Source of the DNA: Bacteroidaceae bacterium
Lineage (GTDB): Bacteria; Bacteroidota; Bacteroidia; Bacteroidales; Bacteroidaceae
Direction of reading: 5' to 3'
DNA length: 41,822 bases
Assembly (NCBI GenBank): GCA_017547585.1
Contig: JAFYPH010000008.1
Coordinates: 1-41,822, forward strand
Position 1 is the stretch's first letter. Every line of letters begins with the position of its first letter. The notes beneath the pieces are model-generated. The model was not told the origin of the DNA and ran no database searches. It saw nothing but the letters and a program-made list of their open reading frames with translations. Made by a program: the position numbers and the translations under genes. Positions 1-41,822 of the stretch are shown piece by piece.

Positions 1-92
1 CCATACCTAGTATGAATGTAATTGATGGAATAACCTTCTTCAAGCATATGCATATATTTTAGCAATGCTGAATAATCGTGTTTCTTACGCAT
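1..92 (-). CDS. Partial transposase OrfA-like N-terminus (IS3 family)
   Basis: An ATG at base 92 opens a frame that stays open to the window edge, about 30 codons. It begins MRKKHDYSALLKYMHMLEEG and continues SINYIHTRYG. This looks like the first helices of an IS3-type OrfA helix-turn-helix domain, which binds the element ends. The start lies 42 bases inside the proposed IS end, as expected for OrfA. The rest of OrfA and OrfB lie outside the window, so intactness cannot be judged. The call rests on context plus a short resemblance. Confidence 0.5.
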   Translation of the reverse strand, partial: MRKKHDYSALLKYMHMLEEGYSINYIHTRY

Positions 93-98
93 AAAATA

Positions 99-132
99 AA
101 CCCCAAAAGTTTTTTGTCTAACTTTTGGGGTT
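99..132. terminator. Subterminal IS hairpin, possible pnp terminator
   Basis: A perfect 13-bp stem (99-111 with 120-132, AACCCCAAAAGTT and its complement) encloses an 8-base loop. It includes the IS terminal repeat and lies in the leader of the transposase frame. Read on the minus strand it is followed by TTTATTTTA. It could therefore stop pnp transcription from entering the element, or damp transposase expression from outside promoters. Confidence 0.5.
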
Positions 133-176
133 CACTTCATTTTCGGCAGCCTTTATCTTATTTATAGAATATTTCC

Positions 177-2345
177 TTACGCTTCGTTGCGGGAACGACG
201 GGGACGACGCTCGCGCTCTACGTAACCCTCGGGCTTCTCGAGAAGCACGCGGCGTGAGAGTTTGAACTTACCTGTCTTGGGGTCGATCTCGAGCAATTTA
301 ACCTTGATCTTGTCACCCTCGGCAATGCCTGCCTCTTCGATTGTCTCGAAACGCTTCCAGTCAATCTCTGAGATGTGCAAAAGACCATCCTTGCCGGGCA
401 TGAACTCTACGAATGCTCCGTAGGGCATCACGCTGCGTACAACACCCTCGTAAACCTCTCCGGCCTCGGGAATTGCAACAATAGCCTTGATTTTTGACAC
501 TGCTGCCTCGATGCTTGCTGCGTTTGATGCTGCAATCTCGATTACGCCCTCGCCATCAACCTCCTCGATAGAGATTGTAGCACCTGTCTCTTCCTGCATG
601 CCCTGGATAATCTTTCCACCCGGGCCGATAACAGCACCGATGAACTCCTTGGGAATGCGCATTGTCTCGATGCGAGGAGCATGGGGTTTCATGTCTGCGC
701 GAGGCTCGGCAATGCACTCGGTAATCTTTCCGAGGATGTGCATACGTCCCTCACGTGCCTGGTTGAGTGCCTTCTCAAGAATCTCGAACGAAAGTCCATC
801 TACCTTGATATCCATCTGTGTAGCTGTGATTCCGTCAACGGTACCTGTCACCTTGAAGTCCATGTCGCCCAAGTGATCCTCGTCGCCGAGGATGTCGCTG
901 AGGACAGCATATTTCTCTTCGCCGGCATTCTTGATGAGTCCCATCGCAATACCCGATACAGGCTTCTTGATTTTTACACCCGCATCCATGAGAGCGAGAG
1001 TACCTGCACATACGGTAGCCATTGAAGATGAGCCGTTAGACTCGAGAATATCAGAAACTACGCGAACGCAGTAGGGGTAGTCGGCAGGAACCATGTTCTT
1101 GAGCGCACGGCAAGCGAGGTTACCGTGACCAATCTCGCGACGGCCTACGCCACGCTGGGGACGAGCCTCACCTGTAGAGAAGGGAGGGAAGTTGTAGTGA
1201 AGCAAGAAACGGTCGGTTCCCTGTGTCATTACGTCGTCGATAATCTTCTCGTCGCGTTTGGTACCGAGTGTCACAGATGTCAGAGACTGTGTCTCGCCAC
1301 GTGTAAAGACTGCAGAGCCGTGAGGGCCGGGAAGGTAACCAACCTCGCACCAGATGGGGCGAATCTCTGTTGTCGCACGACCATCGAGACGCTTGCCCTC
1401 GTCGAGAATGCAGCGGCGCATAGCCTCTTTCTCAACATCGTGGTAGTAGCGATCGATGAGCGAGCCAACCTCGGCGAGCTCTTCCTCTGTGTACTGAGCC
1501 TTGAACTCCTCTTTGATAGCCTCGAAAGCCTCGGCACGCTGGTGCTTGTCGCGGTTGCCGCTTGCAGCAATCTCGTAAGCCTTTGCGTAGCAAGCCTCGT
1601 GTACCTTTGCGCGGAGCTCTTCGTCGTTAACCTCGTGGCAATATTCGCGTTTAACAGTCTTGCCAACCTCTTCCATAAGCTCCATCTGAGCCTTGCAATG
1701 TACCTTGATAGCCTCGTGAGCCACCTTCATTGCATTGAGAAGATCGGTCTCTGAAACCTCTTTCATTTCGCCCTCAACCATCATAATGTTGTCGTATGTA
1801 GCGGCAACCATGATGTCCATGTCAGCATTCTCGAGCTGAGCGAATGTGGGGTTCACCACAAACTCGCCGTCGATGCGTGCTACACGTACCTCAGAGATGG
1901 GACCTCCGAAAGGAATATCCGAAACGGCAAGAGCCGCTGATGCTGCAAGACCAGCAAGAGCATCGGGCATGTCAACGCCATCAGCCGAATAGAGGATGAT
2001 ATTCACGTAAACCTCTGCGTGGTAATTATCAGGGAACAACGGACGCAAGGCACGGTCCACCAAACGGCAGGTCAATATCTCATAGTCCGAAGCCTTACCC
2101 TCACGTTTCGTAAAACCACCGGGGTAACGTCCGAAAGCGGCATATTTCTCTTTATACTCTACCTGTAAAGGCATAAAATCGGTGCCGGGAACTGCATCTT
2201 TGGCAGCACACACCGTTGCAAGTAACATTGTGTTACCCAAGCGCAACATCACCGAGCCATCAGCCTGCTTCGCAAGCTTGCCTGTCTCCAAAGTGATGAC
2301 ACGTCCGTCGGGCAATGTCACATTTTTTGTAACAACATTCATCAT
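177..2345 (-). CDS. pnp: Polyribonucleotide nucleotidyltransferase (PNPase)
   Basis: Phosphorolytic 3'-5' exoribonuclease of cytoplasmic mRNA decay, normally a ring-shaped trimer. The 722-residue length is normal for the family. Two RNase PH-like cores are visible: the first carries [13 protein letters not shown] and ALRPLFP near residues 70-105, the second [13 protein letters not shown] and [14 protein letters not shown] near 355-395. An all-helical linker separates them. A KH domain follows ([14 protein letters not shown], about residue 570), then an S1 domain ([15 protein letters not shown] and LLHISEI, about 640-705). The tail ends in a short Arg-rich stretch. Two consecutive ATGs open the frame and I keep the first. 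The gene is divergent from the lipoprotein gene, and its 3' side abuts the IS fragment. Confidence 0.98.
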
Positions 2346-2382
2346 TAATAAATTTTTCTTTATTCCCTAAATTATCTCGTGG

Positions 2383-2420
2383 CAAAGATATACAAATTTC
2401 AACACTTTCCACTATCTTTG
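2383..2420. promoter_or_regulatory. Divergent -7 boxes for pnp and the lipoprotein gene
   Basis: Two TATCTTTG boxes match the Bacteroidetes -7 consensus TAnnTTTG. One is on the minus strand (2390 to 2383, facing pnp, about 40 bases before its ATG). The other is on the plus strand (2413-2420, facing the ATG at 2454). No convincing -33 TTTG is seen for either. Their closeness means the two polymerases would compete or be co-ordinated. Confidence 0.6.
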
Positions 2421-2453
2421 TCGTCACATTTTAAAAAAATAAGTAATTATACG

Positions 2454-3614
2454 ATGAAAAAGTTCATTACAAGCATATTTGCAGGCGTTGCGCTGCTGTT
2501 TGCCGCATGCGACGAAGCACCCAAATTCACAATCAATGGATCGGTCTCTGGGGCCGATGGCAAAAGCATCTACCTTTCACACGTGGGTATTGACAAAAGC
2601 ACACTCATCGACTCGGCCAAGATAAAGAGCGACGGAAAGTTCGAATTCAGAAGCACGCAGCCCCAGAGCTACGACTTTTACCGTCTGCAGCTGGACAAGA
2701 AGGGACGCGCAATAACCGTTGCCGTGGACAGCACCGAGTGCATCACCCTCACCATCAACGGCAAGAATTTCGCCGACAGCTACGTAGTCGAGGGCTCCGA
2801 GGAGAGCCGCAAGATTCAGGAGATTGCCGCACTGCGTAATGCTCTGGAAAAGCAGATTGAGCTTTATGTAAAAGAGAGCGGTGCCACTCCCGACGAGATT
2901 CGCACAACAATTTACAACATCACCAAAGAGTTCAAAGAGAACATCTTCAAACAGTATATAATGAGCGCGCCCGACAAGGCAAGCGCCTACTATGCACTGT
3001 TCCTGCAGACTAACGGCATCTATCTTTTCAACCCCAACATCAACCGTTTCGACAGCAAATGCTTCTCGGCGGTTGCCACTGCACTCAACAACAGATACCC
3101 CGAGTCGGTGCGCGCAAAGAACATGTACAGCATAGCCATGAGGGGCATGCAGAGTACACGCCCCGTAACACCCGACACCATCGAGGCAAAGGAGAGCACA
3201 CTCTCGACAACCGGCATTTTCGACATTAAGCTGCCGGGCATCGACGGCGACAGCATCAGCCTCTCGTCGCTGAAAGGAAAAGTGGTGCTTCTCGACTTTA
3301 TCACATATAGCGACGTGCGCACAAGCGAGCACACGATTGCACTGCGCGAGCTCTACGGAAAATACAAGGAGCAAGGGCTCGAAATCTATCAGGTGTCGAT
3401 GGACGCGGACACCCATTTCTGGAAAACCTCGGCCGACAAACTACCCTGGATATGCGTGCTCGACGGCAGCAGCATAGCATCGACAAACATGCTGCTCTAC
3501 AGGGTCGACAAACTGCCATCCTATTTCCTCATAAACAAGGCCAACGAAATTGTGATGCGCGACGAACAGATAAATGACATATACGCCGAAATAGAAAAAT
3601 TGCTCAAAGAATAA
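2454..3614 (+). CDS. DUF4369/thioredoxin-fold lipoprotein without CxxC
   Basis: Envelope lipoprotein of 386 residues counted from the ATG at 2454. An upstream in-frame start at 2379 would lie before the promoter and add an unlikely leader. The N-terminus is a lipoprotein signal with Cys19 (LLFAAC). Residues about 25-110 look like the DUF4369 beta-domain that precedes TlpA-like thioredoxins in Bacteroidetes, a helical linker follows, and residues about 255-386 look like the AhpC/TSA-TlpA fold (KGKVVLLDF, then LPSYFLI with the cis-Pro at about 355). Where the redox CxxC should be (about 286-289) the sequence is DFITYSDVRTSEH, with no cysteine. It is therefore unlikely to be a disulfide oxidoreductase; a binding or scaffold role is inferred. 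No operon partner. Confidence 0.85.
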   Translation: MKKFITSIFAGVALLFAACDEAPKFTINGSVSGADGKSIYLSHVGIDKSTLIDSAKIKSDGKFEFRSTQPQSYDFYRLQLDKKGRAITVAVDSTECITLTINGKNFADSYVVEGSEESRKIQEIAALRNALEKQIELYVKESGATPDEIRTTIYNITKEFKENIFKQYIMSAPDKASAYYALFLQTNGIYLFNPNINRFDSKCFSAVATALNNRYPESVRAKNMYSIAMRGMQSTRPVTPDTIEAKESTLSTTGIFDIKLPGIDGDSISLSSLKGKVVLLDFITYSDVRTSEHTIALRELYGKYKEQGLEIYQVSMDADTHFWKTSADKLPWICVLDGSSIASTNMLLYRVDKLPSYFLINKANEIVMRDEQINDIYAEIEKLLKE

Positions 3615-3649
3615 AATACACTAACAAAAGAAAAAATATTGCAAATTAG

Positions 3650-3680
3650 TTGCAAATAGAATAAAAAGGGCCTATATTTG
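3650..3680 (+). promoter_or_regulatory. greA promoter
   Basis: TTGC at 3650-3653, a 19-base spacer, then TATATTTG at 3673-3680 followed by C. This is a good match to the Bacteroidetes sigma-ABfr promoter (TTTG / TAnnTTTG). The inferred transcription start is near 3687, giving a leader of about 75 bases that contains the hairpin at 3703-3730. Confidence 0.7.
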
Positions 3681-3702
3681 CACCACAGAGAAGGAAATTG
3701 AT

Positions 3703-3730
3703 GGGTTCCGGCAAGCAGTTGCCGGAATCC
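3703..3730 (+). promoter_or_regulatory. greA leader hairpin, possible attenuator
   Basis: A 12-bp stem (one G-T wobble) with the 4-base loop GCAG is formed by 3703-3714 and 3719-3730, between the promoter and the greA ATG. It is followed by ATTGTTTTACTAATTTTTTT, which is T-rich but not a clean T-tract directly at the stem base. It could be a partial terminator, an mRNA-stabilising 5' hairpin, or the site of a small leader RNA. Confidence 0.55.
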
Positions 3731-3763
3731 ATTGTTTTACTAATTTTTTTATAAAAAGAGATA

Positions 3764-4225
3764 ATGAGTTACATGTCCGAAGAGGGCTACAAAAAATTGT
3801 TAGCCGATCTAAAAGAGTTGGAAGGCAAACGTCCCGAAATCGTACGCCAGATAGCCGAGGCTCGCGACAAAGGCGACCTTTCGGAGAATGCCGAATACGA
3901 TGCTGCAAAAGAGGCGCAAGGATTGCTCGAAATGAAGATCAATGAGCTGAAGCTGATAATAGCCGACGCTAAAATTATAGACACCAGCAAGCTCAACACC
4001 GACAGCGTTCAGGTGCTCACAAAGGTAGAGCTCAAGAACGTGAAGACAGGTGCAACGATGACCTACAGCATCGTTCCCGAGAGCGAGGCCAACCTGCGCG
4101 AGAGCAAAATCTCTATCAACACCCCCATTGCCAAAGGTCTTTTGGGCAAGAAGGTGGGCGAGACAGCCGAGATTACAATCCCCCAGGGTAAAATTTACCT
4201 CGAAATCATTAACATTTCTATCTGA
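3764..4225 (+). CDS. greA: Transcription elongation factor GreA
   Basis: Rescues backtracked RNA polymerase by stimulating its intrinsic transcript cleavage through the secondary channel. The 153 residues match the family length. The N-terminal antiparallel coiled coil covers about residues 1-75 and carries the signature segments IAEARDKGDLSENAEYDAAK, whose acidic tip (D and E between the two helices) reaches the active site. The C-terminal FKBP-like domain follows and ends in SPIAKGLLGKKVGE-like sequence (here NTPIAKGLLGKKVGETAEI). The start MSYMSEEGYKKL fits the family. The gene overlaps the HIT gene by one base (TGATG), so the two are co-transcribed and probably translationally coupled. 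Confidence 0.97.
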   Translation: MSYMSEEGYKKLLADLKELEGKRPEIVRQIAEARDKGDLSENAEYDAAKEAQGLLEMKINELKLIIADAKIIDTSKLNTDSVQVLTKVELKNVKTGATMTYSIVPESEANLRESKISINTPIAKGLLGKKVGETAEITIPQGKIYLEIINISI

Positions 4226-4629
4226 TGGCAACAATATTCAGCAGAATTGTCGCAGGAGAGATTCCCAGCTACAAGGTAGCCGAGAATGATAAGTTCTATG
4301 CATTCCTCGACATCAACCCTCTTGCAAAAGGTCACACACTTGTGATTCCCAAGCGCGAGGTTGACTATTTCTTCGACCTCACAGACGAGGAGATAGGCGA
4401 AATGCAGATATTCGCCAAGCAGGTGGCCGAGGCCATCAAGAAGGCGTTCCCCTGTATAAAGGTGGGTCAGGCAGTGCTGGGGCTCGAAGTTCCTCACGCA
4501 CACATACATCTTGTGCCCATGCAATCGGAGAGAGACATGCTATTCAGCAATCCCAAGCTGAAACTTACAGCCGAGGAGTTTGCCGAAATTGCAGAAAAGA
4601 TAAGCAAAGAGATTGTGTGTCGTAATTAA
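4225..4629 (+). CDS. HIT-family nucleotide hydrolase/transferase (HinT-like)
   Basis: Small cytoplasmic enzyme of 134 residues of the histidine-triad superfamily, which hydrolyses adenosine 5'-phosphoramidates and related nucleotide conjugates. The triad is HAHIH at residues 91-95 (His91, His93, His95), followed by LVPM as in the HinT branch. The N-terminus has IVAGEIPSYKVAE and the FLDINPLAKGHTLVIPK strand-loop typical of the fold. The ATG overlaps the greA stop codon, so it is the second gene of that operon. The true substrate cannot be read from the sequence. The stop codon lies in the loop of the operon terminator. Confidence 0.93.
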   Translation: MATIFSRIVAGEIPSYKVAENDKFYAFLDINPLAKGHTLVIPKREVDYFFDLTDEEIGEMQIFAKQVAEAIKKAFPCIKVGQAVLGLEVPHAHIHLVPMQSERDMLFSNPKLKLTAEEFAEIAEKISKEIVCRN

Positions 4630-4646
4630 CCGTTACGACACACAAT
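4612..4646 (+). terminator. Terminator of the greA-HIT operon
   Basis: A perfect 14-bp stem (4612-4625 with 4633-4646) has a 7-base loop that contains the HIT stop codon, and TTT follows. Terminator and coding end overlap, so the last codons of the HIT gene form the upstream arm. Confidence 0.8.
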
Positions 4647-4741
4647 TTTAAACGCACGAAGGGTAGCCCCACTCACGCTGCCCCTACACAAAAAAAAGAG
4701 ATTCACGTACACACTGCACCATTTTCCAAAAAACAAGAACC

Positions 4742-6088
4742 ATGCGAACAGAAATTGCAAACGTAACAATCGTAAACGAAGGCAGAAAAGCCATTGGCTC
4801 GGTAGTTATCAACGGAACAAAAATCGTGGAGATATGCACCGACGGCAAAGAGCCTTGTCGCAAGAGTGACAAGATAATAGATGGTAGCGGAATGTACCTG
4901 ATACCCGGAGTGATTGACGACCACGTGCACTTTCGCGAGCCGGGACTGACCCACAAGGCAAGCATCCTCTCCGAGACACGCGCCGCCGCAGCCGGCGGAG
5001 TGACATCTTTCATGGAGATGCCCAACACCCGTCCCGCAACAACCACCATCGCTGCGTTGCGCGACAAATTCCATCGTGCAGCAAAGGAGAGCCGCATAAA
5101 CTACTCATTCTACTTCGGCGCCACAAACGACAACAGCCATCTGTTCAACAAGCTGAACCCACACAGAGTGTGCGGAATAAAATTGTTCATGGGCTCGAGC
5201 ACCGGCAATATGCTCGTCGATGACAGCAACGGACTGGACGCAGTATTCTCAAAAGCCAATCTGCCCATCGCCGTACACTGCGAAGATACAGACATCATAA
5301 ACGCCAACGCCGAGAAGTACAGAAAGAGACACGGCGAGGATGTTGACGTAAAATTCCACCCGCTCATACGCAGCGAGAAGGCCTGCTACAAGTCTCTGAA
5401 GAAGGCAGTTGCTCTTGCCAGGAAGCACGGAAAGAAGCTGCACATTCTGCACATAAGCACCGAGCGCGAGCTTGCACTGCTCTCGGGCAAGCCCATGGCC
5501 AAGAAGAAGATTACTGCCGAGGTTACCCCCGCGCATCTTATCTTCTGCGACAAGGACTACGAGACAAAGGGTGCAATGATTAAATGCAACCCCGCCATAA
5601 AGACACAGAGCGACAGAGACGCACTGCGCGAGGCTCTGCGCAACGGCAAGATAGACATGATAGGCACCGACCACGCGCCGCATCTGCCCGAGGAGAAGAT
5701 GGGCGGAGCACTGAAGGCAACCTCGGGAATGCCCTCGATGCAGTTCACCCTGCCCGCAATGTTGCGCATGGTAGACGAAGGCATCTTCACCATCGAACAG
5801 ATTGTTACGAAGATGTGCCACGCACCGGCCGATTACTTCAAGATAGACAAGCGCGGATACATTAAGAAAGGATTCTACGCCGACCTTGTACTCATCGCGC
5901 CCGACAAACAGTGGACAGTCGAGAAGGGCGACATTCTCAGCACATGCGGCTGGAGCCCCTTCGAGGGAGAGACATTCAACTGGAAAGTGTGCGCCACATG
6001 GGTGAACGGAGAGTGCATCTACGACAATGGCAAGATAAACGACAACGTACGCGGAAGAGCCTTGAGATTCCTGCGCCATGGTCAATAA
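4742..6088 (+). CDS. pyrC: Dihydroorotase (class I type)
   Basis: Third step of pyrimidine biosynthesis: reversible cyclisation of N-carbamoyl-aspartate to dihydroorotate. The 448-residue protein is an amidohydrolase TIM barrel. Visible metal-site residues are His61 and His63 in DDHVHFREPG, Lys147 in GIKLFMGSSTGNML (position of the carbamylated lysine), His179 in AVHCED, His237 in HILHIST, and the catalytic Asp310 in GTDHAPH. The C-terminal part carries the barrel-return strand GYIKKGFYADLVLI. The length and the RxPG motif place it with Bacteroidetes dihydroorotases rather than allantoinase or hydantoinase. It is followed directly by the MetH-activation gene. No clear TAnnTTTG box is seen in the 95 bases upstream. 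Confidence 0.95.
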   Translation: MRTEIANVTIVNEGRKAIGSVVINGTKIVEICTDGKEPCRKSDKIIDGSGMYLIPGVIDDHVHFREPGLTHKASILSETRAAAAGGVTSFMEMPNTRPATTTIAALRDKFHRAAKESRINYSFYFGATNDNSHLFNKLNPHRVCGIKLFMGSSTGNMLVDDSNGLDAVFSKANLPIAVHCEDTDIINANAEKYRKRHGEDVDVKFHPLIRSEKACYKSLKKAVALARKHGKKLHILHISTERELALLSGKPMAKKKITAEVTPAHLIFCDKDYETKGAMIKCNPAIKTQSDRDALREALRNGKIDMIGTDHAPHLPEEKMGGALKATSGMPSMQFTLPAMLRMVDEGIFTIEQIVTKMCHAPADYFKIDKRGYIKKGFYADLVLIAPDKQWTVEKGDILSTCGWSPFEGETFNWKVCATWVNGECIYDNGKINDNVRGRALRFLRHGQ

Positions 6089-6089
6089 A

Positions 6090-6896
6090 ATGACAGCTAT
6101 AAACTTTTGTTACGAGGCGGCGCAACTGCTGCCCTACATCGACTGGAGCTACTTTTTCCACGCATGGGGGATAAAGGCCAGCGACTGCGGCACGAAAGAG
6201 GCGCAGCAGCTGAAAAGCGACGCCATCGCCCTACTCAACGAGAGGAGCACAGAAAAGGTGCAGGCACTTTTCCGTCTGTGCGACGCACGCAGCGAGGGTG
6301 ACAATCTGTTGCTCGACGGCGAGAGGCTGCCCCTTTTGCGCCAACAGCATACACGCCCCGACGAGCCCTGCCTGTGCCTGAGCGACTTTGTGTCGCCCGC
6401 GAAAGACCACGTGGGAATATTCGCAACGAGCATGGCCGACACATTCGAGGCCGCAGACAGCAACGACCCCTACCGCCACACACTCACACAGACACTCGCC
6501 GACCGCCTGACCGAGGCTGCCGCGTCGCTGCTGCACAGCAATGTGCGCACCCGCAAAGAGCTATGGGGCTACTCACCCGACGAGTATTTCACCCCGCAGG
6601 AGCTCAACAGTGAGCCATTCATGGGAATACGCCCCGCCGTCGGCTACCCCTCACTCCCCGACCAAACAATAATCTTTATAATAGACAAGCTGCTCGACCT
6701 TTCGCAGATAGGAATCACACTCACCGCCAACGGAGCGATGCACCCCCACTCGTCCGTCTGCGGACTGATGTTCGCCCACCCCGCGGCAAGATACTTCGCC
6801 GTTGGAAAAATAAGCGACGAACAGCTTCGCGACTACGCCCGCCGACGCGGCGTCGCACCCGAGGAGATTAAAAAGTTTCTGAGCAAAAATATCTGA
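6090..6896 (+). CDS. Stand-alone MetH reactivation domain protein
   Basis: Resembles the C-terminal AdoMet-binding activation domain of cobalamin-dependent methionine synthase, which remethylates cob(II)alamin using AdoMet and flavodoxin electrons. Key matches are the early FHAWGIKA-like helix, DFVSPAKDHVGIFATS, RPAVGYPSLPDQT (family RPAPGYPACPDHT), LTANGAMHPHSSVCGLMFAHPAARYFAVGKI (family AMxPxxSVSGLYFxHPxxxYFxVGKI; quoted in parts) and the final LRDYARRRG. At about 269 residues it contains only this domain: no folate, homocysteine or B12 domain. I take the ATG at 6090, two bases after the pyrC stop; an ATG at 6078 would overlap pyrC. It probably partners with a MetH encoded elsewhere that lacks this domain. 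Confidence 0.85.
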   Translation: MTAINFCYEAAQLLPYIDWSYFFHAWGIKASDCGTKEAQQLKSDAIALLNERSTEKVQALFRLCDARSEGDNLLLDGERLPLLRQQHTRPDEPCLCLSDFVSPAKDHVGIFATSMADTFEAADSNDPYRHTLTQTLADRLTEAAASLLHSNVRTRKELWGYSPDEYFTPQELNSEPFMGIRPAVGYPSLPDQTIIFIIDKLLDLSQIGITLTANGAMHPHSSVCGLMFAHPAARYFAVGKISDEQLRDYARRRGVAPEEIKKFLSKNI

Positions 6897-7028
6897 AAAG
6901 AGCGGCGCGAACATCTGCAAAAGCACTCTTTTGACTGCCAAAAGAGAAAAGTCACCCAAAAAGAAAGAGTTTTTAAAATAAAAAAAGATATATTTGCAAC
7001 ATAAATGTTGCGAATATAGGCTGCACTC
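6897..7028. other. Non-coding stretch with hairpin and isolated -7 box
   Basis: This stretch lies between the MetH-activation gene and the repeat array. CTCTTTT and AAAAGAG pair around a 7-base loop at 6926-6946, possibly a weak terminator. A TATATTTG box sits at 6989-6996, followed at once by the perfect inverted repeat GCAACAT-AA-ATGTTGC (6996-7011). No credible gene is present. Confidence 0.5.
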
Positions 7029-7503
7029 GTTGAATTTGAAAATAAATTTTCAATCACTCGTTGGCACTATATTTGCAAACTGAAGATTGCAAGCGCAAGC
7101 GGCAAACGTTGAAAAAGAAAATAATTTCCAATCACTCGTTGGCACTATATTTGCACAAAAAAATTTGCAAGCGCAAGCGGCAAACGTTGAAAAAGAAATA
7201 AATTTTCAATCACTCGCTGGCACTATATTTGCACAAAAAATTTGCAAGCGCAAGCGGCGAACATTGAAAAAGAAAATAATTTCCAATCACTCGTTGGCAC
7301 TATATTTGCAAACTGAAGATTGCAAGCGCAAGCGGCAAACGTTGAAAAAGAAAAGAATTTTCAATCACTAGCTGGCACTATATTTGCATATAAAAATTGC
7401 AAGCGCAAGCGGCGAACATTGAAAAAGAAAATAATTTCCAATCACCCGTTGGCACTATATTTGCAAACTGAAGATTGCAAGCGCAAGCGGCAAACATAAA
7501 TAG
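7029..7503 (+). repeat. 77-78 bp tandem repeat array, each unit with a promoter-like box
   Basis: Five full units start at 7087, 7165, 7242, 7320 and 7397 (lengths 78, 77, 78, 77, 78), with a partial unit on each side (from about 7029 and from 7475). Each begins TTGCAAGCGCAAGCGGC, continues AACRTTGAAAAAGAAA and ends near CACTATATTTGC. The variable part is the last few bases, either CAAAAAAA or AAACTGAAGA. TATATTTG boxes lie at 7068, 7146, 7224, 7301, 7379 and 7456 and match TAnnTTTG. TTTC or TTTT lies 17-18 bases before most of them. Copies are nearly identical, implying recent expansion or homogenisation. The array ends 26 bases before plsC. The alternating 77/78 lengths break any long reading frame. 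Confidence 0.93.
7456..7463 (+). promoter_or_regulatory. Array-terminal -7 box, likely plsC promoter
   Basis: The last TATATTTG of the array, followed by C, predicts a start near 7470 and a leader of about 60 bases before the ATG at 7530. It is the box nearest to plsC. The upstream copies could add transcription or interfere by occlusion. Confidence 0.6.
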
Positions 7504-7529
7504 AAAATACATATAAAAAAGCATAAGAC

Positions 7530-8255
7530 ATGAAAAAAATCTTACGTCCCTTCTACCTGCTGTATCAACTTATCGCATACCCCCTGGCAGGCATCGCATC
7601 GGCACTAACAGGCATCAGCATCAGCCTTTTCGGTAAATACATTCCCATAAAAGGCGGTGACTATTGGCCCGCAGTAATTTGGTCGAAGTTCATGATACGC
7701 ATATTCCTGCTGCCGATGACGGTTGTAGGCCGCGAGAAGCTCGACCCCAACAAAAACTACATCTTCATCGCCAACCATCAGGGCTCGTGGGACATCTTCA
7801 TGATGTTCGGATACATTGGCCGCAACTTTAAATGGATGATGAAAGACTCACTGCGCAAGATGCCCTTCATCGGACAAGCATGCTACGACACGGGCCACAT
7901 ATTTGTGAATCGCGACGCTCCGCAGAAGGAGATTTTCGTGAAGGCTGTAAAGACCATCAAGAAAGGCACGGCGATGGGTATATTTGCCGAAGGCACACGC
8001 ACACGCAACGGCCGTCTGGGAGAGTTCAAGAAAGGCGCATTTGTTATTGCGGACATGACACAGGTGGAGGTTGTTCCCATTGCCATCCAGGGCTCGTACG
8101 ACCTTTTGCCCAAGAAAGGAATCTTCATGAATTGGGCACCGCTGAAGCTCACAATTCTCGACCCCATAAAGCCCATAGGCAAAGGAAAAGAGAATGTCGA
8201 GTATCTGATGAACGAGTCGCGCGCGGCTATCGCAAAGGCTCTCGGCGAGGAGTAG
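7530..8255 (+). CDS. plsC: 1-acyl-sn-glycerol-3-phosphate acyltransferase
   Basis: Membrane-associated enzyme that adds the second acyl chain to lysophosphatidic acid to form phosphatidic acid. The 241-residue length is normal for PlsC. A hydrophobic N-terminal segment (about residues 5-35) is followed by the catalytic NHQGSWD motif (HX4D, about residue 83-89), a PFIGQACY-type acceptor segment, the FAEGTRTRNGR block (about 152-162, equivalent to FPEGTRS) and VVPIAIQGS. It stands alone, preceded by the promoter-repeat array and followed by a bidirectional terminator. An unrelated second acyltransferase faces it on the other strand, so phospholipid genes cluster here. Confidence 0.95.
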   Translation: MKKILRPFYLLYQLIAYPLAGIASALTGISISLFGKYIPIKGGDYWPAVIWSKFMIRIFLLPMTVVGREKLDPNKNYIFIANHQGSWDIFMMFGYIGRNFKWMMKDSLRKMPFIGQACYDTGHIFVNRDAPQKEIFVKAVKTIKKGTAMGIFAEGTRTRNGRLGEFKKGAFVIADMTQVEVVPIAIQGSYDLLPKKGIFMNWAPLKLTILDPIKPIGKGKENVEYLMNESRAAIAKALGEE

Positions 8256-8280
8256 TAATTCCCACATAGACACAAAAAAA

Positions 8281-8311
8281 CAAAGACTCATCCACTGCGG
8301 ATGAGTCTTTG
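8281..8311. terminator. Bidirectional terminator between plsC and the facing acyltransferase
   Basis: A perfect 13-bp stem (8281-8293 with 8299-8311, CAAAGACTCATCC and its complement) has loop ACTGC. It is flanked by an A-run on the left and TTTG on the right, so it can act for both convergent genes. Confidence 0.88.
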
Positions 8312-8336
8312 TTTGTATATGAGCCTTTGAAGGCAA

Positions 8337-9668
8337 CTATTTTAAAATCTCTCTTATCTGTGAATATATTTTCATCAATCTCTTATCGCCCACAAGCTTT
8401 GCGTCCGACACAAGAAGTCTCGCTGTCTTCCACACTTCGTGTGCCACAAAGGGCGCGGGCATTATGAACAGTGCAGTCAGTAGCGCACACTGCCACGGGA
8501 GTACAGAGAATGCAATAATCGCATATATGAGCATCAGCAGAGGCCACACAAAAAGAGTCACCAGAAATCTTAAAGAGTTTCTGAAGGCGCGGTCGCGCAA
8601 CTTGGTGAACAGGAATTCGCACAAGAGGAATATAGGGCTTGCGAGCAGCGACACGGGGAGCGTGTAAGGCAGAGTGACAAGCGTGAGGATTGTTCGTGCC
8701 ACACGCGAGAGCAACGGCTTTTTCACGGCGGCCGACTCTACGTCGATGCCCTTTGCTGCGCGCAATCTGCTGGCCTCCTTTCCAAGCTCGAGCAACTTTT
8801 TCGCCTTCTCGGGCGCACTCTCTTTCAAAGCCTCTATGCGCTTCAAAGTGCTGTTGTTTGCCATAAACTGCAATTCGGGAGCAGACTTTTTCGCGTTTGC
8901 CTTGTCGCGCTTCAGTTCCTCAATCTCCATGCATTCGGCAGCGTTGCACACTTCGTATGTAGCGCTGTAATTCTCGTCGTTGGGAATGTAGTAAATTGTG
9001 GACGTGAGGCGCTCGGTGAGCAGGTCTCTCATGCTGTTAATCTGCTCTTGCTGAGAGAGATGAGCATTCTCGGCAAGAAATTCGCCGATGTTTATGGGCT
9101 TTCCTATCTGCAGATGCACGGTAGAGCGGAAACGGAAGAGGTCGCCGTATCTCAGTCCCATGGGCACAATGTACAGCGGCATCTGAGGCATCTGCTCGTG
9201 GGCCTGCAGAGCAATTCTGAAGATTCCTTTCGAGAGGGGCAGCAACGAATATTTTGCCTGATGCGTACCCTCGGGGAATATGCAGAAGGGCATCTTGTCC
9301 TTGAGGACATCGACAGCCTTGTCTATAATCTCTTGATTCTTCTTTACAGCGTTGAAGCCGTCACGCTGACGCATGATGGGCATCATTTTAAGGAAAGTGA
9401 GAATCTTTGCCAGCTTGCGATTCCTGAAAATATCGGCGCGTGCAACAAACACCTTGGGCTTGAGGTCGATGTTCAACGCCACCAATGCATCCATCAGCGT
9501 ATTTGTGTGGTTGGGGGCGAAGATTATTGCTCCGTCGGTGGGGATATTCTCTTTTCCCACGTGGGCAATCTTTCTATACGACAATTTCATGACAAAAGCC
9601 ACGTAACGATGAAAGAAGCAATAGGCTCTGTCAAAATCCTGTATTTTCTTTATTTTTCTTTTTCCCAT
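8337..9668 (-). CDS. PlsC-like glycerolipid acyltransferase with C-terminal membrane segments
   Basis: 443 residues from the ATG at 9668; a longer frame from 9773 would run 103 bases into the transporter gene. The N-terminal half is a PlsC-type acyltransferase: NHTNTLMD near residue 55 (an HX5D form also common in glycerol-acyltransferase relatives), then IFPEGTH and KGIFRIAL near 130-155, and VPMGLRYG. A polar helical stretch follows, then two or three hydrophobic segments near residues 325-400 (TLPVSLLASPIFLLCEF, FLVTLFVWPLLMLIYAII, CALLTALFIMPAPFV). The architecture suggests a membrane glycerophosphate or lysolipid acyltransferase; the acceptor is not readable. It starts two bases after the transporter stop, so the two form an operon. 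Confidence 0.85.
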   Translation of the reverse strand: MGKRKIKKIQDFDRAYCFFHRYVAFVMKLSYRKIAHVGKENIPTDGAIIFAPNHTNTLMDALVALNIDLKPKVFVARADIFRNRKLAKILTFLKMMPIMRQRDGFNAVKKNQEIIDKAVDVLKDKMPFCIFPEGTHQAKYSLLPLSKGIFRIALQAHEQMPQMPLYIVPMGLRYGDLFRFRSTVHLQIGKPINIGEFLAENAHLSQQEQINSMRDLLTERLTSTIYYIPNDENYSATYEVCNAAECMEIEELKRDKANAKKSAPELQFMANNSTLKRIEALKESAPEKAKKLLELGKEASRLRAAKGIDVESAAVKKPLLSRVARTILTLVTLPYTLPVSLLASPIFLLCEFLFTKLRDRAFRNSLRFLVTLFVWPLLMLIYAIIAFSVLPWQCALLTALFIMPAPFVAHEVWKTARLLVSDAKLVGDKRLMKIYSQIREILK

Positions 9669-9670
9669 AA

Positions 9671-10612
9671 TCAATGTCTGCGGAAATAGTACGAAACACA
9701 AAGTCCCGAAATTATGTGCCATATTCCCCACCACGCTGTGATAAAGAGCATTCCTCCATAGTGGCCGTGCCAAATTTCGGGCGGGAAGATTGCACGGTTG
9801 AACAGCAGGATAAGGCCCAGGCCGGAGTTCTGAATACCAGTCTCTATGGTAAGGGCTTTTGTATCACTATGAGGCAGTTTCGCCAGCTTGCCGCCGAAAT
9901 ATCCTGTTGACAATGCCACTGCATTGTGGAGCATCACAATAAAGAACACATAGAAGATATTATCGATGAATATCTGGAAATTCTGGGCAAAAGAGACCAC
10001 TACCATTCCCACAAAGAGCAGCACAGAAATCACCTGCGAAGGCTTGGTTATCTTCTTTGTTGCCGCAGGGAAATAGTGCGCGAAAAGAAGACCCAGCACT
10101 ATCGGGAGTCCCAGCAACAGCAGTATCTGCTCGAGCATCGGGAAGAAGGGAATCACCAGCATGGGAATATCGCTCTTGATGCTGATAAAGTGGCTGTAGA
10201 GCGAGCCCCACACGAAGAAATTTATAGGGGTGATAATGGGTGCCATTGAGGTTGTAATCGCCGTCAGCGACACAGATAGCACAATGTTGCCTTTAGATAG
10301 TGACGAGAGGAAATTGGAAATGTTGCCTCCGGGGCACGATGCCACCAATATCATTCCGAGCGCAATCATCGGAGTGATGAAGGGGTTCAACGCAAACACG
10401 ACTGCAAATGTTATCGCCGGAAGCGCAAACCACTGCAGCAATGCTCCGACAATAATAGACTTGGGTTTCTTGAAAACATCCTTTACTGTTCGCGGCTTGA
10501 TGTTGAGAGCCACTCCGAACATCACAAAGGCGAGGATGATGTTGACAATCGCCATTCCTCCTTCGCCAAAATTAATAGTTACGGAATTCAAGGATTCCAA
10601 TTGTTCTTTCAT
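9671..10612 (-). CDS. Bile acid:sodium symporter (BASS) family transporter
   Basis: Inner-membrane transporter with about nine to ten hydrophobic helices over 313 residues. BASS signatures are VASCPGGNISNFLSSLSKG, with the first discontinuous-helix glycines, and TIETGIQNSGLGLIL, with the second crossover and sodium-site residues. Bacterial members carry bile acids, pantoate and other organic anions with Na+; the substrate here is unknown. The upstream frame allows an ATG at 10648, but the promoter box at 10636-10643 would then lie inside the coding region, so I prefer the ATG at 10612. It is co-transcribed with the downstream acyltransferase, a link that hints at lipid-related cargo but proves nothing. 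Confidence 0.9.
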   Translation of the reverse strand: MKEQLESLNSVTINFGEGGMAIVNIILAFVMFGVALNIKPRTVKDVFKKPKSIIVGALLQWFALPAITFAVVFALNPFITPMIALGMILVASCPGGNISNFLSSLSKGNIVLSVSLTAITTSMAPIITPINFFVWGSLYSHFISIKSDIPMLVIPFFPMLEQILLLLGLPIVLGLLFAHYFPAATKKITKPSQVISVLLFVGMVVVSFAQNFQIFIDNIFYVFFIVMLHNAVALSTGYFGGKLAKLPHSDTKALTIETGIQNSGLGLILLFNRAIFPPEIWHGHYGGMLFITAWWGIWHIISGLCVSYYFRRH

Positions 10613-10635
10613 AGCCTTATAGATTGTAGTATCCA

Positions 10636-10643
10636 CAAATTTA
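10636..10643 (-). promoter_or_regulatory. -7 box for the BASS-acyltransferase operon
   Basis: Minus-strand TAAATTTG fits TAnnTTTG, with a predicted start near 10629, 17 bases before the ATG at 10612. No good -33 element is visible. The box decides the start choice for the transporter. Confidence 0.5.
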
Positions 10644-10787
10644 CGCAAAAACTTTTATTTTTATATAATTTGCGTTAAAAATGAGAGTCCAAATGTTCTT
10701 TTTATGACAAAATATCCGTCAAAGGTGAATATTTATTATCAAACTTTGTCATTTTCAGACACTCACGAAAAGAGAGAAAAGAAAAAT

Positions 10788-10815
10788 CGGCAAACAGCCT
10801 TAGGCCTGTTCGCCG
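10788..10815 (-). terminator. Terminator of acpP-fabF-rnc
   Basis: On the minus strand, CGGCGAACAGGCC and GGCTGTTTGCCG pair (one wobble, one bulged G) around the loop TAA, followed by ATTTTTCTTTT. The loop is the rnc stop codon, so the terminator overlaps the coding end. Confidence 0.8.
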
Positions 10816-11573
10816 AACGATTCTATGGAAATTTTCTCTTTGTCGCACATCTTTATTTTGTCCAACGCCTCCTTTGCAGCATTCTGCTGACTCTCGCGTT
10901 TGGAGAATCCGCTGCCTGCGCCGAAGAGTTTGTCGCACACATAGACCTCGCTTGCAAAGAACTGCCCGCCGGCGTCGTTCCTCTCCTCGACGAGGCGGAA
11001 CTCCACGGGAATATGGCGTTTCTGCGAAATCTCTATCAGGCGGCTCTTATAGTTGGTGTTTGTGCCGATAATCTTCTCAATATCCACCACTTTGCCGAAG
11101 ACGCGACGCAGCAGGAAACGCTTGCACATTCCGTAGCCCCTGTCGACGTATATTGCGCCCACGAATGCCTCGAAGGCATTGCCGTATATGTGGCTATTAT
11201 GCTGACGACCGGTATTGTGCGACACTACAAGCTTGTCGAGGCCAAGCTCCAGGGCAACAGCATTCAGCGTCTCGCGGCACACAAGGCTGCTGCGCGACTT
11301 TGTGAGGAAGCCCTCGCGCTCTTTATTGTAGCGCGAATAGAGAATGTCCGAGACTACCGCGTCGATGATAGCGTCGCCCAAAAATTCGAGTCGCTCGTTG
11401 CACATGAAGTTTTTCTTACCAGCGCGCGGGCCGTGCGAGCTGTGCGTCAGCGCAGTCTGATAAAGAGAGAGGTTTTTCGGCAAAAAGCCGAGCACCTTAT
11501 ACAATATACGATAAGTCTCCTTATCCTTGCGTCGGAAAAGGAGACTTAATTCGTTATATAGTTTCTGTAACAC
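10800..11573 (-). CDS. rnc: Ribonuclease III
   Basis: Double-strand-specific endoribonuclease that processes rRNA precursors and structured mRNAs, acting as a dimer. The catalytic domain shows the signature NERLEFLGDAIIDAVVSD and the second metal-binding segment EAFVGAIYVD. A C-terminal dsRNA-binding domain follows (NYKSRLIEISQKRHIP ... SKRESQQNAAKEAL). There is no suitable ATG near the front. A GTG at 11618 overlaps fabF by 38 bases, while a GTG at 11573 lies just after the fabF stop and gives MLQKLYNELSLLFRRKDKE, which resembles Bacteroidetes RNase III starts. I use 11573 (257 residues). Third gene of the acpP-fabF-rnc operon, an order common in bacteria. Confidence 0.93.
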   Translation of the reverse strand: MLQKLYNELSLLFRRKDKETYRILYKVLGFLPKNLSLYQTALTHSSHGPRAGKKNFMCNERLEFLGDAIIDAVVSDILYSRYNKEREGFLTKSRSSLVCRETLNAVALELGLDKLVVSHNTGRQHNSHIYGNAFEAFVGAIYVDRGYGMCKRFLLRRVFGKVVDIEKIIGTNTNYKSRLIEISQKRHIPVEFRLVEERNDAGGQFFASEVYVCDKLFGAGSGFSKRESQQNAAKEALDKIKMCDKEKISIESFGEQA

Positions 11574-11580
11574 CTGTGTA

Positions 11581-12837
11581 TCAGATTTTTTTAAATGCAA
11601 TACTTGTGTTGTGACCACCGAATCCGAAGGTATTGGTGATTGCTACATTGACCTCTCTCTCCTGAGCTTTGTTGAATGTAAAGTTCAGGTTGCCGTCAAT
11701 CTTTTCATCATCGTCGCCATCGGCGTGGTTGATCGTGGGAGGCACAATATTGTCCTTGATGCTGAGAACTGTAAGCACAGACTCGAGCGCGCCGGCGCCG
11801 CCAAGCAGGTGGCCGGTCATCGACTTTGTAGAACTGATATTGAGTTTGTATGCGTGCTCGCCAAACACTTTCTTAATTGCCGCAACCTCGGCAATGTCAC
11901 CTGCAAAAGTAGATGTTCCGTGAGTGTTGATGTAATCTACATCCTCGGGCTTGAGGCCAGCCTCATCGAGCGCATACTGCATAACTTTGGCCGCACCCTC
12001 ACCCTCGGGCTGGGGAGCAGTCATATGGTAAGCGTCAGACGAAAGGCCTGTACCTGCAACCTCGGCGTAGATTTTCGCGCCGCGTGCAACAGCATGCTCA
12101 TACTCTTCGAGAACAAGGCAAGCGCCACCCTCGCCCATCACAAAGCCGTCGCGGCTCTTGCTGAAAGGACGCGACGCACCCTGCGGGTCGTCGTTTCTTG
12201 TAGAGAGGGCGTGCATTGAGTTGAAACCTCCGACACCTACGTTACAGATTGCAGCTTCGGCACCACCGGCAAGCATCACATCTGCTCTTCCCAGACGAAT
12301 CTGGTCGTAAGCATCGATGATTGCGTTCGAAGATGATGCACATGCGGATGTTGTCACATAGCTGGGACCTTTAAGGCCATACTTAATAGACAAGATTCCT
12401 GTTGTCATGTCTGTAATCATCTTGGTGATGAGGAAAGGTGTGAAGCGGGGGCCATTCTCTCTATTCTGAGCATAAGGGCCGAACTCCTCTTCGAATGCGG
12501 TCAATCCGCCGACACCCTCTCCGAAGATTACTCCGAAACGGTCGAGGTTCTCTTTCTCAAGGTCTATAGCACAATCGTTCATCGCCTCCATAGCGGCAGC
12601 AATACCATAATGAGAGTGATGACCAATCTTGCGTACCTCCTTTTTATCCAAATAAGCAGTTGCGTCGAAATTCTTAACCTCGCACGCAAAGCGGGTCTTG
12701 AACAACGACGCATCAAAGTGGGTTATAGGGCCGGCACCGCTCACGCCTGCTTTCGCATTCTCCCACAATGTGGGAACATCGTTGCCGATGGGCGAAACAG
12801 CACCAAGGCCTGTCACTACAACTCTTCTATGTTTCAT
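11581..12837 (-). CDS. fabF: Beta-ketoacyl-ACP synthase II
   Basis: Condensing enzyme of type II fatty acid synthesis: extends acyl-ACP with malonyl-ACP. The 418 residues form a thiolase fold. The catalytic triad is Cys166 (TTSACASS), His306 (INTHGTSTFAGD) and His343 (KSMTGHLLGGAGA, with the conserved Lys338), in register with E. coli FabF (163/303/340). The C-terminal TNTFGFGGHN glycine motif is intact. It lies 40 bases after acpP, and its stop is 8 bases before the chosen rnc start, so it is an operon member. No unusual features. Confidence 0.98.
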   Translation of the reverse strand: MKHRRVVVTGLGAVSPIGNDVPTLWENAKAGVSGAGPITHFDASLFKTRFACEVKNFDATAYLDKKEVRKIGHHSHYGIAAAMEAMNDCAIDLEKENLDRFGVIFGEGVGGLTAFEEEFGPYAQNRENGPRFTPFLITKMITDMTTGILSIKYGLKGPSYVTTSACASSSNAIIDAYDQIRLGRADVMLAGGAEAAICNVGVGGFNSMHALSTRNDDPQGASRPFSKSRDGFVMGEGGACLVLEEYEHAVARGAKIYAEVAGTGLSSDAYHMTAPQPEGEGAAKVMQYALDEAGLKPEDVDYINTHGTSTFAGDIAEVAAIKKVFGEHAYKLNISSTKSMTGHLLGGAGALESVLTVLSIKDNIVPPTINHADGDDDEKIDGNLNFTFNKAQEREVNVAITNTFGFGGHNTSIAFKKI

Positions 12838-12877
12838 TACGAAACGAAAGAATTATACAAAAAAGTATTAAGAGGGA

Positions 12878-13120
12878 TTACTTGTTAGCAACCGCTTCCT
12901 CTACAAACTTAATAGCATCACCTACTGTAGAGATCTTCTCTGCGAGGTCATCGGGAATTGAAATACCGAACTCGTCCTCAATCTCCATGATAAGCTCTAC
13001 TGTATCCAAAGAGTCTGCACCGAGGTCGTTTGTGAAGCTTGCCTCTGCTGTTACTTCTGACTCTGCTACTCCGAATTTCTCAACGATAATGCTTTTTACT
13101 CTTGATTCAATTTCTGACAT
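12878..13120 (-). CDS. acpP: Acyl carrier protein
   Basis: 80-residue acidic four-helix carrier that holds growing fatty acids on a 4'-phosphopantetheine arm. The attachment serine is Ser37 in [11 protein letters not shown]. The acidic recognition helix ([14 protein letters not shown]) follows. First gene of the operon with fabF and rnc, and driven by a near-consensus promoter. Length and composition are normal for the family. Confidence 0.98.
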
Positions 13121-13150
13121 AGTTGTATGTATTTTGTTAGTTTATGTGTA

Positions 13151-13181
13151 CAAAAGTAGAACTATTTTCCCAATTTGCAAA
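13151..13181 (-). promoter_or_regulatory. acpP operon promoter
   Basis: Minus-strand TTTG (13181-13178), a 19-base spacer, then TACTTTTG (13158-13151). This is a consensus Bacteroidetes promoter, with the start expected near 13144 and a leader of about 24 bases. Confidence 0.8.
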
Positions 13182-13192
13182 GAAAAGTAAGA

Positions 13193-13229
13193 AAAAATCG
13201 CAAAAGATATTGCACATTTTGCGATTTTT
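13193..13229 (-). terminator. pdxB terminator
   Basis: AAAAATCGCAAAA (13193-13205) and its exact complement (13217-13229) enclose an 11-base loop. On the minus strand the second arm runs into GATTTTTTC. A further 14-base palindrome TTTTTGCGCAAAAA overlaps at 13225-13238. The unit separates pdxB from the acpP promoter. Confidence 0.75.
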
Positions 13230-13261
13230 GCGCAAAAATTTATTGCATTAGGAACATTTTC

Positions 13262-14305
13262 CTATAAAATATCTATTTTGTAAGCTGTCGGCTCGCGGCG
13301 GAAATTGTAGTTATTTCTCAGCTCCTCGAACTGCAGGGGGCTCTTTTTCAACGGCTCGGTGTCGAGCAAAGGATTATAGATGGCGAGGAACGCTTCGCCC
13401 TCGTTGGCAGCCTCGACAACCGGCTGCGACGGAGCAGAGAGTGCCGCCAATGGAACTTCTCCTTTATAATCTATAAATTCGGCGAACTTCTGAAGCACAA
13501 TGTTGCTGGCATTCAGCTTGCCCTCGGCCGAGTATCCGGCAATGTGGGGAGTGGCAATGAAAGAAGCATCGAGCAGTTCGCGGTTAATTTCGGGTTCACC
13601 CTCCCAAACATCGAGCACAATATCGGCAACCTTGCCTTTTTTATACGCTGCAAGCAGTGCGGCATTGTCGGCAACGGGACCGCGCGAAGCATTTATAAAG
13701 AGAGGGGCACGCTGCAACGAGTCGAAGAAGGCCTCGCCCGCCAGATGGTAGCTTGGGTAGTCGCCGCCACGTGTCAGTGTAGGATGGAAGGTGACAGCGT
13801 CGCACTCGGCAGCAATCTGCGCGAGAGAGACGAAGCCTGTCTCGCCGGCAGCCTCACGAGGAGGGTCGTTGAGCAGCACACGCATTCCCGCCGCGCGTGC
13901 CCAACGAGCCACGCGCGAGCCGATGGCTCCGACACCCACAACACCCAGCGTAAGCTTGTTCAACGGACGGCCGCACTTGCGGCACCAAAGATAGAGAGAC
14001 GACTGCACATACTGCAGCACTCCGCCAGCGTTGCAGGCAGGGGCACTCGTCCAGTAAATTCCGCGACTGCGGCAGTAGGCATCGTCTATATGGTCGTAAC
14101 CGATGGTGGCGGTACCTATGAAACGCACAGCGCTGCCGTCGAGCAGAGAGGCGTTGCAGTAAGTGCGCGTGCGCACAAAGAGCGCATCGGCATCTTTTAC
14201 GTCGGCAGCAGAAATATCGTCGCCCGCCTTTGCAACAACATCGCACCCCATAGCTGCAAGCGAAGCAGCAAGATAGGGAATCTTTTCGTCCATTACAATC
14301 TTCAT
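13262..14305 (-). CDS. pdxB: Erythronate-4-phosphate dehydrogenase
   Basis: Second step of the DXP-dependent pyridoxal phosphate pathway: oxidises 4-phospho-erythronate to the 2-oxo acid with NAD. I use the ATG at 14305 (MKIVMDEKIPY, 347 residues); an upstream start at 14422 would add 39 hydrophobic residues and cross the promoter. D-2-hydroxyacid dehydrogenase features are the Rossmann motif GVVGVGAIGSRVARWA, the catalytic Arg in INASRGPVADN, the acidic partner in DVWEGEPEIN, and the His in TPHIAGYSAEGK. The substrate domain starts DEKIPYL and contains GTATIGYDHID, as in PdxB. Ends in a C-terminal dimerisation extension. Single-gene unit. Confidence 0.93.
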   Translation of the reverse strand: MKIVMDEKIPYLAASLAAMGCDVVAKAGDDISAADVKDADALFVRTRTYCNASLLDGSAVRFIGTATIGYDHIDDAYCRSRGIYWTSAPACNAGGVLQYVQSSLYLWCRKCGRPLNKLTLGVVGVGAIGSRVARWARAAGMRVLLNDPPREAAGETGFVSLAQIAAECDAVTFHPTLTRGGDYPSYHLAGEAFFDSLQRAPLFINASRGPVADNAALLAAYKKGKVADIVLDVWEGEPEINRELLDASFIATPHIAGYSAEGKLNASNIVLQKFAEFIDYKGEVPLAALSAPSQPVVEAANEGEAFLAIYNPLLDTEPLKKSPLQFEELRNNYNFRREPTAYKIDIL

Positions 14306-14388
14306 GGTGTTCAGTATTTTATATAGGCAATTGCACAAAAATGAGGCAAAAGCCTTGAAAATCGACAAAGAAATTACAAAATTCAGGA

Positions 14389-14446
14389 CAAAGATAATTA
14401 GTTTTTGATATTTTTTTGCCAAACTCGCAAACTTTAGTTAGTTTTG
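14389..14446. promoter_or_regulatory. Divergent promoters for pdxB and the DUF4254 gene
   Basis: Plus strand: TTTG at 14415-14418, a 20-base spacer and TAGTTTTG at 14439-14446. Minus strand: TATCTTTG from 14396 to 14389, with TTTG at 14423-14420 (spacer 23, rather long). The two promoters interleave. Confidence 0.6.
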
Positions 14447-14486
14447 TGGAATATTAGAGTATAAACAGCCAAAAACAAGTTTATCT

Positions 14487-15083
14487 ATGAAAACATTCAC
14501 ACAATTAAGCTGGCCCATATTCAACGAGGCTATTCTCGACTACCATAAGACTGACAATGTCGATACCCCCATACAGAATCCCTATCCTGTAAAAAGCATC
14601 GAATACTACCTTTATCTCAAATGCTGGATAGACACTGTACAGTGGCACTTCGAGGATATCATCCGCGACCCGGAGATTGACCCCGCAGAGGCACTCACAC
14701 TGAAACGCCGCATCGACAAGTCCAACCAGGACCGCACCGACCTCGTGGAGCTCATCGACAGCTACTTCCTTGACATGAACAAGGATGTTACCCCCGCTAC
14801 CGACGCAAAAATAAACACCGAGAGCCCCGCATGGGCAATCGACCGCTACTCTATCCTCGCGCTCAAAATCTACCATATGCAGGAGGAGGTTAACCGCGGC
14901 AACAAACAGTGCGAGGCGAAATTGGCAGTGCTCCTTGAGCAGAAGAAAGACCTTACAACAGCCATCGACGAGCTTCTTGCCGACATTGCTGCAGGACGCA
15001 AGTACATGAAGGTGTACCGTCAGATGAAGATGTACAACGATCCCTCGCTCAACCCCGTGCTCTATGGTGCAGGCAAAAAATAA
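14487..15083 (+). CDS. DUF4254 domain protein
   Basis: 198-residue soluble, mostly helical protein without signal peptide or membrane segment, matching what I know of DUF4254 (for example WPIFNEAILDYH at the N-terminus and QNPYPVKSIEYYLYLKCWIDTVQWHFED, quoted in parts, followed by DRTDLVELID and SPAWAIDRYSILALKIYHM). DUF4254 has no established activity. In Bacteroidetes it recurs beside family 9 glycosyltransferases, as here: the downstream GT9 gene starts 20 bases before this gene ends. A role in surface-glycan synthesis is inferred from this coupling only. Confidence 0.85.
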   Translation: MKTFTQLSWPIFNEAILDYHKTDNVDTPIQNPYPVKSIEYYLYLKCWIDTVQWHFEDIIRDPEIDPAEALTLKRRIDKSNQDRTDLVELIDSYFLDMNKDVTPATDAKINTESPAWAIDRYSILALKIYHMQEEVNRGNKQCEAKLAVLLEQKKDLTTAIDELLADIAAGRKYMKVYRQMKMYNDPSLNPVLYGAGKK

Positions 15084-16113
15084 GAAAAGCCCCGAAACAA
15101 TACTCGTTACACGATTCTCGGCTGTGGGCGACATTGCAATGACAATTCCATTGCTCTACTCGCTTGCCGAGACCTACCCCGAGAAGAAGTTCATCTTCGT
15201 CAGCCGCGAGAGATTCGGGCAGTTCCTTGTGAACGCCCCCGCGAACCTTCTCTTCGAGGGAGTGGACCTGAATGCATACAAAGGTCTGGGCGGGCTCTAC
15301 AACCTGAAGAAAAGGTTGATGAAGCACAACCCCGACGCCATTGCCGACCTTCACGACGTGCTGCGCACAAAGATACTGCGTCTCTATCTTAAATTGAGCG
15401 GAGTAAAATGCGCCGCGCAGGACAAAGGACGCGCCGAGAAGAGAGCCCTCACACGCGCCAAAAACAAGGACACCCGTCCGCTGAAAAGCACCTTCGAACG
15501 CTACCGCGAGACATTCGTGAAGCTGGGGCTCGACTTTACCCCCGACTTTGTGTCGCTCTTCGGTGGCGGCAAAGGTGACCTCTCTACACTGCAGCTGCCG
15601 CAGAAAGATGGCGAGCAGTGGATAGGAATTGCACCCTTCGCGCGTCACGGTGGAAAAATATACCCCATGGAGCGTCTCGAAAAGGTAATCGAAGGGCTGG
15701 CCGCAACCCCCGGGCTGAAGATATTCTGCTTCGGCAACGGCAAAGAGGAGCAAGCGATTGTCGACAAATGGTGCGCACGCTACGAAAATGTAGTCTCGTT
15801 CATCGGCAAGAGCGATTTTCGCGGAGAGCTCACGCTCATAAGCAATCTTGAACTTATGGTGAGCATGGACTCGGCGAACATGCACATTGCATCGCTCGTG
15901 AACACCCCGGTGGTATCCATCTGGGGCGCAACCTCGCCGCTCGCAGGATTCCTCGGCTGGCGCCAGCAAGAGAGCGACTGCGTGCAGTTGCCACTCGAGT
16001 GCCGCCCCTGCTCTATTTTCGGCAACAAGCCCTGCATATATGGCGACTACCGCTGCATGCACATAGAACCGCAGCTGGTTATCGACAAAATACTGAAAAA
16101 GCTGGAAAGATAA
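15064..16113 (+). CDS. Glycosyltransferase family 9 (heptosyltransferase-like)
   Basis: 349-residue GT-B enzyme. The N-terminal domain opens with ILVTRFSAVGDIAMTIPLLY, the usual heptosyltransferase start, where the Asp in SAVGD is the expected catalytic base. The C-terminal donor-binding domain carries IGIAPFARHGGKIYPMERL, FIGKSDFRGELTLISN, MVSMDSANMHIASLVNTPVVSIWG (quoted in parts) and TSPLAGFLGW. Four cysteines cluster near the end (ECRPCSIFGNKPC and YRC), typical of Bacteroidetes GT9 proteins. It probably adds a sugar to lipopolysaccharide core at the inner membrane; donor and acceptor are unknown. It overlaps the DUF4254 gene by 20 bases, so the two are coupled, and a strong terminator closes the unit. 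Confidence 0.93.
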   Translation: MVQAKNKKSPETILVTRFSAVGDIAMTIPLLYSLAETYPEKKFIFVSRERFGQFLVNAPANLLFEGVDLNAYKGLGGLYNLKKRLMKHNPDAIADLHDVLRTKILRLYLKLSGVKCAAQDKGRAEKRALTRAKNKDTRPLKSTFERYRETFVKLGLDFTPDFVSLFGGGKGDLSTLQLPQKDGEQWIGIAPFARHGGKIYPMERLEKVIEGLAATPGLKIFCFGNGKEEQAIVDKWCARYENVVSFIGKSDFRGELTLISNLELMVSMDSANMHIASLVNTPVVSIWGATSPLAGFLGWRQQESDCVQLPLECRPCSIFGNKPCIYGDYRCMHIEPQLVIDKILKKLER

Positions 16114-16157
16114 AAACCACCAAAAGACCGATGTTTATCGGTCTTTTGGTGGTTTTT
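16112..16157. terminator. Very strong terminator of the DUF4254-GT9 unit
   Basis: A perfect 21-bp stem (16112-16132 with 16137-16157) has loop GTTT, with arms starting AAAAACCACC and ending GGTGGTTTTT. The left arm starts inside the GT9 stop codon. It is symmetrical enough to work in both directions. Confidence 0.93.
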
Positions 16158-16400
16158 ACCGGCCACACAGAGAGCCCCGACTGCAAGAAATTTAATATAA
16201 AGGAGGAGGAGGCGCCTTCATGCTGAAAAGTACACTACGAATACCCAACGCCCATCTGCGCGCCACCTTTCGATCCGGGTAAACGTTCCCCACAATGTCT
16301 CAAGCTCACATTATTATATATACACGACTGCCGAGCATAGAAATCCGATTCATGACCATTTTGTAAATACGATAACAAAGAAGCCCCAAATAAAAGCATA

Positions 16401-18401
16401 ATGATGAAAAGAAAGTTTATTTATTTGTTGTTTGTACTTTGTGTAATGACTCTAACTGCACAGAATGCCAAATACGTGAATATGTTTATGGGCTCCTCGG
16501 GCGACAACGGACAGCTGGCCCCGGGAGCAACAGTACCTTTTGGAGTAATATGTGTATGTCCCGACAGCGACCCCAATACACATGCAGGCTACAACTACGA
16601 GACAACAAAGGTTACGGGAATCTCTATCAATCGCCTGTCAGGCGTAGGTTGCAGCGGTGGCGGCGGAAACATACGCATACGACCTTTGCACCCTTCCAAG
16701 GAGCTGCACATCGACAAAAAGAGCGAGAGAGCAGTGCCCGGATATTATGCCACAGCATTTACAAATGGCATACAGGCCGAACTTACAGCCACCAACCAAA
16801 TGGCAGTGGAAAAGTATGTATACCCTAAAGAGATTCCTGCGGCATTATGGATAGACTTCTCATCTTGCTTCGAGGCAGATGCGACATACGAATACTGTCA
16901 GGTGGCGCCCACCATCCTCGAAGGCTTCATCCATGCAAAAACAGTGTGCGGCCGAGGCATGTACAAACTATATTTCTCGCTGAACACCGACAAGCCCTTC
17001 AAGTTAAAGGAGATTGACGGCGAGCAGCCCTCTCTTGATTTCGGCAATGACGTGCGCAAAGTAGAAGTGCGCATCGCTGTGTCAGCATTGGACACAGAGG
17101 TTGCCCGCAAAGAGTGTGCCCGATGGGAGAAATACTCTTTCAACCGCCTGAAGAAGAATTCTTATAAAGAGTGGGAGGAATTGTTGGCTGCGGTAGACGT
17201 TAAAGGCGGCACCGACGACGACAAAGCCATCTTCTATACGTCACTCTATCGCGCATGCCTTAGTCCGGTAGACGTAACCTCGGCCGACGGCCGCTATTTG
17301 GGCACAGATGGCAAAGTGTACCGCGCCGATGGCTTCCGTTATTATAGCAATTGGTCGCTGTGGGATACTTTCCGAACAAAATTCCCATTGTTGGTATTGT
17401 TGAAGCCCGGCCAGATGCGCGACATTGCAACCTCGCTGTTGCATCTGTACCGCACAGGCAAGAAAGATTGGGCAACACTTAACGAATCGACACCTACCGT
17501 GCGCACCGAGCATGCTGTCATTCTGTTGCTCGACGCCTACCGCAAAGGCATCACCGACATCGACTTCAACATCGGCTATGCAGGAATGAAAGAGGAGATG
17601 GAAAGACTGCTGATGCGCAAGCCCGACCAGAAGATGGAGGCTGCCTGCGACTTGTGGGCAATGGCACAGATTTCGGAGATTGTGGGCAAAAAGGAAGATG
17701 CTGCCCTCTACAAAGAACGCGCCGAACGTTTGTTCGAAGAGACCTGGAAGAAAGAGTTTATGAATGTAGACGCCTCTTACGAAGTAATGAAAGGAAACGG
17801 TCTTTATCAGGGAACACGTTGGCAATACCGCTGGGCAGCTCCGCAATTTCTGGATAAGATGATAGAATGGGTTGGCAAGGATACATTGTGCGCCCAATTA
17901 AGCTATTTCTTCGACAACCACCTGTACAACCAGGGCAACGAGCCGGACATTCACGTGCCCTACATATTCAACAGATTGGGAGCACCTGAAAAGACACAGC
18001 AGCTGGTGAGCAATTTGATGACCGAGCCTATGATACACAAATACGGTGGCAATGCCGAGTTTAAAAAGCCCTATTTTGGCAAGGCATTCAAGAACCACCC
18101 TGTAGGCTACAGCCCCGAAATGGACGAAGACGACGGCACTATGAGTGCATGGTACGCTTTCGGTGCTTTAGGCTTCTATCCTATGTTGGTAGGCGACGAG
18201 CACTATGAACTGACATCACCACTTTTCGACAAGATTGTATTGCGTCTGGAGAATGGCAACAAACTTACAGTGCAGACTGTAGGCAGAGTGCAGAAAAACA
18301 TGCCCATACGTTCAGTTACATTTAATGGCAACAAAGTTGAGGAGTTCCGCATTTCGCACAATGAGCTTATCAAAGGCGGAAAACTTATATTCAACTATTG
18401 A
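16401..18401 (+). CDS. GH92 family alpha-mannosidase, exported
   Basis: Signal peptide (KRKFIYLLFVLCVMTLTAQ) followed by a two-domain GH92 enzyme, a calcium-dependent inverting exo-alpha-mannosidase family acting on N-glycan or yeast-type mannans. Family marks are VNMFMGSSGDNGQLAPGATV (beta-domain), the SLWDTFRTKFPL motif, QGNEPDIHVPYIFN, and MDEDDGTMSAWYAFGALGFYP near residues 574-594 (quoted by position), whose acidic residues coordinate the metal and activate water. 666 residues is somewhat short for GH92 (about 720-760). Two in-frame ATGs; I use the first. Monocistronic, with a 240-base upstream region lacking a clear TAnnTTTG box. It is more A+T-rich in codon choice than the neighbouring GT9 gene, which may reflect transfer. 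Confidence 0.93.
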   Translation: MMKRKFIYLLFVLCVMTLTAQNAKYVNMFMGSSGDNGQLAPGATVPFGVICVCPDSDPNTHAGYNYETTKVTGISINRLSGVGCSGGGGNIRIRPLHPSKELHIDKKSERAVPGYYATAFTNGIQAELTATNQMAVEKYVYPKEIPAALWIDFSSCFEADATYEYCQVAPTILEGFIHAKTVCGRGMYKLYFSLNTDKPFKLKEIDGEQPSLDFGNDVRKVEVRIAVSALDTEVARKECARWEKYSFNRLKKNSYKEWEELLAAVDVKGGTDDDKAIFYTSLYRACLSPVDVTSADGRYLGTDGKVYRADGFRYYSNWSLWDTFRTKFPLLVLLKPGQMRDIATSLLHLYRTGKKDWATLNESTPTVRTEHAVILLLDAYRKGITDIDFNIGYAGMKEEMERLLMRKPDQKMEAACDLWAMAQISEIVGKKEDAALYKERAERLFEETWKKEFMNVDASYEVMKGNGLYQGTRWQYRWAAPQFLDKMIEWVGKDTLCAQLSYFFDNHLYNQGNEPDIHVPYIFNRLGAPEKTQQLVSNLMTEPMIHKYGGNAEFKKPYFGKAFKNHPVGYSPEMDEDDGTMSAWYAFGALGFYPMLVGDEHYELTSPLFDKIVLRLENGNKLTVQTVGRVQKNMPIRSVTFNGNKVEEFRISHNELIKGGKLIFNY

Positions 18402-18419
18402 TAATATTTACTCACATAG

Positions 18420-18456
18420 AAGAGAGACTGACTAAAAACATTAGTCAGTCTCTCTT
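18420..18456. terminator. GH92 terminator
   Basis: A 16-bp perfect stem (18420-18435 with 18441-18456, AAGAGAGACTGACTAA) has loop AAACA and is followed by TTAATATA on the plus strand. It lies 19 bases after the GH92 stop. Confidence 0.88.
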
Positions 18457-18476
18457 TTAATATATAACCAATTATA

Positions 18477-18512
18477 CAATAATGGACGAGTCTGCAGACT
18501 CGACCATTATTG
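18477..18512. repeat. 36-base near-perfect palindrome
   Basis: CAATAATGG-A-CGAGTCTG is followed directly by its complement CAGACTCG-A-CCATTATTG. The only flaw is one opposed A/A pair. It has no loop at the centre (CTGCAG), so it is a symmetrical DNA site as well as a possible hairpin. It lies between the terminators of convergent GH92 and GH97. Confidence 0.9.
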
Positions 18513-18521
18513 TTATTCAGA

Positions 18522-18543
18522 GAAGAGGGCGTTCGCCCTCTTC
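18522..18543 (-). terminator. GH97 terminator-like hairpin
   Basis: GAAGAGGGC (18522-18530) and its complement (18535-18543) enclose loop GTTC. It lies 5 bases beyond the GH97 stop. On the minus strand it is followed by TCTGAATAAC, with no strong T-tract. Confidence 0.6.
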
Positions 18544-18548
18544 ATCTT

Positions 18549-20492
18549 TTATTCGATTACAGCTGCAAATCCACCGTTGCGCGCCATCTTAATGTGGAGC
18601 TTGGTGCCTTTGCTAACAGTAGACTTCTGCTGACGATAGTCCATAGCCATGCGTCCGGCATTGACGCCATCGACAAACGAAGTCATCTGCATGCTCTTGC
18701 CCTCGGGGAGAATGTCGAGAGTAACATCAAGCTCGCGCTCCTTGTCGTTGGTTATTCCACCGATGAACCATTTGTCGCCACGGCGTTTCGCCATTACAAT
18801 ATACTGTCCGGCCTCGGCAGCAAGTACACGTGTCTCGTCCCAGTTTACGGGAACGCCGGTGATGAAGTCGCGACAGTCGGGCCATGCATCGTAACGGCAG
18901 GGGTTATCCATCAACATCTGCAGATGAGTCTCGTAGAGAACAAATACCGCCAAATTGTGAACCTTTGTTCCCACACCCGCGCAGAATGGGCGGTTGCCAT
19001 GATACGATTCAGGCTGATAGCAAATCATTGAGCCGGGAGTAAAGTCCATAGGACCTACGGCACCGCGAATGAAGGGAATCCATATACTGTTGCTGGGGCG
19101 ACAACCGCCATTATACTCCATTCCGCGAACAGCCTCGTATGTAAGTACGTTGGGGTAACGGTACTCAAGACCGCTGGGGTGGAACGCTCCGTGGAAGTCA
19201 ATCATCACATGATGCTCGGCAGCCTCTTTAGCCACGCGGTCGTAGAAATCGACCATCCACTGGTCCTCACGGTCCATAAAGTCGATTTTTGTTCCTACGA
19301 TGCCCCACTCCTCGAATTTCTCGAAGAGATCCATATTGTGCTCAACTGTGAGCCAAGGCAACCACACCCAGATACCTACATTCTTCTCCTTTCCGTAGCG
19401 GATAAGCTCGGGCAGGTTCACAGCGGGGTTTGTGCGATAGGGGTCGCGAGTGTCAAGCGCCCAACCCTCGTCCATAATTATATAAGGAATACCGTTGCGC
19501 GATGCAAAATCGACAAAGTATTTATAGGTTTCGAGGTTGATACCACCCTTGAAATTCACATCGGGACCATAGGGAATACCGTTGAGCCAGTCCCAGCATG
19601 TGAGTCCGGGCTTAATCCAGCTTGTATCCTCAATCTGGCACTTCTGAGCAAGACGCATAGGCATTGTATTCTCGGCCAAACGACCATCCTCGCGAGTGAT
19701 GAGCATGTAACGCCAAGGGAATGTGCGTGTACCGCTTGTCTTTGCTATATAATCGGCCTCTTTGATGATACGATGGCTGCGGTCGCCCCAATCCTCGTAC
19801 TCGATGGGATTTTTGGGATGAATAGCCGAAAGGCTGTTGTCGGCGTTACCCTTGAGGAAAAGTCCGGGGTAGCTGCAAAGGTCGAACTCGCTGATAAGAA
19901 TCTTCTGATTCTTGCCCATTACGAGCACGGGAAGCTCGGACATTCTATCCTCTTTTTTCCACTCATTGCTCTTCACAACAGAGTAGCTCTCCTCGCATCC
20001 GGTCTTGAAACTACCTGTCTGCTGCAACACAAGGTCGCAGTTGTCGGCAAGCTGGAACGCTGTATTCTCCTGAATAACCTCAATTTCGCCGCGAAGCGAT
20101 GTTGTCATGCGGAAAGCAACACCATCGTTGTAGAGGCGGAACTCAACTGCGTAGCCGCCCTTCATTTCCAGCGTGAGCAGAGTGTAGTTGTTCTCTACCT
20201 GGCTGTATTTAAGAGGGAAGATGGGTGTCACAGTCTCTTTTACGCTGCGCACCTTTTTCTTTTTAAGAACGGGGTTTGCGCCCAAAGTCTTGTCGCGCAA
20301 CTGCATTCCAATCACACTCTGCTTGAGCAGTGTCTCATTGTGGCTGACAACATCGTAGTAGATGCGGTCGGAGAGTGTCACGCTGACGCTTGTCTGTCCG
20401 TCGGGACTCTTGGCCGACACTACCTTCTGGGCATAGGCCGAGAGGCTGAGTGCAACCATCAGAATGAACGAAAAAATTCTTGCTGTCTTCAT
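18549..20492 (-). CDS. GH97 family glycosidase, probably retaining alpha-galactosidase type
   Basis: Exported (signal peptide ending near SAYAQ, residue 22). An N-terminal beta-supersandwich (about residues 25-290) is followed by a TIM barrel and a C-terminal beta-domain; 647 residues is normal for GH97. In the barrel, GTKIDFMDRED places Asp404 where the retaining branch of GH97 (for example the Bacteroides alpha-galactosidase BT1871) has its nucleophile, and GMEYN supplies Glu459 as a candidate acid/base. Inverting SusB-type enzymes lack this Asp. The calcium-site glutamates lie in the sandwich and barrel. Monocistronic, with its own promoter and a candidate GntR site. Activity on alpha-galactosides is inferred from the Asp only. 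Confidence 0.9.
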   Translation of the reverse strand: MKTARIFSFILMVALSLSAYAQKVVSAKSPDGQTSVSVTLSDRIYYDVVSHNETLLKQSVIGMQLRDKTLGANPVLKKKKVRSVKETVTPIFPLKYSQVENNYTLLTLEMKGGYAVEFRLYNDGVAFRMTTSLRGEIEVIQENTAFQLADNCDLVLQQTGSFKTGCEESYSVVKSNEWKKEDRMSELPVLVMGKNQKILISEFDLCSYPGLFLKGNADNSLSAIHPKNPIEYEDWGDRSHRIIKEADYIAKTSGTRTFPWRYMLITREDGRLAENTMPMRLAQKCQIEDTSWIKPGLTCWDWLNGIPYGPDVNFKGGINLETYKYFVDFASRNGIPYIIMDEGWALDTRDPYRTNPAVNLPELIRYGKEKNVGIWVWLPWLTVEHNMDLFEKFEEWGIVGTKIDFMDREDQWMVDFYDRVAKEAAEHHVMIDFHGAFHPSGLEYRYPNVLTYEAVRGMEYNGGCRPSNSIWIPFIRGAVGPMDFTPGSMICYQPESYHGNRPFCAGVGTKVHNLAVFVLYETHLQMLMDNPCRYDAWPDCRDFITGVPVNWDETRVLAAEAGQYIVMAKRRGDKWFIGGITNDKERELDVTLDILPEGKSMQMTSFVDGVNAGRMAMDYRQQKSTVSKGTKLHIKMARNGGFAAVIE

Positions 20493-20540
20493 TTAAATAA
20501 TATTTTACAGTTAATAGTTATTGTCGCATCAGAAACTGCC

Positions 20541-20566
20541 TTTTGCAGCACTATGTTGCAAAATTA
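20541..20566 (-). promoter_or_regulatory. GH97 promoter box with candidate operator
   Basis: Minus-strand TAATTTTG (20566-20559) is a -7 box. Starting at its final G, the 19 bases GCAACATAGTGCTGCAAAA agree at 12 of 19 positions with GTAGCATAACAGTGCATAA, the sequence found at the same place in both promoters of the GntR-GH140 divergent region. No -33 element is clear. Confidence 0.45.
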
Positions 20567-20638
20567 CACTTTTATTCTCCATTATTATCTTTTCTGACAA
20601 GAAAATTTCGTCCGGACTATACTTTTGACTATAAAAAA

Positions 20639-20669
20639 AGCGTGTGCACAATCAAATTGCACACACGCT
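20639..20669 (-). terminator. Terminator of the GH140 operon
   Basis: On the minus strand AGCGTGTG-TG-CAAT pairs with ATTG-TG-CACACGCT (8 plus 4 bp, a 2x2 internal loop, loop TTG), and TTTTTTTATA follows directly. A standard intrinsic terminator, 6 bases after the GH140 stop. Confidence 0.9.
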
Positions 20670-20674
20670 ACATA

Positions 20675-22078
20675 TCATTTCAGTTTCTTTCCCGGAGCGG
20701 GATATTTTTTCGCAGCATCGTCGAGCACAAGCACCCAGTCGAGTGCCTCGCCATCGGTGGGAGGAGTAAAGGAGCGCTGCGAGCCGTCGTTTGCGAACTT
20801 GCCTATCTTGTCGGCCTTGCCTGTGCGCGGCGAGTACCACCAAGCGACTATCTTTTCGCCTTTGAGCATTTTCATGTTCACCGAGAATGTGCGGCCGAGA
20901 GGCGCGTACACCATTGCGTATGTACCTTCGCTGTCCATTGTCGCGACGAAGCGGTAACGTCCGGCACCGGGAACCGACGACCACACTTTATCCTGAACTA
21001 TAAAGTCGGGGGCGGGCACGCGCGAGAAGTAGGGACGCGACTCCATCAGTCGCTTAAGGTAGACTGCCTGCCCTGCCGCAGGGCGGTCGAGAGCCTCGCG
21101 CCACGTCATTAGCGGCCTGTTAATGGGGCCTTTGTCATCGTCGTACATCTGCCACACAGAGTGGTGGCCGTATGTTACGCCCGCCGAGCCGTAAAAGACG
21201 CTCCAATAGAGGGTGCGGCGCACGTCCCACGAGCATGAGTGTCCCTCGTTGTCGGGATTGAATTCAAGCGGGTGATCCTCGTACAGTGGCTCAATCTCCA
21301 TGATGGGCTTTGCAGGCGAGCGACGAAAATCGTCCATTATCTGCATATTTGAATTGTAGCGCTGGTTGTGTCCACTCTGACGGCCGTTGAACGACAGCCA
21401 TTCGTCGCCATGGAACCATTTTGAGGATGTCTGCCAGCCTGTGGGGTGGAAAGTTATAAGATTCTCTTTGTCCACGCTGCGGATGCCGCGAGCCATTGCT
21501 CGTATAATCTCTTGCTTGTCGCCACCGTCGGGGTTGCGGTCGCCACCGAGTATCCATATTACATTATATTTCGAGTAGCGGCTGGCTATCCAACGGCCAT
21601 ACTGCTCGGCATTCTGGGCATTGAAAATGGGATTGTTGTCGTTCCACCAGCGTCCCCATGTGGGCAGCATTCCCACGTAGATTCCAAGCTCGTTGGCTGT
21701 GGAAACAATAAAATCCACGTGGTCCCAATAGTCATTCTGCTCGCCATCCTTGCAAGCGGGAGTCGCGGGGTTGCGACCTTCGAGCGGCAGATGGCCGTAG
21801 GCATTTACAGCGTCCACTCCGTCAAGCTCGGCAAGCGCAACAGCCTGCACCACATTGTAGCCCTTTGCGGCGCGATTTTTAAGATAGTGGAGAGCCTCGT
21901 CGCGGTCGAGACGATGAAAAAGTTCCCACGCAGTGTCGCCCAAATAGAAGAAGGGCTTGCCGTCGGCAGTCTGCAAATAGTGGCCATCGGTTGACACCTT
22001 CAGACGAGGAAGATTCTGAGCCTCAGTGCATGATAGGCTCAAAAAAGCTACCATTACTAAGAAAATAATTCGTCTCAT
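20675..22078 (-). CDS. GH140-family glycosidase (DUF4038 plus collagen-binding-like domain), copy B
   Basis: 467 residues, exported. LSLSC at residue 17 could be a lipobox, otherwise signal peptidase I would cut near EAQN. A TIM barrel of the DUF4038/GH140 type follows (LPRLKVSTDGHYLQTADGKP, GDTAWELFHRL, YWDHVDFI). Candidate catalytic residues are Asp180 in LGGDRNP and Glu263 in EIEPLYE, matching my memory of the Bacteroides apiosidase BT1012. The C-terminal 90 residues look like the beta-sandwich of PF12904 (FVATMDSEGTYAMVYAPLGR ... WWYSPRTGK). Characterised GH140 enzymes release the apiose side chain of rhamnogalacturonan II; that this one does so is an inference. Last gene of the operon, 8 bases after its paralog. 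Confidence 0.88.
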   Translation of the reverse strand: MRRIIFLVMVAFLSLSCTEAQNLPRLKVSTDGHYLQTADGKPFFYLGDTAWELFHRLDRDEALHYLKNRAAKGYNVVQAVALAELDGVDAVNAYGHLPLEGRNPATPACKDGEQNDYWDHVDFIVSTANELGIYVGMLPTWGRWWNDNNPIFNAQNAEQYGRWIASRYSKYNVIWILGGDRNPDGGDKQEIIRAMARGIRSVDKENLITFHPTGWQTSSKWFHGDEWLSFNGRQSGHNQRYNSNMQIMDDFRRSPAKPIMEIEPLYEDHPLEFNPDNEGHSCSWDVRRTLYWSVFYGSAGVTYGHHSVWQMYDDDKGPINRPLMTWREALDRPAAGQAVYLKRLMESRPYFSRVPAPDFIVQDKVWSSVPGAGRYRFVATMDSEGTYAMVYAPLGRTFSVNMKMLKGEKIVAWWYSPRTGKADKIGKFANDGSQRSFTPPTDGEALDWVLVLDDAAKKYPAPGKKLK

Positions 22079-22086
22079 AGTTTCAA

Positions 22087-23499
22087 TTATTTTAAAGTTC
22101 TACATTTTTTGTTCGGGGCAGGATATTTCTTTGAAGCATCGTCCACCACAAGCACCCAATCTTTTACAACGCCAGGGGTGGGCGGAGTGAAGCGTAAGCT
22201 CTCCTTGTTATTTTTTATTTTACCTATTTTCTTCACTTTGCCCGTCGCCGGGTCGAACCACCAAGCTATCAATTTTTCGGTTTTCAACATAGTGCCTTTG
22301 ATGGAAAAACTGCGACCGCCGGGATTGTAGACCATTGCATAGGAGCCGCCATCGTCTATAATTGCGGCTATATGAAAAATGCCTTCGCCCGGCACATTGT
22401 CGCCCTCGCACACGAGAAGTTCGGGGGCGGGACGACGCGAGAAGAAGGGGCGCGAATAGAATAGTTTTTTCAGCAACGGAATTTCGGCACCCGCGCCATC
22501 CTTTATAGTCTGTAGCCATGTGGTTGCAGCATCGTATTTGGGCGCAAAGCCATTCTTTGGGTCGTACATCTGCCACACACAATTATGGCCATACGCAACG
22601 CCGCACGCACCATAGAAAGCTGCCCAATATATTGAACGGCGGGCATTTGCGGCTGTGGAGTACCCACCCGCCTCGGCATTGTATTCTTCGAGCGCAACCT
22701 CGTACAAAGGCTCAATATCGGCCACCGGCTTTGCAGGCGAGAGAAGATAATTCTCGTAGGTCTTTATATGGGAATTGTACTCTCTCTGATGCCCACTCTG
22801 TCGGGAATTAAAGTCGAGCCAGCCATCATTGTGGAACCACGTTGCCGAGCTTTGCCACCCTGCCGGATGATAGGTTATTAGGTTGAGGTTGTCTATCTCT
22901 CTTATAGCCGCAGCCATTGAGCGTATTATTGTCTGCTTGGAGCCGTCTTTGGGGTTGCGGTCGCCGCCGAGCACCCAAATGAGATTGTATTTTCCGTATC
23001 TTGCGGCCATGTAACGAGCATACTCGGCCGCACTCTGCTCGTCGAAAAAGGAGTCGTCGTCGTTCCAATAGTGCCCCCATGTGGGCAAAAGTGCCACATA
23101 TAAGCCTTGTTCATTAGCCTGCTCGAGAATATACTCAATGTGGTCCCAATAGTCATTTTGTTCACCCTCTATTGTATCCAAAAGATAGGGATTTTTATCT
23201 TTAAAAGGCTTGTTGCCATAAGCATTGGGGGTGTTCAGCCCGTCAAATTCGGATAATACCACTGTTTGTATAACATTGAATCCATGTGCCTTGCGCAACT
23301 TAAGGTAGCTGTCGACCTCTTCCCTACCAAGCCTGTGTATAAGTTCCCATGCGGTGTCGGCAATATAGTAGAATGGCTTGCCGTCGGCTGTCTGCAAATG
23401 GTGTCCGTCGGGCGACACTTGCAGACGCGGGAGGTTCTGCGCTGCGAGGGGCACCACACATAAAAGAGACATTGCAAACAGCAGATACAACCTTTTCAT
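22087..23499 (-). CDS. GH140-family glycosidase, copy A
   Basis: Paralog of the next gene in the operon: 470 residues that align without gaps through about residue 270, including QNLPRL, the LQTADGKPF start, GEQNDYWDH, Asp180 in LGGDRNP and Glu263 in DIEPLYE, and the same C-terminal sandwich ending WVLVVDDASKKYPAP. Signal peptide ends near PLAAQ (residue 21), without a cysteine, so it is probably periplasmic or secreted rather than lipidated. The two copies differ at many positions, so the duplication is not recent, and different linkage or acceptor preferences are likely. Starts 3 bases after the stop of the preceding gene. Confidence 0.88.
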   Translation of the reverse strand: MKRLYLLFAMSLLCVVPLAAQNLPRLQVSPDGHHLQTADGKPFYYIADTAWELIHRLGREEVDSYLKLRKAHGFNVIQTVVLSEFDGLNTPNAYGNKPFKDKNPYLLDTIEGEQNDYWDHIEYILEQANEQGLYVALLPTWGHYWNDDDSFFDEQSAAEYARYMAARYGKYNLIWVLGGDRNPKDGSKQTIIRSMAAAIREIDNLNLITYHPAGWQSSATWFHNDGWLDFNSRQSGHQREYNSHIKTYENYLLSPAKPVADIEPLYEVALEEYNAEAGGYSTAANARRSIYWAAFYGACGVAYGHNCVWQMYDPKNGFAPKYDAATTWLQTIKDGAGAEIPLLKKLFYSRPFFSRRPAPELLVCEGDNVPGEGIFHIAAIIDDGGSYAMVYNPGGRSFSIKGTMLKTEKLIAWWFDPATGKVKKIGKIKNNKESLRFTPPTPGVVKDWVLVVDDASKKYPAPNKKCRTLK

Positions 23500-23502
23500 A
23501 GT

Positions 23503-24606
23503 CTATTTTTTAATCTTATACGCTTTTGGATTGAGCAACACACTCATTGTTAGCTTCTTAACAGCAGCCTCGTTCTTTTCGGTAAACGATGTTACATGCA
23601 ATGCCTCAGTGCCTTCGCCGCGAACATCGCGCAGCTCTGCTCCCGAGAATATCCCCGGCAACCACGCATGTATGAAGCCACCATCGTGGTAACCATCGGC
23701 GTACCATCTGTTTTTATCGTTGCTGTACTCGCCACGATTGCGAAACTGATGCACCATGTGGTCGAGCATGGGGATTTTCATATTTGTAAGCAGTGCCCAC
23801 TCGCCACTGTTCGCGTCATTGTCGCGTGCAAGAGCATTTGCGGGGCGCGGAAGCACATTCCACTCATTCTGGGCGCGCTTGCCTCGCCACCAATTATCGT
23901 CACCCCAACTGACGACACGGAAGTTCCGCGCAACAAGCTTCGATGCCCATTCATAATGCCCGTTGTACACGCGCACATCTGTATAATATACTATACATTT
24001 GTCGGCAATGGAGGGGTCGATGCAGAATGCCGATGCCAATGTTGCAGCCTGCCCACCCATATTTATAATAACGGGGCAATCGGGGTCTTTCTTATACTGC
24101 TCGTTTATAATCTTTACATATAGGTGTGCGGCGGCAGAGAGTTTCCTCTCGCCCGCCTTTTCACTTTCCGCCTCGGTGCCTACGGTTATTTGCGGCAGAA
24201 ATTTCTCTTTTATTCCGCTGCGCAAAGCCGTCTCGCGCGAGTCGTAGGCTGTTTTTACCCAGTCGGGCTTCGAGAATCCCCATCCGTCAGTAAGCACCGG
24301 CGTTACTATCAGTGCGGCAATATTCATTCTCTTCAGCGACGCCATTGCGTACATCCACTCATCGTCAAAGACATCATCATAAACGTCATTGTCGTATATT
24401 ACAGGGTTTTTAACTTTCTTACCCTCTTTCACTGTAACACCATGAATATACAGCCCCTGCGGGTAACCGGGACGGTTGAACCCCCAATCGCCAATTTGTG
24501 GGCGTTTGTTCATGCTCCAATCTTTTGTCTCTTTGTTCCAACGGGCAGCAGTTGCATTTGCCAACGAGACTGCTACAAGTACCCAAAGTAATAAAACTCT
24601 TTTCAT
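23503..24606 (-). CDS. Nucleoside-hydrolase-like exported protein
   Basis: 367 residues from the ATG at 24606; a GTG two codons upstream is in frame but less likely. Signal peptide ends near LANATA. After the signal, PVIYDNDVYDDVFDDEWMYAMA (residues 68-89, quoted in part) resembles the Asp-rich calcium/ribose loop of inosine-uridine-type nucleoside hydrolases (DxDxxxDD...AL). CPVIINMGGQAATLASAF followed by DKCIVYYTDVRVYNG resembles their later strand (G-x-LTNLA ... EFN). The loop has extra residues and the family is highly divergent, so it could bind or cleave a glycoside other than a nucleoside. First gene of the operon with two GH140 enzymes and divergent from a GntR regulator, which favours a role in the same sugar pathway. 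Confidence 0.6.
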   Translation of the reverse strand: MKRVLLLWVLVAVSLANATAARWNKETKDWSMNKRPQIGDWGFNRPGYPQGLYIHGVTVKEGKKVKNPVIYDNDVYDDVFDDEWMYAMASLKRMNIAALIVTPVLTDGWGFSKPDWVKTAYDSRETALRSGIKEKFLPQITVGTEAESEKAGERKLSAAAHLYVKIINEQYKKDPDCPVIINMGGQAATLASAFCIDPSIADKCIVYYTDVRVYNGHYEWASKLVARNFRVVSWGDDNWWRGKRAQNEWNVLPRPANALARDNDANSGEWALLTNMKIPMLDHMVHQFRNRGEYSNDKNRWYADGYHDGGFIHAWLPGIFSGAELRDVRGEGTEALHVTSFTEKNEAAVKKLTMSVLLNPKAYKIKK

Positions 24607-24641
24607 AGCCACTATTTATTATGATGAATTACGCACGGCCA

Positions 24642-24690
24642 TTATGCACTGTTATGCTACAAATATATACACAATCAGATTACGAGCAAA
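24642..24690 (-). promoter_or_regulatory. Promoter of the GH140 operon with GntR operator copy 1
   Basis: Minus strand: TTTG (24690-24687), a 19-base spacer and TATATTTG (24667-24660) form a consensus promoter. Starting inside the TTTG, bases 24663-24642 carry TTTGTAGCATAACAGTGC followed by ATAA, a 22-base sequence that recurs in inverted orientation at 24734-24755. The copy covers the expected transcription start, so a bound protein would block initiation. Confidence 0.85.
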
Positions 24691-24729
24691 ATTTTCGGAC
24701 AAAAAAAATGTTTATTAACATATATTTCT

Positions 24730-24755
24730 TATTTTTGTAGCATAACAGTGCATAA
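24730..24755 (+). promoter_or_regulatory. GntR gene promoter with operator copy 2
   Basis: TATTTTTG at 24730-24737 is the -7 box. From 24734 the same 22 bases as copy 1 follow, in the plus direction. The sequence contains a hexamer direct repeat (GCATAA, then GCATAA after CAGT) and the dyad GCA-N6-TGC. It ends 9 bases before the regulator ATG, so autoregulation is likely. Confidence 0.8.
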
Positions 24756-24764
24756 CGAAGCATT

Positions 24765-25778
24765 ATGGAGAGAAAAACCTTTAAAGTAAACGACGACGCA
24801 TCGAGTACCATATACAGCCAGCTGGCCGAGTTTATAGCCGACGCGATACACGCCGAGGAGATAAGAATAGGCAGCCGTCTGCTGTCGGTAAACGAGGCCT
24901 GCCGCACATACAATGTATCGCGCGACACAGTGCTTGCCGCATATAAACTGCTGCAGGAGCGCAACATTATAACCTCAATTCCCGGAAAGGGCTTTTTCGT
25001 CATCCGCAAAAACAGCGCCGAGAACCTGCGCATATTCACGCTGTTCGACGCAATGAACCAATACAAGGAGACTCTCTATCGCTCGTTGCTCGAAAACCTG
25101 GGCGAGAAATACGAAATGAGCACTGCGTTCCACTACTACAATGCCGAACTTTTCGACACCCTCGTAAGCAATGCCAAAGGAAAGTACGACTACTATATCC
25201 TGATGCCACACTTTAAAGAGGACGTCACGCACACTATCGACAAGCTACCCGCCGATAGAGTGCTGCTGCTCGACGCCTTTCCGCCGAACTACACAAACAA
25301 CTGCGCCGCCGTTTACCAGAATTTCTACAGCGACTCGTACGAGGGGCTGAAGTCGATACTCGAGAAATTGCGCCACTACGAAGCACTGCACATTGTCTAC
25401 AACGACAAGTTCCAATATATGCCCGCAGGGTACGTCGAGGGCGCCTACCGCTTCTCGGGCGAATTCCAATTCCCCGTATATGTAGAGCCCGGCTTTAACA
25501 TGGACAACATACGCCCCGGACACTGCTATATGGCCGTGTCGGAGCGTGACCTTGCGGCAATCATCAAAAGCATCACCGCAAAGGGGCTGAAGATAAAGGA
25601 AGAGATTGGACTCATGAGTCTCGACGACACTCCCCTGAAAGAGGTGCTCATAGGCGGAATCACCACCCTAACCACCGATTTTGAGCTTATGGGCCGCACC
25701 GCAGCCGAGCTTATAAAGAATGGCGAACGCCGACGCATCGCCAACCCTTGGCGACTGCTCGACAGAGGAAGTTTGTAA
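24765..25778 (+). CDS. GntR-family regulator with LacI-type sensor domain
   Basis: 337 residues. The N-terminal winged helix (about residues 8-78) is GntR-like: IYSQLAEFIADAIHAEEIRIG, then SRLLSVNEACRTYNVSRDTVLAAYKLLQ as recognition helix, and IPGKGFFV as wing (quoted in parts). The rest looks like a periplasmic-binding-protein fold of the LacI type (HFKEDVTH, YVEGAYRFSGEF, GLMSLDDTPLKEVL, TTLTTDFELMGRTAAELI), which would bind a sugar effector. Such GntR-LacI hybrids control monosaccharide genes in Bacteroides. Divergent from the operon of the nucleoside-hydrolase-like and GH140 genes, sharing paired operators with it. Repression relieved by the released sugar is the natural model. Confidence 0.9.
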   Translation: MERKTFKVNDDASSTIYSQLAEFIADAIHAEEIRIGSRLLSVNEACRTYNVSRDTVLAAYKLLQERNIITSIPGKGFFVIRKNSAENLRIFTLFDAMNQYKETLYRSLLENLGEKYEMSTAFHYYNAELFDTLVSNAKGKYDYYILMPHFKEDVTHTIDKLPADRVLLLDAFPPNYTNNCAAVYQNFYSDSYEGLKSILEKLRHYEALHIVYNDKFQYMPAGYVEGAYRFSGEFQFPVYVEPGFNMDNIRPGHCYMAVSERDLAAIIKSITAKGLKIKEEIGLMSLDDTPLKEVLIGGITTLTTDFELMGRTAAELIKNGERRRIANPWRLLDRGSL

Positions 25779-25827
25779 CCTCGCAACTATTCGCATTGCT
25801 AAACTTGCAAAAAAATCACTGCCCTTT

Positions 25828-25845
25828 TACGTCTTTTTTCGTCTG
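25828..25845 (+). promoter_or_regulatory. Candidate ECF-type promoter for the sigma gene
   Basis: Upstream of the sigma gene, TACGTCTTTTTTCGTCTG contains two CGTC blocks 7 bases apart in place of a TAnnTTTG box. This looks like an extracytoplasmic sigma promoter rather than a housekeeping one and would allow self-activation. Weak evidence. Confidence 0.35.
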
Positions 25846-25891
25846 AATGCATCTTTACTGTAGAAACGTGAAAAATGAATCTACAACCATC

Positions 25892-26392
25892 ATGAAAATA
25901 GAAGCGACAGACGAACTTACAAAAATAGTAGAAGAGGAGCTTAAAAACCTCTATCGCTACGCATACTATCGTTTGGGAGAGAAGCAGGATGCAGAAGACA
26001 CGATACAGGACCTGTACGTATCGCTGCACTCAAAGATAGAGGCGGGACAAGGCATTGAGAATCTGAAAAACTACATCTACCGAGCACTATCGACAAATTG
26101 TACTCTGCTCTTGCGCAACCGCACAAAGAGCCGAATAGTGAGCATCGACAACATCGAGCACAATTTCGCCGAGGCGGAGCCAAAGAATCTCGAAGAGGAA
26201 TTCACCCTTATAAATTCACTTCTCGAAGCAATCCCCGACGAGCAGAGTGAGGTTATAAGGCTGCACATACACGGCAGCAGAAGTTTCGTCGAAATTGCCG
26301 AGATTCTGGAGATTCCCGTAACCACCGCAAAATCACGTTTCAAATATGGCATTGAAAAGCTGAAAAGAGAATTTGAAAAAGCCGATTCATAA
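25892..26392 (+). CDS. ECF-type RNA polymerase sigma factor
   Basis: 166 residues from the ATG at 25892; the frame is open upstream, but the 15 extra residues (rich in N, C and R) are not sigma-like. Region 2 is visible as YRYAYYRLGEKQDAEDTIQDLYVSL (quoted in parts, residues about 20-45), with the -10 binding helix. Region 4 is IPDEQSEVIRLHIHGSRSFVEIAEILEIP followed by TTAKSRFKYGIEKLK, a normal helix-turn-helix. Region 1 and most of region 3 are absent, as expected for group IV. The following gene encodes a one-span membrane protein that fits an anti-sigma factor. The signal and regulon cannot be read; there is no FecR/SusC partner, so this is not the usual glycan-scavenging type. Confidence 0.92.
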   Translation: MKIEATDELTKIVEEELKNLYRYAYYRLGEKQDAEDTIQDLYVSLHSKIEAGQGIENLKNYIYRALSTNCTLLLRNRTKSRIVSIDNIEHNFAEAEPKNLEEEFTLINSLLEAIPDEQSEVIRLHIHGSRSFVEIAEILEIPVTTAKSRFKYGIEKLKREFEKADS

Positions 26393-26419
26393 ACAACAAT
26401 CATTTAGCAATAGAATATT

Positions 26420-27217
26420 ATGGAAAAGGATTTTGACTATATAATCGACGAAAAAGAGCAGAAAATAATAGAAATGCTCACCCCGAAACATTTGGAGCAT
26501 ACGATGAAATTGAAAAGGATTCCTCGCAAAAGCCGCACAGCCGGATGGCTGAAACAGCTGTCGGCGATAGCAGCGATGATTGCCATTGCATTTTTCATCG
26601 GGGCCCATCTGCTGCGACCGGACAGCGCATACTCGATGCCCGCAACCTCGAAAGAGATTCTAACGAATACCATAAAAGCCATCAGAGAATTGAGCAGCAT
26701 CAGCATGGAATTCGATGCACGCATACAATCGGTAACACCCGACCATGCTGATTGTAGCACCACAGGCACTCCCGCAAAGTGCCGATACAGATGCATTCAA
26801 AATGAAGAGGGTGTCATTCAAAGAATCGATTTTGACTTTGACAGCATAAAAATATGCAACATCTATGTAAACGACACAGTGTTTATGTGGAAGGACAAGG
26901 AGCTTCTCTACAAGGGAATAAAAGAGAGCCCCACAGGCCTTAAAGGACTCACGAAGATAGAGAATATACTCGAAAAGTTCAGCGACTACAAAGATATTAA
27001 ATTGGAGGAGAAAGAGAATATCACCACCTTGAAGCACGAAGCATCTATCGAAGGCGGCACACTTGTGACAGAGGGAAAATTTGACAGCCGCACAGGGTTT
27101 CTCAATTACTGCCGCGTCTTTTTCGCGTACGAGGGACACACATTCCCGATAGCAGAAAGCAAAAAGATGGAATACAATATTCCAATAACCAAAGAGGAAA
27201 TGCTGAATGTTCAGTAG
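26420..27217 (+). CDS. Probable membrane anti-sigma factor
   Basis: 265 residues with one transmembrane segment (about 47-65, LSAIAAMIAIAFFIGAHLL). The cytoplasmic part of about 45 residues is charged and helical (MEKDFDYIIDEKEQKIIEML), the right size to grip a sigma factor. The larger outside part (about 66-265) has LolA/outer-membrane-lipoprotein-carrier-like beta features (EFDARIQSV, DFDFDSIKICNIYVNDTVFMW) and two nearby cysteines (Cys114 and Cys121 or close). I know no exact family. It starts 27 bases after the sigma gene and is followed by a terminator, so the pair is a closed module. Anti-sigma function is inferred from position and topology. Confidence 0.65.
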   Translation: MEKDFDYIIDEKEQKIIEMLTPKHLEHTMKLKRIPRKSRTAGWLKQLSAIAAMIAIAFFIGAHLLRPDSAYSMPATSKEILTNTIKAIRELSSISMEFDARIQSVTPDHADCSTTGTPAKCRYRCIQNEEGVIQRIDFDFDSIKICNIYVNDTVFMWKDKELLYKGIKESPTGLKGLTKIENILEKFSDYKDIKLEEKENITTLKHEASIEGGTLVTEGKFDSRTGFLNYCRVFFAYEGHTFPIAESKKMEYNIPITKEEMLNVQ

Positions 27218-27228
27218 AGTCAATAAAC

Positions 27229-27260
27229 AAAGAAACGCAACCGAAAGATTGCGTTTCTTT
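27229..27260. terminator. Bidirectional terminator between sigma module and GH27
   Basis: AAAGAAACGCAA (27229-27240) and its exact complement (27249-27260) enclose an 8-base loop. ATTTTAT follows on the plus side and the minus side is preceded by an A/T-rich run. It separates convergent transcription units. Confidence 0.85.
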
Positions 27261-27279
27261 ATTTTATAAGAATACCATA

Positions 27280-29529
27280 TTAGAAACTCACCTTAAGGTA
27301 TCGGCATCCATGCAAAGGAATGTTGCAATTGAGTTCATCGGCCGAGAGGTCTTTCTGACGCCATACGTCGCGGATAACCTTTGCGGGCTCCTTCGCGGGA
27401 ATGAGGGCCTTCATATCCACCTTTTGGTCTTTGTCGCCCAAGTTGAAGATACCTACTGCAATGCTACCATCGGCCAAAGGACGGCTCCAGACTTCGATGT
27501 CACCATCCTGCAGTACGCGGTCGGCCTGCTTGCCCAGCATGTCCTGGTTGATGGCGTTAACCTCGTTGTTGCAAAGGAGATTCAGTGTAAAGTCGTCCAT
27601 CTGTGCAATGTCGCAACCAATGAGCATGTTCGATGCGAGAATTGTCCACAGTGTAATGTGTGAATATTGCTCGTCGGGTGTCAGGCGGCTCTCGCGCAGC
27701 TCTCCTCTACCCCAACCTACTTTTCCGACAACCAGCATGTCCGGGTCGTTCCAATGACCTACAGATGAGTATTTCGACAATCCTACCTGCAGACGGAAGC
27801 CTACATCGCGTATCGAAGCCCATGTATCTTCAATGTCGGGAGCTGTGCGCCAGCTGTCGCCGTCGCAATAGAGGCCCCACAGATAAACTTGTGTTCCACC
27901 GAGAGGACCAAGGCTGTAGAAGATGTCGCGAGGCTGTTGGCGCAGATATTTCTGCATAAGCAGATAGGGACGGATGCAGCTTGCGAATCCCCAATCGTTG
28001 TTTTTATGACGCTCGCCCTCGTAGCTACACCAGTCGTATTTAAGGTAATCGACACCCCATTCGTTGTAAACTTCGGCATCCTCTTTCTCGTACCCGAGAC
28101 TTCCCAGGTAGCCGCCGCAAGTTCTGGCGCCGGGAGTACTGTAAATTCCGAACTTCAATCCGCGTTCGTGGAGCCAATCGATCATTCCTTTCATCGAGGG
28201 GAACTTTTCATTTGCATAGAGCTTGCCGTCGGGGGTACGCTCGGCAGCTTCCCAGCCATCGTCGATGTTAATGTAGTTGTATCCGTGGTCGGCAAGGCCT
28301 TTGTCGATAAGCGCCTGTGCCGAAGCTATCACCTTCTCCTGTGACACGCTCAATCCCCAGCAGTTCCATGAGTTCCAGCCCATGGGAGGAGTCAGGCCTC
28401 TCATATTCTTGCCCACCTTCAGTGTAAATTTCTGAGAAGCTTTTCCTTTGGCATTCTCGGCAGTAACGGTGAAAGTGAGGTCGCCGGCCTCGGCGATTTT
28501 TCCGCTCAACACTCCATCGTTCACTGTAAGCTGAAGACCTTCGGGAAGGTCGTCGCAAGCGAATTTCATGGGGCGTTCACCCGACACGGGGAAACGGTAA
28601 ATGATAGGATGACCGGGGGTTACTCCAAATACGGGAGTTCCGTTGAAACGGGGAGCAGCGGGAGCGGGAGGCGTCAGGGCATATTTCAGCTGCTTGCTCT
28701 CGCTAATCACCTTGCCTGTCTTTGCATCTGTGTAGGTTGCTGTAAGCTGATACATTTTGTCCATGCTGTAGGGCACAGAGACAACGGTAGGCTTGTTGCG
28801 CTTGATAGTGATTTTTTTGTTGATAGACTTTACAACATCACCTGTCTCGCGGTCGGTGATAGCAACCTCGAGTTTTCCGCTCACAGATGTTGCATACTTG
28901 TTGTTAATCTCAATATCGTAATGGTACTTTCCAACATTTGTGTCGGTGAGGCGCATAGATAGGCCATCGGCAGCATTGGGGCAATAGATGTTCAAAGGAT
29001 TGTCGTACAAGCCTCCAGAATTATCACGGTTGTATATACGTACGGCAATCACATTATCTTCGTCCCAACGAATACCACCCTTCTTTGCATCGACAGCATA
29101 GTAGCGTTCCTTTTCGTAAGCACCCAAATAGCCTGCAGTATCTGTAGGCATAAGGCCTGTAGAGCCAATGAGCTTGCCATTAAGATAGCATTCATCCACG
29201 TCGTCGGCCTTGGGAATATTGAAGATTACAACATTTTGTTGGCTCGCAGACTCCAACAAACTCTTGGGAATATTCACGTGTATGCGGTACCAAGCGTATG
29301 AATCGTGGTGATAGGGCAAACCCTGCTCGTTCCAATACTTTGTGATACTAAACTCTTTCCAAGAACTATCATCAAATTCGGGATTGGCCCAATTCATGTT
29401 ATCGCCCAACATGAAAAGCCCCTTGCTGACGCTGATTTTTTCGGAAGCATTTGCAACCGCTTCGCGATTCTGCGCGCTCACCTGCAACCCTATCAGGGCC
29501 AATAGTGCAACCAAAAATAGCTTTTTCAT
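27280..29529 (-). CDS. GH27 alpha-galactosidase with N-terminal beta-sandwich and Ig-like domains
   Basis: 749 residues, exported (signal ends near VSAQN). Residues about 30-185 form a galactose-binding-like sandwich (WYRIHVNIP, DDVDECYLNGKLIG, NVIAVRIYNRDNSGGLYD), 190-290 a second beta-domain, and 300-373 an Ig-like putative-Ig module (PVSGERPMKFACDDLPEGLQ, start quoted). The GH27 barrel begins TPPMGWNSWNCWG (380-392). YINIDDGWE, the nucleophile Asp499 in VDYLKYDWCS and the acid/base Asp565 in WRTAPDIEDTW are intact, as is GHWNDPDML. C-terminal beta-domain ends HGCRYLKVSF. Alpha-galactosidase or alpha-N-acetylgalactosaminidase activity is possible; pocket residues were not resolved. Monocistronic. 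Confidence 0.93.
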   Translation of the reverse strand: MKKLFLVALLALIGLQVSAQNREAVANASEKISVSKGLFMLGDNMNWANPEFDDSSWKEFSITKYWNEQGLPYHHDSYAWYRIHVNIPKSLLESASQQNVVIFNIPKADDVDECYLNGKLIGSTGLMPTDTAGYLGAYEKERYYAVDAKKGGIRWDEDNVIAVRIYNRDNSGGLYDNPLNIYCPNAADGLSMRLTDTNVGKYHYDIEINNKYATSVSGKLEVAITDRETGDVVKSINKKITIKRNKPTVVSVPYSMDKMYQLTATYTDAKTGKVISESKQLKYALTPPAPAAPRFNGTPVFGVTPGHPIIYRFPVSGERPMKFACDDLPEGLQLTVNDGVLSGKIAEAGDLTFTVTAENAKGKASQKFTLKVGKNMRGLTPPMGWNSWNCWGLSVSQEKVIASAQALIDKGLADHGYNYINIDDGWEAAERTPDGKLYANEKFPSMKGMIDWLHERGLKFGIYSTPGARTCGGYLGSLGYEKEDAEVYNEWGVDYLKYDWCSYEGERHKNNDWGFASCIRPYLLMQKYLRQQPRDIFYSLGPLGGTQVYLWGLYCDGDSWRTAPDIEDTWASIRDVGFRLQVGLSKYSSVGHWNDPDMLVVGKVGWGRGELRESRLTPDEQYSHITLWTILASNMLIGCDIAQMDDFTLNLLCNNEVNAINQDMLGKQADRVLQDGDIEVWSRPLADGSIAVGIFNLGDKDQKVDMKALIPAKEPAKVIRDVWRQKDLSADELNCNIPLHGCRYLKVSF

Positions 29530-29588
29530 TATTACTTCGAGAGGCCCAGAATGTTAATATCTTGACATTATAAAGTAGCCGGAGCCTC

Positions 29589-29643
29589 ATTAATTGCTAC
29601 TATAAATGTATCATTGTTAATTTTCGTAAAGGTAGCAATTAAT
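29589..29643 (-). promoter_or_regulatory. Paired inverted 12-mers around the GH27 promoter region
   Basis: ATTAATTGCTAC (29589-29600) and its exact complement (29632-29643) are separated by 31 bases. On the minus strand the space between holds TACATTTA, one mismatch from the -7 consensus. Centre-to-centre distance is 43 bases, close to four helical turns, so a dimeric regulator could bind both arms on one face. Candidate operator only. Confidence 0.5.
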
Positions 29644-29655
29644 TTTAGAAAAAAT

Positions 29656-29689
29656 AATAAGGGCTCGATATTTTTACCGAGCCCTTATT
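29656..29689 (-). terminator. gpmI-DUF3109 operon terminator
   Basis: AATAAGGGCTCG (29656-29667) and its exact complement (29678-29689) enclose a 10-base loop. On the minus strand ATTTTTTCT follows. It lies 7 bases after the DUF3109 stop. Confidence 0.88.
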
Positions 29690-29696
29690 GATTGTA

Positions 29697-30281
29697 TTAC
29701 TTTATATATTTCTGTGCCTTCAGTTCCTCGGCTACCGTCAGGAGTTCGTCGTACCACTCTTGTCCGAAACGCTCGATGAAAGGCTGCTTCAGGAATTCGT
29801 ATACGCGGATACCCTCGCGACGGCCCTTTATCATTGCGTGACGACAGACGTCCCACTTGTGGAAATTGACCGATACAAGGTCGCCCACCTTACCCAGACG
29901 CGCCGGATAGAGGTAGCAGCTGATGGGCTTGCGCCAGTGGAAGCGTCCTTCGTTGAAGGCCTTCTCTATGAGGCAGAGGGTGCAACCTTTGCTGTCGCGT
30001 GTGGCAAAAACACAATCTTTGCCATTGACGATGGAGGTTACAAGGTCGCCGTCGGGGTCGCTGTAGACAACGCCCTGCTCGGCAACAACGGCACACGCCT
30101 CGCCCGTCATTTCACTCTCGACAAGCGGGAGAGCCTCTTCGAGTTTCTCGACCTCGTCGAGTGCCACGGGAGCTCCTGCGTCGCCCTCGACACAGCAAAT
30201 ACCTTTGCAGTGTGAGGGGTCGCAGCAGAAATACTCTGTAAAAATATCGAACGAGACGATTGTATCGCCTATCTGTACCAT
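29697..30281 (-). CDS. DUF3109 family cysteine-rich protein
   Basis: 194-residue soluble protein without signal. Cysteines lie in the order expected of DUF3109/YkgJ-type metal-chelating proteins: FCCDPSHCKGICCVEGDAG near the N-terminus (five Cys), a middle segment with DCVFAT and GCTLCLIEKAF, then ISCYLYPARL and WDVCRHA. Eight to ten conserved-looking cysteines suggest bound zinc or an iron-sulfur cluster. Biochemical role is not established for the family. It follows gpmI by 15 bases and shares its terminator, so it is co-transcribed with a glycolytic enzyme; no functional link is evident. Confidence 0.88.
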   Translation of the reverse strand: MVQIGDTIVSFDIFTEYFCCDPSHCKGICCVEGDAGAPVALDEVEKLEEALPLVESEMTGEACAVVAEQGVVYSDPDGDLVTSIVNGKDCVFATRDSKGCTLCLIEKAFNEGRFHWRKPISCYLYPARLGKVGDLVSVNFHKWDVCRHAMIKGRREGIRVYEFLKQPFIERFGQEWYDELLTVAEELKAQKYIK

Positions 30282-30296
30282 ATTATATTCCTTTAA

Positions 30297-31796
30297 TTAG
30301 ATGAGCGAAGTTCCTGTCATGTCTGCAGGTGCCTCCAAGCCCATAATCTTGAGGATTGAGGGAGCAACGTCGGCCAAAATACCGTCCTTGATTGTTGCGT
30401 TCTTGTCGTCTGTTACATAAACGCAGGGAACGGGGTTCAACGAGTGAGCAGTGTTGGGCGAACCGTCTGCGTTCACAGCATTGTCGGCGTTACCATGGTC
30501 GGCGATGATGATTGAGTCGTAACCGTGAGCCTTTGCAGCCTCGATTACATCCTTAACGCAAGCGTCAACTGCAACAACAGCCTTCTCGATAGCCTCGTAA
30601 ACACCTGTGTGACCAACCATGTCTCCGTTGGCGAAGTTCACTACGATAAAGTCGAACTTCTCTGTTGCGATAGCCTCGACGAGCTTGTCCTTAACCTCGT
30701 AAGCGCTCATTTCGGGCTGGAGGTCGTAGGTTGCAACCTTGGGAGAGGGAACGAGAATGCGCTCCTCGTTGTCGTAGGGAGTCTCGCGGCCACCGTTGAA
30801 GAAGAATGTTACGTGAGCATATTTCTCGGTCTCGGCAATGTGGAGCTGTTTCAAGCCCTGCTTAGCAACAAACTCACCGAGTGTATTCTCGACATTCTCT
30901 TTGTCGAAGAGGATGTGTACGCCTGTGAATTTTGCATCGTAGGGAGTCATACAGTAGTACTGCAATCCGGGGATTGTCTTCATGCCTGCGTCGGGCATGT
31001 CCTCCTGTGTGAGTACGATTGTAAGTTCCTTTGCGCGGTCGTTGCGGTAGTTGAAGAAGATAACTGCGTCACCCTCGGCGATGCGAGCGTCGTATGCAGT
31101 GTTCACGATGGGAAGGATGAACTCATCGGTAACGCCCTCGGCGTATGACTCCTCGACAGCAGCAACCATATTGTCGGCTTTCTTGCCCTCGCCCTCTACG
31201 AGAAGGTCGTAAGCAATCTTCACGCGCTCCCAACGTTTGTCGCGGTCCATTGCATAGTAACGGCCAATGATGGTAGCAACCTTCATTTCGCTCTTAATCA
31301 TGTCTGCGATGAAGCCTGCACCGCTCTTGGGGTCGGTGTCACGGCCATCCATGAAGCAGTGAACGTATGTCTCGGCAACACCCTCGTCAACTGCCATCTT
31401 GTACATTGCATTCAGATGCTCGAGTGAGCTGTGAACGCCACCGTCCGATGCAAGACCCATGAAGTGGAGCTTCTTGCCATTCTCTTTAGCGTAACGTACA
31501 GCCGAAACGAGTTCGGGATTCTGACGGATAGTGCCGTCTGCAATGGCGCGGTTGATTTTCAAGAGGTCCTGATAAACTACGCGGCCGCCACCGATGTTAA
31601 GGTGACCAACCTCGCTGTTACCCATCTGTCCTGCGGGGAGACCTACATTCTCGCCGCTAGCCTGCAACTGAGAGTTAGGGTAGTTCTGGATAAGATAGTC
31701 CCAATAGGGAGTGGGAGTGTTGAAAATAACATCACCTTTACCGTTGTTACCGAGGCCCCAGCCGTCCAAAATAACCAAAAGAGCTTTCTTTGTCAT
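30297..31796 (-). CDS. gpmI: 2,3-bisphosphoglycerate-independent phosphoglycerate mutase
   Basis: Interconverts 3- and 2-phosphoglycerate in glycolysis and gluconeogenesis without the bisphosphate cofactor, using two Mn ions and a phosphoserine. Alkaline-phosphatase fold of 499 residues (family about 500-515). Metal residues include Asp11 in VILDGWG and the serine nucleophile Ser61 in [14 protein letters not shown]. The transferase domain contains [10 protein letters not shown] and MDGRDTDP. The second metal block is [16 protein letters not shown]-like (here [17 protein letters not shown]) and [10 protein letters not shown]. The start [12 protein letters not shown] fits the family. First gene of a two-gene operon; an imperfect TATCTTCG box lies on the minus strand in the divergent space. 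Confidence 0.97.
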
Positions 31797-31965
31797 ATTA
31801 ATTCTATATTTTAATTAGTCGGATATTCGCTTAATTGTGTGCGAAGATACAAAAAAAGTATCATTTTTTCAGCCGTTTCAAACATAATAGTGCAAACAAT
31901 GATTAAATATTGTAAATGCGGTGTATAAAATCGCAAAAAAGAGAGCGTGACGGTTAAAAAAAGGC

Positions 31966-31973
31966 TATCTTTG
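31966..31973 (+). promoter_or_regulatory. Nudix operon -7 box
   Basis: TATCTTTG followed by C matches TAnnTTTG. The expected start is near 31980, 23 bases before the ATG at 32003; this rules out the upstream TTG at 31985 as the main start. No -33 TTTG is seen. Confidence 0.65.
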
Positions 31974-32002
31974 CAAAATAAAGATTGCAACATTTGCACA
32001 CT

Positions 32003-32545
32003 ATGAGTCACCCATTGGATATTTTTCGCCATTGCCCCGTCTGCGGCAAAGAGGGCTTTGCCATAAACAACGTAAAGTCGAAAAGATGCGAGGGCTGCGG
32101 ATTCGTGCTCTACTTTAACGCAATTTCGGCAACGGTTGCCGTGATTATGAACGAGAAGGACGAGATTCTTGTGGCGCGACGCGCCAAAGAGCCCGCAAAA
32201 GGGACACTCGACCTTCCGGGAGGCTTCGCCGACAGCATGGAGACTGCCGAAGAGGCTGTTGCCCGCGAGGTTCTCGAAGAGAGCGGCCTGCGCGTGACAG
32301 AGACAAAATACCTTTTTTCGCTGCCCAACAAATATCTCTATTCGGGATTCGAAGAGCACACGCTGGACATGTTTTTCCTGTGCAGGGTAGAGCCCGGCGA
32401 CTGCCCCGTCGCCAACGACGACGTCGAAGAGCTTGCATGGATGAGCCTCGACGACATTCGTCCCGAGCTTTTCGGGCTGCAATCCATACGCAGGGGAATT
32501 GAACTTTTAAAGGAGAAGAAAAACGAAATAAAAAATAAAATATGA
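32003..32545 (+). CDS. Nudix hydrolase with N-terminal zinc ribbon
   Basis: 180 residues from the ATG at 32003. Cys11, Cys14, Cys29 and Cys32 (CPVCG and CEGCG) form a rubredoxin-like zinc ribbon of the kind found in NADH pyrophosphatase relatives. The Nudix box is complete: G74-x5-E80-x7-REVLEESG (residues 74-95, GFADSMETAEEAVAREVLEE), with the catalytic metal-binding glutamates. It hydrolyses a nucleoside diphosphate linked to another moiety; NADH or ADP-ribose-type substrates are plausible, not proven. Its stop codon overlaps the next ATG (ATGA), so it is translationally coupled to a TPR protein and may be a passenger in the envelope operon. Confidence 0.92.
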   Translation: MSHPLDIFRHCPVCGKEGFAINNVKSKRCEGCGFVLYFNAISATVAVIMNEKDEILVARRAKEPAKGTLDLPGGFADSMETAEEAVAREVLEESGLRVTETKYLFSLPNKYLYSGFEEHTLDMFFLCRVEPGDCPVANDDVEELAWMSLDDIRPELFGLQSIRRGIELLKEKKNEIKNKI

Positions 32546-35500
32546 AAAAGACACTTATTCTGTTACTGCTCTCGGGCTTGGGATTTTCGGCACAGGCGGC
32601 CGACGGCCTGACATCGGAAAAGCAGTCGGCACTGATAAAGGAGTGCACACGTCTGCACAACGGAAGAAACTACAAGACAGCCTTGACGCTGCTCGACAAG
32701 ATAGATGAAAAAAACCTCAACAGTGCACAGCTGCAGGAGGTCTCTTACCTGAAGGCGACAACAACATTTGCCATCGATCATCTGCAGGGTCGCGGACTCA
32801 TCCTGGAGCACCTCGACAACTACCCCGAGAGTGCGAAGCGCGAGATTCTGTCGGCGCTCGTGGCCGAGTCGTACTATTTCTCGCACGACTTTGAAAAGTC
32901 TGTCGAGTGGTTCGCAAAGGCCGACGTTCACCGTCTCGAAGCAGACGAGCGCGACCGCGCCGACCTCTACAAGGCCCTCGCAATGCAGGAGTGCGGACAG
33001 AGTGAGCAGGCAATAGCCATCCTGAGCCGTCTGCGTCAGACAAGCAAGAAGTACGAGAGCGACGCTATCTTCCATCTTGCGGCAATCGACTACTACAATG
33101 ACCGTCTCGACAGCGCCTACGAGGGATTCAAGACTGTGGAGCTCGACGACAAATATCACTTGGACGTGCCCTACTATCTTGCATCAATCTACATTAAGAA
33201 GGGCGAGTATGTGCGCGCCGAGAAGCTCGCAAGAATGTTCCTCGAGCACAATGGCAGCCTGCCGCAGGCACTGCCCATGCAGCAGGCATTGGGAGCAGCC
33301 CTCTTCGGACAGAAAAGATACAAAGAGGCAATCGCGCCGCTGAAAAAATACATTGACGAGTACGAGAAGCCCCAGCGCATCGCATACTATCAGCTGGGAT
33401 TGAGCTATTTCCAGACGGGACGCTACAAAGAGGCAGTCACTACCCTGGGAATGTCAACAGGCAAGAGCGACGCAATCACTCAGAATGCCTACCTTCACAT
33501 GGGTATCATAGAGCTTAACTTCAACGACCTCACAAAGGCGCGTCTCGCGTTCGAGCAGGCAGCTAACATGAACTACGACAGCCGCATACGCGAGGAGGCC
33601 CTCTACAACTATGCATTGTGTATCCACCAGACACGATACTCTCCCTTTGCCGAGAGCGTTACGGTGTTCGAGCGTTTCCTGAACGAATACCCCAATTCGC
33701 CCCACGCATCACAGGTGAGCCAGTATCTTGTAGAGGTGTACATGAACACACGCAACTACGACGTTGCACTGCGCTCGATAGAGAAGATTCGCCGCCCCTC
33801 GCGTGCAATCCTCGAAGCGAAGCAGAAGGTACTCTACCGTCTGGGTGTTCAGGCGTTCATAGACAAAGACCTGAAGGGCTCGATAAACTTTATGGATCGC
33901 TCGATTGAACTCTCGTCGTACAACCAGCAGACACACAATGACGCACTCTATTGGAGAGGCGAGGCCTACTATGCGCTCAACGACTACGCGTCGGCAGCAG
34001 GCAGCTACAAGGCAGCCGTGTCGGTGCGAGGCAACAACAGCACAAACGCACTCTACGGCCTTGGATACACATATTTCCAGACAGAGAAATATGGCGAGGC
34101 GATGACACACTTTAACCGTTTCTTGCAGCAGGCACCCGCAAGCGAGAAGGCGCTGCGCTCGGACGCATACAACCGCATAGGCGACTGCCACTTCTACAAC
34201 AGGTCTTACGCAACAGCCGAGCAGTATTACCGCAAGGCTGCCGAGACAGACGATTCGCAGGGCGACTACGCACTCTATCGTGGCGCAATCACCCAGGGAT
34301 TGAGCAAGGACTACGCAGGAAAGGTTGAGACTCTCAAGCGCCTCATCAACAATTTCCCGCAGAGCACATACGCCGAGCAGGCATTCTACGAAATGGGACG
34401 CGCCTACGTGGAGCAGGAGAGATACGAGCAGGCTATCGCCTCGTTCGACGAGCTTGTGAAACGCTACCCCAGCAGCTCACTTGCGCGCAAAGCCGCAACA
34501 GAGACTGCAATGATATACAACCAGACAGGCAACAACGACAAGGCTATTGCCGCATACAAGAAAATCATTGCCACCTACCCGCAGAGCGACGAGGCACAGA
34601 TTGCCGCTCAGGACCTGAAGAACATCTACGTGGACCTGGGCAAGGTGGACGAGTTTGCCGAGTTTGCAGCGAACACCCCCGGAATGCGCGCGGTGGAGAG
34701 CAGCGAGCGTGACACACTCACATACGTTGCCGCCGAGAAAATATACAGCCGCGGAGAGATTGCTCAGGCCAAGGGAGCCTTCCAGAAATACCTGCAGAGC
34801 TATCCTCAGGGCTCGTTCACACTCGACGCACACTACTACCTGGGAATCATCTTCTACAACCAGCAGGCACCCGCCGATGCACAGCTGCACTTTGGAAAGG
34901 TAATCGCCTTCCCCGACAACAAGTACAGCGAGGATGCAATGGCACTCTCGTCCGAGCTTTACTACAAGGCCGGCAGCTACCGCGAGGCGATGAACCTGTA
35001 CAAACAGCTCATTGCAAAGACCAGCAACAACGAGCGCCGTCAGGCGTGCCGCATGAACCTGCTGCGCTGCGCCTACAACCTGAACGAGGGCGGCGAAGTG
35101 TTGGCAGTGGCGGGCGAACTGCTTGCCGCAGGCAATCTGTCGCCCGAGTGGACACGCGAAGTGTACTACGACCGCGCAAAGACCCTCATACGCGAGAACA
35201 AGGCCAACGAGGCTATTGCCGACCTCAAGAAACTCGCAGCCGACACACGCACACAGCAGGGTGCCGAGGCTAAATATATGCTCGCACAGATATATTTCAA
35301 CAACAAGAAATACGACGATTGCGAGAAAGAGGTACTCAACTACATTGAGGTGAGCACTCCCCACGCCTATTGGCTCGCACGCAGCTTCGTGCTTCTGGCC
35401 GACCTTTACATTACCCTCGACCGCAAGATGGAGGCCAAGCAGTATCTGCTCTCGTTGCAGAATAACTACACAGGCAACGACGACATTGCCGGACGCATAA

Positions 35501-35556
35501 AAGAGCGTCTCGACAAGCTCGCAGCCGAGGAGAATCAGACAGTTACACAACAATAA
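32542..35556 (+). CDS. Periplasmic tetratricopeptide-repeat protein
   Basis: 1004 residues: signal peptide (KKTLILLLLSGLGFSAQAA) then TPR-type repeats over nearly the whole length, for example AIAPLKKYIDEYEKPQRIAY, YRKAAETDDSQGDYALYR, AIASFDELVKRYPSSSLA and AIAAYKKIIATYPQSDEAQI. Canonical W/Y-G/A-A-P pattern is clear in many units. A large solenoid in the periplasm that binds partners is the usual role; it resembles YbgF/BamD-type repeats (the phrase F..YPxS is common). Overlaps the Nudix gene by four bases, and the next gene, an outer-membrane barrel protein, starts 12 bases after its stop, so the two likely work together at the outer membrane. Specific function unknown. Confidence 0.9.
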   Translation: MKKTLILLLLSGLGFSAQAADGLTSEKQSALIKECTRLHNGRNYKTALTLLDKIDEKNLNSAQLQEVSYLKATTTFAIDHLQGRGLILEHLDNYPESAKREILSALVAESYYFSHDFEKSVEWFAKADVHRLEADERDRADLYKALAMQECGQSEQAIAILSRLRQTSKKYESDAIFHLAAIDYYNDRLDSAYEGFKTVELDDKYHLDVPYYLASIYIKKGEYVRAEKLARMFLEHNGSLPQALPMQQALGAALFGQKRYKEAIAPLKKYIDEYEKPQRIAYYQLGLSYFQTGRYKEAVTTLGMSTGKSDAITQNAYLHMGIIELNFNDLTKARLAFEQAANMNYDSRIREEALYNYALCIHQTRYSPFAESVTVFERFLNEYPNSPHASQVSQYLVEVYMNTRNYDVALRSIEKIRRPSRAILEAKQKVLYRLGVQAFIDKDLKGSINFMDRSIELSSYNQQTHNDALYWRGEAYYALNDYASAAGSYKAAVSVRGNNSTNALYGLGYTYFQTEKYGEAMTHFNRFLQQAPASEKALRSDAYNRIGDCHFYNRSYATAEQYYRKAAETDDSQGDYALYRGAITQGLSKDYAGKVETLKRLINNFPQSTYAEQAFYEMGRAYVEQERYEQAIASFDELVKRYPSSSLARKAATETAMIYNQTGNNDKAIAAYKKIIATYPQSDEAQIAAQDLKNIYVDLGKVDEFAEFAANTPGMRAVESSERDTLTYVAAEKIYSRGEIAQAKGAFQKYLQSYPQGSFTLDAHYYLGIIFYNQQAPADAQLHFGKVIAFPDNKYSEDAMALSSELYYKAGSYREAMNLYKQLIAKTSNNERRQACRMNLLRCAYNLNEGGEVLAVAGELLAAGNLSPEWTREVYYDRAKTLIRENKANEAIADLKKLAADTRTQQGAEAKYMLAQIYFNNKKYDDCEKEVLNYIEVSTPHAYWLARSFVLLADLYITLDRKMEAKQYLLSLQNNYTGNDDIAGRIKERLDKLAAEENQTVTQQ

Positions 35557-35567
35557 TGCCTACGATA

Positions 35568-37223
35568 ATGAAAAAGACAGTAATATCAGCCATTGCGGCA
35601 CTGTTTGCGGCAACAACATTTGCACAGACAGACTCACTGAACGCCGTAGTAAAAGTAGAGAACGACTACAACCCCATCATTGTAAAAGCTGTGAAACAGA
35701 GTTTCACTCCGCAGATAGAAATGCCCACCGACAACACCCCGCTCGACCTTGTATTCTCGCGCACAGCGACACCCTTCGAGCGTTTCGTGAGCAACCGCGA
35801 CCTCACCAACCTGCTGCCCACACAGGAGGCTGTGTACAATGGCTTTGCGCGCTTGGGCTACGGCAACTGCAACAACGTGGATGCAAAATTGGGCTACCGT
35901 CTGGATGTAAGTTCCAAAGACGTAATCAATATTTTCGCGTCGCTCACAGGATTCAGCACCACCCTCGACGGAATCACCGTAGACGATTGGAAGTCGCGCT
36001 TCTACGACACATGGCTGACAGCCGACTACACCCACCGCTTCAGAGGATTGTCGCTGAACATTCTCGCCGGAGCCAACAACAATGTGTTCAACTACCAGCC
36101 GGTGGCACCCTTCACAGCTGCCGACACCGACAAGCAGAATAACAACGACTTTCGCCTGATGGCACGCGTAAAATCGCACCTCGCAGGCCCCATTTCGTAC
36201 AATGCCAACATCGGCTACCAGCTGCACACACGCAAATACTCGTCGGGCATGAAAGAGCGCATAAACGAGAATCAGTTTACAGCCGGAGGCGAGTTTGCAT
36301 TCGAGCCCGACAACGAGACTGTACGCAAGTTCGGCATTAACGCCACACTCGACGCGTTCACATACAACGATGCGCTGCAGCCGCAGTTCGCCGACGGATA
36401 CGACAACTATCTTTCGGTACGCACCAACCCCTTCATGGACTTCCGCTTCGACACATGGAAACTGCATCTGGGTATCCACGCTGACGTGCTCACAGCCAAC
36501 GGCAAGAAGTTCGTTGTTGCCCCCGACGTTAAATTCGAGGGCCCCATCAGCGACGAGATTACATTCTATGCAAATGCAACGGGCGGCAACCGTCTGAACA
36601 CCTTTGCGTCGTTTAACGAGCAGTCGCCCTACTGGGGCTACAAAGAGGGAGACAAGCAGCTTACCCCCACATACGACGTCTTCGACGTTGAGACAGGAAT
36701 GCGCATGGGATTCGAGCCCTTCGCCATACATCTGTTCGTCGGCTACGACTACAGCAAATACAATCTGCTGCCCACAGCAACATTCATCCACCCCACAGGA
36801 CTCGTCTACACAGACTTTGCACAGGATGACACTCGCAAGTTCTACGTTGGCGGAAAGGTAAGCTACGACTACAGCGGCTGGCTGAATGTAACAGGCGACG
36901 CACGCTACAACAAATGGAGCTGCGACGGTGCCGATGAGCTTTTGCTCTTCACCCCCATGGTCGAGATTAACGCACAGGCACGCGCACGCCTCTACGAAGG
37001 ACTCTATTTTGGCCTCGGCTACAACTATGCACGCTACACAAAGGGCGGCAAAGAGCGCATAAAGAACATGAACAACCTGAACACACACATAAGCTACAAG
37101 TTCCACAAGCAGTTCAACGCATACATTCAGGCGGACAATCTGCTGAACAAGGACTATTTCAGCTATGCAGGTTACATGGCAAAGGGTATCAATTTCCTTG
37201 CAGGCGTAGAGTACAATTTCTAA
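35568..37223 (+). CDS. Outer-membrane beta-barrel protein (TonB-receptor-like)
   Basis: 551 residues. I take the ATG at 35568 (MKKTVISAIAALFAATTFAQ), a clean signal peptide; an ATG at 35556 overlaps the TPR stop. After residue 25 comes VVKVENDYNPIIVKAVKQ, a short conserved-looking periplasmic peptide, then alternating hydrophobic strands rich in aromatic residues (GYRLDVSS, YTHRFRGLSLNILAGANN, ADGYDNYLSVRTNPFMDFRF, quoted in parts) and the C-terminal INFLAGVEYNF with a terminal Phe, the outer-membrane sorting mark. No obvious plug domain, so transport by TonB is uncertain. Coupled to the TPR protein; probably its membrane partner. Same gene order is worth checking across Bacteroidales. Confidence 0.82.
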   Translation: MKKTVISAIAALFAATTFAQTDSLNAVVKVENDYNPIIVKAVKQSFTPQIEMPTDNTPLDLVFSRTATPFERFVSNRDLTNLLPTQEAVYNGFARLGYGNCNNVDAKLGYRLDVSSKDVINIFASLTGFSTTLDGITVDDWKSRFYDTWLTADYTHRFRGLSLNILAGANNNVFNYQPVAPFTAADTDKQNNNDFRLMARVKSHLAGPISYNANIGYQLHTRKYSSGMKERINENQFTAGGEFAFEPDNETVRKFGINATLDAFTYNDALQPQFADGYDNYLSVRTNPFMDFRFDTWKLHLGIHADVLTANGKKFVVAPDVKFEGPISDEITFYANATGGNRLNTFASFNEQSPYWGYKEGDKQLTPTYDVFDVETGMRMGFEPFAIHLFVGYDYSKYNLLPTATFIHPTGLVYTDFAQDDTRKFYVGGKVSYDYSGWLNVTGDARYNKWSCDGADELLLFTPMVEINAQARARLYEGLYFGLGYNYARYTKGGKERIKNMNNLNTHISYKFHKQFNAYIQADNLLNKDYFSYAGYMAKGINFLAGVEYNF

Positions 37224-37241
37224 CAGAGACAACATTTACAG

Positions 37242-37279
37242 AAACAGCATGATGCATTTTTAACTGCATCATGCTGTTT
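37242..37279 (+). terminator. Terminator of the Nudix-TPR-barrel operon
   Basis: A 15-bp perfect stem (37242-37256 with 37265-37279, AAACAGCATGATGCA) has an 8-base loop and the right arm ends in TTTT. It lies 18 bases after the barrel gene. Confidence 0.88.
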
Positions 37280-37316
37280 TTACTATAATTAGGCTGTCGA
37301 TTCCATAAAAAAATAG

Positions 37317-37324
37317 TAATTTTG
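37317..37324 (+). promoter_or_regulatory. -7 box for the DUF1080 gene
   Basis: TAATTTTG followed by C matches TAnnTTTG. The expected start near 37331 leaves a leader of about 90 bases before the ATG at 37421, with no obvious structure. A -33 element is weak. Confidence 0.55.
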
Positions 37325-37420
37325 CACCGCAAAATCGAGAACAAGGCAATCGGCACCATTTTTGCGCACTAAAATACTGAAAGTACACACATTATAATTT
37401 AATATCTAATCAAACTAAAC

Positions 37421-38662
37421 ATGAAAAAAATCTTTTCATTCGTTGCAGCAACTGCTCTTGCAGCAGGCATGCTGACATCTTGCCAGCAGGGCGTACAGCC
37501 CAACACCCTTACAGAGGCAGAGAAGGCCGAGGGTTGGCAGCTTCTTTTCGATGGTCAGACACTCGACGGCTGGCGCAGTTACAACCGCGACACACTCGCA
37601 GGCGGCTGGCACGTAGTTGAGGGTTGCATCCAGGCATCGGGCGAGGGAAGCGACGGTCACGGTTACATTGTAACAGACAAGAAATTCGCTAACTTCGAGC
37701 TCGTTTGGGATTGGAAACTCACAAACGGCGGAAACAGCGGAATGCTCTACCACGTTGTTGAGCGTCCCCAGTTCAGCGTTCCTTACGTAACTGCACCCGA
37801 GTATCAGCTTATCGACGTTGAGGGCTGGGAGCAGAAGAACGCACCCGCAAAGTTGGAGGATTGGCAGAAGATTGGCGTAGACTACGCAATGCACCTCCCC
37901 GACTACAGCAAAATGCACATCAACCCCGTTGGCGAGTGGAACTCATCAAAGATTGTATTCGACAATGGTCACGTAGAGCACTGGCTCAACGGCGAGAAGA
38001 TCGTTGAGTTCGAGGCTTGGACAGACGATTGGTTCGTTAGAAAGGCGAGCGGCAAATGGACAATGGCTCCCGAGTATGGATTGTGCAACACAGGTCTCTT
38101 GTGCTTGCAGGACCACGGCGACCCCGCATCTTTCCGCAACATCAAGATTAAGGAGCTCCCCGCAAAAGAGCGCGCAGCTGCCGAAATGTTCAACGGCAAA
38201 GACCTCGCAGGTTGGGACACATTCGGCAACATCAAGGCATCGGTTGACGCCGAGGGTAACCTTGTAGTTGAGAATGGCGAGGAGAAGACAGAGGCTTGCA
38301 TCGCTACACGCAACTACCTCTACGACTTCGACTTCTCGGTAGACGTTAAGAGCGAGGGCAAGGAGTGCGCTCCCATCTGGTTCCACGCATTCGTTCCCAA
38401 GAAGGGCAAAGAGTGGGGCGAGATTGCAGGTTGGAAGTTCGAGATTCCCGAAGAGAAACTCTCTCTGTTGAAGAAGGGCGACTGGAACAACTTCCGCATC
38501 ACAGTGAAGGCAGGCAAGGTGAACACATTCATCAACGGCGAGGCTGTTGCAGAGTTCACAGACGAGGCTCTGAACACTGTTCCCGGACGTATCCTCATGC
38601 AGGTTAAAGAGGGCGCAGAGACAAAGATGCTCTACAAGAACTTCAAGATTGCCAACATCTAA
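37421..38662 (+). CDS. Lipoprotein with two DUF1080 (3-keto-disaccharide hydrolase-like) domains
   Basis: 413 residues with a lipobox cysteine at 21 (GMLTSCQQG). Domain 1 (about 35-250) starts EGWQLLFDGQTLDGWRSYN and has the family core NGGNSGMLYHVV and PEYQLIDVEGW. Domain 2 (about 255-413) restarts MFNGKDLAGWDTFGN but is shorter and lacks an equivalent NSGxxY core. DUF1080 is a concanavalin-like fold; family members are described as 3-keto-glucoside/disaccharide hydrolases or sugar-binding proteins. Lipidated and therefore probably on the outer membrane. The intact first domain may be catalytic and the second a binding or structural module. Monocistronic, with its own promoter and terminator. 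Confidence 0.88.
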   Translation: MKKIFSFVAATALAAGMLTSCQQGVQPNTLTEAEKAEGWQLLFDGQTLDGWRSYNRDTLAGGWHVVEGCIQASGEGSDGHGYIVTDKKFANFELVWDWKLTNGGNSGMLYHVVERPQFSVPYVTAPEYQLIDVEGWEQKNAPAKLEDWQKIGVDYAMHLPDYSKMHINPVGEWNSSKIVFDNGHVEHWLNGEKIVEFEAWTDDWFVRKASGKWTMAPEYGLCNTGLLCLQDHGDPASFRNIKIKELPAKERAAAEMFNGKDLAGWDTFGNIKASVDAEGNLVVENGEEKTEACIATRNYLYDFDFSVDVKSEGKECAPIWFHAFVPKKGKEWGEIAGWKFEIPEEKLSLLKKGDWNNFRITVKAGKVNTFINGEAVAEFTDEALNTVPGRILMQVKEGAETKMLYKNFKIANI

Positions 38663-38685
38663 TATTGTTCGCAAAAATATTGCTT

Positions 38686-38718
38686 ATCGGGGCTCGCTGC
38701 GGCGGGCCCCGATTTTTT
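38686..38718 (+). terminator. DUF1080 gene terminator
   Basis: ATCGGGGCTCGC (38686-38697) pairs with GCGGGCCCCGAT (38702-38713, one T-G wobble) around loop TGCG, and TTTTT follows. A textbook intrinsic terminator 23 bases after the stop. Confidence 0.92.
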
Positions 38719-38809
38719 GTTGCCACGCTGCAAGCAGACGAAAAAACATCCTGCGCAACATACTCTTTCGATAATCGACAAAAATATTGTTTTTATATTT
38801 GATTTTGCT

Positions 38810-38817
38810 TACCTTTG
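38810..38817 (+). promoter_or_regulatory. -7 box of the DivIC/FtsB-like operon
   Basis: TACCTTTG followed by C matches TAnnTTTG, with ATTG 20 bases upstream as a weak -33. The start is expected near 38824, 42 bases before the ATG at 38866. It may drive all four genes up to 41412. Confidence 0.65.
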
Positions 38818-38865
38818 CTCTAAATGACAAAAGCAGGTTAAAATAGTTTCTTTAAGCATAGAGTG

Positions 38866-39165
38866 ATGAACGACAGTATAGCTCAATTAGGTGTATGGAT
38901 TTCGAAGCATAAGTATCTTTTTGTTACTATTGCTTTTCTGGTGATTATTATTTTCCTCGACGAGAATAATATGATGAAACATATACAGAACAAACGCGAG
39001 ATTGCGACGTTGGAGTCGGAGAAGGATGCCTTGCAAGAGGAGTTTGACGAGCTCTCGCGCAAGCTCGAAGAGCTTGACGCCGACCCTGTGCTCATAGAGA
39101 AGATTGCCCGCGAGCGCTACGGAATGCACAAGAAGGGCGAAGAGGTTTTTATTTTTGACGATTAA
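38866..39165 (+). CDS. Septum formation initiator (DivIC/FtsB-like)
   Basis: 99 residues from the ATG at 38866 (a GTG one codon earlier is in frame). A short cytoplasmic start, one transmembrane helix (about residues 17-32, YLFVTIAFLVIIIFLD), then a leucine- and glutamate-rich coiled coil (ATLESEKDALQEEFDELSRK) and the family tail DPVLIEKIARERYGMHKKGEE. This is the layout of FtsB/DivIC, which bridges divisome proteins FtsL and FtsQ. It leads a close-packed group of four plus-strand genes, the next only 12 bases away. Confidence 0.92.
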   Translation: MNDSIAQLGVWISKHKYLFVTIAFLVIIIFLDENNMMKHIQNKREIATLESEKDALQEEFDELSRKLEELDADPVLIEKIARERYGMHKKGEEVFIFDD

Positions 39166-39177
39166 GCAGTTTATTGT

Positions 39178-39507
39178 ATGAAGATACGTGGAACACTTGC
39201 AATAATTGGTGCGATATTGATACTCGCAGGAGCTGTGCTGAAAATGTCGTGGAGCGACACAGCATCGTACATCTACACGTTCGGAGCGATACTGTTTGCC
39301 GTAATGCAGTACCTTAACAGGGTGCGCGGCGGCAATTTTGCACTGCGACGCCTTGTAACCATGCAGACGATAGGCTCTTTCGCGCTTGTGGCGGCAGGAG
39401 TGCTCATGTTCACGCACATCAGAAACGAGTGGATGATTGCAATGACAATAGGCGCACTGCTCGAACTTTACACTGCCTACCGCATTCCTGCAGAAATGGA
39501 GAAATAA
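39178..39507 (+). CDS. Small integral membrane protein, unknown function
   Basis: 109 residues with four hydrophobic segments: IRGTLAIIGAILILAGAVLK (about 3-22), ASYIYTFGAILFAVMQYL (29-46), TIGSFALVAAGVLMFTH (64-80) and WMIAMTIGALLELYTAY (85-101). The loops are short and basic. I do not recognise a named family. It follows the DivIC-like gene by 12 bases, so it may be an accessory envelope protein of the same unit. Confidence 0.7.
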   Translation: MKIRGTLAIIGAILILAGAVLKMSWSDTASYIYTFGAILFAVMQYLNRVRGGNFALRRLVTMQTIGSFALVAAGVLMFTHIRNEWMIAMTIGALLELYTAYRIPAEMEK

Positions 39508-39540
39508 ACAGCCACCACAATTCATAAAAACAGAGAATTT

Positions 39541-40365
39541 ATGGAGAAGCAGGCTCAATATATTAAAAGCATAGAGATTGACTCTCTCTGGAACAACCGC
39601 AAACATATTTTGTGGAATCTGCGTCCGGACGTTAACATCCTCAGCGGCAGCAACGGACTGGGGAAAAGTACCATCATCAACCGCTCGGCGACGCATCTTG
39701 ACATTCTGCGCACGCATCGTCTGTCGTCGTCGCCCGAGGATGGAGTGCGTTTCGTCTTCTACCCCGAGGATGCAAATATCATCAATTTCGACGTCATCCG
39801 CAGCATCGACCGCCCGGTGCTCAACAGCGACCTGCTCGAAAAGATGTCCGACGTCAATGTGCGCACAGAGCTCGACTGGCAGCTCTACCAGCTGCAGCGC
39901 CGCTACCTTAACTATCAGGTGAACATAGGCAACCGCATCATACGCATGCTCACGGCGGGCACCCCCGAGGAGCAGATGCAGGCAGGCGAGCTCTCGAAAC
40001 CCAAGAGCATCTTTCAGGACATGATAGACGAGCTTTTCCGCGAGACGGGAAAGACCATCGTGCGCGACAGCAACGAGATTTTCTTCATGCAGTATGGCGA
40101 GAAGATTACCCCCTATATGCTGTCGTCGGGCGAGAAACAGATGCTGGTGATACTGCTTACGGCACTTGTGCAGGATGGCCGCCCCGGAGCGCTGTTCATG
40201 GACGAGCCCGAAATTTCGCTGCACATAGAGTGGCAGCAGCGCCTCATCACCCTCATACGCACCCTGAACCCCAACGTGCAGATTATATTGTGTACACACT
40301 CTCCGGCAATAATCATGGACGGATGGGTGGACGCCGTAACAGAAATTGCCGACATCACACAGTAG
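39541..40365 (+). CDS. Compact ABC/SMC-like ATPase (AAA_15/AAA_21 type)
   Basis: 274 residues with no transmembrane or DNA-binding domain. The Walker A motif is GSNGLGKST (residues 36-44), the signature motif is LSSGEKQM (194-201), Walker B with the catalytic Glu is LFMDEPE (218-224), and the switch His is THSPA (252-256). The coiled arms of SMC/RecF-type proteins are reduced to one region (about 100-190). This is the OLD/AAA_21 group of stand-alone ATPases that act as dimeric sensors. The next gene, a DUF4435 protein, is 42 bases downstream, giving the ATPase-plus-TOPRIM-like order of PARIS (AriA-AriB) and related defence modules. It is shorter than the AriA proteins I know. An alternative is a housekeeping role in nucleic-acid metabolism. 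Confidence 0.9.
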   Translation: MEKQAQYIKSIEIDSLWNNRKHILWNLRPDVNILSGSNGLGKSTIINRSATHLDILRTHRLSSSPEDGVRFVFYPEDANIINFDVIRSIDRPVLNSDLLEKMSDVNVRTELDWQLYQLQRRYLNYQVNIGNRIIRMLTAGTPEEQMQAGELSKPKSIFQDMIDELFRETGKTIVRDSNEIFFMQYGEKITPYMLSSGEKQMLVILLTALVQDGRPGALFMDEPEISLHIEWQQRLITLIRTLNPNVQIILCTHSPAIIMDGWVDAVTEIADITQ

Positions 40366-40407
40366 CGTACAGCACCACTGTACCCGTCGGCGGAAACATC
40401 TATTGCC

Positions 40408-41412
40408 ATGAAACCCAAGCCCCTGACGAAATATCTGAACTCCGACTTTGTGGCGGCAGCGAATGCCCTGCGCCCCAAAAAGGCGCAGCACCGCATTGTG
40501 GCCTACGTCGAGAGCTACGATGATATCTCTTTCTGGCGAACACTCTTCGATGAGTTCGAGAGCGAGAAGATTCATTTTGAGGTGATGCTCCCCGCACGCA
40601 CCAACCTGTCGAAGGGCAAGAAACAGGCAATGATGAACATGCTGGGCTCGGCATTCGGCAAAAACATGATTGCCTGTGTCGACAGCGACTACGACTATCT
40701 TATACAGGGAACCACAGAGACCTCGCGTCGCATGATAGAGAGCCCCTATATTCTGCACACATACACATACGCGATAGAAAATTACCAATGCTACGCCGAG
40801 GGGCTGCATCAGGTGTGCGTGCAGTGCACCCTCAACGACACAAAGATTCTGGACATTGCAGAGTTCATGAAGATGTACTCACGAATATGCTTCCCGCTCT
40901 TCGTGTGGAGTGTGATGCTCTACCGCGTCCACGACCTGAGCACAATGCCTCTGCTGAAGTTCAGCGACATTGTGAAGCTGACATCTTTCACGCTGGGGCA
41001 CCCCGAGCAGTCGCTCAGGCAACTGAATCAGCGTGTAAAGCACAATCTTGCGATGCTTGCGCGCCGCCGCCCCGACCTGCGCGAGAAATTCGAGGCCCAG
41101 AAAGAGGAACTCCTGAAGCTGGGCGTTACCGAGGAGACTACCTACCTTTACGTTCAGGGCCACCATCTGGTGAGTGGCGTCGTCCTGCGCATTCTTTCGC
41201 CTGTGTGCCGCAGTCTGCGACACTCGCGCGAAGAGGAGATTCAGCGTCTCGCCTATCATCGTGTGCAGTGCACGAACGAGCTTTCGGCCTATAGAAACAG
41301 TCAGTGTGACATTGCTTTTGCCTTGCGGCGAAACACTAATTATAAGGAGGCTGCGCCTTACGAGAGGTTGCGCGAGGATGTTCGTCGTCTGTTGGAGAGT
41401 ATTAATAGGTAG
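40408..41412 (+). CDS. DUF4435 protein (TOPRIM-like)
   Basis: 334 residues, soluble. The DUF4435 core carries VESYDDISFW (Glu35) and, after a basic loop rich in Lys (NLSKGKKQAMM), CVDSDYDYL (Asp92, Asp94, Asp96). This is the Glu...DxD order of a TOPRIM metal site. YAIENYQCY follows, typical of the family. The C-terminal 180 residues are helical and basic and end ERLREDVRRLL. In PARIS the DUF4435 partner AriB is a TOPRIM nuclease (reported to cut tRNA) held inactive by the ATPase. Whether that applies here is an inference from the pairing and motif. Last gene before the hairpin-rich gap. Confidence 0.88.
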   Translation: MKPKPLTKYLNSDFVAAANALRPKKAQHRIVAYVESYDDISFWRTLFDEFESEKIHFEVMLPARTNLSKGKKQAMMNMLGSAFGKNMIACVDSDYDYLIQGTTETSRRMIESPYILHTYTYAIENYQCYAEGLHQVCVQCTLNDTKILDIAEFMKMYSRICFPLFVWSVMLYRVHDLSTMPLLKFSDIVKLTSFTLGHPEQSLRQLNQRVKHNLAMLARRRPDLREKFEAQKEELLKLGVTEETTYLYVQGHHLVSGVVLRILSPVCRSLRHSREEEIQRLAYHRVQCTNELSAYRNSQCDIAFALRRNTNYKEAAPYERLREDVRRLLESINR

Positions 41413-41537
41413 TGTCTAATTATAGTGATTGAGGGCGAGGTTACCTTTTTATAAGGTTAATCTTACCCTTATTTTTTATTGCAATACGAACGGTCGTTTT
41501 TTCTATATGTTCTTTTGGCGGCAAAAGAATCAAAAAG

Positions 41538-41587
41538 CGTGCAAGCGAATACAATGCAAGCAAACTTGTATTATACTCGCTTGCACG
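41538..41587 (-). terminator. Long hairpin, probable terminator on the minus strand
   Basis: The 11-bp outer stem plus the ATACAA/TTGTAT inner helix (a 5-base bulge on one side) is followed on the minus strand by CTTTTTGATTCTTTT. It fits termination of the reading frame entering from the right edge. Confidence 0.55.
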
Positions 41588-41716
41588 AGCTTTACGACGA
41601 CGGAAACTTTAGTTTCCCAAAGGAGTGCCAAACTTGCGAGGTTCCGTAAGGCCGGGGGCGTTCGATGATTATATATTTCATACGCCCTCCGTCGCAGCCG
41701 TAAACGTCTGCTCCTC

Positions 41717-41746
41717 GTCCCTCTAATCTTAGAGGGACAGTTTTTT
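41717..41746 (+). terminator. Plus-strand intrinsic terminator
   Basis: GTCCCTCTAA (41717-41726) and its exact complement (41729-41738), then AGTTTTTT. The nearest plus-strand gene, DUF4435, stops 305 bases upstream, so it either ends that long 3' region or an unannotated plus-strand RNA. Confidence 0.75.
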
Positions 41747-41748
41747 AG

Positions 41749-41822
41749 TTACCGATGCCCAGCATTATAAACTGCAAAGGTTACTTTAAAGAAATACAGC
41801 ACTGTCAAAATCACAGGCAACG
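41749..41822 (-). CDS. 3' end of a minus-strand reading frame (partial)
   Basis: Stop TAA at 41751-41749. The frame is open from there to the window edge (23 codons, LPVILTVLYFFKVTFAVYNA then GHR), while the other two minus frames carry stops. Hydrophobic and too short to identify. It could be a real gene end or chance. Confidence 0.3.
   Translation of the reverse strand, partial: LPVILTVLYFFKVTFAVYNAGHR

Follow-up and report, generated by a model that had tools for sequence, protein, structure and literature searches.

A tandem array located 5′ of an acyltransferase gene in a Bacteroidaceae genome probably represents the local expansion of a small mobile promoter-seated repeat, which would insert at the −7 boxes of existing promoters and restore the box in doing so. 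We assign this reading a probability of about 0.62. It draws on the anatomy of the repeated element, the pairing of its two hairpins, its sense position before genes, its turnover at orthologous promoters and the agreement between the boxes to its left and right. The repeat would be, or once have been, mobile, probably as a non-autonomous element, with the −7 box as its target. The array was identified in a stretch of 41,822 nucleotides (the window, which refers here to the entire length analysed). The gene at 7530–8255 is provisionally called plsC on the basis of its PF01553 Acyltransferase domain. A second PF01553 domain (1.5e-20) is found in a 478-aa ORF on the minus strand (window 8337–9773), convergent with plsC.

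The array includes seven identical copies of the box TATATTTGCA, which start at window positions 6989, 7068, 7146, 7224, 7301, 7379 and 7456 and succeed each other in steps of 79, 78, 78, 77, 78 and 77 bp. All are of the TAnnTTTG type, are in the sense orientation toward plsC and start 74–541 bp before its ATG at 7530. TAnnTTTG is the consensus −7 sequence of σABfr promoters given in PMC7366714. The tandem units of 77–78 bp before plsC proposed in the sequence-only reading are indeed present: TRF identifies a 78 bp period in 6.1 copies (7038–7509) and the steps are of 77–79 bp. The row of six boxes it had described is largely borne out, since −7-type boxes matching this consensus are repeated toward plsC, but there are seven of them, the additional box at 6989 falling outside the range it had considered. 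Likewise, a TTTC does precede each box of units 1–6, but it starts 20–21 nt ahead, somewhat nearer than the suggested position of about −33. Counting both strands of the window, TATATTTGC occurs nine times, compared to a mean of 0.3 in 50 first-order Markov sequences, which excludes chance as its source.

TRF gives higher scores to periods of 155 (770) and 233 (754) than to that of 78 (697), and units 1 and 4 are 95% identical, as are units 3 and 5, while the remaining internal pairs are 85–91% identical. The array therefore looks as if it had grown by block duplication. Since there are few differences among the units, the fact that all seven boxes are identical argues only weakly for selection or function (P 0.12 for ten columns). 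The genome is a draft MAG of 65 contigs, 85% complete, and the exact number of copies in the array is in doubt. The draft state of the assembly might also raise the question of whether the array as such is an artefact of metagenome assembly. This is extremely improbable: the units differ from each other and similar tandems are found at other loci and in other genomes, which leaves only the exact copy number doubtful.

Table 1. Features of the plsC array and of the flanking genes (window coordinates).
Feature	Position	Strand	Support
Unit 0, full canonical element (−7 box, hairpin A, L-motif, hairpin B, R-motif)	6989..7067	+	Fold; L-motif 0 mismatches
Hairpin A, 13 pairs including one T.G: arms TATATTTGCAACA (native −7 box) and TGTTGCGAATATA (its inverted copy) around a TAAA loop	6989..7018	+	
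L-motif GCGAATATAGGCTGCACTCG	7010..7029	+	0 mismatches
Hairpin B core TTGAAAATAAATTTTCAA	7036..7053	+	Fold; B stems covary at other loci
R-motif CACTCGTTGGCAC, ahead of next −7 box	7055..7067	+	R-motif family at other loci
Unit 1, degenerate copy, −7 box 7068–7077	7068..7145	+	Fold z −0.5
Unit 2, −7 box 7146–7155	7146..7223	+	Fold z −1.4
Unit 3, −7 box 7224–7233	7224..7300	+	Fold z 0.0
Unit 4, −7 box 7301–7310	7301..7378	+	Fold z −0.75
Unit 5, −7 box 7379–7388	7379..7455	+	Fold z −0.6
Last partial unit: −7 box 7456–7465, then plsC leader	7456..7495	+	
GC-rich block GCAAGCGCAAGCGGC, first copy; derived hairpin A arm	7089..7103	+	
Putative plsC-type acyltransferase gene, 3′ of array	7530..8255	+	PF01553, 1.1e-28
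B12-dependent methionine synthase activation domain gene, 5′ of array	6078..6896	+	PF02965

Unit 0 folds at −22.5 kcal/mol (z −4.9), a value equalled by none of 200 shuffled sequences, and its hairpin A pairs the −7 box TATATTTG with CGAATATA. Units 1–5, which share 72–76% identity with unit 0, fold far more weakly (z −1.4 to 0.0). A conserved GC-rich block had been noted in the sequence-only reading and this block, GCAAGCGCAAGCGGC, is invariant across the five internal units and also present in the last partial unit, but it is absent from unit 0, where GCGAATATAGGCTGC is found at the corresponding place, and it does not belong to the conserved part of the family. It is a degenerate, locus-specific form of the right arm of hairpin A, in whose place it stands in the decayed units 1–5.

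The element itself is about 75–85 bp long and runs from the downstream side of one TAnnTTTG to a second TAnnTTTG. Its left half includes, in order, the −7 box, a stem, a short loop, the box repeated in inverted orientation (CGAANATA), a two-base spacer and CTGC[A/G]CTCG. The right half is composed of hairpin B, whose sequence differs by type, a CTCG[T/C]T motif and, after a short spacer, the next −7 box. By eye, CTGC[A/G]CTCG and CTCG[T/C]T are the conserved flanks of the hairpins. The element ends CGAANATA and TATNTTTG are inverted copies.

A search of the genome for other copies, as the sequence-only reading had advised, proved productive: the plsC array used as query revealed 11 further places at E 0.001 or better, and the left motif is present at 55 places with up to 3 mismatches (control, 1). 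The family is found throughout the genus. With one mismatch allowed, CGAANATANNCTGCRCTCG occurs in all 44 genus genomes, at 1–67 places each, for a total of 935 (reversed control, 1), most of them counted as pattern matches without individual inspection; 17 of the 67 places in genome G029 read CGAAACTATGCTGCGCTCG and may be another repeat. An earlier survey using the left motif at 2 mismatches had detected it in 35/37 genus genomes and in 0/24 genomes from other families, and all comparisons include one genome per species. In an order-wide scan 18 of 198 genomes match. Beyond the genome of the array itself, these are G071 (47 places) and G185 (5), both from one other family, G178 (6) from another, and 14 genomes with 1–2 places each, which on inspection were without the remaining parts of the element. 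Two genomes of a sister genus gave no match. The distribution of the repeat is patchy. Two exact, and therefore narrow, element patterns gave no match in viral contigs. Rfam returned nothing at gathering across the window and nothing to E 1 in 6900–7560, and a search of the open-access literature, which covers only part of what is published, found no description of such a repeat.

Elements are present as single copies (47 clusters), in pairs (22) or in threes (7), with up to 4 copies when a looser pattern is used. The plsC array exceeds all of these clusters and is the longest examined, but its length is not unique since a related form gives seven matches, mostly in 80-bp steps, at G025:C20:97100-97656. 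This form, GCGAACTTCGGCTGCGCTCG or GCGAAGCTCGGCTGCGCTCG, is of high copy number there and at many places in G029, and is without the ATA of the box partner. By eye, one type of hairpin B is common to several promoters within a species. Several loci show additional sequences. Downstream of their last hairpin A, loci from different species (L082, L277, L283 and L301) have GGATGCGGCTCGG in common, which may be an additional module or a separate repeat. A repeat with flank motifs similar to those of the element, GGCTGCGCTCGTT ... ACTCGCTGGCACTACTTTTGC, occurs in another context at L011, L014 and L015 (contigs C8, C19 and C27), followed at L011 and L015 by the hairpin-like CCCTTTTGGGCGCCAAAAGGG; L014 and L015 are near contig starts.

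The arms of both hairpins are matched to each other within loci. When arms were exchanged between loci, using one unit per locus (63 for A, 42 for B and 60 for a box-N test), the mean duplex energy of hairpin A was −1.78 kcal/mol for own arms compared to 0.61 for permuted arms (63 loci; the permuted means had an sd of 0.18 and, over 5000 permutations, a minimum of −0.11) and that of hairpin B was −6.54 compared to −3.84 kcal/mol (42 loci; sd 0.27, minimum −4.82). The genome of the array alone, again with one unit per locus (25 loci from 35 units), agrees with the wider set. Among 56 distinct hairpin A sequences (of 68, restricted to units with an 18-nt arm) 0.91 of cells are paired, against 0.79 when shuffled (maximum 82%), and among 41 distinct hairpin B sequences (restricted to units of 36 nt) 0.93 are paired, against 0.84 (maximum 87%). 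Changes on both sides of a pair are found in 68 cells in 4 pairs of A and in 49 cells in 7 pairs of B, and the paired fraction of A and B falls to 32–60% when the partner is slid along. The patterns used to collect the sequences fix the left motif, so that these tests rest on the free positions, and both swaps and shuffles ignore the relatedness of sequences.

Hairpin A includes an invariant T.G pair (56/56) and its loop is TAAA in 41/56 cases. On one reading, a T-A pair at this position would make a TTTG box on the opposite strand. The variable base of the box is unpaired in 24 of the 56 sequences and this position is therefore only partly matched. In G071, from another family, the same flanks surround an unrelated B stem. 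Boxes free of an element carry a GCRAA arm in 10 of 75 cases, compared to 2.8 when shuffled (maximum 9 in 200 shuffles), and these are partly the last copies of arrays. The idea that hairpin A is a general trait of native promoters was put aside because the test is poor: only 3 of 8 boxes with the element motif pass it at the same strictness.

Elements are largely found in the sense orientation before genes. A same-strand ORF start lies within 250 nt downstream in 68 of 76 clusters, at a median of 45.5 nt from the right motif, compared to 1005 of 2000 random places and strands of these loci; although the test is lax, the sense excess is clear. The mirror test, for a divergent ORF start upstream, is positive in 35/76, about the random rate. 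The ORF-start test left out loci that were short, as well as those of plsC, thyA and the synthetase gene, and skipped 11 clusters with short flanks; the plsC locus itself is one of the 8 misses. In the genome of the array, the downstream genes include thyA and genes for a class I aminoacyl-tRNA synthetase (W/Y type), SecA, a UvrD-like helicase, a malate/lactate dehydrogenase, a ParA-like ATPase, Ssb, a DbpA-type helicase, a sigma factor, MTHFR, glycosidases and others. A regulon was considered and dropped after 30 downstream proteins had been scanned, their functions being unrelated.

Covarying hairpins, an invariant T.G pair and a frequent TAAA loop, located mostly in sense before genes, are features that might be expected of a structured 5′ leader RNA acting in cis on the downstream genes and kept by selection rather than by movement. 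We consider this rather unlikely. The downstream genes have no evident common function, hairpin A contains the −7 box, which would be missing from a transcript starting there, and the Rfam search to E 1 was without a match. The thyA forms, moreover, differ among close species and most of the distant plsC and thyA orthologues examined are without the element.

These orthologous promoters were compared at 30 loci each for plsC and thyA, taken from 44 and 42 genomes with a match. The array is present at only one of the 30 plsC loci. The other 29 have neither a second box nor the left motif within 500 nt, four of them (L132, L133, L040 and L044) being weak comparisons with other upstream neighbours. 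By eye, two species (L149 and L154) have one diverged element each. At L131, where the protein is 85% identical and the upstream gene is the same, there is a single promoter, TTATATTTGCATATTGAACAGTGCAAATAATA, and the end of the plsC leader before the ATG, ATAAAAAAGCAT, is common to this relative and to the array. The upstream PF02965-type gene also ends before plsC in the array-free L041 and L131 and array-free plsC promoters keep the −7 box with no GG at −24 (both by eye).

The sequence-only reading had regarded the unit as a device dedicated to plsC, in which several promoters, varying in number by slippage, would tune expression of the gene. Seven identical sense −7 boxes and a history of block duplication are in keeping with it. 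Neither the confinement of the array to one plsC locus in 30 nor the presence of the same unit family before many unrelated genes across the genus fits such a device, and we regard it as unlikely.

At thyA, the six closest species differ: three copies of one type are found in G000, and three with another B stem in G002. G021 carries a single copy, whose B stem differs again, together with extra sequence. G029 has only hairpin B, in G012 there is a tandem repeat of a different kind that lacks the left motif, and G025 has no element. The G012 repeat (L213) lies in tandem between TATCTTT boxes 5′ of thyA and its last unit has a long hairpin, GGAGAA...TTCTCC. At the 24 more distant thyA loci there is no sense left motif within 700 nt, although L223 has a fragment. 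For the synthetase gene, 16 of 30 loci were examined, and one of the six closest species is represented by a gene fragment (L335). Two copies are found in G000, one in G025 and none in G012, G002 and G029. The G025 copy is flanked by a 29-bp direct repeat, TATCTTTGCAAAGRAATTTTGCGAAAATA, identical at 28/29 positions, and on both sides the promoter and leader can be recognised as the same in occupied and empty species. The same promoter thus gains, loses or swaps elements between sister species. Such turnover at orthologous promoters, together with a B type common within a species, is the behaviour of a moving or copied repeat. The occupied and empty sites compared are from different species, so that movement is inferred between species only.

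The boxes at the two ends of an element are related. In single copies with both boxes (n=45), the two variable bases of the left and right box agree in 34, compared to 17.4 when permuted (sd 2.8, maximum 29), and, when eight likely hidden tandems are removed, the fourth box base agrees in 31/37 compared to 16.7. This suggests that the box is duplicated or copied on arrival of the element, or that selection keeps the two boxes alike; part of the agreement could come from selection favouring a good −7 box. Outside the box, flank agreement is strong at −4 and +8 and scattered from +11 to +22 (z up to 4.3), a patchy distribution which argues against a clean target duplication. In 58 single copies, the sequence that follows the last box is more similar to that following the first than expected by chance (0.51 compared to 0.40, sd 0.016). 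By eye, the last box is not followed by a full hairpin A in most of the 97 clusters, and the ends of the element are therefore not sharp. In 23/45 single copies, the left box has a fourth base that can pair with the free N of CGAAN, compared to 12.0 when permuted (sd 2.6).

The steps envisaged for a mobile promoter-seated repeat are as follows. The element would insert at the TAnnTTTG box of an existing promoter, the lower stem of its hairpin A pairing this left −7 box with CGAANATA, and would bring its own second TAnnTTTG box. With a new box at its downstream end the gene would keep a promoter and the insertion would consequently be tolerated. The rebuilt box may then accept or seed further copies, giving rise to arrays, whether by further rounds of insertion or by unequal exchange. 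The plsC array would have begun with a canonical unit 0 and then grown by block duplications, the hairpins of units 1–5 decaying while the seven boxes stayed unchanged. RNA polymerase carrying σABfr probably starts from one or several of the boxes. Our guess is that the last one, which has the shortest leader (some 60–65 nt), is the likeliest to serve plsC and that the earlier ones add to it or idle. Leaders in B. thetaiotaomicron have a median of 32 nt (PMC7366714).

As to how insertion might occur, we tentatively entertain, while considering it rather unlikely, a minimal transposable repeat which targets active promoters at their melted −7 region. Its two single-strand recognition structures would be hairpins A and B, and the box the site of cleavage or crossover; insertion would rebuild the box and the left arm would adapt to the local one, in keeping with the pairing of the free N with the variable box base. 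The enzyme might be an unrecognised HUH-like protein or a tyrosine recombinase acting on single-stranded or hairpin DNA. A −7-like target has a counterpart in Bacteroides: the integration site of CTnDOT, GTANNTTTGC (TANNTTTGC-like), resembles a −7 box. Unlike the repeat, CTnDOT is large and conjugative, and encodes its own integrase.

With two small hairpins in each element, numerous copies and arrays, the family also recalls REP/BIME-type palindromes mobilised by a RAYT/Y1 transposase, and short palindromic units in many copies are features shared with the REPs described in PMC3733652. That the repeat belongs to this type is nevertheless very improbable. Y1_Tnp (PF01797) is found in only 5 of 44 genomes (9–24 places each) and in 0 of the ten with at least 39 places, including that of the array, although these are drafts in which a single gene may have been missed. 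No GTAG or CGTC tag is visible by eye at the foot of the hairpins, and the element lies upstream of genes in the sense orientation while REPs are mostly downstream (PMC3733652).

The unit ends, TTGGCAC-TATAT-TTGCA or CTGGCAC-TATAT-TTGCA, are close to the −24/−12 consensus of sigma-54 promoters. This consensus has GG at −24 and GC at −12. The pattern YTGGCAYN5TTGCW has 23 matches in the genome of the array and 0 when reversed, all six array positions fit, rpoN is present and there are three strong sigma-54 activator genes. However, 15 of the 23 matches are in copies of this repeat and 4 in a related repeat, and GG-N10-GC or TGGCAC-N4-TTTG is present at just 15 of the 150 distinct right ends of elements. 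As GG at −24 is not a feature of the family, sigma-54 promoters are an improbable explanation of the unit and this reading was dropped. Three other sites in G000 (C17:44079, C38:4679 and C38:19263), of the form TTGGCACGNTTTTTGC[A/T], resemble ordinary sigma-54 promoters.

The TAnnTTTG box at each end of the element is that of σABfr promoters (PMC7366714), while ordinary promoters of this type, such as those at most plsC loci here, have one box and neither hairpin A nor B. Among known repeats, this one would seem to work most like the Correia elements, and also like BOX, but with the −7 box as its seat and mostly in one orientation. Correia repeat enclosed elements (CREE) of Neisseria are present in >120 copies, have inverted repeats, are able to create promoter sequences at their ends, alter the control of neighbouring genes and show evidence of mobility (PMC2649163). 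Like these, the repeat described here is small, interspersed and promoter-bearing, with occupied and empty orthologous sites, here between species. In contrast to CREE as described in that source, and comparing descriptions rather than sequences, it has the −7 box as its apparent seat, is mostly in sense, carries two covarying hairpins with variable stems and forms tandem arrays. BOX elements are modular, with tandem boxB. The BOX, RUP and SPRITE repeats of pneumococcus are small, have extensive secondary structure, are thought to be parasitic and likely affect co-transcribed genes (PMC3049150). The likeness to BOX lies in a small structured repeat whose tandem copies vary in number (here 1–3, up to 4, with 7 boxes at plsC); a restored promoter box does not form part of the BOX description in that source (PMC3049150), the comparison again being one of descriptions and not of sequences.

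If the preferred reading of a mobile promoter-seated repeat is right, a repeat can make itself tolerable by settling at a promoter box that it then restores, and has done so at housekeeping promoters throughout a whole gut genus. It would show how the promoters driving essential genes come to be rewired from one sister species to another. It would also provide natural tandem promoters for the Bacteroidales and would make the choice of target by open promoter complexes testable.
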